From: Leisingera aquimarina DSM 24565
GTDB lineage: Bacteria > Pseudomonadota > Alphaproteobacteria > Rhodobacterales > Rhodobacteraceae
Assembly (NCBI RefSeq): GCF_000473165.1
Contig: NZ_KI421504.1
Span: 434,596-498,595, forward strand
Direction of reading: 5' to 3'
Length of the DNA: 64,000 nucleotides
Shown here piece by piece: positions 1 to 64,000 of the stretch. Within the stretch, counting starts at the first letter, position 1. Each line of letters opens with the position of its first letter. The position numbers were made by a program, and so were the translations under genes. Below the pieces are notes generated by a model. It searched no databases, was not told the DNA's origin, and saw only the letters and a list, made by a program, of their open reading frames with translations.

Positions 1-2
1 CC

Positions 3-107
3 GTCCGGCAGGAGGAAATCGCAGGCGCAGGCCACGGCCTGCCTTACACCCATACGGAAGAAGTGCTGCAGATCATCGCCGAAAACAACCGCCGCGGTTT
101 AATGTAA
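3..107 (+). CDS. C-terminal fragment of an unidentified protein
   Basis: Only the last 34 codons of a gene entering from the left edge are visible, closed by TAA at 105-107. The tail carries a GHGLPYTHTEE stretch followed by a short predicted helix with a basic end. I do not recognise the family from this little sequence, so no function is assigned. It converges on the MFS gene that ends at 206, with about 100 bases of GC-rich intergenic DNA between them. Confidence 0.55.
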   Translation, partial: VRQEEIAGAGHGLPYTHTEEVLQIIAENNRRGLM

Positions 108-130
108 CACCCGCGGACCGGCCCCTGCGC

Positions 131-156
131 CTTCACCTTTGCAGAAATACTCCGGG
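131..156. repeat. CTTC-CTTTG-AAATACTC intergenic motif, copy 1
   Basis: A CTTCACCTTTGCAGAAATAC core is followed by a C/G-rich run in the gap between two convergent genes. The same core recurs at 4047-4076 (opposite strand), 16245-16266 and 17013-17034. It lies between two arms, CGGACCGG and CCGGTCCG, which could pair around it. I infer a 3'-end or terminator-associated element; the function is not shown by the sequence. Confidence 0.6.
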
Positions 157-205
157 GTCCGGGGCTGGCCCCGGTCCGGTGCATTCTGCAAACAAACCGT
201 CGGCG

Positions 206-1450
206 TTACGCCACCACCGCCGCAGCCCGCAGCGGGCGCTCCTTCACTGGCAGATGCACGATCGCACTGAACGCTCCGACACCAACGCCGATCCACCAGA
301 CAAAAGTGTAATCGCCATAGGCGTCATACATCCGCCCGCCCAGCCAGACGCCCAGGAAGCTGCCCAGCTGATGGCTGAAAAACACAATGCCATAAAGCGT
401 GCCCATATAGCGAAGCCCATAGATATGCGCGACCAGGCCGGAGGTCAGCGGCACTGTCGCCAGCCACAAGGACCCCATAGCAACCGAGAAGATGATCACG
501 CTCAACGGCGTGATAGGAAAGAGGATGAACGCCGCCGCGGCAATGGTCCGCCCGGTATAAATCGCCGCTAGCAGGTATTTCTTGGAATAGCGCTTGCCCA
601 GATATCCCGCCAGCAGCGTGCCACCCACATTGGCCGCTCCGATCAGCGAGATCGCCACCGCCCCAAGCGCCGAAGTGGTGGTAATGCCCAATGAATGCAG
701 CGCCCCGCCCGGCAGGATCGGCCCGCACATCTCGGTCACAAAGGCGGGGAAATGCGCGGTGACAAAGGCCAGCTGATAACCGCAGCTGAAAAACCCGAGG
801 AAGATCAGCGTGTAAGACGGATCCTTGAACGCCTTCATCAGGATCGCGCCCATGCTCTCTTCCAGCTCAGCCTTGCCGGCCGCCTCCGGTGCGCGCATCA
901 GCGGCAGCGTGGCAATCAGCGCCAGCACCACACCGGCAAAGATCAGAAAGATCGTCTGCCAGGGCAGGAAGCCCAGCATCCATTCCGCGGTCGGCGCCCC
1001 GAAAATCTGCCCGGCAGAACCCGCAGCGGTGACAACCGCCAGCGACATCGACCGGTTCTCATCCGAACTGGCCCGCCCGACCACCGCCAGAACCACGCCA
1101 AACCCGGTGCCTGCAATGCCAAAGCCCACCAGCCATTCATAGCTTTGCATTTCAAACGGCGTTGTAGCCCAGGAACTCAGCACCAGCCCGGCGGCATAGA
1201 CAATCGCCCCCATGATGATCGCCTTGCGGTCGCCGATCTTCTCGGCAATGGCGCCGAATATGGGCTGCCCGATGCCCCAGGCCAGATTCTGAATGGCAAT
1301 CGCCAGTGAGAACTCCGAGCGCAGCCAGCCGAACTCCTCGGCAATCGGGATCTGGAATACGCCGAACGATGCCCGCACCGCAAAGCTCACCATGATGATG
1401 ATGCAGCCCACGATCAGAACGGGGGTAAACAGCGGCGTGGAACGATCCAT
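206..1450 (-). CDS. MFS transporter
   Basis: A 414-residue major facilitator superfamily carrier of the inner membrane, very hydrophobic and consistent with twelve transmembrane helices. The N-terminal half contains the short charged loop EKIGDRKAI between helices 2 and 3, where the family's GxxxDRxGRR-type motif lies. I chose the ATG at 1450 rather than an upstream in-frame start because AGGAGA lies at the right distance before it and the first helix begins within ten residues. The substrate cannot be read from the sequence. The overall look (FGVFQIPIAEEFGW near the N-terminus) resembles the monocarboxylate/oxalate-formate antiporter-like branch, which is a weak inference. It is transcribed alone. 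Confidence 0.9.
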   Translation of the reverse strand: MDRSTPLFTPVLIVGCIIIMVSFAVRASFGVFQIPIAEEFGWLRSEFSLAIAIQNLAWGIGQPIFGAIAEKIGDRKAIIMGAIVYAAGLVLSSWATTPFEMQSYEWLVGFGIAGTGFGVVLAVVGRASSDENRSMSLAVVTAAGSAGQIFGAPTAEWMLGFLPWQTIFLIFAGVVLALIATLPLMRAPEAAGKAELEESMGAILMKAFKDPSYTLIFLGFFSCGYQLAFVTAHFPAFVTEMCGPILPGGALHSLGITTTSALGAVAISLIGAANVGGTLLAGYLGKRYSKKYLLAAIYTGRTIAAAAFILFPITPLSVIIFSVAMGSLWLATVPLTSGLVAHIYGLRYMGTLYGIVFFSHQLGSFLGVWLGGRMYDAYGDYTFVWWIGVGVGAFSAIVHLPVKERPLRAAAVVA

Positions 1451-1599
1451 GGCGTCTCTCCTGACAAGCTGCGAAACTTTCAGGGAAATTTGCCAGCCGG
1501 TCAAATCAGGAATTTTGCGCGCATCATTAAGAGATTTTGATGTGATAGTGACCGAGGCGCGCAAGAAGTCTGGTGTGAACCGACCTCCAACCCTCGTGC

Positions 1600-1846
1600 C
1601 TAATAGTTGCGTTGGTCAAGCAAGGCCAAAACTATGTTTTGATCATGCTCATCTTTGCCTAAAAAATGCTCGTGGTCCCAATTCCCCCCCCTTCTCAGCC
1701 TCGTTCGCACAATCCAAAACAAAGCGGGCAAAGGCTTGCATCTCCTTGGCGCTTCTAAAGCACAGTGAAACGCCGACGAGTTCTGGAGCAACTTCTTGAA
1801 TGTCACCGCGTGAGCAACCGTAAATCCTGAAATCTGGAGTTGTCAT
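1600..1846 (-). pseudogene. Frameshifted small protein resembling immunity protein Imm32
   Basis: The reading frame opens at ATG 1846 behind AGGAAGACTT and runs to a tract of eight Gs (C8 at 1684-1691 on the plus strand). There it leaves frame and stops at 1649 after 65 residues. With seven Gs the frame would continue as GGNWDHEHFLGKDEHD and end at 1600, giving 81 residues. The pattern of a short N-terminal strand, a helix with a CANEAEKGG-like end and then W-[DE]-H-E-H is what I recall from the Imm32 family of polymorphic-toxin immunity proteins; that family call is from memory. No toxin gene lies nearby. It could be a decayed orphan immunity gene, a phase-variable gene or a homopolymer base-calling error. 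Confidence 0.6.
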
Positions 1847-2023
1847 AAGTCTTCCTCGAAAAATCTGTTTTGCTAGGTTCCTGTGAAGCAGTAACGATAC
1901 AAAACCTGAAACCCTTAAAGAGCTGCAACACAAAGTAGCCACACAACCTTGCCGGTTCCACACGCAATCGGAAAGACCCGCTCTCCGCTTCCCATCCCCC
2001 GCGCCCCGCGCTATCCCTGTCCC

Positions 2024-3097
2024 ATGACCCATTTGAGCACGCTGTACCGGCAGAAGATCGACGCAGGCGAATTGAAGCCCGATCCGGCCCAGGAAGCCGT
2101 CCTGCCCCATTTCGACCGCATCGCCGAAGGGCTGACGGCACCGCCGGTGAAACGCGGGTTCTTCCGGCGGGCGGAGTTTGAACAGGTCCAGGGGCTCTAC
2201 CTCTGGGGCGGGGTCGGGCGCGGCAAGTCGATGCTGATGGACCTGTTTGTCGACAGCCTCGAAGACATCCCTTCGCGCCGGGTGCATTTCCACGCCTTCA
2301 TGCAGGAAATCCATGCGCATATGCACGAGGCGCGCCAGAACGGGGTCGAGGATGCGCTGGCCCCGGCGGCCAAGGCGGTTGCCGATTCCGTACGGCTCCT
2401 GGCCTTTGACGAAATGCAGATCACCGACATCACCGACGCGATGATCGTCGGGCGGCTGTTCGAGGCGCTGTTTGCAGCCGGGGTCACCGTGATCACCACC
2501 TCCAACCGGGTGCCGGACGACCTCTATAAAAACGGGCTGAACCGGCAGCTGTTCCTGCCCTTCATCGACCTGATCAAGGCGCAGATGGATGTGCATGAAA
2601 TGGTGAGCCCTATCGACTACCGCCAGCACCGGCTGACCGGCGCGCAGGTCTATTTTGCGCCGGTGGACGGCGCGGCCCGGGCCCAGATCCGGGCGATCTG
2701 GACGGATCTCTCCGGCGGCCCGGCGCAGCCGCTGAGGCTGGAGGTGAAGGGGCGCGAAGTGACCCTGCCCGCCTTCCGCAACGGCGTGGCGCGGGCCAGT
2801 TTTTATGATTTGTGCGGCAAGATGCTGGGGCCAGGGGATTACCTGGCCATCGCGGAGGAGGTCAAGGTGCTGGTGCTGGAAGACATCCCGCGGCTTTCGC
2901 GCAACAACTTCAACGAGGCCAGACGGTTCGTGACCCTGATCGACGCTTTGTACGAGGCCAGGGTGCGGCTGATCTGCTCGGCGGCGGCGCAGCCCGAAAT
3001 GCTCTATGTCGAGGGCGAGGGCACGTTTGAGTTCGAACGCACCGCCTCGCGCCTGCGTGAAATGCAGGACAAGGACTGGGGAACCGCCGCCCTATGA
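2024..3097 (+). CDS. zapE: Cell division protein ZapE (AFG1-like ATPase)
   Basis: A 357-residue P-loop ATPase of the AFG1/ZapE family, which in bacteria acts at the division ring under stress. The Walker A motif GGVGRGKS is at about residues 62-69, Walker B LLAFDE at 125-130, and a sensor-like TTSNRVPDDLY at about 159-168. All are typical of the family, as is the length. The start at 2024 (MTHLSTLYRQ) fits the family's N-terminus; a longer in-frame extension from 1949 is proline-rich and looks non-coding. The stop overlaps the ATG of the bestrophin gene by 4 bases (ATGA), so the two are probably co-translated. Confidence 0.93.
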   Translation: MTHLSTLYRQKIDAGELKPDPAQEAVLPHFDRIAEGLTAPPVKRGFFRRAEFEQVQGLYLWGGVGRGKSMLMDLFVDSLEDIPSRRVHFHAFMQEIHAHMHEARQNGVEDALAPAAKAVADSVRLLAFDEMQITDITDAMIVGRLFEALFAAGVTVITTSNRVPDDLYKNGLNRQLFLPFIDLIKAQMDVHEMVSPIDYRQHRLTGAQVYFAPVDGAARAQIRAIWTDLSGGPAQPLRLEVKGREVTLPAFRNGVARASFYDLCGKMLGPGDYLAIAEEVKVLVLEDIPRLSRNNFNEARRFVTLIDALYEARVRLICSAAAQPEMLYVEGEGTFEFERTASRLREMQDKDWGTAAL

Positions 3098-3999
3098 TTG
3101 TCCGCGATACGCCCAGCCGCTGGGAGATTTTTCTGATCCTGAACGGGTCGGTGGTGCCGCGCATCCTGCCCAATATCATCGGCGCTGCGCTTTGGGCGCT
3201 GCTGGTGCTGGTGCTGGACCGCTATGTTCTTGCAATGCCGCAGATCTCGATCGGCGCGATGGGCGTCTTCGGCCTGTCGCTGTCGCTGTTCCTCAGCTTC
3301 CGCAACAATGCTGCCTATGACCGCTGGTGGGAGGCGCGCAAGATCTGGGGCCGCATGGTCTCGGACGTGCGCAGCCTGGCGCAGGAACTGCGGATCTTTG
3401 CCGGCAAAGGCCCGGACGAAGACTATATCCTCACCCGTATCCTCGCCTTTCACCACCTGCACCGCGCCCAGCTGCGCGGGGATGAGGTGGCGGACACCAT
3501 CCGCCGCTGGGTCGGCGGCGAAGACGCAGATCAGCTGATGAAGACGGAAAACAGCCCCAACGCCGCCCTGCGCGACATCGCCACCCGCCTGCGCCAGATG
3601 GCCGAGGCGGGCCGCATCGACGGGTTCGGCCAGCGCGCCCTGGCTGACCGTCTGGCCGCCTTCCCAACCGCGCAGGCCGGCAACGAGCGGCTGCTCAGCA
3701 CACCCCTGCCCTTTGTCTATTCGCTGCTGGTCTGGCGCACGACCTATCTTTATTGCCTGCTGCTGCCCTTTGCCCTTTTGGACAGTGCGGGCTGGTTCGA
3801 ACCGCTGGTGGCGGCGGTGGTGGCCTATGTCTTCTTCGGCCTGGCCGAAGTCACCCATGAATTGGAACACCCGTTCCGCAAACAGGCCAATTCGGTGCCG
3901 CTCAGCGCCATGTGCCGGGTGATGGAAATCTCGGTCTGCAACGCCCTGGGCCGCGATGTGCCGCCCAAACTGGAACCCGTGGACCACGTTCTGGACTAG
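3094..3999 (+). CDS. Bestrophin-family channel protein
   Basis: A 301-residue membrane protein of the bestrophin (formerly UPF0187/YneE) family. Known members form pentameric anion or cation channels in the inner membrane. The signature segment RNNAAYDRWWEAR is at residues 70-82, preceded by two hydrophobic helices (about 22-45 and 53-69). A second hydrophobic pair lies near residues 205-255, and the conserved FGLAEVTHELEHPF follows. It starts inside the end of zapE through an ATGA overlap. The ion and gating cannot be told from the sequence. The gene is followed by a GC-rich hairpin and by copy A of a dispersed structured repeat. Confidence 0.92.
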   Translation: MIVRDTPSRWEIFLILNGSVVPRILPNIIGAALWALLVLVLDRYVLAMPQISIGAMGVFGLSLSLFLSFRNNAAYDRWWEARKIWGRMVSDVRSLAQELRIFAGKGPDEDYILTRILAFHHLHRAQLRGDEVADTIRRWVGGEDADQLMKTENSPNAALRDIATRLRQMAEAGRIDGFGQRALADRLAAFPTAQAGNERLLSTPLPFVYSLLVWRTTYLYCLLLPFALLDSAGWFEPLVAAVVAYVFFGLAEVTHELEHPFRKQANSVPLSAMCRVMEISVCNALGRDVPPKLEPVDHVLD

Positions 4000-4013
4000 G
4001 GCCAGGCGGCATA

Positions 4014-4076
4014 AGGGGGCGCTGCCCCCTCGGCCTTGCGGCCTCACCCCCGGAGTATTTAAAACCAGAAAGAAGC
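4014..4076. repeat. GGGGGC hairpin plus AAATACTC motif (reverse), copy 2
   Basis: A perfect GC hairpin (AGGGGGC, loop GCT, GCCCCCT; 4014-4030) is followed by the reverse complement of the CTTC...AAATACTC motif (4047-4076). It lies in the convergent gap between the bestrophin gene and folC. It probably contributes to transcript 3'-end formation, but this is inferred from position and structure only. Confidence 0.6.
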
Positions 4077-4079
4077 AGC

Positions 4080-4151
4080 GCGCCGCGACAGCGGCGCCAG
4101 GCCCAACGGGATGAGATCTCCAGATCGAAGCCGGGCGGGTGAGCCTCCCCC
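4080..4151 (+). repeat. Structured intergenic repeat, copy A
   Basis: Order of parts: hairpin 1 (GCGCCGC, loop GACA, GCGGCGC), the anchor GGCCCAAC, a short dyad around GATC, then GGGCGGGTGAGCCTCCCCC. Nearly the whole unit recurs inverted at 29963-30030, and diverged versions occur at 30182-30258, 39961-40042, 50428-50517 and 57663-57735. Copy A sits between the convergent bestrophin and folC genes. Confidence 0.75.
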
Positions 4152-4167
4152 GCCGCGGCTGCAAGCC

Positions 4168-5436
4168 TCAGCCGTTTTCGCGCAGGATGTGACCGGCCAG
4201 GTACAGAGAACCGCAGATCAGCACCCGGGCTTGCGGGTCCTTGGCGAGGATCGCCTCCAGGGCAGCCTGGGTGTTTTCGGCGGTTGCTGCCGCGACACCC
4301 ACGGCTTTGGCGGCGGCCTCGGTGTCTTCGGCGCTCAGCGTGTTGATCTCATCCGGGATCGAAATGGCGGTGAGGCTTGAGACATGCGGTGCCAGCGGCG
4401 CCATGTAACCGCTCACGTCCTTGGTGTTCAGCATACCGCAGATCAAATGCGTCGGGCGCTCCGGCAGCTTTGCCAGCACATCCGCCAGTGCAATGCCCGC
4501 CGCCGCGTTGTGGCCACCGTCCAGCCACAGCTCTGCCTCCGGTGCGGTCTCAATCAGCGGGCCGGTTTTCAGCTTTTGCATCCGGGCCGGCCATTCGGCA
4601 CCTGTCATCGCCGCCTCGCAGGCGGCCTCATCGGCGCCCAGATGGCGCAGGGCGGCGAGCGCAGCACCGGCGTTCTGGATCTGATGCGCGCCCAGCAATG
4701 CGGGCAGCGGCAGATCCAGCAGGCCGGTTTCGTCCTGGAACACCAGCCGACCGCGTTCCTCGGAAACATGCCAGTGCTGGCCATAGGCAATCACTGGCGC
4801 GCCAAGACGGGCGGCGGTGGCCTCGATCACTTCCATCGCTTCGTCGGGCTGCGGGCCGACCACAACCGGCACGCCGCGCTTGATGATGCCGGCCTTTTCA
4901 GCCGCGATCTTGGCCAGCGTGTCGCCCAGAAACTGCTCGTGGTCGATCGACACCGGGGTGATCACCGACAGTTCCGGCGTGATCACATTGGTCGCATCCA
5001 GACGCCCGCCCAGACCGACTTCCAGCAGCGTGTAATCTGCAGGCGTGCGGGCAAAGGCCAGCAGGCCGGCCACCGTGGTGATCTCGAAATAGGTGATGTC
5101 GATGCCGCCATTCTTGGCGTAGCACTCGTCCAGCACCTCCGTCAGATGCGGCTCCGAGATCAGTTCCCCCGCCAGCCGGATCCGCTCATGAAAGCGGGCC
5201 AGATGCGGCGAGGTATAGGCGTGCACGGACTTGCCCATGCCCTCAAGGCCCGCACGGATCATCGCCTGGGTCGAGCCCTTGCCATTGGTGCCTGCCAGGT
5301 GGATCACCGGCGGCAGCTTGTCCTGCGGGTTGTCCAGCGCCGCCAGCAGCCGCCAGACCCGATCCAGCGTCAGGTCGATGATCTTGGGGTGCAGCGCCAT
5401 CATGCGGGCGAGGATCGCGTCGGAGGTCTGGGTCAT
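4168..5436 (-). CDS. folC: Bifunctional folylpolyglutamate/dihydrofolate synthase
   Basis: A 422-residue Mur-ligase-type enzyme that adds glutamate to dihydropteroate and folates in the cytoplasm. The ATP loop GTNGKGST is at residues 49-56, followed by YTSPHLARFHERI, which is characteristic of FolC. Later come GLGGRLDATNV and the SIDHEQFLG stretch with its metal-binding histidine. I prefer the ATG at 5436, preceded by CAGGACCAGG, over upstream in-frame ATGs that lack a ribosome site. It lies downstream of accD, in the accD-folC order common in proteobacteria, with a hairpin in the 106-base gap. Confidence 0.93.
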   Translation of the reverse strand: MTQTSDAILARMMALHPKIIDLTLDRVWRLLAALDNPQDKLPPVIHLAGTNGKGSTQAMIRAGLEGMGKSVHAYTSPHLARFHERIRLAGELISEPHLTEVLDECYAKNGGIDITYFEITTVAGLLAFARTPADYTLLEVGLGGRLDATNVITPELSVITPVSIDHEQFLGDTLAKIAAEKAGIIKRGVPVVVGPQPDEAMEVIEATAARLGAPVIAYGQHWHVSEERGRLVFQDETGLLDLPLPALLGAHQIQNAGAALAALRHLGADEAACEAAMTGAEWPARMQKLKTGPLIETAPEAELWLDGGHNAAAGIALADVLAKLPERPTHLICGMLNTKDVSGYMAPLAPHVSSLTAISIPDEINTLSAEDTEAAAKAVGVAAATAENTQAALEAILAKDPQARVLICGSLYLAGHILRENG

Positions 5437-5480
5437 CAGCCTGGTCCTGTCAGATAGGATAGTCATAGGTGGCAAAGAAC

Positions 5481-5508
5481 AGCGCCCGCCCTGGGAAGGA
5501 CGGGCGCT
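5481..5508 (-). terminator. Hairpin between accD and folC
   Basis: An 8-bp perfect stem (AGCGCCCG / CGGGCGCT) encloses a 12-base loop between the end of accD and the start of folC. There is no T-run on the transcribed strand, so it is more likely an attenuating or RNA-stabilising hairpin than a full intrinsic terminator. Confidence 0.4.
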
Positions 5509-5542
5509 GACCGGCCTTGCGGCCATGCGTTTTTAAACCGGA

Positions 5543-6493
5543 TTACTCTGCGGCTTCTTCACTAGGAACGCCATCGGCCGGCGCATTTGCGGCCTTGGCG
5601 GCCTCTTCCTCTTCCGGCGAGGGCAGATCGCCCACCACCTGCGGCGGCAGATCCATCAGCATCCGGATAATGGTGATCAGCTCACCGCGCATTTCGGTGC
5701 GCGGGGTCACCCGGTCCAGCATACCGTGGTCCAGAAGATACTCGGCGCGCTGGAAGCCCTCGGGCAGCTTCTCGCGGATGGTCTGCTCAATCACCCGCGG
5801 GCCGGCAAAGCAAATGAGCGCGTTGGGCTCGGAAATATGCACGTCGCCCAGCATCGCATAAGACGCGGTCACCCCGCCGGTGGTCGGATGGGTCAAAACC
5901 ACGATATAGGGCAGACCCGCCTCTTTCAGCATCTGCACCGCCACGGTGGTGCGCGGCATCTGCATCAGCGACAGGATGCCTTCCTGCATCCGGGCGCCGC
6001 CGGCCGCCGAGAACAGCACCAGCGGGCGGCCCAGCTTCACCGCTTCTTCTGCCGCGGCAATGATGGCATTGCCCACATACATGCCCATCGAGCCGCCCAT
6101 GTAGGAGAAGTCCTGCGCGGCAGCGATAATGGGCGTGCGGCCGATCTCGCCCGCGGCCACCAGCATCGCGTCTTTCTCGCCGGTCTTCTTCTGCGCCGCC
6201 TTTATCCGGTCGGGGTACTTCTTTTGGTCCTTGAACTTCAGCGGATCGGCCAGCGGCTCCGGCACCGCGACCTCTGTGAACACACCGCCGTCGAACAGCG
6301 CGGTGAACCGGTCGCGCGGGGTGATATGCATATGGTGGCCGCAGCTGGTGCAGACGTTCTGATTGTCGCTCAGCTCGCGGTGAAACAGCATGGTGCCGCA
6401 TTCATCGCATTTCTGCCAAAGGTTCTCGGGCACTTCGCGGCGCGAAAAGATCGAGTTGATCTTGGGCCGGACGTAGTTGGTGATCCAGTTCAT
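5543..6493 (-). CDS. accD: Acetyl-CoA carboxylase carboxyltransferase subunit beta
   Basis: A 316-residue beta subunit of the acetyl-CoA carboxylase carboxyltransferase, which acts with AccA to move CO2 from biotin to acetyl-CoA in fatty acid synthesis. An N-terminal zinc ribbon has Cys29, Cys32, Cys48 and Cys51. The crotonase-like fold then shows [13 protein letters not shown] and [11 protein letters not shown], which form the oxyanion and CoA pockets. The start at 6493 follows GGAGAGG. A C-terminal tail rich in Glu and Ala extends past the catalytic domain. Upstream, a 63-base gap separates it from the CPBP protease gene on the same strand. Confidence 0.96.
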
Positions 6494-6556
6494 ATTGCTT
6501 GCCTCTCCGGGGGCGCGGTTTGCCCCCCAAATAAGACGCCTTGGCCGCAATTGCAA

Positions 6557-7471
6557 TCAGCGGCGTATGGCAAGCCGCGCTGTCAGCCAGCTGACAAGCA
6601 TCAGCGCAAAATCCACGGCCATCCACGGCCGCAGCGCCTGCACGTCCGCCATCTCGAACGGGATCAGATACAGCGCCAGCCCGTTTAGGCTGGTCGGCGA
6701 GGCAAACAGCAACAGCGCGGTTACGTTGTTGAAGAAATGCACCGCTATCGCCGGCCCCAGGGTACCGGCCCGCGCCGTCAGATCCGCCATCAGCACCCCG
6801 AACAATCCGGCCCAGATAGTGATCAGCAGCGCGTTCTCCCCCGCCTCTGCGGGCAGGTAGTGCCCCAGCGCAAACAGCGCCGACGGCCCCAGCAGCCAGA
6901 TCAGCGGGCTGCTGAACCGCGCCGCCAGTGCCTGCTGGATATAGCCGCGGAACAGGATCTCCTCGGATCCGGTCTGCACCAGCACCGCAGCAACAGACAA
7001 AGGCAGGATGCCCAGCCAGGTCCAGACCGGCAGGTTCGGCGTCATTGGCGGCCCCATGCTGTAGGGCGGCAGCAGCATGATCAGCACGCTCAGCCCCATC
7101 AGATACAGGCTCACCCTGGCGAACTGCCAGATCAGCGGTTTCAGATGCCCGGTGACGGTGGCAAAGCCGCGCTGGTGAAACAGCCGCGCCGCCATGGCCA
7201 CGCCCAGCGACAGAAATGCAAAGCTGCCCAGCAGCACCAGCATAGCACCAGGAGTGCTGCCGTCGGCCAGCCCTTGCAGCCAGGCGCCGGGGAACAGGCC
7301 TGCCACCGTCACCTGCAACGCCGCGGTCATCGCAAAGCTGACCGCCGCCACCAGTACCAGCCCCAAAAGCAGCCGCCACAGCGCGGGCTGCAGCCGGGCA
7401 AAGCGTACCAAGGTCTCATGCGCCCTGTAACTGTGCCCGTCGCTGTACCCGTCTCTGCGCCTGTGCTGCAT
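6557..7471 (-). CDS. CPBP-family intramembrane glutamic endopeptidase
   Basis: A 304-residue polytopic membrane protein of the CPBP (CAAX/Abi) protease family. The three family motifs are present: EEILFR at 170-175, FALGH at 200-204 and HFFNN at 245-249, supplying the glutamate, histidine and asparagine of the active site. About eight hydrophobic segments are visible, starting near residue 33. The start at 7471 is supported by GGAGGACAC directly upstream. Substrates of bacterial members are mostly unknown. It could share a transcript with accD, which begins 63 bases downstream. Confidence 0.9.
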   Translation of the reverse strand: MQHRRRDGYSDGHSYRAHETLVRFARLQPALWRLLLGLVLVAAVSFAMTAALQVTVAGLFPGAWLQGLADGSTPGAMLVLLGSFAFLSLGVAMAARLFHQRGFATVTGHLKPLIWQFARVSLYLMGLSVLIMLLPPYSMGPPMTPNLPVWTWLGILPLSVAAVLVQTGSEEILFRGYIQQALAARFSSPLIWLLGPSALFALGHYLPAEAGENALLITIWAGLFGVLMADLTARAGTLGPAIAVHFFNNVTALLLFASPTSLNGLALYLIPFEMADVQALRPWMAVDFALMLVSWLTARLAIRR

Positions 7472-7626
7472 GTGTCCTCCGGCTGGAATGGCGGCAAATT
7501 GCGCCAACGTTATGCATTGCTGCAACGCCATGGCAAGGCAGACAGCCCGGCGCGCGGTTCACACTTGCCGCGCAGAAGCCCTGCCCGTAATAGAATTGTC
7601 AAAAAACAAGACCGGCAGGGACAGCA

Positions 7627-8451
7627 GTGACCATAATAAGCAACGGGAAACCCGTGCCTTTTCCGTCCGCAGGCGGAAAGACGCCAAGACTGCGCAGGGT
7701 TGCGGCCGCAGCCGCGCTGGCCGGCCTGGCACTGGCAGGATGCAGCCCCGCTCCCACCAGCCTGTCCTTTGCCGCCCGCAGCACCAGCCAGACGCCGCGC
7801 CTCAGCGGCCAGGTCATGTCCTTTGCCGGCGGCGGGGTGCTGCTGGCCGCCCCGGAAACCTATTGCTTTGACCGGCGCAGCAGCACGGCGGATGACAGCG
7901 GCGGCTTTGCCTTGATTGCCCATTGCAGCCGGCTGGACCGGAACCGCTGGTTCGGCTCCCGCAATGCGGCCGTGCTGACCGCCTCGATCGGTCCGGCGCA
8001 ACAGGACGCCGCGGCCCCGCAAGCGGCTGATATCCTGGCCATGTTCCCCGGTGCCACGCTGCTGGAAACCCGCGAGGACCAGCTGCTGCCGCTGGTCCGG
8101 CTGGAGCTCCCCGAAGCCGTCGCCGAGGGTGCCAGCCCGGTTCACTGGCGCGGCGCCTTTGTGCTCGACCAGCATCTGGTCGCCCTGGCGCTTTACGCTC
8201 CGGAGGGCAGCCGTGCCCTGGGCCGTCAAGGGGCGGCGCTTCTGAACGAAGTGACCCACCGCTCGCTGGAAGCCTCCACCCTGCCGGATCTTGAGGAAGC
8301 CGGCGCGGTGCTGCCCAAAGGCCTCCGCCAGTCCCTGCGTCCCCTGGCGCGGCCCGTAACAGCTGCAACCGGTGCCCCGGAAACCGGCAGGACGCCAGCG
8401 CCGCGCAAAAAACGCGGGCTTAGCCAGCGGATTGCCGGTTTATTTCAATAG
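7627..8451 (+). CDS. Predicted lipoprotein of unknown function
   Basis: A 274-residue protein with a basic N-terminus, a hydrophobic stretch at about residues 24-38 and a lipobox LALAGC, so it is probably a lipid-anchored periplasmic or outer-membrane protein. It opens with GTG at 7627, the only start that leaves the signal peptide intact. The middle region is rich in Ala, Leu and Arg and contains two cysteines (YCF and HCS) that could form a disulfide. The tail is proline- and lysine-rich (TPAPRKKRG). I do not recognise the family. The next two genes on the same strand are also of unknown function and may belong to the same unit. Confidence 0.7.
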   Translation: MTIISNGKPVPFPSAGGKTPRLRRVAAAAALAGLALAGCSPAPTSLSFAARSTSQTPRLSGQVMSFAGGGVLLAAPETYCFDRRSSTADDSGGFALIAHCSRLDRNRWFGSRNAAVLTASIGPAQQDAAAPQAADILAMFPGATLLETREDQLLPLVRLELPEAVAEGASPVHWRGAFVLDQHLVALALYAPEGSRALGRQGAALLNEVTHRSLEASTLPDLEEAGAVLPKGLRQSLRPLARPVTAATGAPETGRTPAPRKKRGLSQRIAGLFQ

Positions 8452-8540
8452 CCGCCAGAGGTTACACTGGCGCCAGCGCCCGCCGCATTGTCGCGCGGGC
8501 CGGACCCCGCAACACGGCACAACAGGCAAGAGAGAGCACG

Positions 8541-9302
8541 ATGGGCAGGATCATGGACCGGCTTATGCACCTGCGCAGCCTGCGCCGCTGGCGCGCAGCC
8601 GCAGAAGACTCGGCCCGCGCGCCGCTGTCTGAACTGCGCCGCCAGCGCAACCAGGCCCGCCAGCTGCGCACCCATCTGGACCGGCTGATCCACACCGCCG
8701 ATGGCCGCCTGGCGCTGCCGCAGATCGGCTCCTCCTTCTTTCCCCGCCCGCATGGCACCGACTGGTCCTGGCGCCCGGAGCTATGGCGCGGGCCGCTGCC
8801 CGAATGCGGGCTGTCCTCCGTCCCCGCCAAGGCCCGGCTCGGCGACGAGGTGCAGCTGTTTCACGATTGCGCCTTCTCCGAACTGACCCTGCGCCAGCTA
8901 CGCAACACCCGCGAAGAGGACCTTGCTCCCTTCGGCCTGCGCATGGATGTGTTTCAGTTCGACGGCTCGTTCCTGTCGCTGGTGATCGACCTGCCGCCCG
9001 CCGCTGCCAATGGCATGACCCGGCAGCATCTGCTGCGGATCGACAGTATTATCGAATCCGAAAAACCGATCGAGATCTTCGCCCGGCTCAACATCCAGCA
9101 CGGCCCCAATACCGAACAGATCGTGCGCGAGCTGCCGCAGCAGGAAAAAAACATCGTGGTGGAGTTCGACCTGGCCTATTCCAAGCTGAACGAGAAGCGG
9201 ATCGAAAAGATCTGGCTTGATCTGATATTTGAAGCGCCGGATATGAACCAGGTGATCCTGCGCGATCTGACCTTCTCGCGCCACCGCCGCGCGGCGATCT
9301 GA
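8541..9302 (+). CDS. Conserved hypothetical protein (DUF6478-like)
   Basis: A 253-residue soluble protein without signal peptide or membrane segments. The start follows GAGAGAG. The N-terminal 60 residues are strongly basic and helical (LRRWRAAAED, ELRRQRNQARQ). The rest alternates strands, with features such as GSSFFPRPHGTDWSWRPELW, LRMDVFQFDGSFLSLVIDLP and EKRIEKIWLDLIFEAP. I associate this layout with the DUF6478 family of Rhodobacteraceae, from memory and with moderate certainty. The beta-rich part looks like a carbohydrate-binding or jelly-roll fold. The gene at 9316 follows after 13 bases, so the two are almost certainly co-transcribed. Confidence 0.75.
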   Translation: MGRIMDRLMHLRSLRRWRAAAEDSARAPLSELRRQRNQARQLRTHLDRLIHTADGRLALPQIGSSFFPRPHGTDWSWRPELWRGPLPECGLSSVPAKARLGDEVQLFHDCAFSELTLRQLRNTREEDLAPFGLRMDVFQFDGSFLSLVIDLPPAAANGMTRQHLLRIDSIIESEKPIEIFARLNIQHGPNTEQIVRELPQQEKNIVVEFDLAYSKLNEKRIEKIWLDLIFEAPDMNQVILRDLTFSRHRRAAI

Positions 9303-9315
9303 GGAACCCTGAGCC

Positions 9316-9693
9316 ATGAGCGACCTGTCACTGACCAAAATCCGCTTCCGCAACGGCATCTGGGAGGGCCGGATCAGCAACGCCCCCGCCAGTGGAGCGC
9401 GGCCCGAAATTTCCGTGATGTTTCAGGATCAGCCGGTGGCCGATGCAAAACTGGAGGAAGGCCAGGCCGGCGGCGAATGGCTGGTGTCAGTCCCCGTCCC
9501 GGCCGAGGCGCTGGCTGACGGGGTGCAGACCTTCGTGATTTTCGATGCTGCCGACAGCACCCGGCTGGGTGATTTCACCCTGATTGCGGGGGAGGCCGTG
9601 GCAGACGATCTGCGCGCAGAAGTGGAGCTGCTGCGCGCAGAACTCGACATGCTGAAGCGTGCTTTCCGCCGCCACTGCCTGGAAACCACCTGA
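9316..9693 (+). CDS. Small conserved hypothetical protein with C-terminal coiled coil
   Basis: A 125-residue protein. Residues 1-95 are predicted beta strands (KIRFRNGIWEGRI, PEISVMFQDQPV, VQTFVIFDAADSTRLGDFTLI). Residues 98-120 form an acidic/leucine heptad pattern (LRAEVELLRAELDMLKRAF), a likely short coiled coil. It begins 13 bases after the preceding unknown gene and ends 7 bases from the convergent PEP-mutase-family gene. The strand region resembles small domains attached to glycan-related proteins in the same bacteria, which is weak. Function unknown. Confidence 0.75.
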   Translation: MSDLSLTKIRFRNGIWEGRISNAPASGARPEISVMFQDQPVADAKLEEGQAGGEWLVSVPVPAEALADGVQTFVIFDAADSTRLGDFTLIAGEAVADDLRAEVELLRAELDMLKRAFRRHCLETT

Positions 9694-9700
9694 GCGGCGG

Positions 9701-10444
9701 TTACTCCAACGTTTGGAAATGCTCCGCCAGCACCTGCATCAGCTTGGCATGCGGGATCGGGCCATAGCTGCAACGCGCCACCCCGGTTTGCCGGGCTGTC
9801 TCAAGCGTGATGCCGCGCATCATCGTGTTGACCGGCAGACAGCAGCCCTCGCAGACTTGTGCAATCAGATCCGGATCGGTCAAGCCCGGGATGAAATACC
9901 CATTGCCGCCGGCCTCGGCATAAGCCGCGCCGCGCTCCAGCGCCTCCGCCATCAGGCCCGCGTGTTTCGACGCATCTTTTTCCTTCAGAAACAAATCTGT
10001 GCGCGCATTAACGAAGATATCCGCATTGGCCGCCCGCACCGCGGCAACCCTCTGGGCCTGCTCTTCAATGCTGTAGAACTCCGCCGTCCCAACCACTTGG
10101 TCCTCAAAGTTCAGCCCCACGGCACCGGTTTCGGCCAGCCGTTTCACATTGGCGGTCAGCTGCTCCGGTTCGCGGGCATAGCCGCCCTCGAAATCAATCG
10201 TTACCGGCAGCTCCGTCGCCGCAACGATGCGCTCTGCATTGCCCAGAACAAACTCCAGCGGGATCTGTTCGCCGTCCGGAAATCCCTGCGCCGCCGCCAC
10301 CGGATAGCTGCCGGTTGCCAATGCTGCAGCGCCCGCCCTGGCAATCGCCTTGGCACTGCCTGCATCCCAGATGTTGTACAAAACCACCGGGTTGCCTGGC
10401 TGGTGCAGCGCCGCAAAGGCGCGTGCGCGGTCGGAATATGTCAT
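9701..10444 (-). CDS. Isocitrate lyase/PEP mutase family protein
   Basis: A 247-residue TIM-barrel enzyme of the isocitrate lyase/phosphoenolpyruvate mutase superfamily. Diagnostic segments are NIWDAGSAKAIARAGA near the N-terminus, VTIDFEGGYA in the middle and IFVNARTDLFL. The catalytic KKCGH of true isocitrate lyases is absent and the protein is far shorter, so it belongs to the small oxaloacetate-decarboxylase or carboxyphosphonoenolpyruvate-type branch. The exact substrate is not deducible. Its ATG overlaps the stop of ada by 4 bases, an unusual partnership suggesting it is translated from the ada message. Confidence 0.85.
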   Translation of the reverse strand: MTYSDRARAFAALHQPGNPVVLYNIWDAGSAKAIARAGAAALATGSYPVAAAQGFPDGEQIPLEFVLGNAERIVAATELPVTIDFEGGYAREPEQLTANVKRLAETGAVGLNFEDQVVGTAEFYSIEEQAQRVAAVRAANADIFVNARTDLFLKEKDASKHAGLMAEALERGAAYAEAGGNGYFIPGLTDPDLIAQVCEGCCLPVNTMMRGITLETARQTGVARCSYGPIPHAKLMQVLAEHFQTLE

Positions 10445-11505
10445 GCAGAAATCCTCTGTTTGTAGCTTGTCTCAATCTCGATCAGCCGCTGCTTGCGCCA
10501 CAAACCGCCGCCATAGCCGGTCAGCGATCCATCGGCAGCAAGCACCCTGTGGCAAGGCACCACCAGCGCCAGCTGGTTGGAACCATTGGCCCGCGCCACC
10601 GCGCGAGTGGCCGAATCCCGGCCCAGCTCGCGCGCGATCTGCGAATAACTGCGGGTTTCGCCCGCCGGAATGGTCAGCAGATAGCGCCAGACCTCGCGTT
10701 CGAATCCGGTGCCATGCAGGGCCAGCGGGGTTTGGAAATCCGCCCCCTCGCCCGCAAAGAACCGCTGCAGCTCATCGGCGATCTGTTGCGTCGGCGCCGG
10801 CCGCCCAAAGCCGAGCCCCCCTGGCTGCGCCTTTTGCAGCTTGGCCACTTCGCGCGGCAATGCCTTGCGGTCGGCAAACTCCAGCAGATGCAGCTGGTGT
10901 CGGCAGCTGATTGCAATCATCGCGCCCAGCGGCGTATCGATCCAGTCGGCCAGCAGCAGCGCGTCCTTGCGGAATGCCCCGGGCGCAATCCCCACCAGTT
11001 TTGCAAAGGCCGCGCGAAAGGCGCTGGCGCTCTCAAAACCCGCATCGATCTGCGCAGCAATCACCGGCTCGCCGGCCTTCAGCGCGGTGAACCCCTCGCG
11101 CAGGCGGCGCTGCCGGGCCATTTCCAGAAAGGTCATGCCGAAATGCCGCTTGAAGGCCCGCCGCACGGTGGACGCATCCAGCCCCATCCGCGCAAGGTCC
11201 CCCTCGCCCCAGCGGTACGCCGGGCGTTCCTCCAGCTTGGTCAGCAGATCCTGAACAACTGGATCACCCCCTGCAGCCGCCGCCAGCGGTTTGCAGCGTT
11301 TGCAGGCGCGGAACCCCGCTTCGATACATTGGCCGGGGCTGGCAAAGAACTGGCAATTCTCGAACTTCGGATTGCGCGCCGCGCAGGTTAGCCGGCAGAA
11401 AATACCGGTCGAGGTCACGCCGACATAGGCGCGCCCCTCATAGGCGTCATCACGGGTGATCAGCGCTTGGTACAGCGTCTGGGAATCAGGCAGGTCAAAC
11501 ATCAT
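10441..11505 (-). CDS. ada: Ada: DNA alkylation repair protein and transcriptional regulator
   Basis: A 354-residue trifunctional Ada protein. The N-terminal zinc domain has Cys37, Cys41, Cys68 and Cys71 (FCRLTC and ACKRC), where Cys37 is expected to take methyl groups from phosphotriesters. An AraC-type helix-turn-helix region follows at about residues 85-175. The C-terminal O6-methylguanine methyltransferase has the acceptor site PCHR with Cys318. In the family, methylation of the N-terminal Cys turns the protein into an activator of its own promoter. Two adjacent ATGs (11505, 11502) are possible starts, and longer in-frame extensions look non-coding. A near-match to the Ada box (AAAGCGCG within 11731-11745, minus strand) is present but about 230 bases upstream. 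Confidence 0.92.
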   Translation of the reverse strand: MMFDLPDSQTLYQALITRDDAYEGRAYVGVTSTGIFCRLTCAARNPKFENCQFFASPGQCIEAGFRACKRCKPLAAAAGGDPVVQDLLTKLEERPAYRWGEGDLARMGLDASTVRRAFKRHFGMTFLEMARQRRLREGFTALKAGEPVIAAQIDAGFESASAFRAAFAKLVGIAPGAFRKDALLLADWIDTPLGAMIAISCRHQLHLLEFADRKALPREVAKLQKAQPGGLGFGRPAPTQQIADELQRFFAGEGADFQTPLALHGTGFEREVWRYLLTIPAGETRSYSQIARELGRDSATRAVARANGSNQLALVVPCHRVLAADGSLTGYGGGLWRKQRLIEIETSYKQRISA

Positions 11506-11587
11506 GGGGCAAGCATAGACCAGCATTACCCGCCAATGCGCCGAAGATCGGGCGTTGATGTTCACTTTGGCGACAGGACAGGGAAAA

Positions 11588-11725
11588 GCCGGGCAGAGCC
11601 CGTCCGCGGGCGGGCGGCGGAACTTTTGAGAAAGGCAGTTTATCCCGCCAAACCCTCCAACGCAGCGTATGAAGCCCGACCTCCCCGAAGAGCCCGCCCG
11701 TTGGGGCGGACGGGCTCTGCCCGGC
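11588..11725. repeat. Perfect 20-bp inverted repeat with 98-bp spacer
   Basis: The arm at 11588-11607 begins GCCGGGCAGAGCCCGT, and the arm at 11706-11725 is its exact reverse complement. The right arm is preceded by a local hairpin (GCCCGCCCG ... GGCGGACGGGC). It lies between ada and the 3' end of ctpA. It could be a miniature element, a long-range transcript structure or a remnant; no coding capacity is evident inside. Confidence 0.7.
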
Positions 11726-11929
11726 GGCGCTGCGCGCTTTGATTCCGGGCGGGGTGTTGCGCGGCCGCCGTACGTTGCCTTCACGCGATCCTCACGCTCC
11801 CATGCCAGACTGCCTGCTGATCGAGATCACCCGCCATGGCCCCGCGCATGGGCCATGATACAAGGCGCAGGCATCTGTGAGGCTGCCTGCGTACCCCCCG
11901 GAGACCGGCCCCGATAAAAAGGGGGTCGT

Positions 11930-11943
11930 TCAGGAATTCCTGA
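11930..11943. promoter_or_regulatory. 14-bp perfect palindrome
   Basis: TCAGGAATTCCTGA is a perfect dyad in the gene-free stretch. It could be an operator for a dimeric regulator, but it lies over 400 bases from the ada start and beyond the ctpA terminator, so the target is unclear. Confidence 0.35.
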
Positions 11944-12067
11944 CCGAGCAGGCCCCGCGGGGTCTGTCCATTCTCTAAACGGCGGCGCCGCCACCCCTAA
12001 TTAACGGCCCCCGGTAAGACGAAGAATTCAGAATCCGCCGCTATTTCCAGGTGGCACTGCAGACATG

Positions 12068-12092
12068 AAAAAGGCCGCCCTCCCGGACGGCC
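12068..12092 (-). terminator. Rho-independent terminator of the gpmI-envC-ctpA operon
   Basis: On the minus strand the transcript would read GGCCGTCC, loop, GGGCGGCC and then five Ts, starting 28 bases after the ctpA stop. The stem is GC-rich with one G-U pair. This fits an intrinsic terminator. Confidence 0.75.
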
Positions 12093-12119
12093 CCTTTTGT
12101 GCTGCTTGCAGGCCGGGTC

Positions 12120-13454
12120 TTACTTCGGTCCCAATGCCACCATCCCCTTCAGGATGTCGATGGCATAGGCCAGCTGGTAATCCTCTTCGCGCAGTTCGGC
12201 GGCTTTCTCGGCCTTTTCGCGCTCCTCCTCGATCTGGCGGATTTCATCCTCGGACAGGCTGTCGTTGTTCAGGCTGCCGCGCAGGTCCGCCTCCGAGCGG
12301 GAGCGGCGGGCAGGCGAGTCGCTCTCCTCCTCGGCTGCGGCCCTGCGGCGGGGTTGCGCCACCACGATGTCAGGAGAGACGCCCAACGCCTGGATCGACC
12401 GGCCCGACGGCGTGTAATAGCGCGCGGTGGTCAGACGCATGGCGCCGTCGCCTTTCAGCGGCATCACAGTCTGCACCGACCCTTTGCCAAAAGACTTAGT
12501 GCCGATCACGATGGCGCGGCGGTGATCCTGCAGCGCACCGGCCACAATTTCCGAGGCCGAGGCCGAGCCGCCGTTGATCAGCACCACAATCGGTTTGCCA
12601 TCAGCCAGGTCGCCCGGGGTTGCGTTGAACCGCTCGCCATCCTCGGGGTCGCGGCCGCGGGTCGAGACGATCTCACCCGATTCCAGGAAGCTGTCCGCCA
12701 CCCTGATTGCCTGGGTCAGCAGCCCGCCCGGGTTGTTGCGCAGGTCCAGCACGATGCCGTTGACGTTGTCGATGCCGCCGGCGTCCTCAATCTGCTTTTT
12801 CAGATTTTCCTCAAGGTTCGGCGTGGTTTGATCGTTAAAGGTGGTGATCCGCATCACCACGGTATCGCCCTCGGTGCGGGCGCGCACCGCGGTCAGTTTG
12901 ATGGTGTCGCGGATGATCGACACATCAAACGGCTCGCTCTCGCCTTCGCGCACCACGGTGATCACGATTTCAGACCCCACCGGCCCGCGCATCAGGGTGA
13001 CCGCATCATCCAGCGACAGGCCCAGCACGCTTTCGCCGTCCACATGGGTGATGAAATCGCCGGCTTCCATCCCGGCCTCATCCGCCGGGGTGCCGTCGAT
13101 CGGCGAGACCACTTTGACAAAGCCCTCTTCCTGGGTGACTTCGATCCCCAGGCCGCCGAATTCGCCGCGGGTCTGCACCCGCATGCTGGCCGCGTCATCC
13201 GGCGACAGATAGCTCGAGTGCGGATCCAGCGAGGTCAGCATGCCGCCGATCGCCGCCTCGATCAGCTCTTTCTCATCGACTTCCTCGACATATTGCGCGC
13301 GGATACGCTCGAAGATGTCGCCGAACAGGTCCAGCTGCTCATAAACATTGGCCTCGCGCGCGCCTTCCTGCGCCAGCAAGGGGCCCGCCACATAGGTTGT
13401 TGCCACGATCCCTGCCAGCGTGCCGCCAATGGCGGCCATCGCAAATTTTTTCAT
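12120..13454 (-). CDS. ctpA: Carboxyl-terminal processing protease (S41)
   Basis: A 444-residue periplasmic S41 protease. A signal peptide or anchor covers residues 1-29 (ending GPLLAQ). The PDZ domain is at about 95-175, including the GEFGGLGIEV carboxylate-binding loop. The catalytic core has GGSASASEIVAGAL at 295-308 and KSFGKG at 320-325, supplying the Ser/Lys dyad (Lys324). The C-terminal 70 residues are charged and helical. I start at ATG 13454 because it gives a clean signal peptide; an in-frame ATG at 13469 would overlap envC. Pairing with envC and gpmI on one strand is a conserved arrangement in this group and suggests a role in cell-wall hydrolase control. Confidence 0.93.
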   Translation of the reverse strand: MKKFAMAAIGGTLAGIVATTYVAGPLLAQEGAREANVYEQLDLFGDIFERIRAQYVEEVDEKELIEAAIGGMLTSLDPHSSYLSPDDAASMRVQTRGEFGGLGIEVTQEEGFVKVVSPIDGTPADEAGMEAGDFITHVDGESVLGLSLDDAVTLMRGPVGSEIVITVVREGESEPFDVSIIRDTIKLTAVRARTEGDTVVMRITTFNDQTTPNLEENLKKQIEDAGGIDNVNGIVLDLRNNPGGLLTQAIRVADSFLESGEIVSTRGRDPEDGERFNATPGDLADGKPIVVLINGGSASASEIVAGALQDHRRAIVIGTKSFGKGSVQTVMPLKGDGAMRLTTARYYTPSGRSIQALGVSPDIVVAQPRRRAAAEEESDSPARRSRSEADLRGSLNNDSLSEDEIRQIEEEREKAEKAAELREEDYQLAYAIDILKGMVALGPK

Positions 13455-13461
13455 CAAGCCT

Positions 13462-14595
13462 TCATCCACCTTTTCCAGTGCGGAACCATGTTTCCGGGTC
13501 CACCGGGCTGTTGTCCATTCTCACTTCTATATAGAGCGTTTCTGTCCGGTCAGTTCCACCCCCTTCACCGCTTAGTGACAGAATTGCATCCGGCTTGGGG
13601 TTTTCTCCGCTCATCAGGCCGACCGGGGTGCCCTCGGGAATCACTTGGCCCGCCTCGCCAAAAACCTCGGCCAGGCCGGAGAGCACAAACAGCGTGTCCG
13701 CCTGCGGTTCCAGAATCACCACATTGCCCAGATCCAAGAGCGGCCCGCGGTAGCGGATTGTGGCGGCGGCCGGCGCGGTGACCAGGGCACGCGGACGGGC
13801 AGCAATCAACAGACCGGGGCGGGCAATGCCTGCTGCATCCCGTTCGCCATATCCACGCAACATCAGCCCTTCGACCGGCAGCGCCAAGGTGCCGCGCAGG
13901 TCTGTGATGTCGGCGCTGGTCTTTGCGATGTCGCCGTCGGCAATCTCGGCCAGCCCGTCGGCAAATCCCGACAGGGTTTCCGTCGAGGAAATCAGGATCG
14001 CGGTGCGCACCGGATCGGCGGTAAAGCGGCGCGGCAGGGTGGTGCGGTCGGCAATCGCGGTCGACAACTGCACCCGCGCGGACTGCACCCCCGCCAGCCC
14101 CTCTTCCAGCGTTCTGGCCGCGTTCTGCTGCAGCAGCCGCAGGCCTTGCACCTCATCCAGATCCGCCTTCAGCGACTGAGCCCTGGAGTGCAGGGCCGGG
14201 GTCACCTCGGCCAGCATCATCGCGGACCGTGCCGCGCCCAATGGCCCGGAGGGATGCACCATCAGCACCGGCGGCGGCGAGGTTTCAATAGTCTGGATAA
14301 TCCCCAGCAGCCCCGAGACCTCCTCTTGCCGGGCGGCCAATTGCGCACTCAGCTGCGCCTCGCGGCGTGCCACCCGGCGCAACCCGTCGCGCATCGCCGC
14401 CAGCCCGGCCTCGAACGCCTGCACGGTTGCGGTCAGTGCCCTCACCCGGTCGCGGGAGCTGCCGGCCTCCTGCAATTGCACCGATGCCCCCTCCAGCTGC
14501 GCCGCGGCCTCGCGCGCGGCCCCTGCCGGATCCGCTGCCGCCTGCAGCGGCGCGGCCAGCAGCGCCAGCAGAAAAAGGCCCGCGCGCAGCGTCAT
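13462..14595 (-). CDS. Murein hydrolase activator EnvC-like protein
   Basis: A 377-residue exported protein: signal peptide at residues 1-21 (LLALLAAPLQAAA), a long coiled-coil region to about 230 (AAQLEGASVQLQEA, REAQLSAQLAARQEE) and a C-terminal LytM/M23-like domain (about 245-377). That domain lacks the HxH metal site of active M23 peptidases, as in EnvC, whose role is to activate amidases at the septum. It overlaps the end of gpmI by 4 bases and ends 7 bases before ctpA, so the three form a tight operon. Confidence 0.85.
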   Translation of the reverse strand: MTLRAGLFLLALLAAPLQAAADPAGAAREAAAQLEGASVQLQEAGSSRDRVRALTATVQAFEAGLAAMRDGLRRVARREAQLSAQLAARQEEVSGLLGIIQTIETSPPPVLMVHPSGPLGAARSAMMLAEVTPALHSRAQSLKADLDEVQGLRLLQQNAARTLEEGLAGVQSARVQLSTAIADRTTLPRRFTADPVRTAILISSTETLSGFADGLAEIADGDIAKTSADITDLRGTLALPVEGLMLRGYGERDAAGIARPGLLIAARPRALVTAPAAATIRYRGPLLDLGNVVILEPQADTLFVLSGLAEVFGEAGQVIPEGTPVGLMSGENPKPDAILSLSGEGGGTDRTETLYIEVRMDNSPVDPETWFRTGKGG

Positions 14596-16109
14596 GACAG
14601 CAGGCTTTCCCCGGTCATCTCTGCCGGTTTTTCCAGCCCCATCAGCTCAAGAAGGGTCGGCGCCAGATCTGCCAGCCGGCCATCGCGCAAACGCGCGCCC
14701 TCCGGCCCGCCGACCAGCGCCACCGGCACCAGATTCAGCGTATGCGCAGTATGGGCGCCGCCGGTTTCCGGGTCCACCATCACCTCGCAATTGCCGTGAT
14801 CGGCGGTGACGATCATCGCACCGCCCGCCTTCTGCAGCGCCGCGACTACCTCTGCCAGACCGCGGTCCACCGCCTCGCAGGCCAGCATCGCCGCTTTCAG
14901 ATCGCCGGTATGGCCGACCATGTCCGGGTTGGCGTAATTGGTGACAATAAGGTCATAGCCTGCTTCAATCGCCTCAACGAATTTCGCTGTCACTTCCGGC
15001 GCGGACATCTCCGGCTGCAGGTCATACGTCGCCACATTCGGCGACTTCGGCATGAACCGGGCTTCGCCTTCTTCCGGATCTTCCTTGCCGCCATTCAGGA
15101 AAAACGTCACATGCGGGTACTTCTCGGTCTCCGCCAGCCGAAACTGGCTTTTGCCCTGCTTCGCCACCCATGCGCCCAGCGTGTTCACAATTGCCGCCTT
15201 GGGATAACACGTAGTCATGTAATCGCTATGGCTGTCGGAATACTCCACCATGCCCAGCAATGCGGCCAGGTCCGGGCGGGTGCCGGTGTCGAATTCGGCA
15301 AAGCGAGGTTCACCGATGGCGCGCAGGATTTCCCGTGCCCGGTCGGCGCGGAAATTAAGGCAGAAGAACCCGTCCCCATCCTTCACACCGCCATAGCCCG
15401 ACAGCACAGTGGCTGCGATGAATTCATCAGTTTCCGACTGGTTATAGGCATGATCCACCGCGCCGTGGGCATTCATCCCCGGCCGCCCCTTGGCGTGGAT
15501 CATCGCGTCATAGGCCTCGCTTACCCGGCCCCAGCGGTTGTCGCGGTCCATAGCAAAATATCGCCCGGTCACAGTGGCAATCCGCGCGCCTTCGGGCAGT
15601 TTTTCCTCTAGCCGGCGGAAGTGGCGGAACGCCGATTTCGGCGCCACGTCGCGCCCGTCGGTGATGGCATGCAACCAGACCGGCACGCCTGCATCCGTCA
15701 CCGCCTTCACTGCCGCCAGGATGTGGCTGATATGCCCATGCACCCCGCCGTCTGAGACCAGCCCCATCAAATGCGCCGCGCCGCCGGTTTCCTTCAGCCG
15801 CGCGATAAAGGCTTGCAGGGCCTCGTTTTCAAAGAACGAGCCGTCCTCGATCGCCAGGTCGATCTGGCCCAGGTCCATCGCCACCACCCGGCCCGCTCCG
15901 ATATTGGTGTGGCCGACCTCGGAGTTGCCCATCTGCCCAGTCGGCAGACCGACATCCGGCCCATGGGTGATCAGCCGGGCGGCCGGCCCCCTGGCCAGGA
16001 TTGCATCGAAGGTTGGAGTGTTCGCCAGATACGGCGCGTTTGCCTTGCCCGGCTCGCCACTGCCCCAGCCGTCAAGAATGCACAGGACAACGGGTTTCGG
16101 TGCGGTCAT
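14592..16109 (-). CDS. gpmI: 2,3-bisphosphoglycerate-independent phosphoglycerate mutase
   Basis: A 505-residue cytoplasmic glycolytic enzyme of the alkaline phosphatase superfamily, interconverting 3- and 2-phosphoglycerate through a phosphoserine. CILDGWG near residue 13 supplies a metal-binding Asp, and QMGNSEVGHTNIGAGR holds the nucleophile Ser63. Later metal-binding segments NYANPDMVGHTGD and VTADHGNCE are intact. Length matches the family. It leads the operon, with envC starting inside its last codons (4-base overlap). Confidence 0.97.
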   Translation of the reverse strand: MTAPKPVVLCILDGWGSGEPGKANAPYLANTPTFDAILARGPAARLITHGPDVGLPTGQMGNSEVGHTNIGAGRVVAMDLGQIDLAIEDGSFFENEALQAFIARLKETGGAAHLMGLVSDGGVHGHISHILAAVKAVTDAGVPVWLHAITDGRDVAPKSAFRHFRRLEEKLPEGARIATVTGRYFAMDRDNRWGRVSEAYDAMIHAKGRPGMNAHGAVDHAYNQSETDEFIAATVLSGYGGVKDGDGFFCLNFRADRAREILRAIGEPRFAEFDTGTRPDLAALLGMVEYSDSHSDYMTTCYPKAAIVNTLGAWVAKQGKSQFRLAETEKYPHVTFFLNGGKEDPEEGEARFMPKSPNVATYDLQPEMSAPEVTAKFVEAIEAGYDLIVTNYANPDMVGHTGDLKAAMLACEAVDRGLAEVVAALQKAGGAMIVTADHGNCEVMVDPETGGAHTAHTLNLVPVALVGGPEGARLRDGRLADLAPTLLELMGLEKPAEMTGESLLS

Positions 16110-16244
16110 GAGTCGGCTCCGGGGCTGGGCAAGGTTGGCAATGTTCGCAAGCCTTCTAACGCCTTGCCGCGCCGGGGTGAACCGGCATTCCTGCCACAGT
16201 TGGCGTTATCAGCGCGCGGGTCCGGTGCATTGCCTGCCAATCCG

Positions 16245-16266
16245 CTTCTTCTTTGTCAAAATACTC
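16245..16266. repeat. CTTC-CTTTG-AAATACTC motif, copy 3
   Basis: CTTCTTCTTTGTCAAAATAC followed by TC, abutting the stop codon of the small gene at 16265-16690. It is the same motif as at 131, 4047 and 17013. Confidence 0.55.
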
Positions 16267-16690
16267 ATTCCCCAGCCAGGGCCGCCGTGCAGCTGCCAGA
16301 GTTCTGCGGAACCAGGACAGGCACCCGGCGCGTCAGGTCGCTGTTCAGCATTCCCGCCGAGAAGTACCTGCCCAACACGCCCGGCTGCAGGAGATCGGCA
16401 TTGCCATTCAGGAAGGCGTCCGTGTCCTGATAGCCGCCCGCCGCCATCCGCTCCGCTGTCAGGTTCAGGAACGCGAGCGTCACCGCGACGTTGAATTCCT
16501 CCGGCACCCCGGCGGCCTCTGTCAACTGGCGCAACCCGCGGGCGTAGATGGCCATGCCCTCGAACACCTCATGGCGCGAGAGGATTTCATAGGCCACTCC
16601 CAGATGGGCCCGGTGGCTGAAGCCCTGCGGCTGCAGGGTGCCCGCGGCCAGTTCCGCTGCCATCACGGCATAATCGGTGCCTACGCTCAT
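16265..16690 (-). CDS. Conserved hypothetical protein
   Basis: A 141-residue soluble, largely helical protein. FSHRAHLGVAYEILSRHE near residue 24 and EFNVAVTLAFLNLTAERMA near residue 64 recall a family of small unknown proteins with an F-[DS]-H-R-x-H motif, but I cannot attach a function. Its start overlaps the stop of the upstream gene by 4 bases (16687-16690), so the two are translated together. The CTTC...AAATACTC motif begins at its 3' end. Confidence 0.75.
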   Translation of the reverse strand: MSVGTDYAVMAAELAAGTLQPQGFSHRAHLGVAYEILSRHEVFEGMAIYARGLRQLTEAAGVPEEFNVAVTLAFLNLTAERMAAGGYQDTDAFLNGNADLLQPGVLGRYFSAGMLNSDLTRRVPVLVPQNSGSCTAALAGE

Positions 16691-16935
16691 TGCGGGTCCT
16701 CCATCAGGCGGTAGCTGTCGGCGGCGGTCAGGTCCAGCCCGTAAACCGCGCGCAGCGTTTCGATTTTGCCAAGGCTTTCATCCGAGAACGGCGCCTTGCC
16801 CTCAAAGCGTGCAACGCCATGCCTTCGACCGGTTCGTCCACCGAAATATCCAGATATCTCCGCCAGCGCCTTCATAGTGTTCAATAGCCGCGTCTCCAAA
16901 CGCAGCCCGGTTTGCACCCGTGTTGCTGTTTTCAT
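16687..16935 (-). CDS. Small hypothetical protein
   Basis: An 82-residue basic protein. ATG 16935 is preceded by AAGGAGAG. The N-terminal half (TRLLNTMKALAEISGYFGGRTGRRHGVARFEG) is rich in Gly and Arg, and the C-terminal half is helical and ends in LMEDPQ. I do not recognise the family. It overlaps the next gene by 4 bases, which suggests a two-gene unit at the left edge of the accessory region. Confidence 0.7.
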   Translation of the reverse strand: MKTATRVQTGLRLETRLLNTMKALAEISGYFGGRTGRRHGVARFEGKAPFSDESLGKIETLRAVYGLDLTAADSYRLMEDPQ

Positions 16936-17012
16936 CACGCTCTCCTTTCGGGAGGTGATATAGAGGGCATTGGTAGCAAGATACCTGGATTTACCCCTTA
17001 AGTTCCCCGCCC

Positions 17013-17034
17013 CTTCATCTTTGCCCAAATACTC
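17013..17034. repeat. CTTC-CTTTG-AAATACTC motif, copy 4
   Basis: CTTCATCTTTGCCCAAATAC followed by TC, the form closest to the consensus among the four copies. It lies upstream of the small two-gene unit and beside the end of the integrase remnant. Confidence 0.6.
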
Positions 17035-17194
17035 AATTCCCTGACTGGTCCTCTGCACCGCCGTCCGGGTTTTGCGGTGTCAATAGATGCCGGATCAGCG
17101 CCACAGGATGCACGTGCAAGGGCCTTGCTGCACAAATCGGTTGAGGGTCGAACTCCCCCTTTTCCCGGACGAATTTACCCAACCCAACATCAAA

Positions 17195-17765
17195 ACCCTC
17201 CCGGCTTACCAGCAGACCGAGCGGGCGCGTCACATCCCGGCCCGTCTTGGCCGCCACCTTCGTGCAAACCGCCGCGGCCCTAGCTTGGCGTGACCGGGCA
17301 GCACCTGCCCTCTCATCGATACAGCGTATCGGCTGCCGGGTAATAAATCATCCTGATGCCGCTCCCGCCTTCCAGAAGAGGGATGGCAAAGCTGTGCCGC
17401 AGAGTGCGGGGCAGGACCTTCTTCTTGATCCGGGCAAAGCCGCAGGCCGCTCCGAACGACTGGTTGAATTGCCGTGCCGGGATCGGACCGGCTGCGCCCC
17501 GGAAACGACCATCCGGCCGGGCGCGCTTCGCGGCAATAGCCGCGCAGCAGATCCAGCAAGCTCGGCGGCAGCATCAAGTGGCGATCCTGTCGGCCCTTGC
17601 CCCGGTCAACCCGGATCAGCATGCGGCCGCTGCCGGTATCACCCGCCTTCAGATGCGTGACCTCGCGCAGCGCCCGCAGATACACCGTCTGCGGCTTTGC
17701 AGCCTCTTGATCCGCATATCTTCGAGAAATCGCCGGCGTAGCGCCGGAACATGTTGATCTGACAT
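17195..17765 (-). pseudogene. Remnant of an IS91-type tyrosine recombinase/integrase
   Basis: Fragments in different frames reproduce the C-terminal half of integrases carried by IS91-like elements. LREVTHLKAGD and RMLIRVDRGKGRQDRHLMLPPS lie in one frame and KKVLPRTLRHSFAIPLLEGG in a second. VLPGHAKLG follows in the first frame again and KTGRDVTRPLGLL in a third. The catalytic LRHSFA box is recognisable, but the N-terminal half and the terminal Tyr region are lost or scrambled, with at least two frameshifts. No IS91 transposase is seen beside it. It is dead and marks the start of the mobile-element region. Confidence 0.75.
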
Positions 17766-17916
17766 CGAAACCTCCTGTCAACAGATTGAGAAGGCCCCAA
17801 TCGTTAGACAGGTTTGTCAGTTCGCAAAATTCACGCCGCTCACATCAGCGCGCAACACCCGCCGCAAGCGCCAATACCGCGAGTACGGGCTCGTCCAAGG
17901 GTTGAGAGCAGCCCCC

Positions 17917-18846
17917 TTATCCCGCCTTCGTCAGCGACAGGAAGACATCCTCCAGATCGGCCTCTTCGGTCTTCACATCGCGGATGCTGATGCCTGCGGA
18001 ATGGACCGCGGCCAGCACGTCCTCGGCGCTGATCAGGCGGCTGCGGTAGCGCAGCACCACGGCGCCGTCTTCGCGCAAGCTGGCCTCGATACCCTCGCCC
18101 TGCGGCAGTACCGTGGCGGGCACCGCCGGATGCACCACCATGGTCTTGGCGTCGAGCCGGCCCAAAAGGCTGGGCTTGCTGTCCCGCGCCACCACCTCGC
18201 CCTGATTGATGATGGCGATCTCGTCGCACATTTCCTCGGCCTCTTCCAGGTAATGGGTGGTGAGGATGATGGTCATGCCTTGCGCGTTCAGTTTACGGAT
18301 GTTCTGCCACAGCATCTGGCGCAGCTCGATATCGACGCCTGCGGTGGGCTCGTCAAGCACCAGCACCGAGGGGCGGTGGACCAGCGCCTTGCCCAAGAGC
18401 AGCCGCCGCCTCATACCACCAGAGAGCGTGCGGGCATAGGCCTCGGCCTTGTCAGTGAGCCCGATCATACGCAGGATCTCATCGCTGTGGCGTTCGTGCT
18501 TGGGCACGCCATAAAGACCCGCCTGCACCTCCAGCGCGCCGCGCGGGGTGAAGAAAGGATCGAGGTTCAGCTCCTGCGGCATGACGCCGATGGCGGCGCG
18601 ACTCTGGCGCGGGTTTTCGTCCTGGTCAAAGCCCCAGATCGACACCTGTCCGCTCGTCTTGCGCACCAGTCCTGCCAAGATATTAATCATGGTGGATTTA
18701 CCGGCGCCATTCGGCCCCAAGAGGCCAAAGACCGAGCCGCGCGGCACCGCTAGGTTGACGCCCTTCAGCGCGTGCTTTTCCGGCTGGCCTTTGTAGCCGC
18801 CGTAGATTTTTCGCAAAGCTTCGATACGGATTGCATCGCTTGTCAT
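17917..18846 (-). CDS. ABC transporter ATP-binding protein
   Basis: A 309-residue ATPase of the multidrug/Nod-factor-export type of ABC systems. Walker A GPNGAGKST is at 44-52, the signature LSGGM at 141-145, Walker B VLVLDEP at 161-167, and the switch histidine lies in ILTTHYLEEAEEM. The C-terminal 80 residues form the extra domain typical of the DrrA/CcmA-like group. No permease gene is adjacent on either side, so the partner must be encoded elsewhere. The gene runs opposite to the zinc-finger protein at 18918. Confidence 0.92.
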   Translation of the reverse strand: MTSDAIRIEALRKIYGGYKGQPEKHALKGVNLAVPRGSVFGLLGPNGAGKSTMINILAGLVRKTSGQVSIWGFDQDENPRQSRAAIGVMPQELNLDPFFTPRGALEVQAGLYGVPKHERHSDEILRMIGLTDKAEAYARTLSGGMRRRLLLGKALVHRPSVLVLDEPTAGVDIELRQMLWQNIRKLNAQGMTIILTTHYLEEAEEMCDEIAIINQGEVVARDSKPSLLGRLDAKTMVVHPAVPATVLPQGEGIEASLREDGAVVLRYRSRLISAEDVLAAVHSAGISIRDVKTEEADLEDVFLSLTKAG

Positions 18847-18917
18847 CGCCGCTCTTGCCCCCGGTTTTTCCTTGGCTCATAAAAGCGCCTAGCCGAAAAG
18901 TGAAAGGACTGCCAGCC

Positions 18918-19100
18918 ATGAGCACCGAAGCGCCGGAAACCAGGATCGTGAACAGCCGCAAGGTGGCCTGCGACGGCAGCGAGGGCGCGCTGGGGCATCC
19001 GCGGGTCTATCTGCAGATCCCCGAAGCCGAGGGTTTCGTGGAATGCCCCTATTGCGACTGCAAGTATGTCTATGAGGATGCGGCCAAGGCGGCGGAGTGA
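18918..19100 (+). CDS. CHCC zinc-finger domain protein (NDUFS6-like)
   Basis: A 60-residue protein starting at ATG 18918 behind AAAGGACT. It carries the Cys-His-Cys-Cys zinc pattern: Cys in KVACDG, His in GHPRVYLQI and the pair in FVECPYCDC. This is the zf-CHCC domain, related to the mitochondrial complex I subunit NDUFS6, and is common as a stand-alone gene in alphaproteobacteria. It is probably a complex I accessory or metal-binding protein; the role is inferred from family only. Confidence 0.88.
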   Translation: MSTEAPETRIVNSRKVACDGSEGALGHPRVYLQIPEAEGFVECPYCDCKYVYEDAAKAAE

Positions 19101-19138
19101 TCCAACGCAGCCAAGCCCAGGCCTGCAGCGGCTGGGAA

Positions 19139-19183
19139 CCGGAAAATTCGAATTTTCCGGCCAAATTTCTCTGAAGAAATTTG
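19139..19183. promoter_or_regulatory. Two adjacent A/T-cored palindromes
   Basis: A 22-bp perfect palindrome (19139-19160, half-site CCGGAAAATTC) is followed one base later by a 9-bp stem (CAAATTTCT, loop CTGA, AGAAATTTG; 19162-19183). They lie between the zinc-finger gene and the flavodoxin gene, 40 bases before the latter's start. They may be operators or a terminator with a second stabilising stem; no T-run follows directly. Confidence 0.55.
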
Positions 19184-19222
19184 CCAGCGCCCGGTATGGT
19201 CCCGCAGGGCCGAAGGAAACGG

Positions 19223-19717
19223 GTGGCGCGCATGGCACAGCTTCTGATCGTCTACCACTCGCGCACTGGCGGCAGCCGTCGGATGGCGGAGGCTGCAGCA
19301 GAGGCTGCACGCGGCGAGATTTCCACTGTTCTGAAGCGGGCCGAAGAGGCCGGGCCGGAGGATCTGCTGGCCGCGGATGGCTACATCTTCTGTGCGCCGG
19401 AGAACTTGGCGGCGCTGTCCGGCCAGATGAAGGAATTCTTTGACCGTTGCTATTATCCTGTACTGGGGCAGATTGCAGGGCGGCCTTATGCACAGATGGT
19501 CTGCGCCGGATCGGACGGGGAAAACGCAGCGCGCCAATGCGCACGGATTGCCACCGGTTGGCGTCTGAAAGAGGTGCAGACGCCGCTGATCCTCTGCACC
19601 CATGCGCAGACGCCGGAGGCCATTCTGGCGGAGAAGGTGATCCCGGAGGATCAGCTGGAGACCTGCCGCGAACTGGGGCTGGCGTTGGGCGCGGGGCTGG
19701 CGATGGGGGTGTTTTGA
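19223..19717 (+). CDS. Flavodoxin-family protein (NAD(P)H oxidoreductase-like)
   Basis: A 164-residue flavodoxin-like protein. The FMN phosphate-binding loop is YHSRTGGSRRM near residue 11; FCAPENLAALSGQMKEFFDRCYY follows where flavodoxin-type reductases bind the isoalloxazine ring. A GTG at 19223 lies 5 bases after AAGGA and is preferred over the in-frame ATG at 19232, which is too far from that site; either gives an intact fold. Two palindromes lie just upstream. The partner reductase or substrate is unknown. Confidence 0.82.
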   Translation: MARMAQLLIVYHSRTGGSRRMAEAAAEAARGEISTVLKRAEEAGPEDLLAADGYIFCAPENLAALSGQMKEFFDRCYYPVLGQIAGRPYAQMVCAGSDGENAARQCARIATGWRLKEVQTPLILCTHAQTPEAILAEKVIPEDQLETCRELGLALGAGLAMGVF

Positions 19718-19780
19718 ATATTTTCAGCTATCGCTAGCGCTTTGTCATGAACCTTGAGCGGCAATAGGCATCACAAGTTA

Positions 19781-20191
19781 CTATTCACCGGCCGCGTAGA
19801 TACCAAAGTCCACAGCAATTCCACGAACACCTAGCAGACCCATTGTTTCACGCGAGATGCAAAAACCTTCGTTTTCTTCACTGAGAAACACACCGCAGAA
19901 CAGGTGAACATCTAACCGGCGGGAAAGGTCTTGCCAAATACCAAGACCGTCACCTGTGCCTTGAAGAATTTGAGAAACCTGCGCATCCAGATTTCCCGGT
20001 TCCATCCGGCTAGCTCTGATTACCCAGGCCCCGGTATCGGCCATCCGATAGCCTTGTTTGGGCAATGCAATCTTATCCCCCTTTCGTTCAGACCGGTCGC
20101 GTTCTTTACCTAGCAAAGCCGTAACTTCAGCTGGATCAAGGTCCTCACCCAGTATACGCGGTGCAGTTGCGCTCTTGCTAAGTCGAGCCAT
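19781..20191 (-). CDS. DUF4279 domain-containing protein
   Basis: A 136-residue protein in a visibly more A/T-rich stretch than its neighbours. The order of features, RILGEDLDPAEVTALLG at the N-terminus, DTGAWVIRAS in the middle, and LLGVRGIAVDFGIYA at the end, matches DUF4279 as I know it. That family is scattered across bacteria and often appears as orphan genes near polymorphic-toxin or defence loci. The ATG at 20191 has GGTGAGAG before it; longer in-frame starts look less natural. It is probably acquired cargo. No toxin gene is present beside it. Confidence 0.75.
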   Translation of the reverse strand: MARLSKSATAPRILGEDLDPAEVTALLGKERDRSERKGDKIALPKQGYRMADTGAWVIRASRMEPGNLDAQVSQILQGTGDGLGIWQDLSRRLDVHLFCGVFLSEENEGFCISRETMGLLGVRGIAVDFGIYAAGE

Positions 20192-20490
20192 ATCTCTCAC
20201 CAAGTCATTGCAAGCGGTGTATCGGCCCCGGAAATTGACTGGTCCGCAGAATTTCTTGCAGGCAGGCATGCATAAGGCCATCAATTCAATCAATGGCGGA
20301 TTAGGCGTTTCCCCTCACTGAGCACCGCAACTCCGCGTAGCCTGAAAAAATCCGGAATGGCCAAGGGTACTCTCTTTGCAGATAAGTCCCTTCCATGTGC
20401 TGCCTTACTTTCGGCGCATGGCCGCCTAGCATCACCGGACCTGCCGGCCGCGGCTTGAAGGTCCAGCAGCCTTCCATAATAACCCGCGTC
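20192..20490. other. Gap between DUF4279 gene and unknown gene
   Basis: About 300 bases with no gene I can support. A 63-codon frame on the minus strand (20301-20492) looks partly protein-like but has no ribosome site and overlaps the next gene's start. No repeat or hairpin stands out. Confidence 0.4.
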
Positions 20491-21114
20491 ATGCCTGCAA
20501 AGATATTTTCGATGGAGGCGCGGGAGAACGGCGGTGCCCGGCTCGCGCTCAGTTACAAGCACTCCGGCCGCAACGGCATCCAGCGCATTTCCTGTGATCT
20601 GCCGCCGACCGGTCTTCTGCAACTTGTGCTCTTTGCGGAAGCGCTCAGCCTGCGCAAGCGCTTCGGGACTCCGGTTGCATCGAATGTGTCAATCAATGGG
20701 CTAGAGATGTCCTACGACCCGGCGCGGCGGGATCTCCATGTCGAGCGGCAGGCTGGCTACTCCAGGCAGGCTGCTTGTTTGCCGGTTGCGGATTTTCACT
20801 TCGAGATAGCAGGCATGACCGACATCTGCATTGCCCGGGCCGAGGAGACCAAAAATGGACCGGCTCTGAAACGCCTGGTGGCCGAATGCGCGGCACCAAC
20901 AGAGCTAGAAAGGTTGCTGGAGCAGGACGAGGCCGATCTGGCCATGCATCAGCTGCGGGAAATTGCTTTTCTGCTGCTGGTCCAGGAAGCCTCCGCCCGC
21001 GGGGCCGGGCTTGCCCGCAAGTTGCGCGGGAAGAAATCGCAAGACCAAGCCCGGAAGGCGGTCAGCGGCCTTGTGCTGGAGCTTGCCGCTGAACTCGTTC
21101 CAGTTTCTGCCTAA
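20491..21114 (+). CDS. Unrecognised protein at the edge of the IS66-type wreck
   Basis: An open frame of 207 residues with plausible composition: alternating strands early (ARLALSYKHSG, QRISCDLPPTGLLQLVLFAE) and long helices late (LERLLEQDEADLAMHQLREIA, a lysine-rich GLARKLRGKK). The start is uncertain: ATG 20491 has no clear ribosome site, and ATG 20512 (MEARENGG) is an alternative. It has no signal peptide or membrane segment. It ends just outside the putative left end of the IS66-type element (21229) and runs opposite to the transposase remnants. I do not recognise the family; it may be a passenger or a neighbour of the insertion site. Confidence 0.5.
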   Translation: MPAKIFSMEARENGGARLALSYKHSGRNGIQRISCDLPPTGLLQLVLFAEALSLRKRFGTPVASNVSINGLEMSYDPARRDLHVERQAGYSRQAACLPVADFHFEIAGMTDICIARAEETKNGPALKRLVAECAAPTELERLLEQDEADLAMHQLREIAFLLLVQEASARGAGLARKLRGKKSQDQARKAVSGLVLELAAELVPVSA

Positions 21115-21269
21115 GCCCGAACAGGCGGGCGCAGAGCAAAACGGAATAAGGCTATGAAGACCGGCACGTTTCACCGAGAGACCGTCCGGATACGGCTGTG
21201 GGCCGGAACCCCGCTTGGGATTCCAGCTGTGTGAGAATGCGTCACCGCCCAGTTTACGGGGCGGCGATA

Positions 21270-21556
21270 GCTTGTCAGTCGTCGATCCGGCCGGGCAGTG
21301 CCAGGGCATCAGCTGACCGTAGTCGACCTCGCCGCGGGTGCGCTCGATTTCCTGAACCACCCAGTTCAGGTAGCTGCGCGGGTTGACCTTGTTTAGGCGC
21401 GCGCTTTCGATGAGCGAATAGTAGGTTGCCCAGACTTCAGCCGCCTCATGGGGCCCGGCGAAGAGGGAGTTCTTCTTCGTCAGAGCGATACCGCGGATGC
21501 AGCGCTCGACCGCGTTGCTGTCGATCTCAAGCCGGCCATCGAATACGAAGGCGCTG
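21270..21556 (-). pseudogene. C-terminal fragment of IS66-family transposase TnpC
   Basis: The segment FDGRLEIDSNAVERCIRGIAL followed by KKNSLFAGPHEA and YSLIESARLNKVNPRSYL is the conserved C-terminal region of IS66 TnpC (DDE-type transposase), including the E-x-D-N/S-N-x-x-E catalytic neighbourhood. The N-terminal four-fifths of the protein is missing. In frame, it is fused directly to an HsdS fragment upstream. The normal stop also appears lost, because the frame runs on into the opposite-strand gene. Not functional. Confidence 0.8.
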
Positions 21557-22095
21557 CCATCGTCTTGGGTAAAGCGCAGCTCGCGCGAAAACAGCCGCTG
21601 CATCAGCCCGCGCTTGTAATCCTCCAGTGCGTTTTTCTTGTCGGTCAGAAGGCCCACCTTGCGGGAGGTGGCATCCAGAACCGCCGCAATCCTTTCCTGT
21701 CCGGGCAGGTCTGGCAGGGCGAGTGGAATCTTGGCGAAGTCCTGATAATAGAGGCGCAAACGGTCGTTGGTCAGCCCGTGCGAATAGGCCCATAGCTGGT
21801 GCAGCAAGTTCTGGTTCTGAAACCAGTAATCGAAGAATTTCGAGGACACGCCCTTCTTGGGCGACAGAATGACATAGGCCGGGCTGACCATGCATTCCTC
21901 GGACGCCGTCCCGCCCCCCCCTGCCACATGCGCATCATGTTATAGACCAGATCGCCCGGCTGAGCGCGCAGGTTGGTTTCATCCGCTGCGTCGGCCCCCA
22001 TGTGGCGCTCGAGGCTATCGCGGCGAACCAGGCCACGGTCTTGGATCACGGAATAGATCGGCAGCCCGGCTTCGCCCTTCGCCTTGCTGTTGCAA
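21557..22095 (-). pseudogene. hsdS: Fragment of a type I restriction specificity subunit (HsdS)
   Basis: Two frames joined across a G8 tract (C8 at 21914-21921 on the plus strand) carry the second target-recognition domain of an HsdS protein. LPIYSVIQDRGLVRRDSLERH and DLVYNMMRMWQGG lie before the tract. After it come ASEECMVSPAYVILSPKKG, SHGLTNDRLRLY and the conserved LPGQERIAAVLDA region with the long helix. The N-terminal half is missing, and the C-terminus is fused to TnpC. No hsdM or hsdR is present in the window. HsdS determines the DNA sequence recognised by type I restriction-modification complexes; this piece is dead. Confidence 0.8.
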
Positions 22096-22530
22096 AAGGC
22101 ATCGCCTGGGCAGCAGACGCAGGCCAGGCCATCCTTCGCGCACAGACCGGCGCATCGCATGCCACACTGTTTCCGTCGCCGGAGTCATCCAGGGCATTTC
22201 CCCGTGCAGCTCAGCCGCCAGTTCATCAGCCTGGTGTTCAGTAGCGATTGCAGCCAGCCTGACGTCATCCCGCAGCACAGCAAGCCGTTCCCTGTGTTCC
22301 CGGGTGAGATGCCCTATGCCGGAAGCTGCTTTCCGGCGCTCGAGAAGAAGAGCAACACGGCGGTTGATCCGCGCTCTCTCCTGTTCGCTGGGGCTGGTGG
22401 AGTGGCGGCGCCTCGCGGATTTTTCACTGTTGTCTGCGTTCTCCGCACCAGCGCCGGTATCAGGCAGCTTCCGGCTTCGCAGGTCGCGCAAATGCTGCGC
22501 GAACCTCTTCTCGAGAGTATTAGGAGATGT
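22096..22530 (-). pseudogene. N-terminal fragment of an AAA-family ATPase
   Basis: A frame reading TLEKRFAQHLRDLRSRKL, then a long charged helix (SEQERARINRRVALLLERRK), then EMPWMTPATETVWHAM and GWPGLRLLP. This is how AAA proteins of a Lon-like/prophage type look just before the P-loop, where LLDGPPGxGKS would be expected. Instead the sequence switches to the HsdS fragment. The Walker motifs are therefore absent. Family assignment is from memory of this pre-P-loop signature and is moderate. No start codon was identified. Confidence 0.5.
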
Positions 22531-22651
22531 CCTCCGGTTTGAAAAACCGGGCTTCGATGAAGGGGATGCGGGACATCAGGGTAAGACCTCTGGCAAAGTT
22601 GGGCTGTTGGCCAGGAACGCCCGGCCGCTCAACATGGAACTGGCTGTGGGT

Positions 22652-22946
22652 TTAAAGGAAAACGGGCTTGCGGCTGTTTGATGCTGCTACCTGGGTCCAA
22701 TCGATCTCTTCGAAAAGGGCATCGAACCGCACTTTGCTCAAGGTGACAGGCCCGGCCTGCGGTTTCGGCCAGGTGAAGCGCTTGCCGTTCAGCCGTTTCG
22801 CGATCAGCACAAGGCCGGAGCCATCCCAGACCAGAATCTTCAACCGGTCGGCACGCCGTGAGCGGAACACGTAAATCGCCCCGGAATAGGGATCGAGCTC
22901 GAAATTGTAGGCTACGCAGGCGGCAAGCCCGTCCATACCCTTGCGG
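22652..22946 (-). pseudogene. IS66 accessory protein TnpB, 3' part
   Basis: After the RIT insertion the frame continues as RKGMDGLAACVAYNFELDP, then AIYVFRSRRADRLKILVWDG and WTQVAASNSRKPVFL to the stop at 22652. This is the body of the IS66 TnpB (Orf2) protein. The first 20 residues lie 3.4 kb away at 26333-26394. Rejoining both parts through the duplicated TTGCGG restores an intact reading frame, so tnpB was whole before the insertion. Confidence 0.88.
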
Positions 22947-22966
22947 TTATGCAGTCCTCTGCATAA

Positions 22967-23002
22967 CCGCAACTATGTGGCGACGATTATTATGCGGAGC
23001 CG
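22967..23002 (+). repeat. RIT left inverted repeat (36 bp)
   Basis: Starts CCGCAACTATGTGGCG and ends TATGCGGAGCCG; identical over 36 bases to the reverse complement of 26303-26338. The first six bases overlap the hairpin described at 22941-22972. Confidence 0.9.
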
Positions 23003-23061
23003 AAGAAGCAGACCGGCACTTTTTCGGACGGTTCCGCCTACATTGACTCCGCATAACTATT

Positions 23062-24052
23062 CTACCGCGCGGAAAGCATCGCGAGCAGTTTGTCCGGTGG
23101 CCGGAACTTGCCCGGCTTGATGCCGAGCGGCTCCAGAGCGTCAAGCATCTCGAGTTTTTCGGTTGGGCCGGCGCGCAAGTAGATCTCGGTGCTCTGGAGC
23201 GTGGCGTGACCAAGCCACAGTGCGACCTTGCGAATGTCCCGGGTCGCCTGAAGCATGTGCATTGCGCAGCTGTGCCGCAGAACATGGGGCGTTATCGATT
23301 TGGCCGCCAGGGTGGGCGCGATGCGGGCAGCCGTATTGGCATGTTTCTCGAGAATGTATTCGAAACCGGCACGCGTCATCATTCGACCGGCATTGTTCAG
23401 GAGAGCGCCGGTGTCGCCGACTTCGGGTCTGATCGCGATCCAGGCGCGAATTGCGGCAGCGGTTTCCTGCCAGAGCGGCAGCACGCCGCTCCCTTCGTCC
23501 TTTGCCAATGATATGGATGCTGGCAGGGGACCGCCCGTCAAACTGGTTGAGCCCGGCGCTGATGAGTTCGGAAACGCGCAGCCCTCCGGCAAAAGCCAGA
23601 TGCAGCATGGCTCGATCACGGATGCCCGATGCTGTCCTCCGATCCGGAGTATCGAGCAGCGCTTGTACTTCTGTCCTCGAAAGCGACGCTACAAGCCTCT
23701 GATCAACCTTCTTCATCGGAATGGCATGCACCCGAAGCGCCTGGTCCAGCACGGCAGGTACTCGGTGCTCGAGATAGCGAAAGAAGGACTTTACGGCTGC
23801 CAGCCTTGCGTTGCGCGTACGGGCCTTGTTGCCTCGCGTCTGTTCGATGTGCTCGAGAAAGGCAAGGATCGTGGGCACGTCGATGTCTTCGATCTGCAGC
23901 AGGCACGGCCGCTTTCTCAATCGCCCGGCGGCGAATGTCACCAGCAGTTGGAAGCTGTAGGCATAGGCATCGCAGGTATGAACGCTTGCGCGTCTTTCAT
24001 TGGGAAGATGGTTGCGCAGGAAGGCGGCGAGGTGCTGGGCAAGCTGGGCCAT
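23062..24052 (-). pseudogene. ritC: RIT tyrosine recombinase C (frameshifted)
   Basis: The N-terminal core-binding part is in one frame (HLAAFLRNHLPNERRASVHT, DIDVPTILAFLEHIEQTRGN, MLHLAFAGGLRVSEL with the first catalytic Arg). The catalytic end is in another (VLPLWQETAAAIRAW, SITPHVLRHSCAMHML with HxxR, LWLGHATLQSTEIYLRAGP with the Tyr). One extra base in a CGGC run at about 23485-23488 breaks it; removing it would give a full-length protein of about 330 residues. It is the last gene of the trio and starts beside the end of ritB. Confidence 0.85.
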
Positions 24053-24054
24053 GC

Positions 24055-24964
24055 CGTCACCCCGCAATGCAGCCTCTCGCCGTCAGCTGCCATGTGTGTC
24101 ATCAGCTCGGGTGTTACCTCGAGATACCAGTATGTATCGGTGACATGGGCATGCCCCAAATAGGTACTGAGGGCCGTGATATGCCGCGCCACGGCTTTGG
24201 AATCGTGCGCACAGGCCTCAAGGGAGCGAACAGCAAATGTGTGGGCGCAGATCATGAATCCCTGGGCCCGGTGTTCCTGCCGCACCGCGCAAGCCGATTG
24301 ACCGCGTGATCTGGAGGAATACCGTTGCGACTGTCGAATAGGCGAGCGGCGTGCCCTGATGCGAAAGGAAAAGTGTGCCGCTCGGGCTGGCCGCCTTCAG
24401 ACGCATCGTAAGATACCCGTCAAGAGCGCGTCGAGTCGTTGGATGCAGTGGCAACAGCCGGCTCTTCTTAAACTTGGTCTGGGCAATGATCAGGCCGTCA
24501 TCGGTCACGTCCGGCAATCGAATGGCGATGGCCTCTGAAACGCGCATGCCTGTTGCCGCAATCAACCCGAACATCGTGGCGTAGGTGAGCGGCCGGATCA
24601 AGCCAGCGGGGCCAAGCCTCTGGGCGGCGTCGATCAGCCGTTGGATATCACTGGGACTGTAGATGTAAGGCGTGCGCCGCTTGCGGCTGGCACGGCCGAA
24701 GAGATCGGCGGAGGGAACTTCATGGCTCGGATCTTCGGCATTAAGCGCGCGCGCGAAGCGACGTACTGTCAAAAGCCGGTTGCGACGTTGTTCTGGAGAA
24801 GATGCCTGTAGTGCCCATTCTTGCACGGTGGCTGTTGTTACGACATGCTCACTGCGGCTCTCGGCAAAGGCAACGAAGTTGCGTAGAAGACTGCCTTGGG
24901 TACGGAATTTCAACCCCAGCGCCTGGTGCAGCGCGACATGATCGGCGAGGAGTTGACTCAGCAT
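24055..24964 (-). pseudogene. ritB: RIT tyrosine recombinase B (frameshifted)
   Basis: ATG 24964, behind GGGAGAATTGAC, opens a frame with the N-terminal SAM-like domain and TGMRVSEAIAIRLPDVTDDG (catalytic Arg). In the HxxR box one extra C in a CCC run (24243-24245) turns the expected DLRHTFAVRSL into DLRPHICCSLP and a stop. The next frame continues HTFAVRSLEAC and LGHAHVTDTYWYLEVTPEL, holding the catalytic Tyr. The start overlaps the stop of ritA, as is typical for these trios. Confidence 0.85.
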
Positions 24965-26184
24965 GTCAATTCTCCCGGCCAGGGTTGAGCGATCTGTTCC
25001 AGCATCGCGATACCGACCTTGGCGTAATGCGCAGTCATATCAAGCGAGCGGTGGCGCAGAACCGTGCCGACAGCTTCCAATGTGGCCCCGACCGCAGCAT
25101 CGAAGTTGCCGCGGAGTGGCGCAGCAAGCTCGCTCCGCTCGATGGCGGATCGGAAATGCCGGCGCGCTTTAATGCCAGCGCCACAATGGCCGAGACGTGG
25201 CATGATTGCTCAAATGAGCGGTAGGGGCGACCATCATGAGAAAGACCGCGTCCTGAGGCATGCGCGGGCGTTCCTGTTCGATATACGCGAGAAGCGCATC
25301 GCCTACATCTTGCGGCAACGGCAGCCGAACCTGGCGACGCGCCTTGCCACTCAACTTCAGGATACCGGCGTTCCAGTCGATATCGCCCAGTCTGAGACCA
25401 GCGACATCCCCGGCCCGCACCCCCAGGCGCGCCAGAAGGAGCAGGATCGCCCGGTCCCGCAGGCGCCCCGGGCAAGCTGATCGCAGGATGCAATGACACG
25501 TTCCACATCTGCGGCTGCCAGATACCGCGGCAACGACGAAAGACGCCATTGTATGACCGGCGGAATGGCGTGATCGAGGTTGGGACGGCACAAGCCCGCG
25601 CCGGCGAGAAAGCGAAGATAGCTTCGCAAGGCGCTTGTTTATGGTTCTCAGGCCGGCCGGACCGGTTTCCCCCGCCATTTGCGGACAACAAAACGTATCC
25701 GGGCAGCATCATAATCGTGGGTCGCTGTACCGAGTTCCGGCAACAGCTTATTGAGGATGCGGAGATGACGGGAAACTGTCCGTTCCGCCAAACCCCGATG
25801 CAAACGCAGCCAGTGCTGATAGTCGTCAAGCAAGGGAAATTCTGGCGCGGCCTTCAACGGCGGAGGTGCGACGCCCGCACCTTGTAGGAAAACAACAAAC
25901 CTTCTGGCACGTCGCGCATACTTTGGTGAGACATGCTGCCATCGCCGCCCGCCGGGACATTGGCACTGGTGTTCGGCGAAGCGACGAACAACTCCATCAT
26001 CGACGCTGACCATCGGTATGCCGGTGCTTTCCAGCCAAACCGCGAAATGGCGTGCCGATGCCCTGTAGCCTTCAATGGTCAGCGGCGAATACCTCTGAGC
26101 GCCAAGCTCGTCCGCGAACTGATCGATCCACAACGAAACCGGCCCCGGATCCAGGAACCAGCGATTACGGTATTGGTCAGTCAT
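24958..26184 (-). pseudogene. ritA: RIT tyrosine recombinase A (several frameshifts)
   Basis: ATG 26184 follows GAGGAGAGAGAAG. The N-terminal domain (IDQFADELGAQRYSPLTIEGY) is intact, but then the coding signal hops frames at least four times. Recognisable pieces are RSYLRFLAGAGLCRPNLDHA, LRDRAILLLLARLGVRAGDV (catalytic Arg), KARRQVRLPLPQDVGDALLA, SGASLLRHSAATSMLRSG (HxxR) and VLRHRSLDMTAHYAKV (Tyr). The last ends at TGA 24958-24960. It is the most decayed gene of the trio. Confidence 0.85.
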
Positions 26185-26302
26185 CTTCTCTCTCCTCAAG
26201 GTGTGAAACCATCGCGGGAGAGCATAGTTATGCGGGGCGCATGTGCCTGTTTGTTCTGCCTAACCGGCTGTAAAAAAGCCACAATCCAAGAGGCGATGTA
26301 CA

Positions 26303-26338
26303 CGGCTCCGCATAATAATCGTCGCCACATAGTTGCGG
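26303..26338 (-). repeat. RIT right inverted repeat (36 bp)
   Basis: Perfect inverted partner of 22967-23002. Its outer six bases TTGCGG (26333-26338) are also the right copy of the target duplication. Confidence 0.9.
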
Positions 26339-26394
26339 AAATCCACCGGCTCCGAGGCAAGGTAAATCCGGAAGTTGCTGGCAGGAGAAATCAT
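26333..26394 (-). pseudogene. IS66 accessory protein TnpB, 5' part
   Basis: ATG 26392-26394 overlaps the tnpA stop (ATGA) and codes for MISPASNFRIYLASEPVDFR before the RIT element interrupts it. This is the usual N-terminus of IS66 TnpB proteins in alphaproteobacteria. Confidence 0.85.
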
Positions 26395-26795
26395 TGTGCT
26401 GCCCTCACGGCCCGCAAAACTTCCACCAGGTGATCGGCAGGATAGCCAAGGAGTATCTCGACAGCTGCCGCTCCGATACTGATCCGGCAGGAGGTGCTGC
26501 TTGCAGCCTCGGGTCCATTGACGTGAGGAGATGCAGAGGGCGGCTGGGCCACAGGAGCAACGACCTCGACAAAAGCTGGGTTCTTCCCGGAAGTGCCGGC
26601 CTTCTTAACCCAGAGAGCGACCAGCGATTTGTTGGCTCCGATCTCCTCAGCCGTCTCGCGGATTCCGGCTCCAGCAAGGATCGTTTGAACAGCCTTGGCG
26701 CGGAGCGCGTCAGGCCATTTACGCCGCCCGGAAGAGGAAACAGGGACCGTGAATCCCCACACCTTCACCTCTTCCGGCATCATTCCGTCCAGCAT
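26391..26795 (-). CDS. IS66-family TnpA (Orf1) helix-turn-helix protein
   Basis: A 134-residue protein starting at ATG 26795, five bases after GGAGG. The N-terminal half has the IS3/IS66-type helix-turn-helix (SGRRKWPDALRAKAVQTIL, GIRETAEEIGANKSLVALWV). The C-terminal tail ISIGAAAVEILLGYPADHLVEVLRAVRAAQ (positions about 103-134) is the segment typical of TnpA from IS66 elements. It is the only intact gene left of the element. It overlaps tnpB by 4 bases. Confidence 0.88.
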   Translation of the reverse strand: MLDGMMPEEVKVWGFTVPVSSSGRRKWPDALRAKAVQTILAGAGIRETAEEIGANKSLVALWVKKAGTSGKNPAFVEVVAPVAQPPSASPHVNGPEAASSTSCRISIGAAAVEILLGYPADHLVEVLRAVRAAQ

Positions 26796-26834
26796 CACCA
26801 CCTCCTTTCTTCAGGTGGCGCCAGTATCTCAAAC

Positions 26835-27138
26835 CCCTTATTTTATTGAAACATGGGGTCTTTGCACCGCTTAAAAGTCATTCAAAACAAATCTGGCCGC
26901 CTGGAACTGTCGCAAGAACTTGAAGTCAAGAAAATCACACTTGAAATCCTGAACGGTATCAAGCCCCTGTTTCTCACTAAATGCACCCTCCAAGCAACTT
27001 CACTGTGCCCCCTGATCTCGGCCCGGGCGCTGAGCATGGACCCGCACCCACCACCAAACTCCAATTGCCCTTCCTGCCCGGATCACCGATAACCGGGAAA
27101 CAGAAGACGAACGGATTTCCAACAGGAGCGCGGCGCAC
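26835..27138. other. Gap before polA
   Basis: About 300 bases between the right end of the IS66-type element and polA. A 79-codon plus-strand frame (26853-27092) has no ribosome site and becomes proline/cysteine-rich nonsense; I do not call it. The polA promoter should lie here, but no clear box is seen. Confidence 0.5.
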
Positions 27139-29940
27139 ATGAGCGGGACACAATTCGGCAAAGGTTGTCACCTCCATCTGATCGACGGCTCGGCCTTCAT
27201 CTTCCGCGCCTATCACGCGCTGCCGCCCTTGACCCGCAAATCCGACGGGCTGCCGATCGGGGCCGTGGCGGGCTTCTGCAACATGCTGTTCAAGCAGGTG
27301 GAGGACAACAAGGGCCCGGATGCGCCGACCCATGTGGCGGTGATATTCGACTATTCCGGCAAGTCCTTCCGTAACGAGATGTATGACCAGTACAAGGCCC
27401 ACCGCCCGCCCGCGCCCGAGGATCTGGTGCCGCAATTCCCGCTGACCCGCGAGGCAACCCGCGCCTTCAATATCGCCTGCAAGGAAGTCGAAGGCTTCGA
27501 GGCCGACGATATCATCGCCACCCTGGCACATCAGGCGCGCGATGCCGGCGGGCGCTGCACCATCATTTCCTCCGACAAGGACCTAATGCAGCTGGTCGGC
27601 GGCGGGGTTGAGATGCTGGACGCGATGAAGAACAAGCGCATCGACAGCGACGGCGTGGTGGAGAAATTCGGCGTCGGTCCTGACCGGGTGGTGGATGTGC
27701 AGGCGCTGGCGGGCGACTCGGTTGATAACGTGCCGGGGGCTCCGGGGATCGGGATCAAGACCGCGGCCCTGCTGATCAATGAGTTCGGCGACCTGGAGAG
27801 CCTTCTGGACCGGGCCGAGGAGATCAAGCAGCCCAAGCGCCGCCAGACGCTGATCGAGAAGCGCGACCAGATCGAACTCAGCAAGAAGCTGGTGCAGCTG
27901 GACTGCAACATGGAGCTGGATTTCACCCTGGATGATCTGGAGGTGAAGGAGCCGGATGCCGAGACCCTGCTGACCTTCCTGTCGGAGATGGAGTTCCGCA
28001 CCCTGACCAAGCGGCTGGCCGATCAGTTGGGGTTGGATGCGCCTGCGATCCCGGAGGCGCCTGCTGCCGTTTCCGAAGCCGCAGCCCCGGAGGCTGTGCC
28101 GTTCGACAAGGGCAAATACGAATGCGTCCGCGATGCGGCGGCACTGCAGGTCTGGGTCGACCGCATCCGCCAGCGCGGCTGGGTGGCGGCGGATACCGAG
28201 ACCACCGGCCTGGATGAAATGGTGGTGGATCTGGTCGGCATCTCCCTTTGCGTGGAAGCGGGCGAGGCCTGCTATATTCCCCTGGCGCATAAGACCGGGG
28301 GCGACGATCTGTTCGGCGGCGAAGGGCTGTCCGAAGGGCAGATGCCCTTGGAAGTGGCGGTTGCGATGCTGAAACCGGTTCTGGAGGATCCGGCGATCCT
28401 CAAGATCGGCCAGAACATGAAATACGATGCCAAGATCCTTCACCGATACGGGGTGGAGATGGCGCCGATCGACGACACCATGCTGATGTCCTATGCGCTG
28501 CATGCAGGCCTGCACGGGCACGGCATGGACACGCTGTCGGAACGCTATCTCGATCACACGCCGATCCCGATCAAGCCGCTGTTGGGCAGCGGCAAGTCGG
28601 CGATCACCTTTGACCGGGTGCCGATCGAGGACGCGGTGCCTTATGCTGCGGAGGATGCCGACATCACCCTGCGCCTGTGGCAGCTGTTCAAGCCGCAGCT
28701 GCATCAGGAGCAGGTGACCACGGTTTACGAGACCCTGGAACGGCCGCTGGTGCCGGTACTGGCAGATATGGAGCGCTACGGCATCAAGGTGGACCGCGAT
28801 ACGCTGAGCCGCATGTCAAATGCCTTTGCCCAGAAGATGGCCGGGCTGGAGGCGGAGATTCACGAGCTGGCGGGCCGCAGCTTCAATGTCGGATCTCCCA
28901 AGCAATTGGGCGAGATCCTGTTTGACGAAATGTCCCTGCCCGGCGGCAAGAAGGGTAAAACAGGCGCCTATGCCACCGGTGCCGATATCCTTGAGGATCT
29001 GGCCACCGAGCATGATCTGCCCGCGCGGGTGCTGGACTGGCGGCAGCTGTCGAAGCTGAAATCGACCTACACGGATGCGCTGCAGGATCACATCAACGCC
29101 GAGACCGGCCGGGTGCATACCTCCTACACCCAGACCGGGGCGAGCACGGGGCGCATGGCCTCGACCGATCCGAACCTGCAGAACATACCGGTGCGCACCG
29201 AGGAAGGCCGCCGCATCCGCGAGGCCTTTGTGGCGGAGGAGGGCAATGTGCTCTTGTCGCTCGACTACAGCCAGATCGAGCTGCGCATCCTGGCGCATAT
29301 GGCCGGCATCGACACGCTGAAAGCAGCCTTTGCCGAGGGGCAGGACATTCACGCAATGACCGCATCGGAGATGTTCGAGGTGCCGTTGGACGAGATGACG
29401 CCGGAAATCCGCCGCCAGGCCAAGGCGATCAACTTTGGTGTGATTTACGGCATCTCCGGGTTTGGCCTGGCGCGCAATCTGCGCATACCGCGCAAGGACG
29501 CGCAGGGGTTTATTGACCGCTATTTTGAGCGCTTCCCCGGTATCCGCAAATACATGGACGCGACGGTGGAGTTCGCCAAAGAGCATGGCTATGTGCAGAC
29601 CCTGTTTGGGCGCAAGATCCACACGGCGGAGATCAACGCCAAGGGGCCGAAGGCCGGCTTTGCCAAACGCGCCGCGATCAATGCCCCGATCCAGGGGACA
29701 GCCGCCGACGTGATCCGCCGGGCGATGATCCGGATGCCGGAGGCGATTACCCATCTGCCCGCGCGGATGCTGCTGCAAGTGCACGACGAACTGCTGTTCG
29801 AAGTGCCGGAAGCGGCAGTGGAGGAGACCATCGCAGCCGCCCGCCAGGTGATGGAGACCGCCGCAGATCCGGCGGTGCATCTGGGTGTGAAACTGGTGGT
29901 GGACGCAGGCCGTGGCCAGAACTGGGCAGAGGCGCACTGA
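27139..29940 (+). CDS. polA: DNA polymerase I
   Basis: A 933-residue replication and repair polymerase that removes primers and fills gaps. Residues 1 to about 290 are the 5'-3' exonuclease (LIDGSAFIFRAYHAL, GFEADDIIATLA, GVPGAPGIG-like DNVPGAPGIGIKTA). The 3'-5' proofreading domain is active-looking, with DTETTGLD near residue 353. The polymerase domain has motif A LSLDYSQIELRIL near 707, motif B RRQAKAINFGVIYG near 757 and motif C VHDELLFE near 880. Length is normal. It marks the right border of the accessory region and is followed by two copies of the structured repeat. Confidence 0.97.
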   Translation: MSGTQFGKGCHLHLIDGSAFIFRAYHALPPLTRKSDGLPIGAVAGFCNMLFKQVEDNKGPDAPTHVAVIFDYSGKSFRNEMYDQYKAHRPPAPEDLVPQFPLTREATRAFNIACKEVEGFEADDIIATLAHQARDAGGRCTIISSDKDLMQLVGGGVEMLDAMKNKRIDSDGVVEKFGVGPDRVVDVQALAGDSVDNVPGAPGIGIKTAALLINEFGDLESLLDRAEEIKQPKRRQTLIEKRDQIELSKKLVQLDCNMELDFTLDDLEVKEPDAETLLTFLSEMEFRTLTKRLADQLGLDAPAIPEAPAAVSEAAAPEAVPFDKGKYECVRDAAALQVWVDRIRQRGWVAADTETTGLDEMVVDLVGISLCVEAGEACYIPLAHKTGGDDLFGGEGLSEGQMPLEVAVAMLKPVLEDPAILKIGQNMKYDAKILHRYGVEMAPIDDTMLMSYALHAGLHGHGMDTLSERYLDHTPIPIKPLLGSGKSAITFDRVPIEDAVPYAAEDADITLRLWQLFKPQLHQEQVTTVYETLERPLVPVLADMERYGIKVDRDTLSRMSNAFAQKMAGLEAEIHELAGRSFNVGSPKQLGEILFDEMSLPGGKKGKTGAYATGADILEDLATEHDLPARVLDWRQLSKLKSTYTDALQDHINAETGRVHTSYTQTGASTGRMASTDPNLQNIPVRTEEGRRIREAFVAEEGNVLLSLDYSQIELRILAHMAGIDTLKAAFAEGQDIHAMTASEMFEVPLDEMTPEIRRQAKAINFGVIYGISGFGLARNLRIPRKDAQGFIDRYFERFPGIRKYMDATVEFAKEHGYVQTLFGRKIHTAEINAKGPKAGFAKRAAINAPIQGTAADVIRRAMIRMPEAITHLPARMLLQVHDELLFEVPEAAVEETIAAARQVMETAADPAVHLGVKLVVDAGRGQNWAEAH

Positions 29941-29962
29941 GGCGACCCCTATTGAGACAGAC

Positions 29963-30030
29963 GGGGCACTCCCGCCCGGCTTCGATCTGGCGATCTCATC
30001 CCGTTGGGCCGGGCGCCGCTGACGCGGCGC
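29963..30030 (-). repeat. Structured intergenic repeat, copy B
   Basis: Reverse complement of copy A with few changes: hairpin GCGCCGC, loop GTCA, GCGGCGC; then GGCCCAAC, the GATC dyad and GGGCGGGAGT. It lies in the convergent gap between polA and the DUF2798 gene. Confidence 0.75.
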
Positions 30031-30134
30031 GGAAAGTGCTGGGCCCTCTCCACTCCGGGTCAAGGGAGGCGTAGCCTCCGCGCGGTCAGCGCGGCTTGCC
30101 CTTGACGCGGTCCACTTGGAAACAATCGGAAACG

Positions 30135-30162
30135 CCCCTAAGGGCAGACCTGCCCGTAGGGG
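30135..30162. terminator. Hairpin in the polA/DUF2798 gap
   Basis: CCCCTA and GGGCAG pair with CTGCCC and TAGGGG, with one mismatch and a 2-base loop. There is no T-run. Possibly a bidirectional 3'-end structure between the convergent genes. Confidence 0.4.
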
Positions 30163-30181
30163 CTTCTCAGCAAAAAGCCTT

Positions 30182-30258
30182 GCGCCGCACCAGCGGCGCC
30201 ACGCCCAACGGCTGCTGCGGCATCTTTGATGCTGCTTGCGGCAGGCGGGAGTTCTCCC
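30182..30258 (+). repeat. Structured intergenic repeat, copy F
   Basis: Hairpin 1 GCGCCGC, loop ACCA, GCGGCGC; then GCCCAAC; hairpin 2 GCATC, loop TTT, GATGC; then GGCGGGAG, TT and CTCCC, which itself closes a third small stem. It shares the architecture of the other five copies, but hairpin 2 has its own sequence. Confidence 0.75.
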
Positions 30259-30277
30259 TGTCCTACACTGCCCGGTA

Positions 30278-30514
30278 TCAGTTTCCGGCGGGCTGCTTGA
30301 CCAGTTTCACCACCAACCTGCGCACCAGAGGGGCAGCAATAAAAGCCACTGCAAAGGCAATCGGCCAGCTGACCGGCCAGGCCTGCATCCAGGCGCCGCC
30401 AAAACCCGCACCGAACCCCAGCGCTTTCCAAGTCGCCACGCCAGTGACGATAAAAGACATCAGCCCCGACAAAATCAGGCTGAACAAAACAGGAGCAAAT
30501 CGGGCAGGCAGCAT
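30278..30514 (-). CDS. DUF2798 small membrane protein
   Basis: A 78-residue protein with two transmembrane helices (about 8-30 and 46-65), separated by a Gly-rich turn and ending in a basic tail RRLVVKLVKQ. The opening RFAPVLFSLILSGLMSFIVTG is characteristic of DUF2798 as I know it. The role is unknown. A perfect 14-15-bp hairpin (30556-30593) lies 40 bases upstream, between this gene and the hydroxypyruvate isomerase gene on the same strand. Confidence 0.85.
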   Translation of the reverse strand: MLPARFAPVLFSLILSGLMSFIVTGVATWKALGFGAGFGGAWMQAWPVSWPIAFAVAFIAAPLVRRLVVKLVKQPAGN

Positions 30515-30555
30515 CGGCAGGGTCCTTCCTGTGATCCAGCCGCCCTTATGCCGCG

Positions 30556-30593
30556 CCGGCTTTCACATTTCAATTCACGAATGTGAAAGCCGG
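30556..30593. promoter_or_regulatory. 14-bp perfect stem upstream of the DUF2798 gene
   Basis: CCGGCTTTCACATT pairs exactly with AATGTGAAAGCCGG around a 10-base loop. It lies 12 bases after the stop of the isomerase gene and 42 bases before the DUF2798 start. It may be a terminator without a T-run, or an operator. The inner TTCACATT...AATGTGAA is the most protein-binding-site-like part. Confidence 0.45.
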
Positions 30594-30604
30594 CCTGCGG
30601 CGGC

Positions 30605-31357
30605 TCAGCGCATCCAGCCGAGGCTGTCTTCGGTGCGCCGGGTCGAGGGCGTGTATTCAGCGCTGATCCATCCGTCATAGCCGCTGGCCTCGATGGCGGC
30701 AAACAGCTCTTGGAAATCCACCGGCCCGGTGCCCGGCTCGCAGCGGCCCGGGGCGGCGGCGATCTGCACATGCATCGCATGGCGGCCGAATATGTCCCAG
30801 ACCTTGGCCGCATCGCCGTGGATTAGCTGGGCGTGATAGGCATCATACTGCAAGCCGACATTGGGGCGGTCCACCGCCTCCAGCACCTCCATCGCCAGGT
30901 TGTAATCGTCCAAAAAATAGCCGGGCTGGTCGCCGCTGTTCAAAGGCTCGATGGTGAACTGCTGCTCGGGCGCCTGGCCGGCGGCCCATTGCAGGTTTTC
31001 GACAAAAGTCTGCTGCGCCGCTGCGCCCTTGGCATAGCCCGCCATCACGTGGATCCTGCCGGCCTTCAACGCCTCGGCGTAGCGCAGCACCCGGCGGATG
31101 TCGCGTTGGAACCGATCAACGCCTTCGGGCACTGCAGCATAGCCGGGCATGCCGCCGGTGTAGTTGGGCGGCGGCGCGTTGATCAGCAAGAGCTCCAGCC
31201 CGTTGGCCAGCAATGCGCGCTGGGTCTCCTTGGCGGCAAGCTCATAAGGGTAGAGGATTTCCACCGCCTCGAACCCTGCCGCCGCGGCGGCCTGGAACCG
31301 GTCGAGATAGGGCAGCTCGGCAAACAGCATCGAGATGTTGGCTGCGAATCTGGGCAT
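30605..31357 (-). CDS. hyi: Hydroxypyruvate isomerase family protein
   Basis: A 250-residue TIM-barrel enzyme of the xylose-isomerase-like/hydroxypyruvate isomerase family, converting hydroxypyruvate to tartronate semialdehyde in glyoxylate metabolism. The opening RFAANISMLFAELPYLDRF, the middle LLINAPPPNY, and the metal-ligand stretches FTIEPLNSGDQPGYFL and QYDAYHAQLIHGD fit Hyi well. ATG 31357 follows AGGAGAAACCCG. It stands alone; no glyoxylate carboligase or tartronate reductase gene is adjacent, so the pathway assignment rests on family resemblance. Confidence 0.85.
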   Translation of the reverse strand: MPRFAANISMLFAELPYLDRFQAAAAAGFEAVEILYPYELAAKETQRALLANGLELLLINAPPPNYTGGMPGYAAVPEGVDRFQRDIRRVLRYAEALKAGRIHVMAGYAKGAAAQQTFVENLQWAAGQAPEQQFTIEPLNSGDQPGYFLDDYNLAMEVLEAVDRPNVGLQYDAYHAQLIHGDAAKVWDIFGRHAMHVQIAAAPGRCEPGTGPVDFQELFAAIEASGYDGWISAEYTPSTRRTEDSLGWMR

Positions 31358-31519
31358 CGGGTTTCTCCTGGTTTCACGGAGGTTTATCCCGCGCAAAACC
31401 GTAAGGCCAAGAGATAGAAAACGACGCATTGTCGCTTTCCCGCAAGACCTGAGGCTGCGATTCGGATGCAACTGCAGGAAACCGGCATATTTCCGCCGGG
31501 CCTCCAAAGGATAGCAGCC

Positions 31520-32479
31520 ATGACGATGAGTCCCGAGCGCCTGTCTGCAGGCTCTTCTGCGCCGCTGCCTGCCAATGCGTTTGGCGGCAATGCCCTTGCG
31601 GCGGCGGCGATGATCACCTGGTCTGCGGGTTTTCCCGCGGCGGAGGTGCTGCTGCAAACCTGGCCGCCGGTGATGCTGCTGGCGGCACGGCTAGTGCTGG
31701 CGGCCACCGGGATCCTGCTGCTGTGGGCGATGCGCGAAGGGGTGCAAACCGTGTTGAGGGCGCCCTGGCGCAAAGGGCTGATGATCGGCTTCTTCGGCTT
31801 TGGCGCCAGCGCCTATCTGATCATCCAGGCGCAGGTGCTGACCAATGCGGTCACGGCGGCACTGATCTGTTCCGCCGCACCGGTGATCGGCGGGGTGATT
31901 GAGATGCTGCAAGGCCAGCGGCGGCTGGGGGTGCGGTTTGCGCTTGGCGCCGCAGCCACGGTGACGGGCGGCATCATCGCAACCAGTTCGCTGAGCGGTG
32001 CAGAGCTGGGGCTGGGTGCCGCAGCCGCCGCAGTTGCTATCACGCTGTATACTTGGGCAAGTTCCGCCTCGGTGCGGGCGCTGCCAGATCTTTCCCCGGC
32101 GGGGCGCAGTTCCGTCACCATCTGCGGCGGCCTGCTGTTGGCCAGCGTGATGACTGCAGGCACCGCGCTGCTGGGCGGCGAGTGGCTGCCCCGCGCGCCG
32201 GTCAGCGGCTATCAGCTGCAGATGCTGCTGATTTTCGGCCTGGTTTCGGTGATGCTGAGCCAGCTGTTGTGGCTGTCCTCGGTTGACCGGCTGGGGGTGG
32301 CGCTGGCCTCGTTCCATACCAATCTGGCGCCATTTTACGTTATGATCCTGATGCTGTTCCTGGGGGAAAGCTGGGAGTGGCCGCAGGCGATCGGTGCCGC
32401 GGTAGTGGGTCTGGGTGTTGTGGTTGCGCAGGACAGGCGGCCCAAACTGGCGGAGCCGATGGGCGGCAGCCGGGCGTAA
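31520..32479 (+). CDS. DMT-family (EamA) transporter
   Basis: A 319-residue inner-membrane protein with two EamA repeats and ten predicted helices. The first repeat begins LAAAAMITWSAGFPAAEVLL and the second spans GLGAAAAAVAITLYTW to VGLGVVVAQD. ATG 31520 follows AAAGGA. Family members export amino acids or metabolites; the substrate is not deducible. It ends before a strong hairpin in the convergent gap with the DUF1285 gene. Confidence 0.88.
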   Translation: MTMSPERLSAGSSAPLPANAFGGNALAAAAMITWSAGFPAAEVLLQTWPPVMLLAARLVLAATGILLLWAMREGVQTVLRAPWRKGLMIGFFGFGASAYLIIQAQVLTNAVTAALICSAAPVIGGVIEMLQGQRRLGVRFALGAAATVTGGIIATSSLSGAELGLGAAAAAVAITLYTWASSASVRALPDLSPAGRSSVTICGGLLLASVMTAGTALLGGEWLPRAPVSGYQLQMLLIFGLVSVMLSQLLWLSSVDRLGVALASFHTNLAPFYVMILMLFLGESWEWPQAIGAAVVGLGVVVAQDRRPKLAEPMGGSRA

Positions 32480-32499
32480 GGCTTAAAGGAAATCAAAAA

Positions 32500-32528
32500 G
32501 GCGGCGCCCTCCCCGTGGGGGAGGGCCG
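32500..32528. terminator. Bidirectional hairpin between convergent genes
   Basis: GCCCTCCCC, loop GTG, GGGGAGGGC forms a perfect 9-bp stem, with an A-run before it (AAAAAGGCGGC) that would read as a T-run on the minus strand. It sits about 20 bases after the DMT gene and serves as a plausible terminator for the DUF1285 gene as well. Confidence 0.55.
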
Positions 32529-32557
32529 GGCGATGATCCATCAGGATGCCTAGGCGT

Positions 32558-33154
32558 TTATTCCGCTTCCAGCTCGGCTGACGGGATCAGCGGGAAAAAT
32601 GCGCCGCCGGACCAGACGCCGAACCAATCGTCGTGATGCTCTCCCAGTTCCGCCAGCCGGTAGAAGCTCTTGCGGTCGATCAGCGCCTCCAGTCCGGCGC
32701 GCACCATGACGTAAGGAGCGGGCTCGCCGGTTTCCGCGTCGCGTTCCACCCGGATCACGTGGTCCGGGCCGGCCTCGGCGGTGTCGCCGATATTGGTGGT
32801 GAAAGCGATGACCTGATCGCGCCCCTCGCCTTCGGCATTGAAATCCACCGCCACAAAAGGGGCGTCCTCGACGGTGATGCCAACCTTCTCAACCGGGGTG
32901 ACAAGGAAATACTTGCCATCCTCCAGTTTCAGGATCGAGGCGAACAGCTTAACCAGTTCAAACCGGTTGAAAGGCGTGCCGAGGTAGTACCAGCTGCCGT
33001 CGCGGGCGATACGGATGTCCAGGTCGCCGCAGAACGGCGGGTTCCACAGGTGGACGGGCGGCAAACCCTTGCCTTTGCCCGCCGCTTTGGCCGCTGCGGC
33101 AATGCCTTCAGCATCGGGGGTCACAGCTTTTTGTCCGCTCATTGCTTTTGCCAT
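32558..33154 (-). CDS. DUF1285 domain-containing protein
   Basis: A 198-residue soluble protein matching DUF1285: PPVHLWNPPFCGDLDIRI, then GSWYYLGTPFNRFELVKLFASIL, then KYFLVTPVEKVGI and the downstream acidic strands. ATG 33142 is an alternative start with better spacing to GGAAATGG. The function is unknown. It is transcribed divergently from the MoxR operon 52 bases away; DUF1285 genes next to MoxR operons are common in alphaproteobacteria, which suggests but does not prove a shared role. Confidence 0.88.
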   Translation of the reverse strand: MAKAMSGQKAVTPDAEGIAAAAKAAGKGKGLPPVHLWNPPFCGDLDIRIARDGSWYYLGTPFNRFELVKLFASILKLEDGKYFLVTPVEKVGITVEDAPFVAVDFNAEGEGRDQVIAFTTNIGDTAEAGPDHVIRVERDAETGEPAPYVMVRAGLEALIDRKSFYRLAELGEHHDDWFGVWSGGAFFPLIPSAELEAE

Positions 33155-33206
33155 TTCCAGTCAGCACGATAGAGTGACAGCATATATCCGGGAAACGAGG
33201 AATGTC

Positions 33207-34210
<1,004 letters not shown>

Positions 34211-34214
<4 letters not shown>

Positions 34215-35104
34215 CAAGGCCTGTCGCCTCTGAAGCTGCAACCGGATTGCGGCACCGGGCCGAGGCCGAGGCCAGCGCTCTGCCGCCGCTTCTGGTGCAG
34301 GCCCGGCATCTGGCGGGGTCCGTCCTGATGGGGGAGCATGGCCGCCGCCGAGCGGGCACGGGGGATGATTTTTGGCAGTACCGGCCGGCCCAGGCCGGCG
34401 ATAGCCGCCGAATGATCGACCACCGCCGTTCTGCCCGCGGTGACATCCAGTTTGTGCGCGAGCGCGAGTGGCAGATTTCCCAGACCGTGCATCTGTGGGT
34501 GGATACCGGCGCCTCGATGCGGTTTGCCTCCTCTCCCGAACTGCCACAGAAGGCGGAGCGCGCGCGGCTCCTGGCGCTGGCGGCCTCGGTGCTGATGGTG
34601 CAAGGCGGCGAGCGGGTGGGCCTGACCGGCGGCAGCCTGCCGCCCCGGCGCGGCAACGTGCAGATCCTGCGGCTGGCCGAGGCGCTCTCGGACGATGAGG
34701 AACAGGACTACGCGCCGCCCAATGACCGCGCCCTGATCCCGCATGCCCGCGCCCTGTTCATTTCAGATTTCCTGGGACCGTCCGAACCGATGGAGCAAGC
34801 CCTGTCCAAGGCTGCCGCGCGCGGCGTGCGCGGGGTGCTGTTGCAGGTGCTGGACCCGGCAGAAGAAGCCTTTCCGTTCTCGGGGCGCACCCTGTTTGAA
34901 AGCATCAATGGCGGTGTCACACATGAAACATTGAAGGCCTCTGCGCTGCAGGAGCGCTATCTGGACCGGCTGGCAGAGCGCCGCACCGTGCTGGAGCGCT
35001 TATGCCGCGAGGCCGGCTGGCGGTTTGGCCAGCATCACACCGGAGACCCGGCGCAGACCGCGCTGATGTGGCTCTATCACGCATTGGAGCGGACCGCGCC
35101 ATGA
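34211..35104 (+). CDS. DUF58 domain-containing protein (degenerate VWA)
   Basis: A 297-residue DUF58 protein, beginning with GTG inside the end of the MoxR gene. The DUF58 core DFWQYRPAQAGDSRRMIDHRRSARGD is clear. The following VWA-like strand reads WVDTGASMRF near residue 97: the first Ser of the usual DxSxS metal site is a Gly here. The remainder predicts a Rossmann-like VWA fold (ALFISDFLGPSEP). No signal peptide is present. It overlaps the next gene by an ATGA. Confidence 0.9.
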
Positions 35105-37884
35105 CAATGATTGCAGGCATTGGTTTCAGCGCGCCCTGGCTATTGCTGGGGCTGCTGGCCTTGCCGGTGCTGTGGCTGCTGCTGCGCGCGGTACCGCCTG
35201 CGCCGAAGCGCCAGCCGTTTCCGGCGGTGACGCTGCTCTTGGGCCTCAAGGACGACGAAAGCCTGTCGGACCGCACCCCTTGGTGGCTGCTGCTCTTGCG
35301 TATGCTGGCGGTGGCGGCGGCGATCATCGGGCTGGCGGGGCCGGTGCTGAATCCCTCCACCGAAGAGACCGGCGGCCGCGGGCCGCTTCTGATTGTGATG
35401 GATGCCAGCTGGGGCGGGGCTGCGGGTTGGAAACAGACCAGCGCCCAGGCCGCGGCGCAATTGGAGGAAGCAGGCCGGGCAGAACGCCCGGTGGCGCTGC
35501 TGCGGCTGAGCGCACCGGAGATGCTGCAGTTCCGCGCTGCCAGCGATTGGCAGCGGCAGCTGGCCGGGCTGGCGCCCCTGCCCTGGCAACCGGGACCGGA
35601 TCAGCTGCAGCAGGCCTTGGCCGCGATTGACGGGGCAGAGGGCGGATTTGACACTATCTGGTTCAGCGACGGGCTGGAATACCAAGGCCGCGAGGGCCTG
35701 ATCGAAGCCTTGGGCCGCCGCGGCGATATCGAAGTGTATGAGCAACCGCTGCCGGTGCTGGGGCTGCTGCCGGCCAGCTATTCCGGCGGGGCTATCGAAC
35801 TGACGGTGCAGCGCAGCCGCGCCGGGCCTGCGCAGGAGGTTTCCGTGGTGGCGCAGGGCAAGGACCCAGGCGGCACTGCGCGCAGCCTGACGGCGCTGCC
35901 GCTGCGGTTCGCAGATGGTGCCCGCACGGCCTCGGCTGAGCTGTCGCTGCCGGCTGAGCTGCGCGCGCGGCTGTCGCGGTTTGAAATCCGCGATATGAAA
36001 TCCGCAGGCGCAGTGGCGCTGACCGATGACAGCTTACGCCGCCGCGAGGTGGCGCTGGTCTCCTCTGAAAGCGCCGATGAAGGCCTGGCGCTGCTGTCTC
36101 CACTGCATTACCTGCGCCAGGCACTGGCGCCCTCAGCCGAGCTCCTGGAAGGCGCGCTGGAGGATCTGCTGCCTGCCAACCCGGATGTGATCGTGCTGGC
36201 GGATGTGGCGCGGCTGGCGCCCGCGCAGGAAGAGGCGGTCATCGAATGGGTGGAAAACGGCGGTCTCCTGTTGCGCTTTGCCGGACCGCGGCTGGCCGCC
36301 AGCGACACCGCCCGCAGCGGCGAAGAACCCCTGATGCCGGTGCGTTTGCGCATTGGCGGCCGCAGCATTGGCGGCGCGATGAGCTGGGGCGAGCCGAAGA
36401 CCTTGGCGCCTTTTGCCGAGGGTTCTCCGTTCTATGGGCTGGAGGTGCCCGGCGAGGTTTCGATCAGCTCGCAGGTGGTGGCGCAGCCCGATCCGCAGCT
36501 GGCAGACCGGGTGATTGCAGAGTTGGCGGACGGCACCCCGCTGGTCACCCGCAAGTCGCTGGGCCAGGGCCAGGTGGTTCTGTTTCACGTGACCTCCAAT
36601 GCGGAGTGGAGCAGCCTGCCGCTGTCGGGCCTGTTTGTGTCAATGCTGGAGCGGCTTGCGGTGTCATCCTCTGCCGCGGCACCACAAGCAGAGGATCTGG
36701 AGGGCACCACCTGGAGCCCGGTTGAGGTGCTGGATGGCTTCGGCCGGCTGACGGCGGCGGAAACGCTGCCGGGCGTCAAAGGCCCGGATCTGGTGGCAGC
36801 ACCCGCCGGGCCGGAGCTGCGGCCCGGTGTCTATAATGGCGGGCGGCGGATGCTGGCCCGCAATGTGCTGCGCCCAGGGGATGAGCTGCAGGCCGCGCGC
36901 TGGCCTGCCTCGGTTGCGGTCAGCGGCTACGGCGCACCGCAGGAATTGCCGCTAGGCGGCGCACTGCTGACACTGGCGCTGATGCTGCTGGCGGCGGATG
37001 TGCTGGGCACGCTGGCTATCTCCGGCCTGCTGGGCGGTGCCCGGACTGCTGCGCTGGCGGCAGCACTGGGGCTGGCGGCATGGGCCGCACCGCAGGGCCT
37101 GCAGGCGCAGGGCACACCGGCGCCTGAAGATTTCAGGGCGGCGGAGCTGGCCTCAGAACTGGTGCTGGCGCATGTGCTGACAGGTGAGCGGGAGGTGGAC
37201 CGCATCGCAGCGGCTGGCCTGCGCGGATTGACGGAGACGCTGTATTTCCGCACCTCGGTCGAGCCTGCTGCCCCGGCAGCCGTGGATCTGGAGCGGGATG
37301 AGCTGGCGTTCTATCCACTGCTCTATTGGCCGGTGACGCGGGATCAGCCACTGCCCTCGTCCCAGGCCTATGGCAAGTTGAACGCCTATCTGCGTGCCGG
37401 CGGGATGATCCTTTTTGACACCCGCGATGGGGATCTTGCGGCCTCGGGCGCCACCAGCCCGGCGGCGCGGCGGTTGCAGCAGATAGCCTTGCCGCTGGAC
37501 ATTCCGCCGCTGGAGGTGCTGCCGGAGGACCACGTGCTGACCCGGGCCTTTTATTTGCTGCAGGCCTTCCCCGGCCGTCACAGCCGCGGCCCGGTCTGGG
37601 TGGAAGCCGCACCGCCGGATGCGGAACAGGCGGAGGGCATTCCGTTCCGCAATCTAAACGACGGGGTGACGCCGGTGGTGATCGGCGGCAACGACTGGGC
37701 GGCGGCCTGGGCGGTGGACGGCAACGGCCGGCCCCTGCTGCCGGTCGGGCGCGGCTATGCCGGCGAGCGGCAGCGAGAGCTCGCGTTCCGCTTTGGCGTC
37801 AACCTGGTGATGCATGTGCTGACCGGCAATTACAAATCCGACCAGGTGCATGTGCCGGCACTGCTGGACCGGCTGGGGCAATAG
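35101..37884 (+). CDS. BatA-like membrane protein with DUF4159 domain
   Basis: A 927-residue membrane protein. The N-terminal BatA-type segment FSAPWLLLGLLALPVLWLLLRAVPP is followed by a second helix near 65-80 and by a VWA-like domain whose metal site is broken (MDASWGGAAG near residue 100 instead of DxSxS). A pair of hydrophobic helices at about 620-665 precedes the C-terminal DUF4159 domain (about 675-927; LYFRTSVEPAAP, FYPLLYWPVT, GGMILFDTRDGD). It is fused to both modules, as is usual in alphaproteobacteria. It probably works with the MoxR and DUF58 proteins at the envelope. Its stop lies 9 bases before the next gene. Confidence 0.9.
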   Translation: MTMIAGIGFSAPWLLLGLLALPVLWLLLRAVPPAPKRQPFPAVTLLLGLKDDESLSDRTPWWLLLLRMLAVAAAIIGLAGPVLNPSTEETGGRGPLLIVMDASWGGAAGWKQTSAQAAAQLEEAGRAERPVALLRLSAPEMLQFRAASDWQRQLAGLAPLPWQPGPDQLQQALAAIDGAEGGFDTIWFSDGLEYQGREGLIEALGRRGDIEVYEQPLPVLGLLPASYSGGAIELTVQRSRAGPAQEVSVVAQGKDPGGTARSLTALPLRFADGARTASAELSLPAELRARLSRFEIRDMKSAGAVALTDDSLRRREVALVSSESADEGLALLSPLHYLRQALAPSAELLEGALEDLLPANPDVIVLADVARLAPAQEEAVIEWVENGGLLLRFAGPRLAASDTARSGEEPLMPVRLRIGGRSIGGAMSWGEPKTLAPFAEGSPFYGLEVPGEVSISSQVVAQPDPQLADRVIAELADGTPLVTRKSLGQGQVVLFHVTSNAEWSSLPLSGLFVSMLERLAVSSSAAAPQAEDLEGTTWSPVEVLDGFGRLTAAETLPGVKGPDLVAAPAGPELRPGVYNGGRRMLARNVLRPGDELQAARWPASVAVSGYGAPQELPLGGALLTLALMLLAADVLGTLAISGLLGGARTAALAAALGLAAWAAPQGLQAQGTPAPEDFRAAELASELVLAHVLTGEREVDRIAAAGLRGLTETLYFRTSVEPAAPAAVDLERDELAFYPLLYWPVTRDQPLPSSQAYGKLNAYLRAGGMILFDTRDGDLAASGATSPAARRLQQIALPLDIPPLEVLPEDHVLTRAFYLLQAFPGRHSRGPVWVEAAPPDAEQAEGIPFRNLNDGVTPVVIGGNDWAAAWAVDGNGRPLLPVGRGYAGERQRELAFRFGVNLVMHVLTGNYKSDQVHVPALLDRLGQ

Positions 37885-37893
37885 GGGAACGCG

Positions 37894-39936
37894 ATGACAC
37901 AGACAATCCTGTTTGACCCGCTGGTGCCCTGGCCCGTGATCTGGGCCGCGGGCGGCGTGACCCTTTCGGTGCTGATCCTGGGTGTTTGGAAGGGGTTGTC
38001 GGGCTGGGCCTTGCGCGCCCTGGCGGCGCTTGTGCTGCTGGCCGCGCTTGCAGGCCCGGTGCATCAGAGCGAGGACCGTGCACCCTTAAGCGATATCGTG
38101 ATTGTGGCCGAGGACCAGACCGCCAGTCAGCGATTGCGCGACCGCCCGGAGCAGATGGCGCGGGCGCGGACCCAGCTGAAGGCAGCATTGGCTGCCCGGG
38201 CAGGCACCGAGGTGCACTGGGTCACGGTCCCGGATGGTGAGGGCGACGAGGGAACGCGGTTGATGGGGGCCATCACGCAGGCCCTGGCAGATGAGCCGCG
38301 GGCACGGGTGGCCGGCATCATCGCATTGTCCGACGGGCAGGTGCATGACGCGGGCCAGGTGTTGAACCTGCCTGCGCCGATGCATCTGCTGCTGACCGGC
38401 CGTAAGGATGATTGGGACCGCCGTCTGATCGTGAAAAACGCCCCCGGCTTTGCCATCATCGGCGAGCCGGTGAAGCTGACGCTGCGGGTCGAGGATCAGG
38501 GCGCGGTGCCGGTTCAGGGCGGCTTTGTTGATTTGGATATTTCGGTCGGCGGTGACGCCCCGCAGCGCTTTACCCTGCCGGTCGGCGTGGATTTCGAGCT
38601 GCCGATGGTGCTGAAGCACGGCGGGCGCAATGTGATCCAGTTCAGCGTGCCGGAAGAACCGGGCGAGCTGACCGCGCGAAACAATCATGCGCTGGTACAG
38701 ATCAATGGGGTGCGCGACCGGCTGCGGGTGCTGCTGGTCTCGGGCGAGCCGCACGCGGGCGGGCGCACCTGGCGCAACCTTTTGAAATCCGACAGCGCGG
38801 TGGATCTGGTGCATTTCACCATCCTGCGCCCTCCCGAGAAGCAGGACGGGGTGCCGGTGGAGGAGCTGTCGCTGATCGCTTTCCCCACCCGCGAGCTGTT
38901 TCTGGAGAAGATTGAGGATTTCGACCTGATCATCTTTGACCGCTACAAGCGGCGCGGCATCCTGCCAGCGGTCTATCTGGACAATGTGGCGAACTACGCG
39001 ATGGGCGGCGGCGCGGTGCTGGTGGCGGCGGGGCCGGATTTTGCCAGCGCCGACAGTATCTACCGCTCGCCCCTGTCGCTGATCCTGCCGGCGGAGCCTT
39101 CGGCGCGGGTGCTGGAGGAGGCCTACCGCCCCGAGGTGACGGATCTGGGCAAGCAGCATCCCGTGACCTCGGGCCTGGAGGGGGCGGAGGAGTGGGGCCG
39201 CTGGCTGCGCCAGGTCGATCTGCGCGCGCCTGAGGGCCATGTGCTGATGAGCGGCGCGGGCGAACGGCCCCTTCTGGTGCTGAACCGAGTCGGCGAGGGC
39301 CGGGTGGCGCTGCTGGCGTCAGACCACGCCTGGCTGTGGAGCCGCGGCTATGAAGGCGGCGGGCCGCAGCTGGAACTGCTGCGCCGTCTAGCCCATTGGA
39401 TGATGAGGGAACCGGAGCTGGAGGAAGAAGCGCTGTGGGCCGAAGCCTCGGGCCAGCGGATGCGGATCCTCCGCCGCACCCTGGCCGGGCAGGCCGGGCC
39501 GGTGACGGTGACCAACCCGGATGGCTCCACCGTGGAGCTGGCGCTGCGCCAGACCGCGCCGGGCCAGTGGGAAGCCCGCTATGAAGGGCCGGAGGCTGGG
39601 CTCTACCGGCTGGAGGAAGGCGGCGAGACGGCAGTGGCGGGGCTGGGGCCTGCGGCACCGAAGGAGTTCGAAGAAACCATTGCCACCGGCGATGTGCTTG
39701 CCCCGGTGCTGGAACCTTTGCGTGGTGGTGTGCTGCGGCTGGAGGACGGGATGCCGTCCTTGCGCAGCGTGCGGGCCGCACGGCCCGCGGCGGGCCGCAG
39801 CTGGATCGGCCTCACACCGCGGGAAGCTTATGAGACCCTCTCGGTCAGCCAAGGACCGCTGCTGCCAGGCTGGCTGGCGCTGGTGATGGCGTCTTTCTTT
39901 ACCGTCGCGGGCTGGCTGCGGGAAGGGCGGCGGTAG
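37894..39936 (+). CDS. Membrane protein with glutamine-amidotransferase-like domain (MoxR operon)
   Basis: A 680-residue protein with two N-terminal helices (about 13-55) and one at the C-terminus (about 655-675). Between them lies a VWA-like segment (IVIVAEDQTASQRL, GIIALSDGQVHDAG), a beta-sandwich region and then a large class-I GATase-like domain (VLLVSGEPHAGGRTWRNLL, FDLIIFDRYKRRGIL, GGGAVLVAAGPDFA, WLWSRGYEGGGPQ). This layout closes MoxR/DUF58/DUF4159 operons in related bacteria. The catalytic Cys of true amidotransferases is not seen. It ends the operon before repeat copy E. Confidence 0.85.
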   Translation: MTQTILFDPLVPWPVIWAAGGVTLSVLILGVWKGLSGWALRALAALVLLAALAGPVHQSEDRAPLSDIVIVAEDQTASQRLRDRPEQMARARTQLKAALAARAGTEVHWVTVPDGEGDEGTRLMGAITQALADEPRARVAGIIALSDGQVHDAGQVLNLPAPMHLLLTGRKDDWDRRLIVKNAPGFAIIGEPVKLTLRVEDQGAVPVQGGFVDLDISVGGDAPQRFTLPVGVDFELPMVLKHGGRNVIQFSVPEEPGELTARNNHALVQINGVRDRLRVLLVSGEPHAGGRTWRNLLKSDSAVDLVHFTILRPPEKQDGVPVEELSLIAFPTRELFLEKIEDFDLIIFDRYKRRGILPAVYLDNVANYAMGGGAVLVAAGPDFASADSIYRSPLSLILPAEPSARVLEEAYRPEVTDLGKQHPVTSGLEGAEEWGRWLRQVDLRAPEGHVLMSGAGERPLLVLNRVGEGRVALLASDHAWLWSRGYEGGGPQLELLRRLAHWMMREPELEEEALWAEASGQRMRILRRTLAGQAGPVTVTNPDGSTVELALRQTAPGQWEARYEGPEAGLYRLEEGGETAVAGLGPAAPKEFEETIATGDVLAPVLEPLRGGVLRLEDGMPSLRSVRAARPAAGRSWIGLTPREAYETLSVSQGPLLPGWLALVMASFFTVAGWLREGRR

Positions 39937-39960
39937 ACGATTTCAACCGGTTTCACAACG

Positions 39961-40042
39961 GGCGGGGCCCTCCCGCCCATCGCAGGTTTCCTGCCGGAAC
40001 CCAGCGAAAGTTGGGCCATGCGCCGCGCCAAAGGCGCGGCGC
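39961..40042 (-). repeat. Structured intergenic repeat, copy E
   Basis: On the minus strand: hairpin 1 GCGCCGCGCC, loop TTT, GGCGCGGCGC (40020-40042); GGCCCAAC; hairpin 2 GCAGG, loop AAA, CCTGC (39982-39994); then GGGCGGGAG. It lies between the MoxR operon and pbpC, which converge. A further perfect stem (CGCTTCGGGC, loop GCA, GCCCGAAGCG; 40047-40069) lies beside it. Confidence 0.75.
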
Positions 40043-40115
40043 GGATCGCTTCGGGCGCAGCCCGAAGCGAAACACCTCTGCCCGGCAATGCCTCGGGTCA
40101 ATTGATCCACCTGCA

Positions 40116-42263
40116 TTAGTCAATCCGCAGGTCAACCCGGTCAGATCGGCCTGCACCATCGACAATCACCAACGAGGAAAAACCGCGGCCGGGAGAGGGG
40201 ACGGAGAATTCTCGCTGCCTTTGCCCCGAAAGCACCGGCTCTCCATTCGCCAGCACCAGGAAAGGCGCAGTGCCGCCGCGCAATTTCAGGGTGAGGCCGC
40301 TGCTGCCCAGCGCCAGCCGGGCGCCGTTGGGCGGGAAAATCAGCTCCGGCGCATCTGCTGGCTCTGAGAAGGCCGCATCGCGGGGACGGAAGCGCCGCAA
40401 GGGCTGCGGCAGTTCGGCGGAGCTGACGATCAGCGTGGCGGGGGGCGGCGGAGGCAAGGGATCGAACGCGGGTTTCAGGCGGCCAAAGGCTTCAAACAGC
40501 ACCGGCGCGGCCAGATCGCCGCCAAAGATGCCGGGAACAGGCGTGCCGTCGGCGCGGCCCATCCAGACGCCGATCACGTGGCGCCCGTCCCAGCCGATCG
40601 CCCAGGCATCGCGGTGGCCGTAAGATGTGCCGGTCTTGTAGGCGAGCGTTCCGGCGCGCGCACCCGCGGGCACCCGCAGCCCGCGCAGGATGTCACCGAC
40701 CTGCCAGGCGGCCTCGGGCGAGATCAGGCGGCCTGCGGTTCTCTGCGCCTCTCCTTGCATCACCCGCAGCCCTGATCCGCGCCCGCCTGCCGCCAGCCCG
40801 GCGTAAAGCTGCACCATGTCCTGCAAGCTGATGCCGACACCGCCAAGCGACAGCGCCAGGCCGGGTCCAGCGCCGGGCAGCTCCGGCCTGGCGCCGCCCA
40901 CGCGCAGGGCCGCCATCAGCCGTGCCGGCCCCAGCTCCTGTGCCAGCTTCACAATGGGGATGTTGAGCGACAGCTGCAACGCCTCGCGCACCCGGATATC
41001 GCCGCGGAACTCACCGTCAAAATTCTGCGGCGCGTAGCCTGCGAAGTTGACGGGGCCGTCATGAATCAGGGTTTCCGGATGCGCCAGCCCCTGGTCGAAG
41101 GCGAGACCGTAGACCAGCGGTTTCAGGGTGGAGCCGGGCGAGCGGATGGCCTGGGTCATATCCACAAAACCGCGGCGTGTCGCGTCGGAGTAGCCGGGGG
41201 AGCCAACCATCGCCAAGACCTCACCGGTCTGGTGGTCGGCGGCGATAAGCGCGGCGGAGAGGCGCGGGCCGGTGCTGCGCACGGCCTCTGCCAGCAGCTG
41301 CTGCATCCGCGATTGCAATGCGCCGTCAAGGGTCAGGCGCAGCTGGCGTTTGCCAGGATGCAGCGCCGTCACCCGGTCCGCCAGATGCGGGGCCAGCCGC
41401 GGGAAGGCGGCCATGCGGTGCGGCAGCGGGGCGCGGCGAGCGGCCTTGGCCTGTTCATCGCTGACGAGGCCCTGGTGCTGCATTCGTTCCAGCACCCGAT
41501 CACGAGCCTCATTGGCGGCCGCAGGGAAGCGGTCCGGGCGGCGGTGTTCGGGGCTCTGCGGCAGGGCGACCAGCAGCGCGGCCTCTGCCGGGGTCAGGCG
41601 CTTTGGCTCCTTGCCGAACCAGCTGTAAGTTGCCGCGCGGATGCCCTCTGCCGCGCCGCCATAGGGAGCGTGGGTCAGGTAGAGGGTGAGGATCTCCTCC
41701 TTGCTCAAGCGGCGTTCCAGCGCCAGAGCCACCCGCATCTGGCGCAATTTGCCGGACCAGCGCCCGGTGGTGCCGTCCTCCAGCAGGCGCGCGACCTGCA
41801 TGGTGAGGGTGGAGCCGCCGGAGACGGTTCGTCCGTTCCACAGCGCCTGGCCCGCAGCGCGCAATAGGGCGATGGGATCGACACCGGCGTGGGAGCGGAA
41901 GCGTTTGTCCTCGTAGCGCAGGAGCATGTCGAGGAAGCGCGGGTTCACGTCTGCGGGCTGAACTGCGAGGCGCCAGAGGCCGTCACCCACAGGGTAGGCG
42001 CGCAACAGCTTGCCGTTGCGGTCGAGGACTTCGGTGGAGGTTTCAGTGAGGGTGAGGGGGAGGTCTGTTTGGTCTATCCAAGCGTCGAAGGTACGATAGA
42101 CTGTAAAGGCTGCAACAAGCAGGACCGCTAAAGTAGCGGTATACCATTTCCACTTTTCACCTGGCTGATAGGCCGGGCATCGCACGTCCGCCCCCTCGGG
42201 CGGGCGATACTCGCCCCCCCGCGGACGGGCGATGCCCTCCGTTCTTTTCCACCAGCGTTTCAC
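40116..42263 (-). CDS. pbpC: Penicillin-binding protein 1C
   Basis: A 715-residue bifunctional peptidoglycan synthase. A membrane anchor is at about 38-57. The glycosyltransferase domain has YEDKRFRSHAGVDP with the catalytic Glu118, then GGSTLTMQVARLLE. The transpeptidase domain has SPGSTLK near 374, SLNIP and KTGTSYG near 541. The C-terminal BiPBP_C domain is also present (LIFPPNGARLAL, PFLVLANGEPV). The start overlaps the end of the alpha-2-macroglobulin gene by 4 bases; this pairing is widespread and suggests that the macroglobulin guards the periplasm while PBP1C repairs damaged wall. Confidence 0.95.
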   Translation of the reverse strand: MKRWWKRTEGIARPRGGEYRPPEGADVRCPAYQPGEKWKWYTATLAVLLVAAFTVYRTFDAWIDQTDLPLTLTETSTEVLDRNGKLLRAYPVGDGLWRLAVQPADVNPRFLDMLLRYEDKRFRSHAGVDPIALLRAAGQALWNGRTVSGGSTLTMQVARLLEDGTTGRWSGKLRQMRVALALERRLSKEEILTLYLTHAPYGGAAEGIRAATYSWFGKEPKRLTPAEAALLVALPQSPEHRRPDRFPAAANEARDRVLERMQHQGLVSDEQAKAARRAPLPHRMAAFPRLAPHLADRVTALHPGKRQLRLTLDGALQSRMQQLLAEAVRSTGPRLSAALIAADHQTGEVLAMVGSPGYSDATRRGFVDMTQAIRSPGSTLKPLVYGLAFDQGLAHPETLIHDGPVNFAGYAPQNFDGEFRGDIRVREALQLSLNIPIVKLAQELGPARLMAALRVGGARPELPGAGPGLALSLGGVGISLQDMVQLYAGLAAGGRGSGLRVMQGEAQRTAGRLISPEAAWQVGDILRGLRVPAGARAGTLAYKTGTSYGHRDAWAIGWDGRHVIGVWMGRADGTPVPGIFGGDLAAPVLFEAFGRLKPAFDPLPPPPPATLIVSSAELPQPLRRFRPRDAAFSEPADAPELIFPPNGARLALGSSGLTLKLRGGTAPFLVLANGEPVLSGQRQREFSVPSPGRGFSSLVIVDGAGRSDRVDLRID

Positions 42264-45200
42264 TTCACGACCACGCGCCCGGTGCCGGTGCGGGCACGGT
42301 AGGCGGGGCGGTACATGTCTTCGACCGAGGCCGCCGGATGGTGGAACACACCGGGCGTGACCGCGCGGACCACATATGCCAGCGTCACCTGCGCTGCATC
42401 GCGCACGTTCACCGCGGCCAGGAAGCGGTCGCTGCGGAACTCTGCGTGTTCGGCCTCTGCCGGGTTCAGCCAGTCGAGGTCGCGCAGATCACCGGAACGC
42501 AGGAGGTTCGGGTTGTCGATCTCAAACCCCGCGGGCAGCGGGTCGTTGATCATCAGCCTCGCGCCGGTTTTCTCATGCGGTTTCACCCGCAGGACCGCCA
42601 CAAAGCGCGCGCCAGCAACGACGGACTGCACGTCCAGCGGCTGGCCCTCGAGCGTGAAGTAGCTGCGCTCGATCGTGTAACCGAAACCGCTTGCGGCGGG
42701 CGGCACCTCAGGCACGCCAAGGGTGGTGAGGGTGATTTCCGCGGTGCGCCCGCCGGCGGCGGTCAGGGCGAGTTCCGGCATGTCCTGCCCGTCTGCGCCC
42801 TGTACAAAAGGGCCCTGGACGGGCTGACTGTTGACCAGCAGGCCCGAGTCTTCGGGGTTCTGCGCCAGCGCATGGGCCGCCATCAGGGTCCAGGCGGACT
42901 CCTGAGTGGAGCGGTAGCCGGATGCGTTGGTGAGCCGCGCCGACAAGCTGACTCGGTCCACCGCTGCCGACCCGGCCTCTGCCGCCAGCCCCAGAACGCC
43001 AGCGGTGTCGCGCAGCCTTGTGCCGAAGTCGTCGCGCCAGAGGCGGGCCTCATCCTGCGTTTCTGAGCCGATCATCTGCGCGGCGCGGGCAAACATCCGG
43101 TCGGCGCGGCGCTGGTCGCCATAGGCCGCAAGCGCTGCGCCCATTTGGGCGGCTGCGAGGGGCGTGGCAAAGGCGTCGCCCCTCACATCCGCGTAATAGC
43201 GCAGGTCGCCCATCTGGGCCGCGCCTTCACGCGCCAGCACAAGGAGGGCATAGGCGATCTCCTCCCCGCCCCTGTCGAAATCGGCGGCATAGTTGATGCG
43301 GTTGCGCAGATTGTCCATCGCCTGGGCAAATGCCTGCTGCGGCACCGCGTAGCCCTGCGCGCGGGCGCGGCTGAGGAAATCGCTGGCGTAGGCGTCCAGC
43401 CAGAATTCGCCGCTGCCGGCACGCCACAGACCAAAGGCGCCGCTGGGGGCCTGCCGGGTCAGCACCTTGCGAATGGCGGCGTTGATGCGGGCATCCACTG
43501 CCGGGCCGTTGCCCAGCCCGGCCGCCTGGGCAACGCTGCTGAGATAAAGAAGCGGCAGCGCCTTGGAGGTTACCTGCTCGGTGCAGCCATAGGGGTACTG
43601 GTCCAGTTCCGCCAGGAGGCCCGGCACGTCGAATTTGGCGAGCGGGCCGGAGGAGATGGTGGCGCGGGCGGTGCCGGGGCGCAGGCCGGTGAAGACCTCT
43701 CCGTTGAACAGGAAGCTATCGCCGCCGGCCAGGGTGAAGCGGCGGGTCTGGGTCACCACCGGGTCATTGGCGCGGACGGCCAAGCGCAGGTCCTGGCGCA
43801 GCTCCTGCCCGTCCGGGGTGGTGAGGGTGAGGGTCAGCTGGTGGTCTCCCACGGTTTGCGCGGTGACCGGCAGCTCCAGCACCACCTTGCCCTGTTCCGC
43901 CAGGGTGACGGCGGCAGGCAGGCTGCCCAGCGTCAGGCCGCCTGCGGTACTGGCCGCCAGCGCCATCTCTCCTGCGGGGCCATCGGCGTGCACGATCTCG
44001 ATCCGGGCGCGGCTTTGGTCGCCCGGTGCCAGGAAGCGCGGCAGCGCGGCGGTGACCACCACCGGATCGCGCACCAGCATATCGGCCTCGGCCTGGCCCA
44101 CGGCACGGCCGGACCAGGCCACCGCTATCAGCCGCAGGGTGCCGTTGAAGGCGGGGAGCGTGAGCGGGAACTCGGCCTCGCCATTTGCGTCCACCTGTAA
44201 GGGACCGGAGAACAGCGCCACCAGATCCTGGGTCGGCGGCGGCGACTGCATCTTGAGGCCGCTGTCCGCGTCGCCGCCGGAGCGGGTCCGGCCCATGGCG
44301 CCGTTGCCGGGATCAATCAGCCGCCCGTAGACGTCGCGCAGCTCCATCCCCAGACGGCGCTGGCCGTGGTAATGCGCGCTGGGGTCGGGGCTAGTGAAGC
44401 CGGTGAGGTTGAGGATGCCGAGGTCCACGGCGGCCACGGTCAGCCAGACCTCCTCGCCCTTTGCCGCGCCATCGATACGGAGTTTCGCCACTTGCGTGCC
44501 GCGGGGGCGGGCTACCTCCGGGACGTCAATGGCGACCTGCAATTGCTGGTCGAGCTGGGTGACGCTTGCGTGGGCCAGCCCCAGGGCGCGCAGCGGGGTG
44601 CGGCCGCGCTCGCCCGCCACTGGCTGGATCACGGTTGCGGTGACATAGGCGCCGCTGCCCCAGTCCTGTGTCACCTCCAGTGGGATCAGGGTTTCGCCGG
44701 GCGGGACTTCGACAGCCATACGGTGGATCAAGTGGTTCGAGACAACCGAGATCAGCGCGGTGCCCGCAGCCTGCGGCACGATGCGCAGGCGGGCGGTATC
44801 GCCGGGGGTATAGCTTTCGCGGTCCAAGGATAGCTCCAGCCGGGCAGGTGTTTCAGCGTTGCCTTCAGGCGCGTACCAGCCGGCGTAGAAGTCATAGGCG
44901 GCAGAGGCATAGGAGCCGTCGAGGCGTTCCACCACCAGCTCGTAGCGGCCCCAGTCCACGGGCTGGGACAGAGGCAGGGGGTCGCTGCCCAGCTGCGCCT
45001 CTCCAGTGGCGATGCGGGTGCGGCGGGTGATCGGCTCCCAGTTCCAGTTGCCATAGAGCTGATACCACTGATAGCGGGTCTCGACCCGGTTCAGGGTCCA
45101 TTTCACGCGCATCGGCATCGGTTTCAGATCCGGCGACAGGGCAATGAATTCGAAGCCTGCCTCGGAGCCTTCTGCCGCGACCTCGTCAAACAGCGGCTTG

Positions 45201-47710
45201 ATGCCGAGGACGGGAGCGGCAGGGCGCACCGGCAGGTCAAGTGAGCGCTCAACCGGGCGGGCGGCGCCATCGGCAACGCGGGTGGTGAGGGTCGCCAGCA
45301 GCGGCTTGCCCTCTGCCGGGGTGGTCTTGGGCAGGCTGACCGCAAAGGACGCGCTGCCGTCGGGGCCGGTTTTCTGGCCGCCGAAATATTCGGTCTGGTC
45401 AGAGGAGGCTTCATCGTAGCGGCCAAAGCGGAAGCCGGGCCACTCAGTCAGCGTATTAGCGGCGGTGAGACGGATATCACCCTCGACCTTCAGCCCCGCG
45501 CCGGGGGCGCCGAAAAGGTAGTCGGCTTGCAGCGCGATCTGGGCCGCGCTGCCGGGCTGGAGGCTGTCCGCATTGGCGACTTGCTGTTCGAAATCGATAC
45601 TCTCGGGCAGGAAATCCTCGACCAGGATCTGGCGGCTGGCGAGCGCGGGGGCCTTGAGGTCGCTCTTGATCTCGAGCCGCCAGGTGCCGCGCGGGGCAGC
45701 GGGGCCGGTCGCAAGCGCAAAGACATGGCCGCCCTGATGGCCGCCCGCGGAGGTCTGGCGGGTGTATTCCACGCCGTCGGGACGCAAGAGGATCGCGGTC
45801 AGCGGCAAGCCTTCGACCGCTTTCGCCCTGCTGTCGCGCGCCAAAGCGGTCACATGCACGGTCTCGCCCGCGCGAAAGGCACCGCGGGTGGTGGCAAGGA
45901 ACACATCCACCGGCCCCGGTGCAGGGCGGCCGGCAACGCCGCGGTCCGACAGGTCAAAGGCCGCATCATTAAGCGGCAGGAAGGTGAAATCCCCCTCCCC
46001 CGCCCGCGCGGTGATCAGCGCCGGTGCCGCGCCGCCAGCGCCACGGATGAGGCCGGGAGCGAAATGCACATAGCCGCTCGCGTCGCTGGTTTCAGTAGCC
46101 AGAACCTCATTGGCGCTGGCAATCAAACTGACCTCGGCGCCTTCCTGCGGCTTGGCATCTGCCAGGCCCTGGACCTGCACATGCAGACCATCGCTACCGG
46201 ACATGGTGCTGAGGCCAAGGGTGGTCAGCACAAACCATTGCGTGGCGCCGGCATCGTCATAGGGATCGGCCCCGGGTATCCGCGCGGTGAGGGCATAGAG
46301 GCCGGGTTTCTTTTGCCCTATCAGGGCATCGTCCAACGGCAGGCGGCTGGTCATTGCCTGATTGAGCGCAGTGTCCACTTCGGCGCTGCCAGTCCAGATT
46401 TCCTCGGCTATATCAGAAGCGAAATGCTTATCCTCCCATTGGGAGAGCGGCTTGGCAAAGTACCCCTCCTGCAGAGTGCGCAGCACGTTGCGGCTACTGA
46501 CCCGGCGCAGGCGCAGGTCAAGTTCTGTGAGGTTCACGGTTTCCACAGGCAACGCTGCCGGGCCGCCTGCGGGCAGCACATAGGCGCGGCCCGGGAAGCG
46601 GACCTTAGGCGCACGGTCGCGCACATAATGGGTCAGCTCCACATCCTTAAAAAGCTGCTCACCGCTGGCCGAGGGCAGGCCGCGGCGCAGGGTCAGCTGG
46701 TAGCGCTTGCCATGCTCCACCCCGTCAAAACACAGCTGCCGCCCGGATGCAGTTGCCACCAGGCTGCTGCCGGCCAAGCGCACATAGTTTTCGTAATCGG
46801 TTCCGGCCTGTTCCAGATCTTCGGAGAATTCAGCGCAGATACGGGGCGCTGCACTGTCGCTTTCAACCGTGGAGCCGGTCACGCGAAAACCGTATTTCCG
46901 GATCGCATAGTTGATCAGCTCGGCATTTGCCTTGAGCGGAATGATATTGTCAGCCAGACGCAGCAGCGGCAGCATCTCCCGTCCACGGCCAAGCGCCTCT
47001 ACCGCTTCGGCGGCCTGACGCAGGGCCTGCGCCTGATCTGCCGGGGGGCCCGCCCGCAAGTAGCCATTGAGGGCCGCAAAGTAAGCCTCCTGCCGGAAAC
47101 TGCGCTGCTGGGAGCGGTTGCCAGAATCTTTGGCGGCCCGCAGCAAATAGGCCGAGAAACGGGTCCAATCCTGAGCGGCATCCGTCAGCACCACGGCCTG
47201 CCCCATCCAGCGCAGCGCCGCGACCGGCTCCCCGGCGCGGAACAGCGAACGGGCTGCCGAGACCGCCTTGGCCGCGTCCTCAGTTGTCAGCGGATAGGCC
47301 AGGCCCAGCGACTGCGCGAGCCCGGCAGCGCGCTGCAATTCCAGGTCCGGAATTGCGTCCAGCCGGCTTGCCCGCCCGGCGGCCTCTGCCTGAAGCCCGC
47401 CGGGCGCCGGCTGTTTGAGCGCAGAAAAGGCGCCCTCATAGGGACTGCGCTGAGTCAGGGCTGATTTCGGAAAGCAAGCATTTGCCTTTTGATTGAACAC
47501 AAAGCCGGCGCAATCCGTCTGGGCAGAACAGGCCCGCGCGCAGGCCTCGGCATCCGTGTCGAACAGCGGATGCAGATCCGAGCCGAAAAAATCGGTGTTG
47601 GCAAAAGCCCTGTACCGAAAGTCAGGAACCTCCGGTCCGGCCCAGGCAGCGGGCAGGAACGTAATAGAAGCAATAATATAAAGTAGAACAGAAGCAAACA
47701 GACGCGGCAT
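42260..47710 (-). CDS. Alpha-2-macroglobulin family protein (YfhM-type) with PAN domain
   Basis: An 1816-residue exported protein. A signal peptide ends near AAWAGPEV, and ATG 47710 follows GGAGGG. Residues about 45-90 form a cysteine-rich PAN/Apple domain (DTDAEACARACSAQTDCAGF). The MG domains follow, then the bait region and the thioester domain with YPYGCTEQ near residue 1375; the CxEQ thioester is intact, so covalent trapping of proteases is likely. The tail holds the receptor-like domain. Bacterial members inhibit foreign proteases in the periplasm. It is the first gene of a pair with pbpC. Confidence 0.94.
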   Translation of the reverse strand: MPRLFASVLLYIIASITFLPAAWAGPEVPDFRYRAFANTDFFGSDLHPLFDTDAEACARACSAQTDCAGFVFNQKANACFPKSALTQRSPYEGAFSALKQPAPGGLQAEAAGRASRLDAIPDLELQRAAGLAQSLGLAYPLTTEDAAKAVSAARSLFRAGEPVAALRWMGQAVVLTDAAQDWTRFSAYLLRAAKDSGNRSQQRSFRQEAYFAALNGYLRAGPPADQAQALRQAAEAVEALGRGREMLPLLRLADNIIPLKANAELINYAIRKYGFRVTGSTVESDSAAPRICAEFSEDLEQAGTDYENYVRLAGSSLVATASGRQLCFDGVEHGKRYQLTLRRGLPSASGEQLFKDVELTHYVRDRAPKVRFPGRAYVLPAGGPAALPVETVNLTELDLRLRRVSSRNVLRTLQEGYFAKPLSQWEDKHFASDIAEEIWTGSAEVDTALNQAMTSRLPLDDALIGQKKPGLYALTARIPGADPYDDAGATQWFVLTTLGLSTMSGSDGLHVQVQGLADAKPQEGAEVSLIASANEVLATETSDASGYVHFAPGLIRGAGGAAPALITARAGEGDFTFLPLNDAAFDLSDRGVAGRPAPGPVDVFLATTRGAFRAGETVHVTALARDSRAKAVEGLPLTAILLRPDGVEYTRQTSAGGHQGGHVFALATGPAAPRGTWRLEIKSDLKAPALASRQILVEDFLPESIDFEQQVANADSLQPGSAAQIALQADYLFGAPGAGLKVEGDIRLTAANTLTEWPGFRFGRYDEASSDQTEYFGGQKTGPDGSASFAVSLPKTTPAEGKPLLATLTTRVADGAARPVERSLDLPVRPAAPVLGIKPLFDEVAAEGSEAGFEFIALSPDLKPMPMRVKWTLNRVETRYQWYQLYGNWNWEPITRRTRIATGEAQLGSDPLPLSQPVDWGRYELVVERLDGSYASAAYDFYAGWYAPEGNAETPARLELSLDRESYTPGDTARLRIVPQAAGTALISVVSNHLIHRMAVEVPPGETLIPLEVTQDWGSGAYVTATVIQPVAGERGRTPLRALGLAHASVTQLDQQLQVAIDVPEVARPRGTQVAKLRIDGAAKGEEVWLTVAAVDLGILNLTGFTSPDPSAHYHGQRRLGMELRDVYGRLIDPGNGAMGRTRSGGDADSGLKMQSPPPTQDLVALFSGPLQVDANGEAEFPLTLPAFNGTLRLIAVAWSGRAVGQAEADMLVRDPVVVTAALPRFLAPGDQSRARIEIVHADGPAGEMALAASTAGGLTLGSLPAAVTLAEQGKVVLELPVTAQTVGDHQLTLTLTTPDGQELRQDLRLAVRANDPVVTQTRRFTLAGGDSFLFNGEVFTGLRPGTARATISSGPLAKFDVPGLLAELDQYPYGCTEQVTSKALPLLYLSSVAQAAGLGNGPAVDARINAAIRKVLTRQAPSGAFGLWRAGSGEFWLDAYASDFLSRARAQGYAVPQQAFAQAMDNLRNRINYAADFDRGGEEIAYALLVLAREGAAQMGDLRYYADVRGDAFATPLAAAQMGAALAAYGDQRRADRMFARAAQMIGSETQDEARLWRDDFGTRLRDTAGVLGLAAEAGSAAVDRVSLSARLTNASGYRSTQESAWTLMAAHALAQNPEDSGLLVNSQPVQGPFVQGADGQDMPELALTAAGGRTAEITLTTLGVPEVPPAASGFGYTIERSYFTLEGQPLDVQSVVAGARFVAVLRVKPHEKTGARLMINDPLPAGFEIDNPNLLRSGDLRDLDWLNPAEAEHAEFRSDRFLAAVNVRDAAQVTLAYVVRAVTPGVFHHPAASVEDMYRPAYRARTGTGRVVVK

Positions 47711-47858
47711 GGCACCCTCCAATACTGGGCGCAGGCTGGCACGGGCTTAACGTCATAGCAAGATTCACCCGCGTAACACGTAAGGGCAGCCCTGCTGTCT
47801 CCTGCGTGCGGAATTGCCGCGCGCTGTTCGTGTTAATGTATTGCCGGAGTTCGCAGGG

Positions 47859-50159
47859 ATGACCCTTGCCAGCAAATTAGCGGAAGAAAGACGGGCCCGG
47901 CTGGCCGCCGAACGGCTGCTTGAGCTGAAGCAGGCCGAGCTGTCTGCTGCCAACCGCAAGCTGGGCCGCCATGCGCTGGCACTGACCAAGCAGATCGGCC
48001 AGACCCAGGCCGAAGTGGCCACCGTGCGCGACGAAAACGCCAAGGTGAAATCCGATCTTAATACCGCGCATGAAAAGGTTGAGACTGCGGAGCGGCGGCT
48101 GTGGCATTCGATCCAGGCGTTTCAGGACGGGTTTGCCTTTTTTGATGCCGATGGCAGTCTGATCGGGGCGAACACCGCCTACCTCAATATCTTCGACGGG
48201 CTGGAAGAGGTGTCGCCCGGCATTTCCTACGGGCGGATACTGCAGCTTTTGACCGATGAGGGGCTGATCAATACCGGCGAGCTGGGCACCGGTGCCTGGC
48301 GCGAAATGATGAGTGAGCGCTGGCTTTCGCCCTCGCCCGATCCGGTGGTGATCCAGCTGTGGGATGAGCGGTATCTGCGGCTGATCGACCAGCGCGGCCA
48401 TGGCGGCGACGTGGTGACGCTGGCGCTCGATATCACCTCGACCGTACGGTACGAAAAGGACCTGCGCGGCGCCCGTGCCCGCGCCGAAGCGGCAAACCGG
48501 GCAAAATCCGCCTTTCTCGCCAATATGAGCCATGAGATTCGCACCCCGATGAACGGGGTGGTGGGCATGGCCGAGCTGCTGAGCGACACCGAGCTGGACG
48601 AGGAACAGCGGCTTTATGCCAACACCATCAAAAACTCGGGCGAAGCGCTGCTGGTCATCATCAATGACGTGCTCGACTATTCCAAGATCGAAGCCGACAA
48701 GCTGGAACTGCATCCCGAACCCTTTGACCTGGAGCGCAGCCTGCACGAGGTAGTGATGCTGCTGCAGCCCACAGCGCGGGACAAGGGGCTGAAGCTGCTG
48801 GTCGATTACGACCTGTTCCTGCCGACCCGCTTTACCGGCGATCCAGGCCGGATCCGGCAGGTGCTGACCAATCTGGCCGGCAATGCGGTGAAGTTCACCA
48901 AGGAAGGCCATGTGACTCTGCGGGTGACCGGTGTTTCGTCGCCTGATGACAAGCAATGCGCGGTGCATATCTCGATTGAGGACACCGGCATCGGCATCCC
49001 TGAAGAGAAGATTGAGCATATATTCGGCGAGTTCAACCAGGTCGAAGACGAGCGCAACCGCAAGTTTGAAGGCACCGGGCTGGGGCTGGCGATCTCCAAG
49101 CGGCTGATCGAAATGATGGGCGGCGAGATCTGGGTCGACAGTGAGGAAGGCAAAGGCTCCTGTTTTGGCTTCCGCTTGCCGCTGCCCATTGAAGGAGCAG
49201 CAGAGCGGCCTCTGCCGAAGCTGCCCAGCTCGCTGCGCCATGTGTTGCTTGTGGATGACGCGCCGCTCAACTGCGAGATCCTGCAAAAGCATCTGCAGAT
49301 GCTGGGCATTCAGGTCACCACTGCTGAAACCGCACCTGGTGCGCTTGCCGCAATGCATAACAGCATTGATCTGGTCATCAGCAGCCATAACCTGCCTGGG
49401 CTGGATGGCGTGCAGCTGGCGAGGGATCTGAAATCCGGATCCTGGCGCGGGGTGCCGGTGCTGATGCTGAATTCCGGTCCGCATGGTGCCAATGATCCGG
49501 AAATCCGCCAGCTGGCGGACGGGGTGCTGCAAACCCCGGCACCGCGGGACGATCTTTTCAACCAGCTGGCCAAACTGGGGGCCAATGCTGCCGGCCCCGG
49601 CTGCGAGGCGCCGCCGCAGGACGCGCTGACGGCGGCAGACACTTTAGAGGACACGGCAGCGCCGCCGGCAGGCCTTGAGGCGCCGCAGACCGAACCGCCC
49701 GCCGGCCCGCCGCCGGAACCGGAAATCCGCCGGATGCGGGTGCTGGCGGCCGAGGACAACAAGACCAATCAGCTGGTGTTCAGAAAAATGGTGAAAGAGC
49801 TGAACATAGAGTTGAAATTTGCCTGCAACGGCCTGGAGGCGGTCGAAGCCTTCCAGACGTTCCGCCCGGATCTGATTTTCATGGACATCTCGATGCCAAT
49901 GATGGACGGCAAGGAAGCCACAGCCAGGATCCGCAGTATCGAAGCGGACACCGGCGGCCATACCCCGGTTGTGGCCCTGACTGCACATGCAATGGCAGGC
50001 GATTCGGAAGGCATTCTCGCGGCCGGTTTGGACCATTACCTGACCAAGCCGCTGCGCAAGGCGCTGATCCACGAAAAGATCCGCGCCTGTGCGCCGGACG
50101 GGACACAGGCCTTGGATCAGGACGGCCCGCCTGCCCCCGCTGTTGCCCAAGCACTCTGA
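47859..50159 (+). CDS. Soluble hybrid histidine kinase/response regulator
   Basis: A 766-residue cytoplasmic hybrid kinase without membrane helices. An N-terminal coiled coil ([20 protein letters not shown]) leads to a PAS domain (about 95-205; [22 protein letters not shown]). The HisKA domain has the phospho-acceptor His225 in MSHEIRTP, and the ATPase has intact N, G1 and G2 boxes ([27 protein letters not shown]). Two receiver domains follow. The first lacks its phospho-Asp (Ser509 in LVISSHNLP); the second has Asp676 in FMDISMP. ATG 47859 is preferred over 47814. It is transcribed divergently from the macroglobulin gene, and no dedicated output protein is adjacent. Confidence 0.9.
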
Positions 50160-50519
50160 ATTGGCAGGTCTCCCCCGCCGCCGGCACGCCATGGCGGTCA
50201 ATCAGTGAAACAAGCTGTTCTCCGGGCGCGCCCGGGCTTCTGTTCTTGACACTGTGCTGAGCTGGGTCCCGGTTGCCAGGCGCCGTCAGGATCCTGCTTT
50301 TCCGGGTGTTGCCCTGCCCGTTTGCAGCGGACGCTCTTTCCATCACCCTGTCTGCCTTAAACAACGGAGAAGCTCTCCCGCGTCCGCAGGCGCACCGGCT
50401 GCGCCGGCACCGGCCTTGGGCGGCCTTGGGCGTGGCAGCGCGCAGAGCGCGCTGCCACGCCCAACCGTGAAGGTGCATTCTTTGAATGTGCAGGAGCGGG
50501 CGGGAGCCTTCCTCCTGCC
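50160..50519. other. Gap between the hybrid kinase gene and yaaA
   Basis: A 360-base convergent gap. No gene is supported. Its right part is the strong hairpin and anchor sequence of repeat copy C. Confidence 0.55.
50428..50517 (+). repeat. Structured intergenic repeat, copy C
   Basis: Hairpin 1 is a perfect 16-bp stem (GGGCGTGGCAGCGCGC, loop AGA; 50428-50462), overlapping the CCCAAC anchor. Hairpin 2 is GCATTC, loop TTT, GAATGT (50475-50489). GCGGGCGGGAG and a C-rich end follow. It lies between convergent genes, like copies A, B, E and F. Confidence 0.75.
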
Positions 50520-51284
50520 TCAAGCGCCGCGCAAGAAGACAGGTTTACCGGGGGCCGACATTGCTGGTTGAAAGACGTAGCCGCCGGCGTCGAATTCTTT
50601 GAGGCTTTCCGCATCTGTCAGCCGGTTCTGGATAATGAACCGCGCCATCGCGCCGCGGGCGCGCTTGGCGTAGAAACTCACCACCTTGGGGGTACCGTTC
50701 TTGTCTTCCATGAAGACCGGCGTCACCACCTGCAGCTTCAGCGCTGCCAAGTCCACTGCGCCAAAATACTCCTGGCTGGCGCAGTTGACCAGTACGCCGG
50801 CATCCACCGCCTCGGCCTGCGTATTCAGCGCTTCGGAAACCCGGCTGCCCCAGAATTCATAAAGGTTCTTGCCGCGCGCATTTTTCAGCCGCGAACCCAT
50901 CTCCAGCCGGTAAGGCTGCATCGCATCCAACGGGCGCAGAACGCCGTAAAGACCGGACAGGATGCGGAAATGTTCCTGCGCCCAGGCCAGTTCATCCGAG
51001 TCCAGCGAAGACGCTTCCAGACCCTGATAGGTGTCGCCGGCAAAGGCCAGCGCCGCCGGGCGGGTGGCCACAGTTGCCGGATCCGCCGAAAACCCTTGAA
51101 ACCGTGCATGGTTCAGCTTGGCCAGATCCTCGCTGATGTGCATCAGCTTCATCAGATCCGCCACGGATTGTTCGCGGGCCACCCCGGCCAGCTCCACCGC
51201 GTCATCATGCAGCGCGGGCCAGGTCATCTCCTGCTCCCGTTCCGCCCAGTCCAGCTTCTTGGCCGGAGAGGTCACTACCAGCAT
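50520..51284 (-). CDS. yaaA: Peroxide stress protein YaaA
   Basis: A 254-residue YaaA (DUF328/UPF0246) protein, which in E. coli lowers free iron and protects DNA from peroxide. Family segments are VVTSPAKKLDW at the start, GDTYQGLEASSLD, LSGLYGVLRPLDAMQPYRLEM and VVSFYAKRARGAMARFII. Full length. It is followed upstream on the same strand by recQ 29 bases away, so the two may be co-transcribed. Confidence 0.95.
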   Translation of the reverse strand: MLVVTSPAKKLDWAEREQEMTWPALHDDAVELAGVAREQSVADLMKLMHISEDLAKLNHARFQGFSADPATVATRPAALAFAGDTYQGLEASSLDSDELAWAQEHFRILSGLYGVLRPLDAMQPYRLEMGSRLKNARGKNLYEFWGSRVSEALNTQAEAVDAGVLVNCASQEYFGAVDLAALKLQVVTPVFMEDKNGTPKVVSFYAKRARGAMARFIIQNRLTDAESLKEFDAGGYVFQPAMSAPGKPVFLRGA

Positions 51285-51313
51285 ATCTGCCCCTTTACAT
51301 TCTTGGCGCGACC

Positions 51314-53395
51314 CTAGCCCGCACCGCGCAGGACGTCCAGAAACGCCGCCGCGAAACGTTCGGCGCGTCGCTCCCCTAACAGCCTTGTGATGCCAGCCTC
51401 GTCATCTGCGCGCATCTGCGCCACCTTGGCCAGCAGCGAGGCGGAGCAGCTGAGCGGTTTCAACGTGCCGCAATCGCCGCGGGCGAGCTGCGCCTGCGCT
51501 TCTAGCAAACTGTCATACACAGAACCGGACTCGCGTCCCGCCAGCTTGCGCCTTGCGGGATGCAGCTGTTCCGCAGCGCCAGTGATCACGCTCAGGAAGT
51601 CGTCGCCGTAGCGTTCCAGCTTCTTGGCACCGACACCGTTTATGCGGGCCATCTGGTCGAGGGTTTCCGGACGCATCTCGGCCATCTCGATCAGGGTGCG
51701 ATCGGGGAAGATCACATAGGCCGGCACTTTCTGCGCCTCGGCGAGCGCCCGCCGCTTAGCCTTGAGCGCGGACAGCAGCGGTGCATCTTCCTCGGAGACC
51801 AGCGCCTTCACCGCCGGGCGGCGATCGGCGGATTTGATGGTGTCGCGGCGCAGCTCGATCGATTGCTCGCCGCGCAGGATCGGCAGCGCCGCTTCTGTGA
51901 AGCGCAGGGCGCCGTGGCGTTCCGGGTCTGGGCGCAAGAGGTCGCGGCCCATCATCTGCCTGAACACCGCCTGCCACTGGCGCTTGCCGAACTCCTTGCC
52001 GCAGCCATAGACCGACAGCTCATCATGGCGTTTGGCCCGGATCCGGTCATTGTCAGCGCCCAGCAGGATGTCGATCAGATGGCCGGAGCCGAACCATTCC
52101 TCGGTCCGGAGCACCGCCGACAGCGCCTTACGCACCACGGTGGTGCCGTCGAACACATCGGCGGGCGTATCGCAGAGGTCGCAATTGCCGCAAGGCGCTG
52201 CCTCCTCGCCAAAGTAGCCCAGCAGTTTCTGGCGGCGGCAGCGCAATGCCTCGGCCAATCCCAGCAGGGCGTTCAGCCTTGCGTGGTCGGCGGCGCGGCG
52301 TTCGGGCGGTGCCAGGCCTTCGTCGATCTGGGAACGGCGCAGGCGGATGTCGTCGGGGCCGAACAGGGTGAGGGTTTCGGCCGGCGCGCCATCGCGCCCG
52401 GCACGGCCGATTTCCTGGTAATAGGCCTCGATGGATTTCGGCAGGTCGGCATGGGCGACCCAGCGGATGTCGGGCTTGTCGATCCCCATGCCAAAAGCAA
52501 CGGTGGCGACCACGATCAGCCCGTCCTCGCGGGCAAAGCGGGTCTCGACGATGCGGCGGTTCTCGGGGTCCATGCCGCCGTGGTAGAAACAGGCGGAATG
52601 GCCGACCTCGCGCAGGGCTGAGGACAGCGCCTCGGTCTTGGCGCGGGTGCCGCAATAGACGATGCCGGACTGGCCCTTGCGGGCGGCGGCGAACTCCAGG
52701 ATCTGGCGGCGCGGGCTGTCCTTGGCGCCAAAGGCCAGGTGGATATTGGGCCGGTCAAAGCCGCGCAGGAAGCTGCGCGGCGCCTCGCCGTCGAACAGTT
52801 TCTGGACGATCTCTTCCTGGGTTTCCTGGTCCGCCGTTGCGGTGAAGGCCGCCAGCGGCACGCCCAAAGCCTGGCGCAACTCGCCGATGCGCAGGTAATC
52901 GGGGCGGAAGTCATGGCCCCATTGGCTGACGCAATGGGCCTCATCCACGGCAATGAGGCTGACGCCGATGCGGCGCAGCATGCCCATGGCGGCGCCCGAG
53001 GCGAGGCGTTCGGGAGCCATGTAAAGGAGCTTCAGCCGCCCGGCCTCGATCGCTTCCCAGACCGCCTCAGTCTCTTCCTCGGTATTGCCGGAGGTGAGCG
53101 CGCCTGCGGTGACGCCGGCCTCCTGCAGGGCGCGGACCTGATCGCGCATCAGGGCAATCAGCGGCGAGATCACCACGGTCACCCCGTCGCGCAGCAGCGC
53201 CGGCAGCTGGAAGCACAGGGACTTGCCGCCGCCCGTGGGCATGATCGCCAGCACGTTTTCGCCTGCGGTCACGGCGTTGACGATCTCCTCCTGCCCGGGG
53301 CGGAAGGCGTCAAAGCCGAAGATCTCGCGCAGGACAGGGGACGCACCGGTCAGGGATGCCGGGGACACTTCTGCCGGGGGTGCCGGGGCTGTCAT
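51314..53395 (-). CDS. recQ: ATP-dependent DNA helicase RecQ
   Basis: A 693-residue RecQ helicase of recombination and repair. Walker A PTGGGKS is at 53-59 and DEAH in VDEAHCVSQWGHDFRPDY; the helicase C domain has GIVYCGTRAKTEAL and QEIGRAGRDG. The zinc-binding RQC domain (CRRQKLLGYFGE, CGNCDLC) and the HRDC domain (FPDRTLIEMAEMRPETLDQMARINGV-type, about 535-610) are both present. ATG 53395 is the first good start; an upstream TTG gives only six more residues. The C-terminus extends about 80 residues past HRDC. Confidence 0.96.
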   Translation of the reverse strand: MTAPAPPAEVSPASLTGASPVLREIFGFDAFRPGQEEIVNAVTAGENVLAIMPTGGGKSLCFQLPALLRDGVTVVISPLIALMRDQVRALQEAGVTAGALTSGNTEEETEAVWEAIEAGRLKLLYMAPERLASGAAMGMLRRIGVSLIAVDEAHCVSQWGHDFRPDYLRIGELRQALGVPLAAFTATADQETQEEIVQKLFDGEAPRSFLRGFDRPNIHLAFGAKDSPRRQILEFAAARKGQSGIVYCGTRAKTEALSSALREVGHSACFYHGGMDPENRRIVETRFAREDGLIVVATVAFGMGIDKPDIRWVAHADLPKSIEAYYQEIGRAGRDGAPAETLTLFGPDDIRLRRSQIDEGLAPPERRAADHARLNALLGLAEALRCRRQKLLGYFGEEAAPCGNCDLCDTPADVFDGTTVVRKALSAVLRTEEWFGSGHLIDILLGADNDRIRAKRHDELSVYGCGKEFGKRQWQAVFRQMMGRDLLRPDPERHGALRFTEAALPILRGEQSIELRRDTIKSADRRPAVKALVSEEDAPLLSALKAKRRALAEAQKVPAYVIFPDRTLIEMAEMRPETLDQMARINGVGAKKLERYGDDFLSVITGAAEQLHPARRKLAGRESGSVYDSLLEAQAQLARGDCGTLKPLSCSASLLAKVAQMRADDEAGITRLLGERRAERFAAAFLDVLRGAG

Positions 53396-53520
53396 GGGGG
53401 CGATGGGCCTCAAAATGGTGGTCTGCTCGTATTGGCAGGCACAATCCCACAGGAGGCATAGGGCAGCAAGGGCTGCCGCGCAAAAGCCCGGCGAAAGCCG
53501 CCGACCCAGGCACGTTCAAG

Positions 53521-53808
53521 TCAGTAGAACGCCGAGACGTTGTTCACCAGGATAATGCGCAGTGCATAGACGCCGATCAGCACCGCCAGCGGCGCCAGGT
53601 CGATACCGCCCATGTTCGGCATGATCCGGCGCACCGGAGCGTACAACGGCTCAAGAACCCGGTTCAGCATGTACCAGATCTGCGCCACCAGCTGCTGGTG
53701 CAGGTTCAGAACCTGGAAGTTGATCAGCCAGCTCATGATCACATGGGCAATGATGAAGAACCAGACAATGTCCAGGATCAGCATCAGAATTTGGAACAGC
53801 GAAACCAT
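53521..53808 (-). CDS. YggT family membrane protein
   Basis: A 95-residue protein with two hydrophobic helices (about 3-27 and 68-92). The conserved segment between them, WYMLNRVLEPLYAPVRRIMPNMGGIDLAPL, is diagnostic of YggT. ATG 53808 follows AGGG within an A-rich leader. YggT proteins are linked to osmotic or membrane stress; the molecular role is not settled. It is divergent from the thioesterase gene at 53942. Confidence 0.93.
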   Translation of the reverse strand: MVSLFQILMLILDIVWFFIIAHVIMSWLINFQVLNLHQQLVAQIWYMLNRVLEPLYAPVRRIMPNMGGIDLAPLAVLIGVYALRIILVNNVSAFY

Positions 53809-53941
53809 CTGTTTTTCCCTTTTTCGAACAGCCTCACAGGTAAGCAGAGACGGCGAAATGCGCAAGGCTTCCGCGAGGTTGCAGTTGACGCGCTGTAAAC
53901 GGGTGGCATCACGGGCACAAGCGAATGAGGAGCCCCTGCCC

Positions 53942-54490
53942 ATGTACCCTTTTTTCCGACTGACCAAGGATACCGTTCTGGCCAGCCGGATGCCACGGCT
54001 GGACATCACCGGCCTGCATGTCTCGCATCACATCTGCTGGCCTTGGGATCTGGACATGTGGATGGAGCTGAATAACGGCCGCACCATGACCCTGTACGAT
54101 CTGGGCCGCACCATGCTGGCGCAGCGGACGGGACTGATCAGCGCACTGAAGAAAAACCGCTGGGGCCTGACGGTGGCGGGCTCATCCGTGCGCTACCGGC
54201 GCCGCATCCGCGGGTTCGAGCGGTTCGAAATGCGCAGCCGCGCCGCGGGCTGGGATGACCGTTTCATCTATGTCGAACAGTCCATGTGGAAGAAAAACGG
54301 CGATTGCGCCAGCCATGTGATGCTGCGCACCGCGGTCACGGACCGAAACGGGATTGTCCCTCCGGCCAAGGTGTTGGAGGCATTGGGGCAAGACGCTGAA
54401 GCCTCTCCCGATTTGCCCGGCTGGATCAAAGACTGGTGCCAAGCGGATGGCGGCCGTCCCTGGCCGCCGATGCAGGACGGGCTTGCCTAG
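53942..54490 (+). CDS. Thioesterase-family (hotdog) protein
   Basis: A 182-residue hotdog-fold protein of the 4-hydroxybenzoyl-CoA thioesterase-like group. HICWPWDLDMWMELNNGRTM carries the acidic/Asn active-site region, followed by a long central helix and the strands RYRRRIRGFERFEMRSRAAG and FIYVEQSMWK. ATG 53942 is preceded by GAGGAG. It probably hydrolyses an acyl-CoA; the substrate is unknown. It precedes the UMF1-mepA-phytase-like operon by 50 bases. Confidence 0.85.
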   Translation: MYPFFRLTKDTVLASRMPRLDITGLHVSHHICWPWDLDMWMELNNGRTMTLYDLGRTMLAQRTGLISALKKNRWGLTVAGSSVRYRRRIRGFERFEMRSRAAGWDDRFIYVEQSMWKKNGDCASHVMLRTAVTDRNGIVPPAKVLEALGQDAEASPDLPGWIKDWCQADGGRPWPPMQDGLA

Positions 54491-54540
54491 GCCCCTGCCC
54501 GCCTGCCATACCTGAAGGCAACAATAATAAGAGGCCGGGC

Positions 54541-55905
54541 ATGCAGCAGGTATCCACGCGCAAGCGGATCTGGGGATGGTGGTTCTTTGACTGGGCCAGC
54601 CAGCCGTATCAGACGCTGCTGGTCACCTTTGTTTTCAGCCCGTTCTTTGCCGCAGTGGCGGCGGATTATTTCATGACCCAGGGGCTGGCGGGCGAGGCGG
54701 CCAAGGCGCAGGCGCAAACCGTCTGGTCGATGTGCCTGACCGTGACCGGGCTGATCATTGCCTTTGGCGCGCCGTTTCTGGGGGCGCTGGCCGATATCAC
54801 CGGGCGCCGCCTGCCCTGGATCATGATGTTTTCACTGATGTATCTGATCGGCGCCTGGGGTTTGTGGTACATGGATCCTTCGGGAAGCAACCTGTGGTGG
54901 ATGCTGGTCAGCTTCGGCTTTGGCTTCATCGGTGCCGAGTTTGCCCTGATCTTTGTCAACGCGCAGCTGCCAACGCTGGCCAGCCGCGAGGAGGTGGGGG
55001 CGGTCTCCGGGTCCGGCTTTGCATTCGGCTATCTTGGCGGGGTAATTGCACTGTTCATCATGCTGCTGCTGTTTGTCGAGCAAAGCTCGGGCAAGACGCT
55101 GATCGGCCTTAGCCCGGCCTTTGGACTGGATGCCGAAGCAAAAGAGGGCACCCGTGCCGTTGGCCCGTTCACCGCGGTCTGGTTTGCTGCCTTCATGGCC
55201 CCCTATTTTCTGTGGGTACAGGACCGCGGCGCTACCGGGCGCAAGGCCAGCCTGGGCAAAGCCTGGCAAATGGTGGTCAAGCTGGTTGCCAGCCTGCGCC
55301 ACCGGCTGAGCCTGGCGACCTATCTTGGCTCTTCGATGTTTTACCGGGATGCGCTGAACGGGCTGTACGGTTTCGGCGGCGTCTACGCGAAACTGGTGCT
55401 GGGCTGGGAGATCGCCCAGATCGGTATCTTCGGCATTGTCGCAGCCTTTGCCGCCACTGTCTTCAGCTGGCTGGGCGGCAAGGCAGACCGGCGGCTGGGC
55501 CCGAAACCGGTGATCATCGCCTCGATCCTGGTGCTTGCCTTTGTCTGCCTCATCATCGTCTCCATGTCGCGCCATCAGATTTTCGGCATCGCCCTGGCAG
55601 AAGGCTCTACCCTGCCCGACACGGTGTTTTTCGGCTGCGGCATGCTGATCGGCGGCTTTGGCGGCATCCTGCAATCGGCCAGCCGCAGCCTGATGGTGCG
55701 CCACACCAGCCCTGCGGATGCGACCGAAAGCTTTGGCCTTTACGGGTTGTCGGGACGCGCCACCGCGTTTCTGGCGCCGGCGCTGATCGGTCTGGCCACC
55801 ACCGTGACCGGCAGCGCCCGGCTGGGGATCACACCGGTGATCGGGCTGTTTCTGATCGGTTTGATACTGTTGTTCTGGGTTCAAGGAGAAGGAGATCAGG
55901 GTTGA
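54541..55905 (+). CDS. UMF1-family MFS transporter
   Basis: A 454-residue membrane protein of the UMF1/Atg22-like branch of the MFS. The opening KRIWGWWFFDWASQPYQTLLVTFVF, then FGAPFLGALADITGRRLPW and the late GGFGGILQSASRSLM fit the family. Substrates are unproven; members have been linked to vacuolar amino-acid efflux in fungi. Its stop overlaps the TTG start of mepA by 4 bases. Confidence 0.9.
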   Translation: MQQVSTRKRIWGWWFFDWASQPYQTLLVTFVFSPFFAAVAADYFMTQGLAGEAAKAQAQTVWSMCLTVTGLIIAFGAPFLGALADITGRRLPWIMMFSLMYLIGAWGLWYMDPSGSNLWWMLVSFGFGFIGAEFALIFVNAQLPTLASREEVGAVSGSGFAFGYLGGVIALFIMLLLFVEQSSGKTLIGLSPAFGLDAEAKEGTRAVGPFTAVWFAAFMAPYFLWVQDRGATGRKASLGKAWQMVVKLVASLRHRLSLATYLGSSMFYRDALNGLYGFGGVYAKLVLGWEIAQIGIFGIVAAFAATVFSWLGGKADRRLGPKPVIIASILVLAFVCLIIVSMSRHQIFGIALAEGSTLPDTVFFGCGMLIGGFGGILQSASRSLMVRHTSPADATESFGLYGLSGRATAFLAPALIGLATTVTGSARLGITPVIGLFLIGLILLFWVQGEGDQG

Positions 55906-56771
55906 AACTGTTTGTTGCCATATGCTTAGCGGTTGCCGGGTTATTTAATCCGGCAAGTGCGCAAACCCCAGCCAAGGCCCTGTTCGGGGCCAAGCCCAGC
56001 GCCTCGCAGCAGCGCCCCGCGCCGTTCGGCTCTTATGCCAAAGGATGCGTTGCCGGCGCCGCCCAGCTGCCCGAGACCGGCCCCACCTGGCAGGCGATGC
56101 GGCTGAGCCGCAACCGAAACTGGGGGCATCCGGCAGCGATTGATTTTGTTGAGGATCTCAGCCGGTTTGCCGCCAAGCAGCGCGGCTGGAAAGGCCTGTA
56201 CATCGGCGACATCAGCCAGCCGCGCGGCGGGCCGATGCTGTCGGGCCACCGCAGCCATCAGATCGGCCTTGATATCGACATCTGGATGCGGCCGCCGGAC
56301 CGGCTGAACCTCAGCCGCAACGCACGGGAAAACATCTCCTCAATCTCGATGCGCCGGGCCAAGGGCGCCTATGTGAACTCCAGCTGGACCCGCGCTCATC
56401 ACGAGATCCTTAAAGCCGCGGCGCAGGACAAGCGGGTGGCGCGGATTTTCGTCTTTCCCGGCGCCAAGGTGCAGATGTGCAATGACGAAAAGGGCGACCG
56501 CCGCTGGCTGCGCAAGATCCGGCCCTGGTGGGGTCATCACTACCACTTCCATGTGCGGCTGGCCTGCCCGCGCGGTGCGCGCGGCTGCGCCGATCAGGCA
56601 GCCCCGCCCAAAGGCGACGGCTGCACCGATGCGCAGCGCTGGGTCAATGACATTCTGAACCCGCCGCCGCCGAAACCAGTTGACCCCAACGCGCCAAAGC
56701 CTAAACCGCGGCGTGATTACACCCTATCGGACCTGCCCAAGCAATGCGCCGCCGTTCTGCAATCAAACTGA
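55902..56771 (+). CDS. mepA: Penicillin-insensitive murein endopeptidase
   Basis: A 289-residue exported M74 metallopeptidase that cuts D-Ala-mDAP crosslinks. It has a signal peptide at residues 1-21 (ending NPASAQ), zinc ligands in SGHRSHQIGLDIDIW and the downstream HHYHFHVRL, and six cysteines. The best start is TTG at 55902, eleven bases after GGAGA, which keeps the signal peptide; no ATG does. The C-terminal proline/lysine-rich tail reads through the start of the next gene, giving a 28-base overlap in a different frame. Confidence 0.92.
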   Translation: MKLFVAICLAVAGLFNPASAQTPAKALFGAKPSASQQRPAPFGSYAKGCVAGAAQLPETGPTWQAMRLSRNRNWGHPAAIDFVEDLSRFAAKQRGWKGLYIGDISQPRGGPMLSGHRSHQIGLDIDIWMRPPDRLNLSRNARENISSISMRRAKGAYVNSSWTRAHHEILKAAAQDKRVARIFVFPGAKVQMCNDEKGDRRWLRKIRPWWGHHYHFHVRLACPRGARGCADQAAPPKGDGCTDAQRWVNDILNPPPPKPVDPNAPKPKPRRDYTLSDLPKQCAAVLQSN

Positions 56772-57658
56772 TCCTGGCCCTGGCCGCAACTGGCGGGCTG
56801 GCGGCTGCGGGTTTTGCGGCAAACCGCCCCGCAGCTGCTGCGGCAGGCAAGGCGCAGCACCTCAGCAGCTATACTTGGAAGCTGAACCAGCGCTGGTTCG
56901 GCGGGTTCTCGGCTCTGAAGCTCAGCAGCGGCGGCACGGCAATGACCGTTCTCAGCGACCGGGCTACTTTGGTGACAACCCGGATCCAGCGCAGCCAGGG
57001 GCTGATTTCAGGCATCACTGCCCGGCGCGCGCACGAATTGCGGGCCTCCACCGGGAAGACGCTCAAAGGCTTTGCCGGAGACAGCGAAGGGCTGGCGGTC
57101 GCGGCGGACGGCAGCCGCTATATTTCCTTTGAAGGCGCCGCACGGGTGGCGCGCTACCAGCACCCCGGTAGCCGCGCCAAGGTTCTGCCGCGCCCCAAGG
57201 CCTTCCGCAGCCTGCCGCCCAACAAATCCCTGGAAACCCTCGCCATCGATTCCCGCGGACGGCTTTACACCTTGCCCGAGCGCGCCTTGGATAAACACGG
57301 ACAGATCCCGGTCTGGCGCTGGAACGGCCGCCGCTGGTCACGCCCCTTCAGCCTGCCGCCTGAGGGTGGATTTCTGCCGGTGGATGCCGATTTCGGCCCT
57401 GATGGGCGGCTCTATCTCCTGGAGCGCGACTTTACTCTGTTTGGTTTCCGCAGCCGGTTGCGGCGATGGGATATCACCGCCGCAGGACCGGCGAACGAAA
57501 CCGTTCTGCTGCAAACCGGTTCCGGCACCCATGACAATCTGGAAGGGCTGTCCGTCTGGGCAGATGAAATCGGAGGGTTGCGCGCCACCATGGTGTCGGA
57601 CGACAATTTCCTGCCCTTTCAACGCACCGAACTCGTGGAATACGCGCTGCCCCGCTGA
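56744..57658 (+). CDS. Esterase-like activity of phytase family protein
   Basis: A 304-residue protein with a twin-arginine-like or plain signal peptide (MRRRSAIKLILALAATGGLAAAGFAA). A beta-propeller-type domain follows, with FGGFSALKL, DSEGLAVAADGSRYISFEG, ETLAIDSRGRLYTLPE and DNLEGLSVWADEIGG. These match the esterase-like-activity-of-phytase domain as I know it; the substrate is unclear. It begins inside the end of mepA and ends before a terminator at 57765. Confidence 0.85.
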   Translation: MRRRSAIKLILALAATGGLAAAGFAANRPAAAAAGKAQHLSSYTWKLNQRWFGGFSALKLSSGGTAMTVLSDRATLVTTRIQRSQGLISGITARRAHELRASTGKTLKGFAGDSEGLAVAADGSRYISFEGAARVARYQHPGSRAKVLPRPKAFRSLPPNKSLETLAIDSRGRLYTLPERALDKHGQIPVWRWNGRRWSRPFSLPPEGGFLPVDADFGPDGRLYLLERDFTLFGFRSRLRRWDITAAGPANETVLLQTGSGTHDNLEGLSVWADEIGGLRATMVSDDNFLPFQRTELVEYALPR

Positions 57659-57662
57659 TCAC

Positions 57663-57735
57663 GCGCCCCGCCAGCGGCACCGGGCCCACCCGAAGGGGGC
57701 ATTTCCTGAAATGCGCCCGCGCGGGCGGGAGCCCC
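57663..57735 (+). repeat. Structured intergenic repeat, copy D
   Basis: Hairpin 1 is weaker here; the anchor reads GGGCCCACC. Hairpin 2 is a perfect GCATTTC, loop CT, GAAATGC (57699-57714). GGGCGGGAG follows at 57723-57731. This is the only copy in a tandem rather than a convergent gap. Confidence 0.65.
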
Positions 57736-57764
57736 TGCCCTGCAGGATGCTTGCAGCAGGGTGC

Positions 57765-57791
57765 GGACCGGTTTAAAGGGGCCGGTCTTTT
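57765..57791 (+). terminator. Rho-independent terminator after the phytase-like gene
   Basis: GACCGG, loop TTTAAAGGGG, CCGGTC followed by four Ts. It closes the UMF1-mepA-phytase-like transcript 48 bases before yhhQ. Confidence 0.7.
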
Positions 57792-57838
57792 GCCGTGCCG
57801 GAACATGTGCCCGCGGCCTTGAAAAACGGATCCGACCC

Positions 57839-58474
57839 ATGCCCCGCTCGCATATCCCCGGCATTGTTGCCATGGCCGCCGTCGTTGTGGCGTCCAACAT
57901 CCTGGTGCAATTCCTGTTTGGCCAATGGCTGACCTGGGGCGCCTTCACCTATCCCATCGCTTTCCTGGTCACTGACGTGATGAACCGTGTCTATGGCACC
58001 GCAGCTGCCCGCAAGGTTGTGCTGGCCGGTTTCCTTGCCGGGGTCGCCTGCTCGCTGATCGGCACTCAAATCATGCTGCAGGGCGACGGCTTCACCTATC
58101 CGGCCGTGACCCTGCGCATCGCGCTTGGCTCCGGTCTTGCCTTCCTCACCGCGCAGCTATTGGACGTCGCCGTCTTCTCGGCCCTGCGGACAGGCAAATG
58201 GTGGCGCGCGCCGCTGGCGTCTACGCTGGCCGGCTCCATTGTGGACACCGCCCTGTTCTTCACCATCGCCTTCTCAGCTGCGCTCAGCTGGCTCGAGCCC
58301 GGCAACGATGTCGCTTGGGCCGGAGAGCCGCTGCCGCTGCTAGGCAGCGGCCCTACGGCCCCTTTGTGGGTCTCGCTTGCCGCGGCCGATTGGCTGGTAA
58401 AACTATCGCTCGCTTTGGCCGCCCTTGTGCCTTTCCGCATCATCGTGCGTAAACTGACCGCAAAGACCACATGA
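57839..58474 (+). CDS. yhhQ: Queuosine precursor transporter YhhQ (VUT family)
   Basis: A 211-residue membrane protein with about six helices. WLTWGAFTYPIAFLVTDVMNRVYG is the family signature, and FTYPAVTLRIALGSGLAFLTAQLLDV and STLAGSIVDTALFFTIAFS follow. YhhQ imports preQ0/preQ1 for tRNA queuosine synthesis. I found no preQ1 riboswitch in front of it. ATG 57839 is chosen by family length; upstream in-frame sequence lies in the terminator. Confidence 0.92.
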   Translation: MPRSHIPGIVAMAAVVVASNILVQFLFGQWLTWGAFTYPIAFLVTDVMNRVYGTAAARKVVLAGFLAGVACSLIGTQIMLQGDGFTYPAVTLRIALGSGLAFLTAQLLDVAVFSALRTGKWWRAPLASTLAGSIVDTALFFTIAFSAALSWLEPGNDVAWAGEPLPLLGSGPTAPLWVSLAAADWLVKLSLALAALVPFRIIVRKLTAKTT

Positions 58475-58544
58475 TTTTGTTTTGACATTAACCGAATCTG
58501 TGGCAGGCTGGGGTCACACGAAACATTCAGAAAGGAGGTGCCCA

Positions 58545-58622
58545 TTGTCTAGAGAAGCTATGGAGAGCAGTGCCGGAACAGTTCAGAAGGCGTGCGGCCG
58601 AGGCAGCCCTTGGCGCGTATAG
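58545..58622 (+). CDS. 25-codon small ORF in the arfB leader
   Basis: Starts with TTG six bases after GGAGG and ends with TAG, coding for a 25-residue peptide ending CGRGSPWRV. It is too short for family assignment. Its strong ribosome site and the complementary sequence downstream argue that translation matters, either for a small protein or as a sensing leader peptide. An alternative in-frame ATG lies five codons in. Confidence 0.45.
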   Translation: MSREAMESSAGTVQKACGRGSPWRV

Positions 58623-58669
58623 AAGACTGAATTGGTGCTGACCTAACCGGTGCACCTCCTATCATCTCG

Positions 58670-58703
58670 AAGGGCTGTTCTCGCGTGTGGGAACGGCCCT
58701 TTT
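58670..58703 (+). terminator. Rho-independent terminator before arfB
   Basis: An 11-bp stem with one G-U pair and a 10-base loop, followed by TTTT, directly upstream of the arfB start. Transcripts must read through it to express arfB from an upstream promoter. Confidence 0.75.
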
Positions 58704-58720
58704 CGATTGCTGACTGAGCC

Positions 58721-59140
58721 ATGATCCACGTTAATGCGCAAATCACCCTGCAGGACTGGGAACTGACCGAAAGCTTCGTCCGCGCCTCAGGCCCCGGCGG
58801 GCAGAATGTGAACAAGGTGGCCACCGCGGTGGAGCTGCGGTTCGAGGCCGAACGCTCGCCTCAGCTCACGCCCGCAGTCAAAACCCGGCTGAGACGGCTG
58901 GCCGGGCGCCGCTGGACCAAGGAGGGCGCGATCATCCTGCAGTGCGACGAAACCCGGTCCCAGCAGCGCAACCGCGAAATTGTGCGCGAGCGGCTGGCCG
59001 AGCTGGTGCGCAAGGCACTGGTGGCGCCAAAGCGGCGCATTGCCACCAAACCCACCCGCGGCTCGGTTAAGCGGCGGCTCGAGGCCAAGAAACAGCGCGG
59101 CGGATTGAAGGCGACGCGCGGTAAAATCGACCCGGATTGA
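58721..59140 (+). CDS. arfB: Alternative ribosome-rescue factor B (peptidyl-tRNA hydrolase)
   Basis: A 139-residue YaeJ/ArfB protein that releases stalled ribosomes on non-stop messages. The catalytic GGQ is at 26-28 in ASGPGGQNVNKVATAVELR, and the C-terminal tail is strongly basic (KRRIATKPTRGSVKRRLEAKK, positions about 103-123), which enters the empty mRNA channel. Full length. It has no strong ribosome site but a structured leader with a terminator just upstream, so expression is probably controlled. Confidence 0.94.
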   Translation: MIHVNAQITLQDWELTESFVRASGPGGQNVNKVATAVELRFEAERSPQLTPAVKTRLRRLAGRRWTKEGAIILQCDETRSQQRNREIVRERLAELVRKALVAPKRRIATKPTRGSVKRRLEAKKQRGGLKATRGKIDPD

Positions 59141-59200
59141 TCCGGCGGATTGCACCCGCTGCCCGCTCCGCCCATGCTGCTGGCAAAACAGCAGGGAGAT

Positions 59201-59953
59201 ATGGCCATGCGGCTGGATGGAAGAACCGCCATCGTGACCGGCGGCGCCTCGGGCTTTGGTGCCGGAATTGCGCGCAAGTTCCTGGCCGAAGGGGCCCGGG
59301 TGATGATTGCCGACATCAATGGCACAGCAGCTGCGGAAATGGCCGCGGAGCTGGGCAGCAACGCCATCGCCCAGACAGTGGATGTCTCCGACGGCGCCTC
59401 GGTCAATGCCATGGCAAAGGCGGCGCTCGCGGCCTTCGGGCACCTAGACATTCTGATCAACAATGCCGGCGTCACCCATTTTCCCGCCCCTTTGGAAGAG
59501 ATCACCGAGGATGATTTCGACCGGGTGATGGGGGTGAACATGAAATCCGTCTACCTGACGGCCCGCGCCCTGGTGCCGCATATGAAGGCCCGCCAGACCG
59601 GTGCGATCCTGAATGTCGCCTCCACCGCCGGTGTGTCGCCCCGCCCCAACCTCAACTGGTACAATGCCTCCAAGGGCTGGATGATCACCGCCACCAAAAC
59701 CATGGCAGTCGAACTGGCGCCGCATGGCGTGCGGGTCAATGCGATCAACCCGGTGGCGGGGGAAACACCGCTGTTGAAAACCTTCATGGGCGAGGATACC
59801 CCGGAGATGCGCGCCAAGTTCCTGTCCACCATCCCCATTGGCCGGTTTTCCACGCCTGAGGACATGGGCAACGCAGCTTGTTACCTATGCTCGGACGAGG
59901 CCGGCATGGTAACTGGCGTGGCAATGGAAGTAGACGGAGGACGCTGCATATGA
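59201..59953 (+). CDS. SDR-family oxidoreductase
   Basis: A 250-residue classical short-chain dehydrogenase. The cofactor motif TGGASGFG is at 13-20, followed by NNAG, an active-site Ser in NVASTAG, and Tyr154/Lys158 in WYNASKG. An Asp after strand 2 (IADINGT) favours NAD. It may oxidise a glucose- or 3-oxoacyl-type substrate; this cannot be resolved. ATG 59201 follows GGGAG. It overlaps the cupin gene by 4 bases, suggesting the two act on the same metabolite. Confidence 0.92.
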   Translation: MAMRLDGRTAIVTGGASGFGAGIARKFLAEGARVMIADINGTAAAEMAAELGSNAIAQTVDVSDGASVNAMAKAALAAFGHLDILINNAGVTHFPAPLEEITEDDFDRVMGVNMKSVYLTARALVPHMKARQTGAILNVASTAGVSPRPNLNWYNASKGWMITATKTMAVELAPHGVRVNAINPVAGETPLLKTFMGEDTPEMRAKFLSTIPIGRFSTPEDMGNAACYLCSDEAGMVTGVAMEVDGGRCI

Positions 59954-60303
59954 AAACTGTGAACTTGGCAGAGAAACTGGAAATGTTTTCAACCCATTGG
60001 GACCCGCATGTGGTGGCGGACTATAATGGCAATGACGTGATGGTGGTGAAATTCGAGGGTGATTTTCCCTTTCACCACCATCCGGATACCGATGATTTTT
60101 TCCTGGTTCTGGAAGGTGAAATGGTGATGGATATCGAAGGCGAACCGCCGCAGACCATCCGCTCGGGCGAGTTGTTTGTGGTGCCCAAGGGCGTCAGCCA
60201 CCGCCCCCGCGCCGATCAGGAATGCAAGGTGCTGCTTATCGAACCGAAGGGCGAGCCGAACACCGGCGATCCGGCAACTGCAGCGCCCAAGCCGCAGATA
60301 TAG
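59950..60303 (+). CDS. Cupin-domain protein
   Basis: A 117-residue single cupin. Metal-binding motif 1 is in DFPFHHHPDTDDFFLVLEGEM and motif 2 in GELFVVPKGVSHRP. It begins inside the stop of the SDR gene (ATGA). Such small cupins act as isomerases, dioxygenases or sensors; the substrate is unknown but is probably shared with the SDR. Confidence 0.88.
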   Translation: MKTVNLAEKLEMFSTHWDPHVVADYNGNDVMVVKFEGDFPFHHHPDTDDFFLVLEGEMVMDIEGEPPQTIRSGELFVVPKGVSHRPRADQECKVLLIEPKGEPNTGDPATAAPKPQI

Positions 60304-60366
60304 GCGGCTTGAAACCGGCTCTTTCATCTTTTTCCGGGCTCCGCCCGTTCGGCCTTGAAACCCTCC

Positions 60367-60389
60367 CCCGGAGGGTTTCCAAGACAGGC
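60367..60389. terminator. Hairpin between the cupin and P1 peptidase genes
   Basis: A 10-bp stem whose arms are GAAACCCTCC and GGAGGGTTTC around a CCC loop lies in the gap after the cupin gene (position approximate to a few bases). It is a probable 3'-end structure without a T-run. Confidence 0.45.
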
Positions 60390-60450
60390 CTCACCCCCGC
60401 CGCAGGCAGCCCGCAACAGCGGGCATCGGCCAAACAAAGGACTGCCCGTT

Positions 60451-61473
60451 ATGCTACCCGGCCCTCGAAATCTGATCACCGATGTGCCCGGCATCCTAGT
60501 TGGCAATGCGCAGGACAGCGCGCTGAAATCCGGCGCCACAGTGCTGACGGCGGATCAGCCCTTCACCGCATCTGTGCATGTGATGGGCGGCGCACCGGGG
60601 ACGCGGGAAACCGACTTGCTGGCGCCGGATAAATCAGTCGCTAAGATTGACGCGCTTGTGCTGTCCGGCGGCTCTGCCTTTGGTCTTGATGCCTGTTCTG
60701 GGGTGATGGACGCGCTGCACAGTCAGGGCCGCGGCTTTCCGGTTGGGCCGGCGCGGGTGCCGCTGGTGCCGGGCGCGATCCTGTTTGACCTGCTGAACGG
60801 CGGAGATAAAGCATGGAAGGAAAATCCCTACTGCGACCTGGGCCGGGCGGCGTTTGAAAACGCTGCAGAGGCGTTTGATCTTGGCACTGCCGGCGCAGGC
60901 ACCGGCGCGCTGACCGCGATGGTAAAGGGCGGGCTGGGGTCGGCCTCGCTGGTGCTGGACAGCGGCGTGACCGTGGGCGCGCTGGTGGCCGCCAACCCGC
61001 TGGGCGCCGTCACCACACCGGGTGAGCGGCATTTCTGGGCGGCGCCGTTTGAAATTGGAGATGAATTCGGCGGATTGGGCCCGGATCCCTCCGCCGGGCT
61101 GGGCCGCAGTCCGGAGAGCCGCAAACTGGCTGCCATGCAGAAGCTGGGCAATGCCCCTTTGCCGGCAGAGCGCGCCAATACCACCATCGCCATCGTCGCC
61201 GCAGATGCCGCACTCAGCAAGGCGCAGTGCCAGCGGCTGGCCACCGCCGCCCATGACGGCATCAGCCGCGCCATTGTCCCCGCCCACGCGCCCGGCGACG
61301 GCGATCTGGTCTTTGCCGCCAGCACCGGCGCCCGCGCCTTGGAAAACCCGGACGCAGACCTTGGACCGGTCTGCCATGCCGCTGCCCTGTGCCTCAGCCG
61401 CGCCATTGCGCGCGCCATCTCAAACGCCCGCCCGGAACCCGGAGACCTGCTGCCCTGCTGGTCAGCGCCTTGA
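60451..61473 (+). CDS. P1-family peptidase (DmpA-like)
   Basis: A 340-residue self-processing N-terminal-nucleophile hydrolase of the P1/DmpA family. VLSGGSAFGLDACSGVMDAL and GDLVFAASTG are typical. Autocleavage is expected before the NTTIAIV stretch (Asn243-Thr244-Thr245), freeing a Thr nucleophile. Members are aminopeptidases or beta-peptidyl aminopeptidases. ATG 60451 starts MLPGPRNLITDVPG, which fits the family. Confidence 0.9.
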   Translation: MLPGPRNLITDVPGILVGNAQDSALKSGATVLTADQPFTASVHVMGGAPGTRETDLLAPDKSVAKIDALVLSGGSAFGLDACSGVMDALHSQGRGFPVGPARVPLVPGAILFDLLNGGDKAWKENPYCDLGRAAFENAAEAFDLGTAGAGTGALTAMVKGGLGSASLVLDSGVTVGALVAANPLGAVTTPGERHFWAAPFEIGDEFGGLGPDPSAGLGRSPESRKLAAMQKLGNAPLPAERANTTIAIVAADAALSKAQCQRLATAAHDGISRAIVPAHAPGDGDLVFAASTGARALENPDADLGPVCHAAALCLSRAIARAISNARPEPGDLLPCWSAP

Positions 61474-61582
61474 ATTGCCGCAGCTTCCTGCCGGAACTTT
61501 GATGCGCGTCAAACTGCCGGTTGACACTGCGGGCTATTGGATCATGAGTCACACGTGCCATCTCAAAACCGGAGCAAGCAAT

Positions 61583-62044
61583 ATGAAGCCTCTCGTAACA
61601 GCCGCCATTTTCGGCCTCCTCGCCGCCCCCGCCTTTGCCGAAGGCGACCTCGAAGCCGGCGAGAAGGGGTTCAACAAGTGCAAATCTTGCCACATGGTCG
61701 TCTCGGATGACGGCGACGTGATCGTCAAGGGCGGCAAGACCGGCCCCAACCTGTGGGGGGTCGCCGGGCGCACCGCAGGCAGCGTCGAGGGCTTCAAGTA
61801 CAGCAAGGACCTGATTGCGGCGGGCGAAGCCGGACTGGTCTGGGACGAAGCGAAATTCGTCGGCTTCACCACCGATCCCAAGAAATTCCTGCAGGCTGAA
61901 ACCGGCAACGCCAAAGCCAAATCGAAGATGTCCTTCCGTCTGAAGAAGGGCGGTGAGGATATCTTTGCTTTCCTGGCCAGCCACGGCCCGGCCCCGGCTG
62001 AAGAACCCGCCGCTGAAGAAAACGCAGAAGCCGCTTCCGAGTAA
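61583..62044 (+). CDS. Cytochrome c2 family protein
   Basis: A 153-residue periplasmic electron carrier. The signal peptide ends AAPAFA, the haem site is C33-K-S-C36-H37, and the axial Met116 is in SKMSF. The long insertions and the KTGPNLWGVAGR and FKYSKDL segments match class I cytochrome c2 of phototrophic and roseobacter-type bacteria. An acidic Glu/Ala-rich tail follows. A TTGACA lies at 61521-61526. A strong terminator follows at 62072. Confidence 0.93.
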   Translation: MKPLVTAAIFGLLAAPAFAEGDLEAGEKGFNKCKSCHMVVSDDGDVIVKGGKTGPNLWGVAGRTAGSVEGFKYSKDLIAAGEAGLVWDEAKFVGFTTDPKKFLQAETGNAKAKSKMSFRLKKGGEDIFAFLASHGPAPAEEPAAEENAEAASE

Positions 62045-62071
62045 GGCCGGACTTTCCGGCAGCACGGCCAC

Positions 62072-62100
62072 AAAGCCGCGGCATTTTCGCCGCGGCTTTT
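62072..62100 (+). terminator. Rho-independent terminator of the cytochrome c2 gene
   Basis: AAAGCCGCGGC, loop ATTTTC, GCCGCGGCTTTT: an 11-bp perfect stem followed by Ts, 28 bases after the stop codon. Confidence 0.92.
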
Positions 62101-62195
62101 CGCGTAATTGCTTTCGCAACCCGCAGACGTTAGCGGTAGGAGCCAGGCCATCGCAATTGCGGCAGGCCGGTCAGGGAAACCGTCACGGACACAGC

Positions 62196-62738
62196 ATGAG
62201 CCACATGATCCCCGCCTGGGTGAACGGCGATTTGACACCGGTTGACAAGCTCGCTGCGCATGAGCGCGGGCTGAAGCACAAGGCGGTATCCGTCTTTGTG
62301 GTGAAAGGCGTGGAAATCCTGATGCAGCGCCGGGCGATGGGCAAGTACCACACGCCTGGCCTGTGGGCGAACACCTGCTGCACCCACCCGATGTGGGACG
62401 AGCAGCCCTCCGCTTGTGCCGTGCGGCGGATGCAGGAGGAGCTGGGCCTGACGGGCCTCTATCCTGAGTTCCGCCACCACCTGGAATACCGCGCCGATGT
62501 CGGAAATGGCCTGGTCGAGCATGAAGCCGTGGATGTGTTCCTGGCCCATGCGCACCGCCCCTTGAACATCACCCCCAACCCGGACGAAGTGATGGAGACC
62601 CGCTGGGTCGATTACCATGACCTTCTGGCCGAAGTCAGCCGTCACCCGGAACGGTTCACGCCCTGGCTGAAAATCTATCTGCACAATTATGCCGATGTGA
62701 TCTTTGGCCCCGACCTGATCATCGGCGGCCGACGCTGA
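62196..62738 (+). CDS. idi: Isopentenyl-diphosphate delta-isomerase (type 1)
   Basis: A 180-residue Nudix-fold enzyme that interconverts IPP and DMAPP for isoprenoid synthesis. The active-site Cys62 is in LWANTCCTHP, and the catalytic Glu pair is at 108-110 in VEHEAVDVF. A degenerate Nudix helix follows the Cys. In this group idi often lies near photosynthesis or carotenoid genes; here its neighbours are cytochrome c2 and a monooxygenase. ATG 62205 is an alternative start. Confidence 0.95.
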   Translation: MSHMIPAWVNGDLTPVDKLAAHERGLKHKAVSVFVVKGVEILMQRRAMGKYHTPGLWANTCCTHPMWDEQPSACAVRRMQEELGLTGLYPEFRHHLEYRADVGNGLVEHEAVDVFLAHAHRPLNITPNPDEVMETRWVDYHDLLAEVSRHPERFTPWLKIYLHNYADVIFGPDLIIGGRR

Positions 62739-62816
62739 CCGCTTACTCTTTCTGCCAGCTTGCCCCGCCCTGCGCGCCATGGTTATCTGTGCGCGCAATT
62801 AGGGAGTGTACTTATT

Positions 62817-64000
62817 ATGCCCATCCTCATCGCAGGCGGCGGCATTGCGGGGCTGACGCTGGGGCTGACTTTGCATCAGATCGGGGTTCCCTTTCAAATT
62901 TATGAGGCCGCGCGCGCGCTGAAACCGATGGGTGTTGGTATCAACCTGCAGCCCAACGCGGTGCGGGAGCTGTTTGATTTGGGGCTGGAGGCGGAGCTGG
63001 ACTCCATTGGTGTCCCGACCCGGCAGCTGGGGTTTTACAGCAAACTCGGCAAAACGATCTGGGAGGAGCCGCGCGGCACCCGCGCTGGCTATGCTTGGCC
63101 GCAGTATTCGGTACACCGCGGAGAACTGCAGATGATGCTCTACCGCGCACTGGCAGAACGTGCCGGGACGGACTGTTTTGAAACCGGCGCACGGGCGGCA
63201 GGGTTTGAGAATGCGGCAAAAGATGCCGCGCTGCTGCTGGCAGACGGGCGGCGGATCGAAGGATCGCTGGTGATCGGCGCGGATGGCATCCATTCCGCCC
63301 TGCGCGCGCAAATGGTGCCCGATGAGGGCGCGCCGATCTGGAACGGCCGCATCCTGTGGCGCGCAACTATCCGGGCGCCCGCCTTCAAGGGCGGCGCGGC
63401 GATGGCAATGATCGGTCACGATCACCTGCGGCTGGTGGCCTACCCGATCTCGGCGCCGGATGCCGGCGGCCGCGTCACCATGAACTGGATTGCGGAGAAG
63501 CGCTTTGACCCTTCCGCCCCCTGGCGCCGGGAAGACTGGAACCGGCCCGCTGACATCACTGAGTTCCTGCCCGATTTCGAAGCCTGGCGGTTTGATTGGA
63601 TCGACGTGCCCGCCCTGATCCGCGGTGCCGGGGCGGTCTATGAATACCCTATGGTGGACCGCAACCCGCTGGAGTGCTGGACGATCGGCAGTGTGACCCT
63701 GATGGGCGACGCCGCGCATCCGACTTACCCGGTGGGCTCCAACGGCGCCAGCCAGGCCATCATCGACGCGCGGGTGATCGGCGCACAGCTGCTGAAACAC
63801 GGGGAGAACGCTGGCGCTCTGCAAGCCTATGAAGCAGAAGTGCGCCCAGTGACGACGGCTGTAGGCCTGGCAAACCGCGCTGGCGGCGGACCGGACGGGG
63901 TGCTGCAGCGGGTCGAGGACCTCTGCGGTGGCGAATTCCAGAACATCAGCGAGGTGATTCCGCAGGCGGAACTGGCCGCCCATGCCGCCAAATACAAGTC
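62817..64000 (+). CDS. FAD-dependent monooxygenase, truncated by the window edge
   Basis: At least 394 residues of a flavoprotein monooxygenase of the salicylate-hydroxylase/PhzS-like group. The N-terminal Rossmann motif IAGGGIAGLTLGLTL is intact, then YSVHRGELQMMLYRAL, VIGADGIHSALRAQM and the second FAD motif LMGDAAHPTYPVGSNGASQAI. The reading frame is open at the last base, so the C-terminus lies outside. The substrate is unknown, and no partner gene is visible. Confidence 0.9.
   Translation, partial: MPILIAGGGIAGLTLGLTLHQIGVPFQIYEAARALKPMGVGINLQPNAVRELFDLGLEAELDSIGVPTRQLGFYSKLGKTIWEEPRGTRAGYAWPQYSVHRGELQMMLYRALAERAGTDCFETGARAAGFENAAKDAALLLADGRRIEGSLVIGADGIHSALRAQMVPDEGAPIWNGRILWRATIRAPAFKGGAAMAMIGHDHLRLVAYPISAPDAGGRVTMNWIAEKRFDPSAPWRREDWNRPADITEFLPDFEAWRFDWIDVPALIRGAGAVYEYPMVDRNPLECWTIGSVTLMGDAAHPTYPVGSNGASQAIIDARVIGAQLLKHGENAGALQAYEAEVRPVTTAVGLANRAGGGPDGVLQRVEDLCGGEFQNISEVIPQAELAAHAAKYK

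Follow-up and report, generated by a model that had tools for sequence, protein, structure and literature searches.

The repeats lying between gene ends in a 64,000-nucleotide stretch of the Leisingera aquimarina DSM 24565 chromosome (hereafter the window) are a real, structured RNA family. Our preferred reading, in which our belief and our doubt are about equal, is that they form a chromosomal family of cis-acting RNA elements, each a 3′-end module without a U-tract that faces transcription approaching a gene from behind. New here are the proximity of the element to the stop codon of the antisense gene, its back-to-back pairing, its persistence at orthologous sites with compensatory changes, and a possible tail hairpin.

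Copies of the element in the window

All six copies reported in the earlier note were found where it had placed them (A, 4080-4151; B, 29963-30030; C, 30182-30258; D, 39961-40042; E, 50428-50517; F, 57663-57735), with A, C, E and F on the plus strand and B and D on the minus strand, and their second-hairpin sequences are as it described. The order of hairpin 1 (H1), CCCAAC, hairpin 2 and GGCGGGAG is also present, but the two anchors are not separate parts: the CCC of CCCAAC pairs with the GGG of GGCGGGAG, so that hairpin 2 and both anchors make up a single long irregular hairpin, which we call P2. Anchor variants had been assigned to copies A and D; they are actually in A (GGCGGGTG) and F (CCCACC), while D is exact on the minus strand. 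Five of the six copies do lie between convergent genes.

Copy A consists of an H1 at 4080..4098 and a P2 of the short subtype, with the variant GGCGGGTG, at 4102..4141 (both +), 26 nt away from the stop of an antisense Mur-ligase-family gene (4168-5436) that we take to be folC-like. Copy B also has a short-subtype P2 (29969..30008, -), which 28 nt separate from the stop codon of an antisense gene of the DNA polymerase A family (polA, 27139-29940), and its H1 is at 30012..30030 (-). In copy C, H1 (30182..30200, +) is followed by P2 (30204..30251, +), 26 nt from the stop of an antisense DUF2798 gene (30278-30514); GGCGGG and the following tail (30244..30258, +) may form a further hairpin, P3, which would exclude the base of P2, a suggestion taken from the family-wide test described below. 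Copy D has its P2 at 39970..40015 (-), 33 nt from the stop of an antisense gene (37894-39936), and its H1 at 40020..40042 (-). The H1 of copy E (50428..50462, +) is extended and also takes in the CCC of CCCAAC, and its P2 (50460..50506, +) stands 13 nt from the stop of an antisense yaaA-family gene (50520-51284). The same H1 is common to a back-to-back partner missed by the earlier note (50375-50439, -), whose P2′, of the CCCAAG type, occupies 50375..50430, leaving 215 nt between its outer end and the stop codon of the gene at 47859-50159; this partner is weak alone (covariance-model E-value 0.06), yet it is present at 13 of 21 orthologous loci including that of this genome. Finally, copy F lies in sense orientation between co-directional genes, its imperfect H1 (57663..57681, +) beginning 4 nt past the stop of a sense gene (56744-57658) in a region where the minimum free energy (MFE) prefers another fold, and its P2, the CCCACC variant, at 57685..57731 (+).

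The gap past polA between copies B and C (30031-30181 of the window) holds further structure, seen by eye in five genomes (L285-L305): an inverted repeat, GTCAAGGG..CCCTTGAC, encloses two small hairpins, and there is also a hairpin resembling CCCCTAAGGGCAG-ACC-TGCCCTTAGGGG. This could possibly be a small RNA; in E. coli, Spot 42 lies after polA.

Abundance in the genome

The exact core, CCCAAC-N10..40-GGCGGGAG, matches the genome 82 times, 81 of them on contig 1 (4.25 Mb) and one on contig 3, where its reversal matches only 2 times genome-wide, and with a spacing of 18-40 it occurs 36 times in 1.264 Mb of contig 1 against 0 reversed. Over the same 1.264 Mb the bare pattern with up to one mismatch gave 39 matches against 24 in the control, and with up to two mismatches 83 against 127; since this tolerance makes the pattern uninformative, variant copies were counted through covariance models only. 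These find 55 copies in 1.264 Mb of chromosome, 2 of them inside a weak predicted ORF. Model R1, built from 23 copies, has 97 of its 100 matches at E<0.01 on contig 1, which makes up 79.5% of the genome (p 6e-7). Contigs 2, 3 and 6 together carry the other 3. Among Rfam 15 covariance models there was no match at the gathering threshold in the window, none at E<=1 in 801 nt and none at E<=0.1 in three loci. The family is apparently undescribed in Rfam 15 or in the literature searched, and within these bounds the earlier note was right not to recognise it.

Architecture and covariation

On its folding strand the element runs from H1, a GC-rich hairpin that often ends in GGCGCC plus 2-3 nt, through 2-3 nt to P2 and then to a pyrimidine-rich tail. 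The base of P2 is made of CCC/GGG and a C/G pair flanking an AA/GC internal loop, and its tip is variable. When the bases after CCCAAC were compared with those before GGCGGGAG (75 of the 82 cores), the second position was Watson-Crick in 93% (z 9.5 against shuffles) and the first in 45%; in 78 cores this first inner position showed 34 Watson-Crick and 33 G·G oppositions.

The covariation on which the earlier note had staked its reading is strong. In an alignment of 118 copies gathered with R1 (116 distinct), which was fitted to the model and so leans towards its structure, 85.0% of cells pair against 62.7 when shuffled, and the covariation score is 0.426, compared with 0.122 +- 0.008 after shuffling and no more than 0.110 after sliding. 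Next to the internal loop, the C-G pair appears as CG in 101 copies, GC in 9, UA in 1 and something else in 2. Four of five covariation measures exceed all 500 shuffles in this alignment; the fifth, pairs changed on both sides, does not rise above them (12 vs 11.6, 282/500). The MAFFT alignment A2 of 23 copies, obtained after dropping 7 of 39 matches for alignment A1 and then 9 more, gives a score of 0.320 against 0.153, again above all 500 shuffles. Single-copy MFE is a poor detector of the element: z-scores are -3.37 for copy C, -2.67 for D and -7.46 for E, and weak for A (-1.08), B (-1.66) and F (-0.96); the reverse complements of B and D fold equally well or better (-1.69 and -4.45), and in the MFE fold of copy E the base of P2 gives way to the extended H1.

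Some copies have an additional module before H1, roughly CTGCCCTT-N5-GCTTCTCAGC (GCCTCTCAGC in one), which is part of a hairpin in several of them (contig 1 positions 464790, 498836, 2152563, 2638187 and 4038047).

The folding strand

With a stem finder that makes no distinction between G·U and A·C, we found these pairs in P2 in a ratio of 53:12 (counted over the tips of 97 copies and over three anchored pairs of 78 cores), where shuffled inner sequences gave 434 and 382; the strand read in the earlier note is therefore the folding strand. For H1 of the same copies the ratio was 10:13. A further 179 distinct cores, taken at other loci and not all independent since they include orthologues, gave 105:19 for P2 and 27:12 for H1, which shows little strand bias. 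The bias of P2 speaks against a DNA cruciform as the whole story. Of the selection on an RNA or a cruciform proposed in the earlier note, what stands is single-strand folding of P2, most simply as RNA, while H1 is not clear; the G·U bias could also reflect folding of single-stranded DNA. We also considered a bias tied to an upstream sense gene and discarded it, as the ratio is 113:23 with such a gene and 22:5 in the pooled co-directional antisense copies (p 0.79). Because the bias is equal where an upstream sense gene is missing, one has to assume a source for the transcript of those copies.

Placement relative to genes

Gene positions here come from our own dicodon caller and not from an annotation. 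Of the gaps of at least 70 nt, 128 are convergent, 342 co-directional and 174 divergent; elements occur in 27, 18 and 0 of them, respectively, so that the enrichment in convergent gaps over the rest, which the earlier note had set up as a decisive comparison, is pronounced (Fisher p 7.7e-10). The 97 R1 matches on contig 1 divide into 51 convergent, 23 co-directional antisense, 19 co-directional sense and 1 divergent, with 3 in weak ORFs. The distance between the end of the element and the stop codon of the opposite-strand gene is typically 3-42 nt. With the copies in weak ORFs, the divergent one and the co-directional sense ones set aside, 74 of the 97 (E<0.01) could be placed against an antisense gene, and in 59 of these the GGCGGGAG end is at most 42 nt from its stop codon, against 21.6 expected and a maximum of 34 in 2000 trials under uniform placement, a null that ignores the length of H1. 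One of these 59 overlaps the end of the antisense gene by 14.

Elements less than 300 nt apart are arranged back-to-back in 29 of 30 pairs and facing in one, and in 13 pairs the members overlap or are separated by no more than 16 nt, and seem to have one H1 in common. In loci of other genera, picked for high scores, 30 copies were examined and 29 could be placed; 27 of these have an antisense gene on their 3′ side, and several are related copies of one genome. The named loci count 44 convergent, 15 co-directional antisense, 9 co-directional sense and 4 divergent copies, the divergent ones speaking against our reading; L116 is not counted here, nor are 13 copies that lie at the edge of a locus and 2 within called genes.

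A second 3′-end repeat was noticed in the same chromosome, roughly CACCCCCGGAGTATTT-N4-ACCAGAAAGAAGC (e.g. contig 1 positions 438662, 71225 and 130779). Its AGAAAGAAGC occurs 16 times in 1.264 Mb against once reversed; 15 of these are intergenic, 12 of them convergent, and 4 of the repeats are within 150 nt of an element.

The tail and canonical terminators

A U-tract after P2 was looked for in 130 copies and not found: the frequency of T is 0.08-0.37 at positions +1 to +10, C is commoner at most of them, and positions +3 to +10 past GGCGGGAG are pyrimidine-rich and A-poor (for this set, 7 of 62 rows with E-values of 0.06-1, including the window partner at 50375-50439, and 2 of 77 rows had been dropped). 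The element is thus not a canonical intrinsic terminator. A single register gives the best match between its tail and GGCGGG (4.83 of 7 pairs vs 3.30-4.31 in the others), and 60 of 88 exact copies reach at least 6 of 7 pairs against 26 of 88 for a control sequence 40 nt further on, which suggests that the pyrimidine tail may form a competing hairpin, P3, with GGCGGG that would exclude the base of P2. Covariation of the tail with the variable base beside GGCGGG was not seen (z -0.67); as the partners in P3 are mostly invariant letters, covariation cannot confirm it. A P3 pairing specific to each copy was tried and rejected, the observed energy being -9.40 kcal/mol, with -9.47 for swapped and -8.94 for shuffled tails.

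Canonical terminators are found at about equal rates at convergent ends with an element (9/39, 13/39 and 10/34) and without one (62/202), and are commoner at co-directional ends with an element (22/41 vs 71/324 without). They coexist with the element, which thus does not take their place. In some copies a canonical terminator of the antisense gene's strand sits exactly at H1. H1 with a U-tract was rejected as the general terminator of the antisense gene, since the upstream flank of H1 on the element strand is not consistently A-rich in 95 single-ended copies.

Conservation and distribution

Orthologous sites were counted in 21 genomes of the genus, among them the present one: copy C (polA) is found in all 21, copy E (yaaA) in 19, copy A (folC-like gene) in 18, copy B in 17 and the partner of E in 13. 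Between detected orthologues P2 is 0.84-0.93 identical, the next 20 nt 0.35-0.61 and the stretch upstream of H1 0.52-0.76, values that cover only copies found by the model. At the site of copy C compensatory changes were observed, for example GCTGC/GCAGC against GCTTC/GAAGC in the orthologue L292. In one genome (G007, locus L300) copies B and C enclose a 181-nt segment that runs the other way round: read in minus orientation, it is 85-92% identical to this genome and to three relatives, an outcome that recombination between inverted H1 arms would produce.

R1 found matches in 21 of 21 genomes of the genus, in 5 of 16 from other genera of the family and in 0 of 24 from other families, and model R2, for which 22 candidates per genome were scored, in at least 48 of 248 genomes of the family. 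Since the number of candidates scored per genome was limited to 150, 93 or 22, these counts are lower bounds and the zeros are no proof of absence. A scan of named genomes gave at least 116 stretches; among the 80 matches listed, 79 bear names that we take to be of Rhodobacterales. The remaining one, the locus L116 (JAHVJD010000004.1), is labelled Nocardioides marinus DP1N28-1 and is 82% identical over 4.4 kb to the genome of the window, so that the label is probably wrong through mislabelling or contamination; it is also about 80% identical over 3.4 kb to Leisingera sp. ANG1 (L104).

Possible role of the element

We propose that RNA polymerase would arrive behind the antisense gene, coming from the convergent neighbour or from other antisense transcription, and that the element, presumably transcribed in each copy, would face it. 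H1, P2 and P3 would then make an RNA 3′ end, either by stalling and ending the incoming transcript or by trapping and protecting it, before it could turn antisense to the coding region of the neighbour. Two back-to-back modules, often sharing H1, could guard both genes of a convergent pair. A bolder form of this proposal, which we regard as tentative and somewhat doubtful, is that the element represents a new class of 3′-end signal, a U-tract-independent terminator that is factor-assisted or switches between P2 and P3, faces antisense transcription and provides genome-wide back gates at Rhodobacterales gene ends.

Rho-dependent transcripts are known to be trimmed back to hairpins, and the element could instead be a 3′-end stabiliser: transcripts would end further on (e.g. 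at Rho) and exonucleases would trim them to H1-P2, protecting the upstream sense mRNA. The stable tandem hairpins, the strand-specific folding, the location on the 3′ side and the missing U-tract would all fit. However, this leaves unexplained why P2 is so close to the stop codon of the opposite gene (59/74), and why both neighbours run against the element in 23 of 94 placed copies, and we consider it rather unlikely. It is also improbable, in our opinion, that the element serves as a platform for an RNA-binding protein or RNase (e.g. an RNase III or ProQ-like site) that would regulate mRNAs from their 3′ UTRs, although the conserved AA/GC internal loop, the recurrent G·A and G·G oppositions and the conserved anchors do resemble recognition features; any protein partner would have to be a putative one.

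The earlier note had also suggested a REP-like element, that is, a REP- or MITE-like mobile DNA repeat whose hairpins would serve its own single-strand transposition and whose position at 3′ ends would reflect tolerated insertion sites. Spread was indeed seen in one relative (G025), where copies in five loci share 113-199 nt at 89-97% identity and the similarity stops at or shortly past GGCGGGAG, so that the module can spread as DNA. In addition, the excerpt of PMC3733652 places REPs, likewise, mainly in convergent and unidirectional gaps, and the G·T pairs could reflect folding of single-stranded DNA. No REP-type transposase was recognised, however. Three matches to PF01797 (Y1 transposase) occur in the genome, the third with an internal stop; the two that could be classified are IS200 TnpA equivalogs (107.7 and 102.1 bits, cut-off 55) and fall below the cut-off of 80 of the RAYT model (25.6 and 24.2), and there is no element within 1.5 kb around any of the three. 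Copies within the genome of the window mostly differ in stems and flanks, four of five examined sites are kept in 17-21 of the 21 genus genomes with compensatory changes at the polA site, and elements gather close to the antisense stop in a way that departs strongly from uniform placement. That the element is such a mobile repeat seems to us quite improbable.

If the 3′-end module reading is correct, an abundant group of marine bacteria marks about one fifth of its convergent gaps (27/128 here) with one RNA module. With 55 copies per 1.264 Mb holding over the 4.25-Mb chromosome there would be about 185 sites, a natural set with which one could ask how convergent transcripts avoid mutual invasion without U-tracts, and terminator annotation across Rhodobacterales could be improved.

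Comparison with known systems

The element resembles bidirectional intrinsic terminators between convergent genes in its location, its hairpins and its double-ended forms. It differs in that it has no U-tract after P2, carries a conserved P2 motif, folds P2 in a strand-specific manner and coexists with canonical terminators. It also has features in common with the REP/BIME repeats with RAYT, which are GTAG- or CGTC-tagged: as far as the excerpt of PMC3733652 describes them, these are palindromic, reach high copy numbers, are mostly found in convergent and unidirectional gaps and include many close units in opposite orientation, with GT pairing noted, and one relative here shows spread. By eye, 97 copies of the element show no constant GTAG or CGTC tag at their ends, and CGTC is present inside some H1 loops. 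Unlike the REPs of that excerpt, our element has two hairpins with covarying stems, stands at a short distance from the opposite stop codon and is kept at orthologous sites, and RAYT was not recognised. Finally, the HRC-8-4 and uORFC-8-2 motifs are, in the excerpt of PMC8632094, structured RNAs restricted, as the element may be, to Rhodobacterales; they are tied there to single loci (cco operons and cysS) and have U runs, whereas the element is a dispersed 3′-end family.
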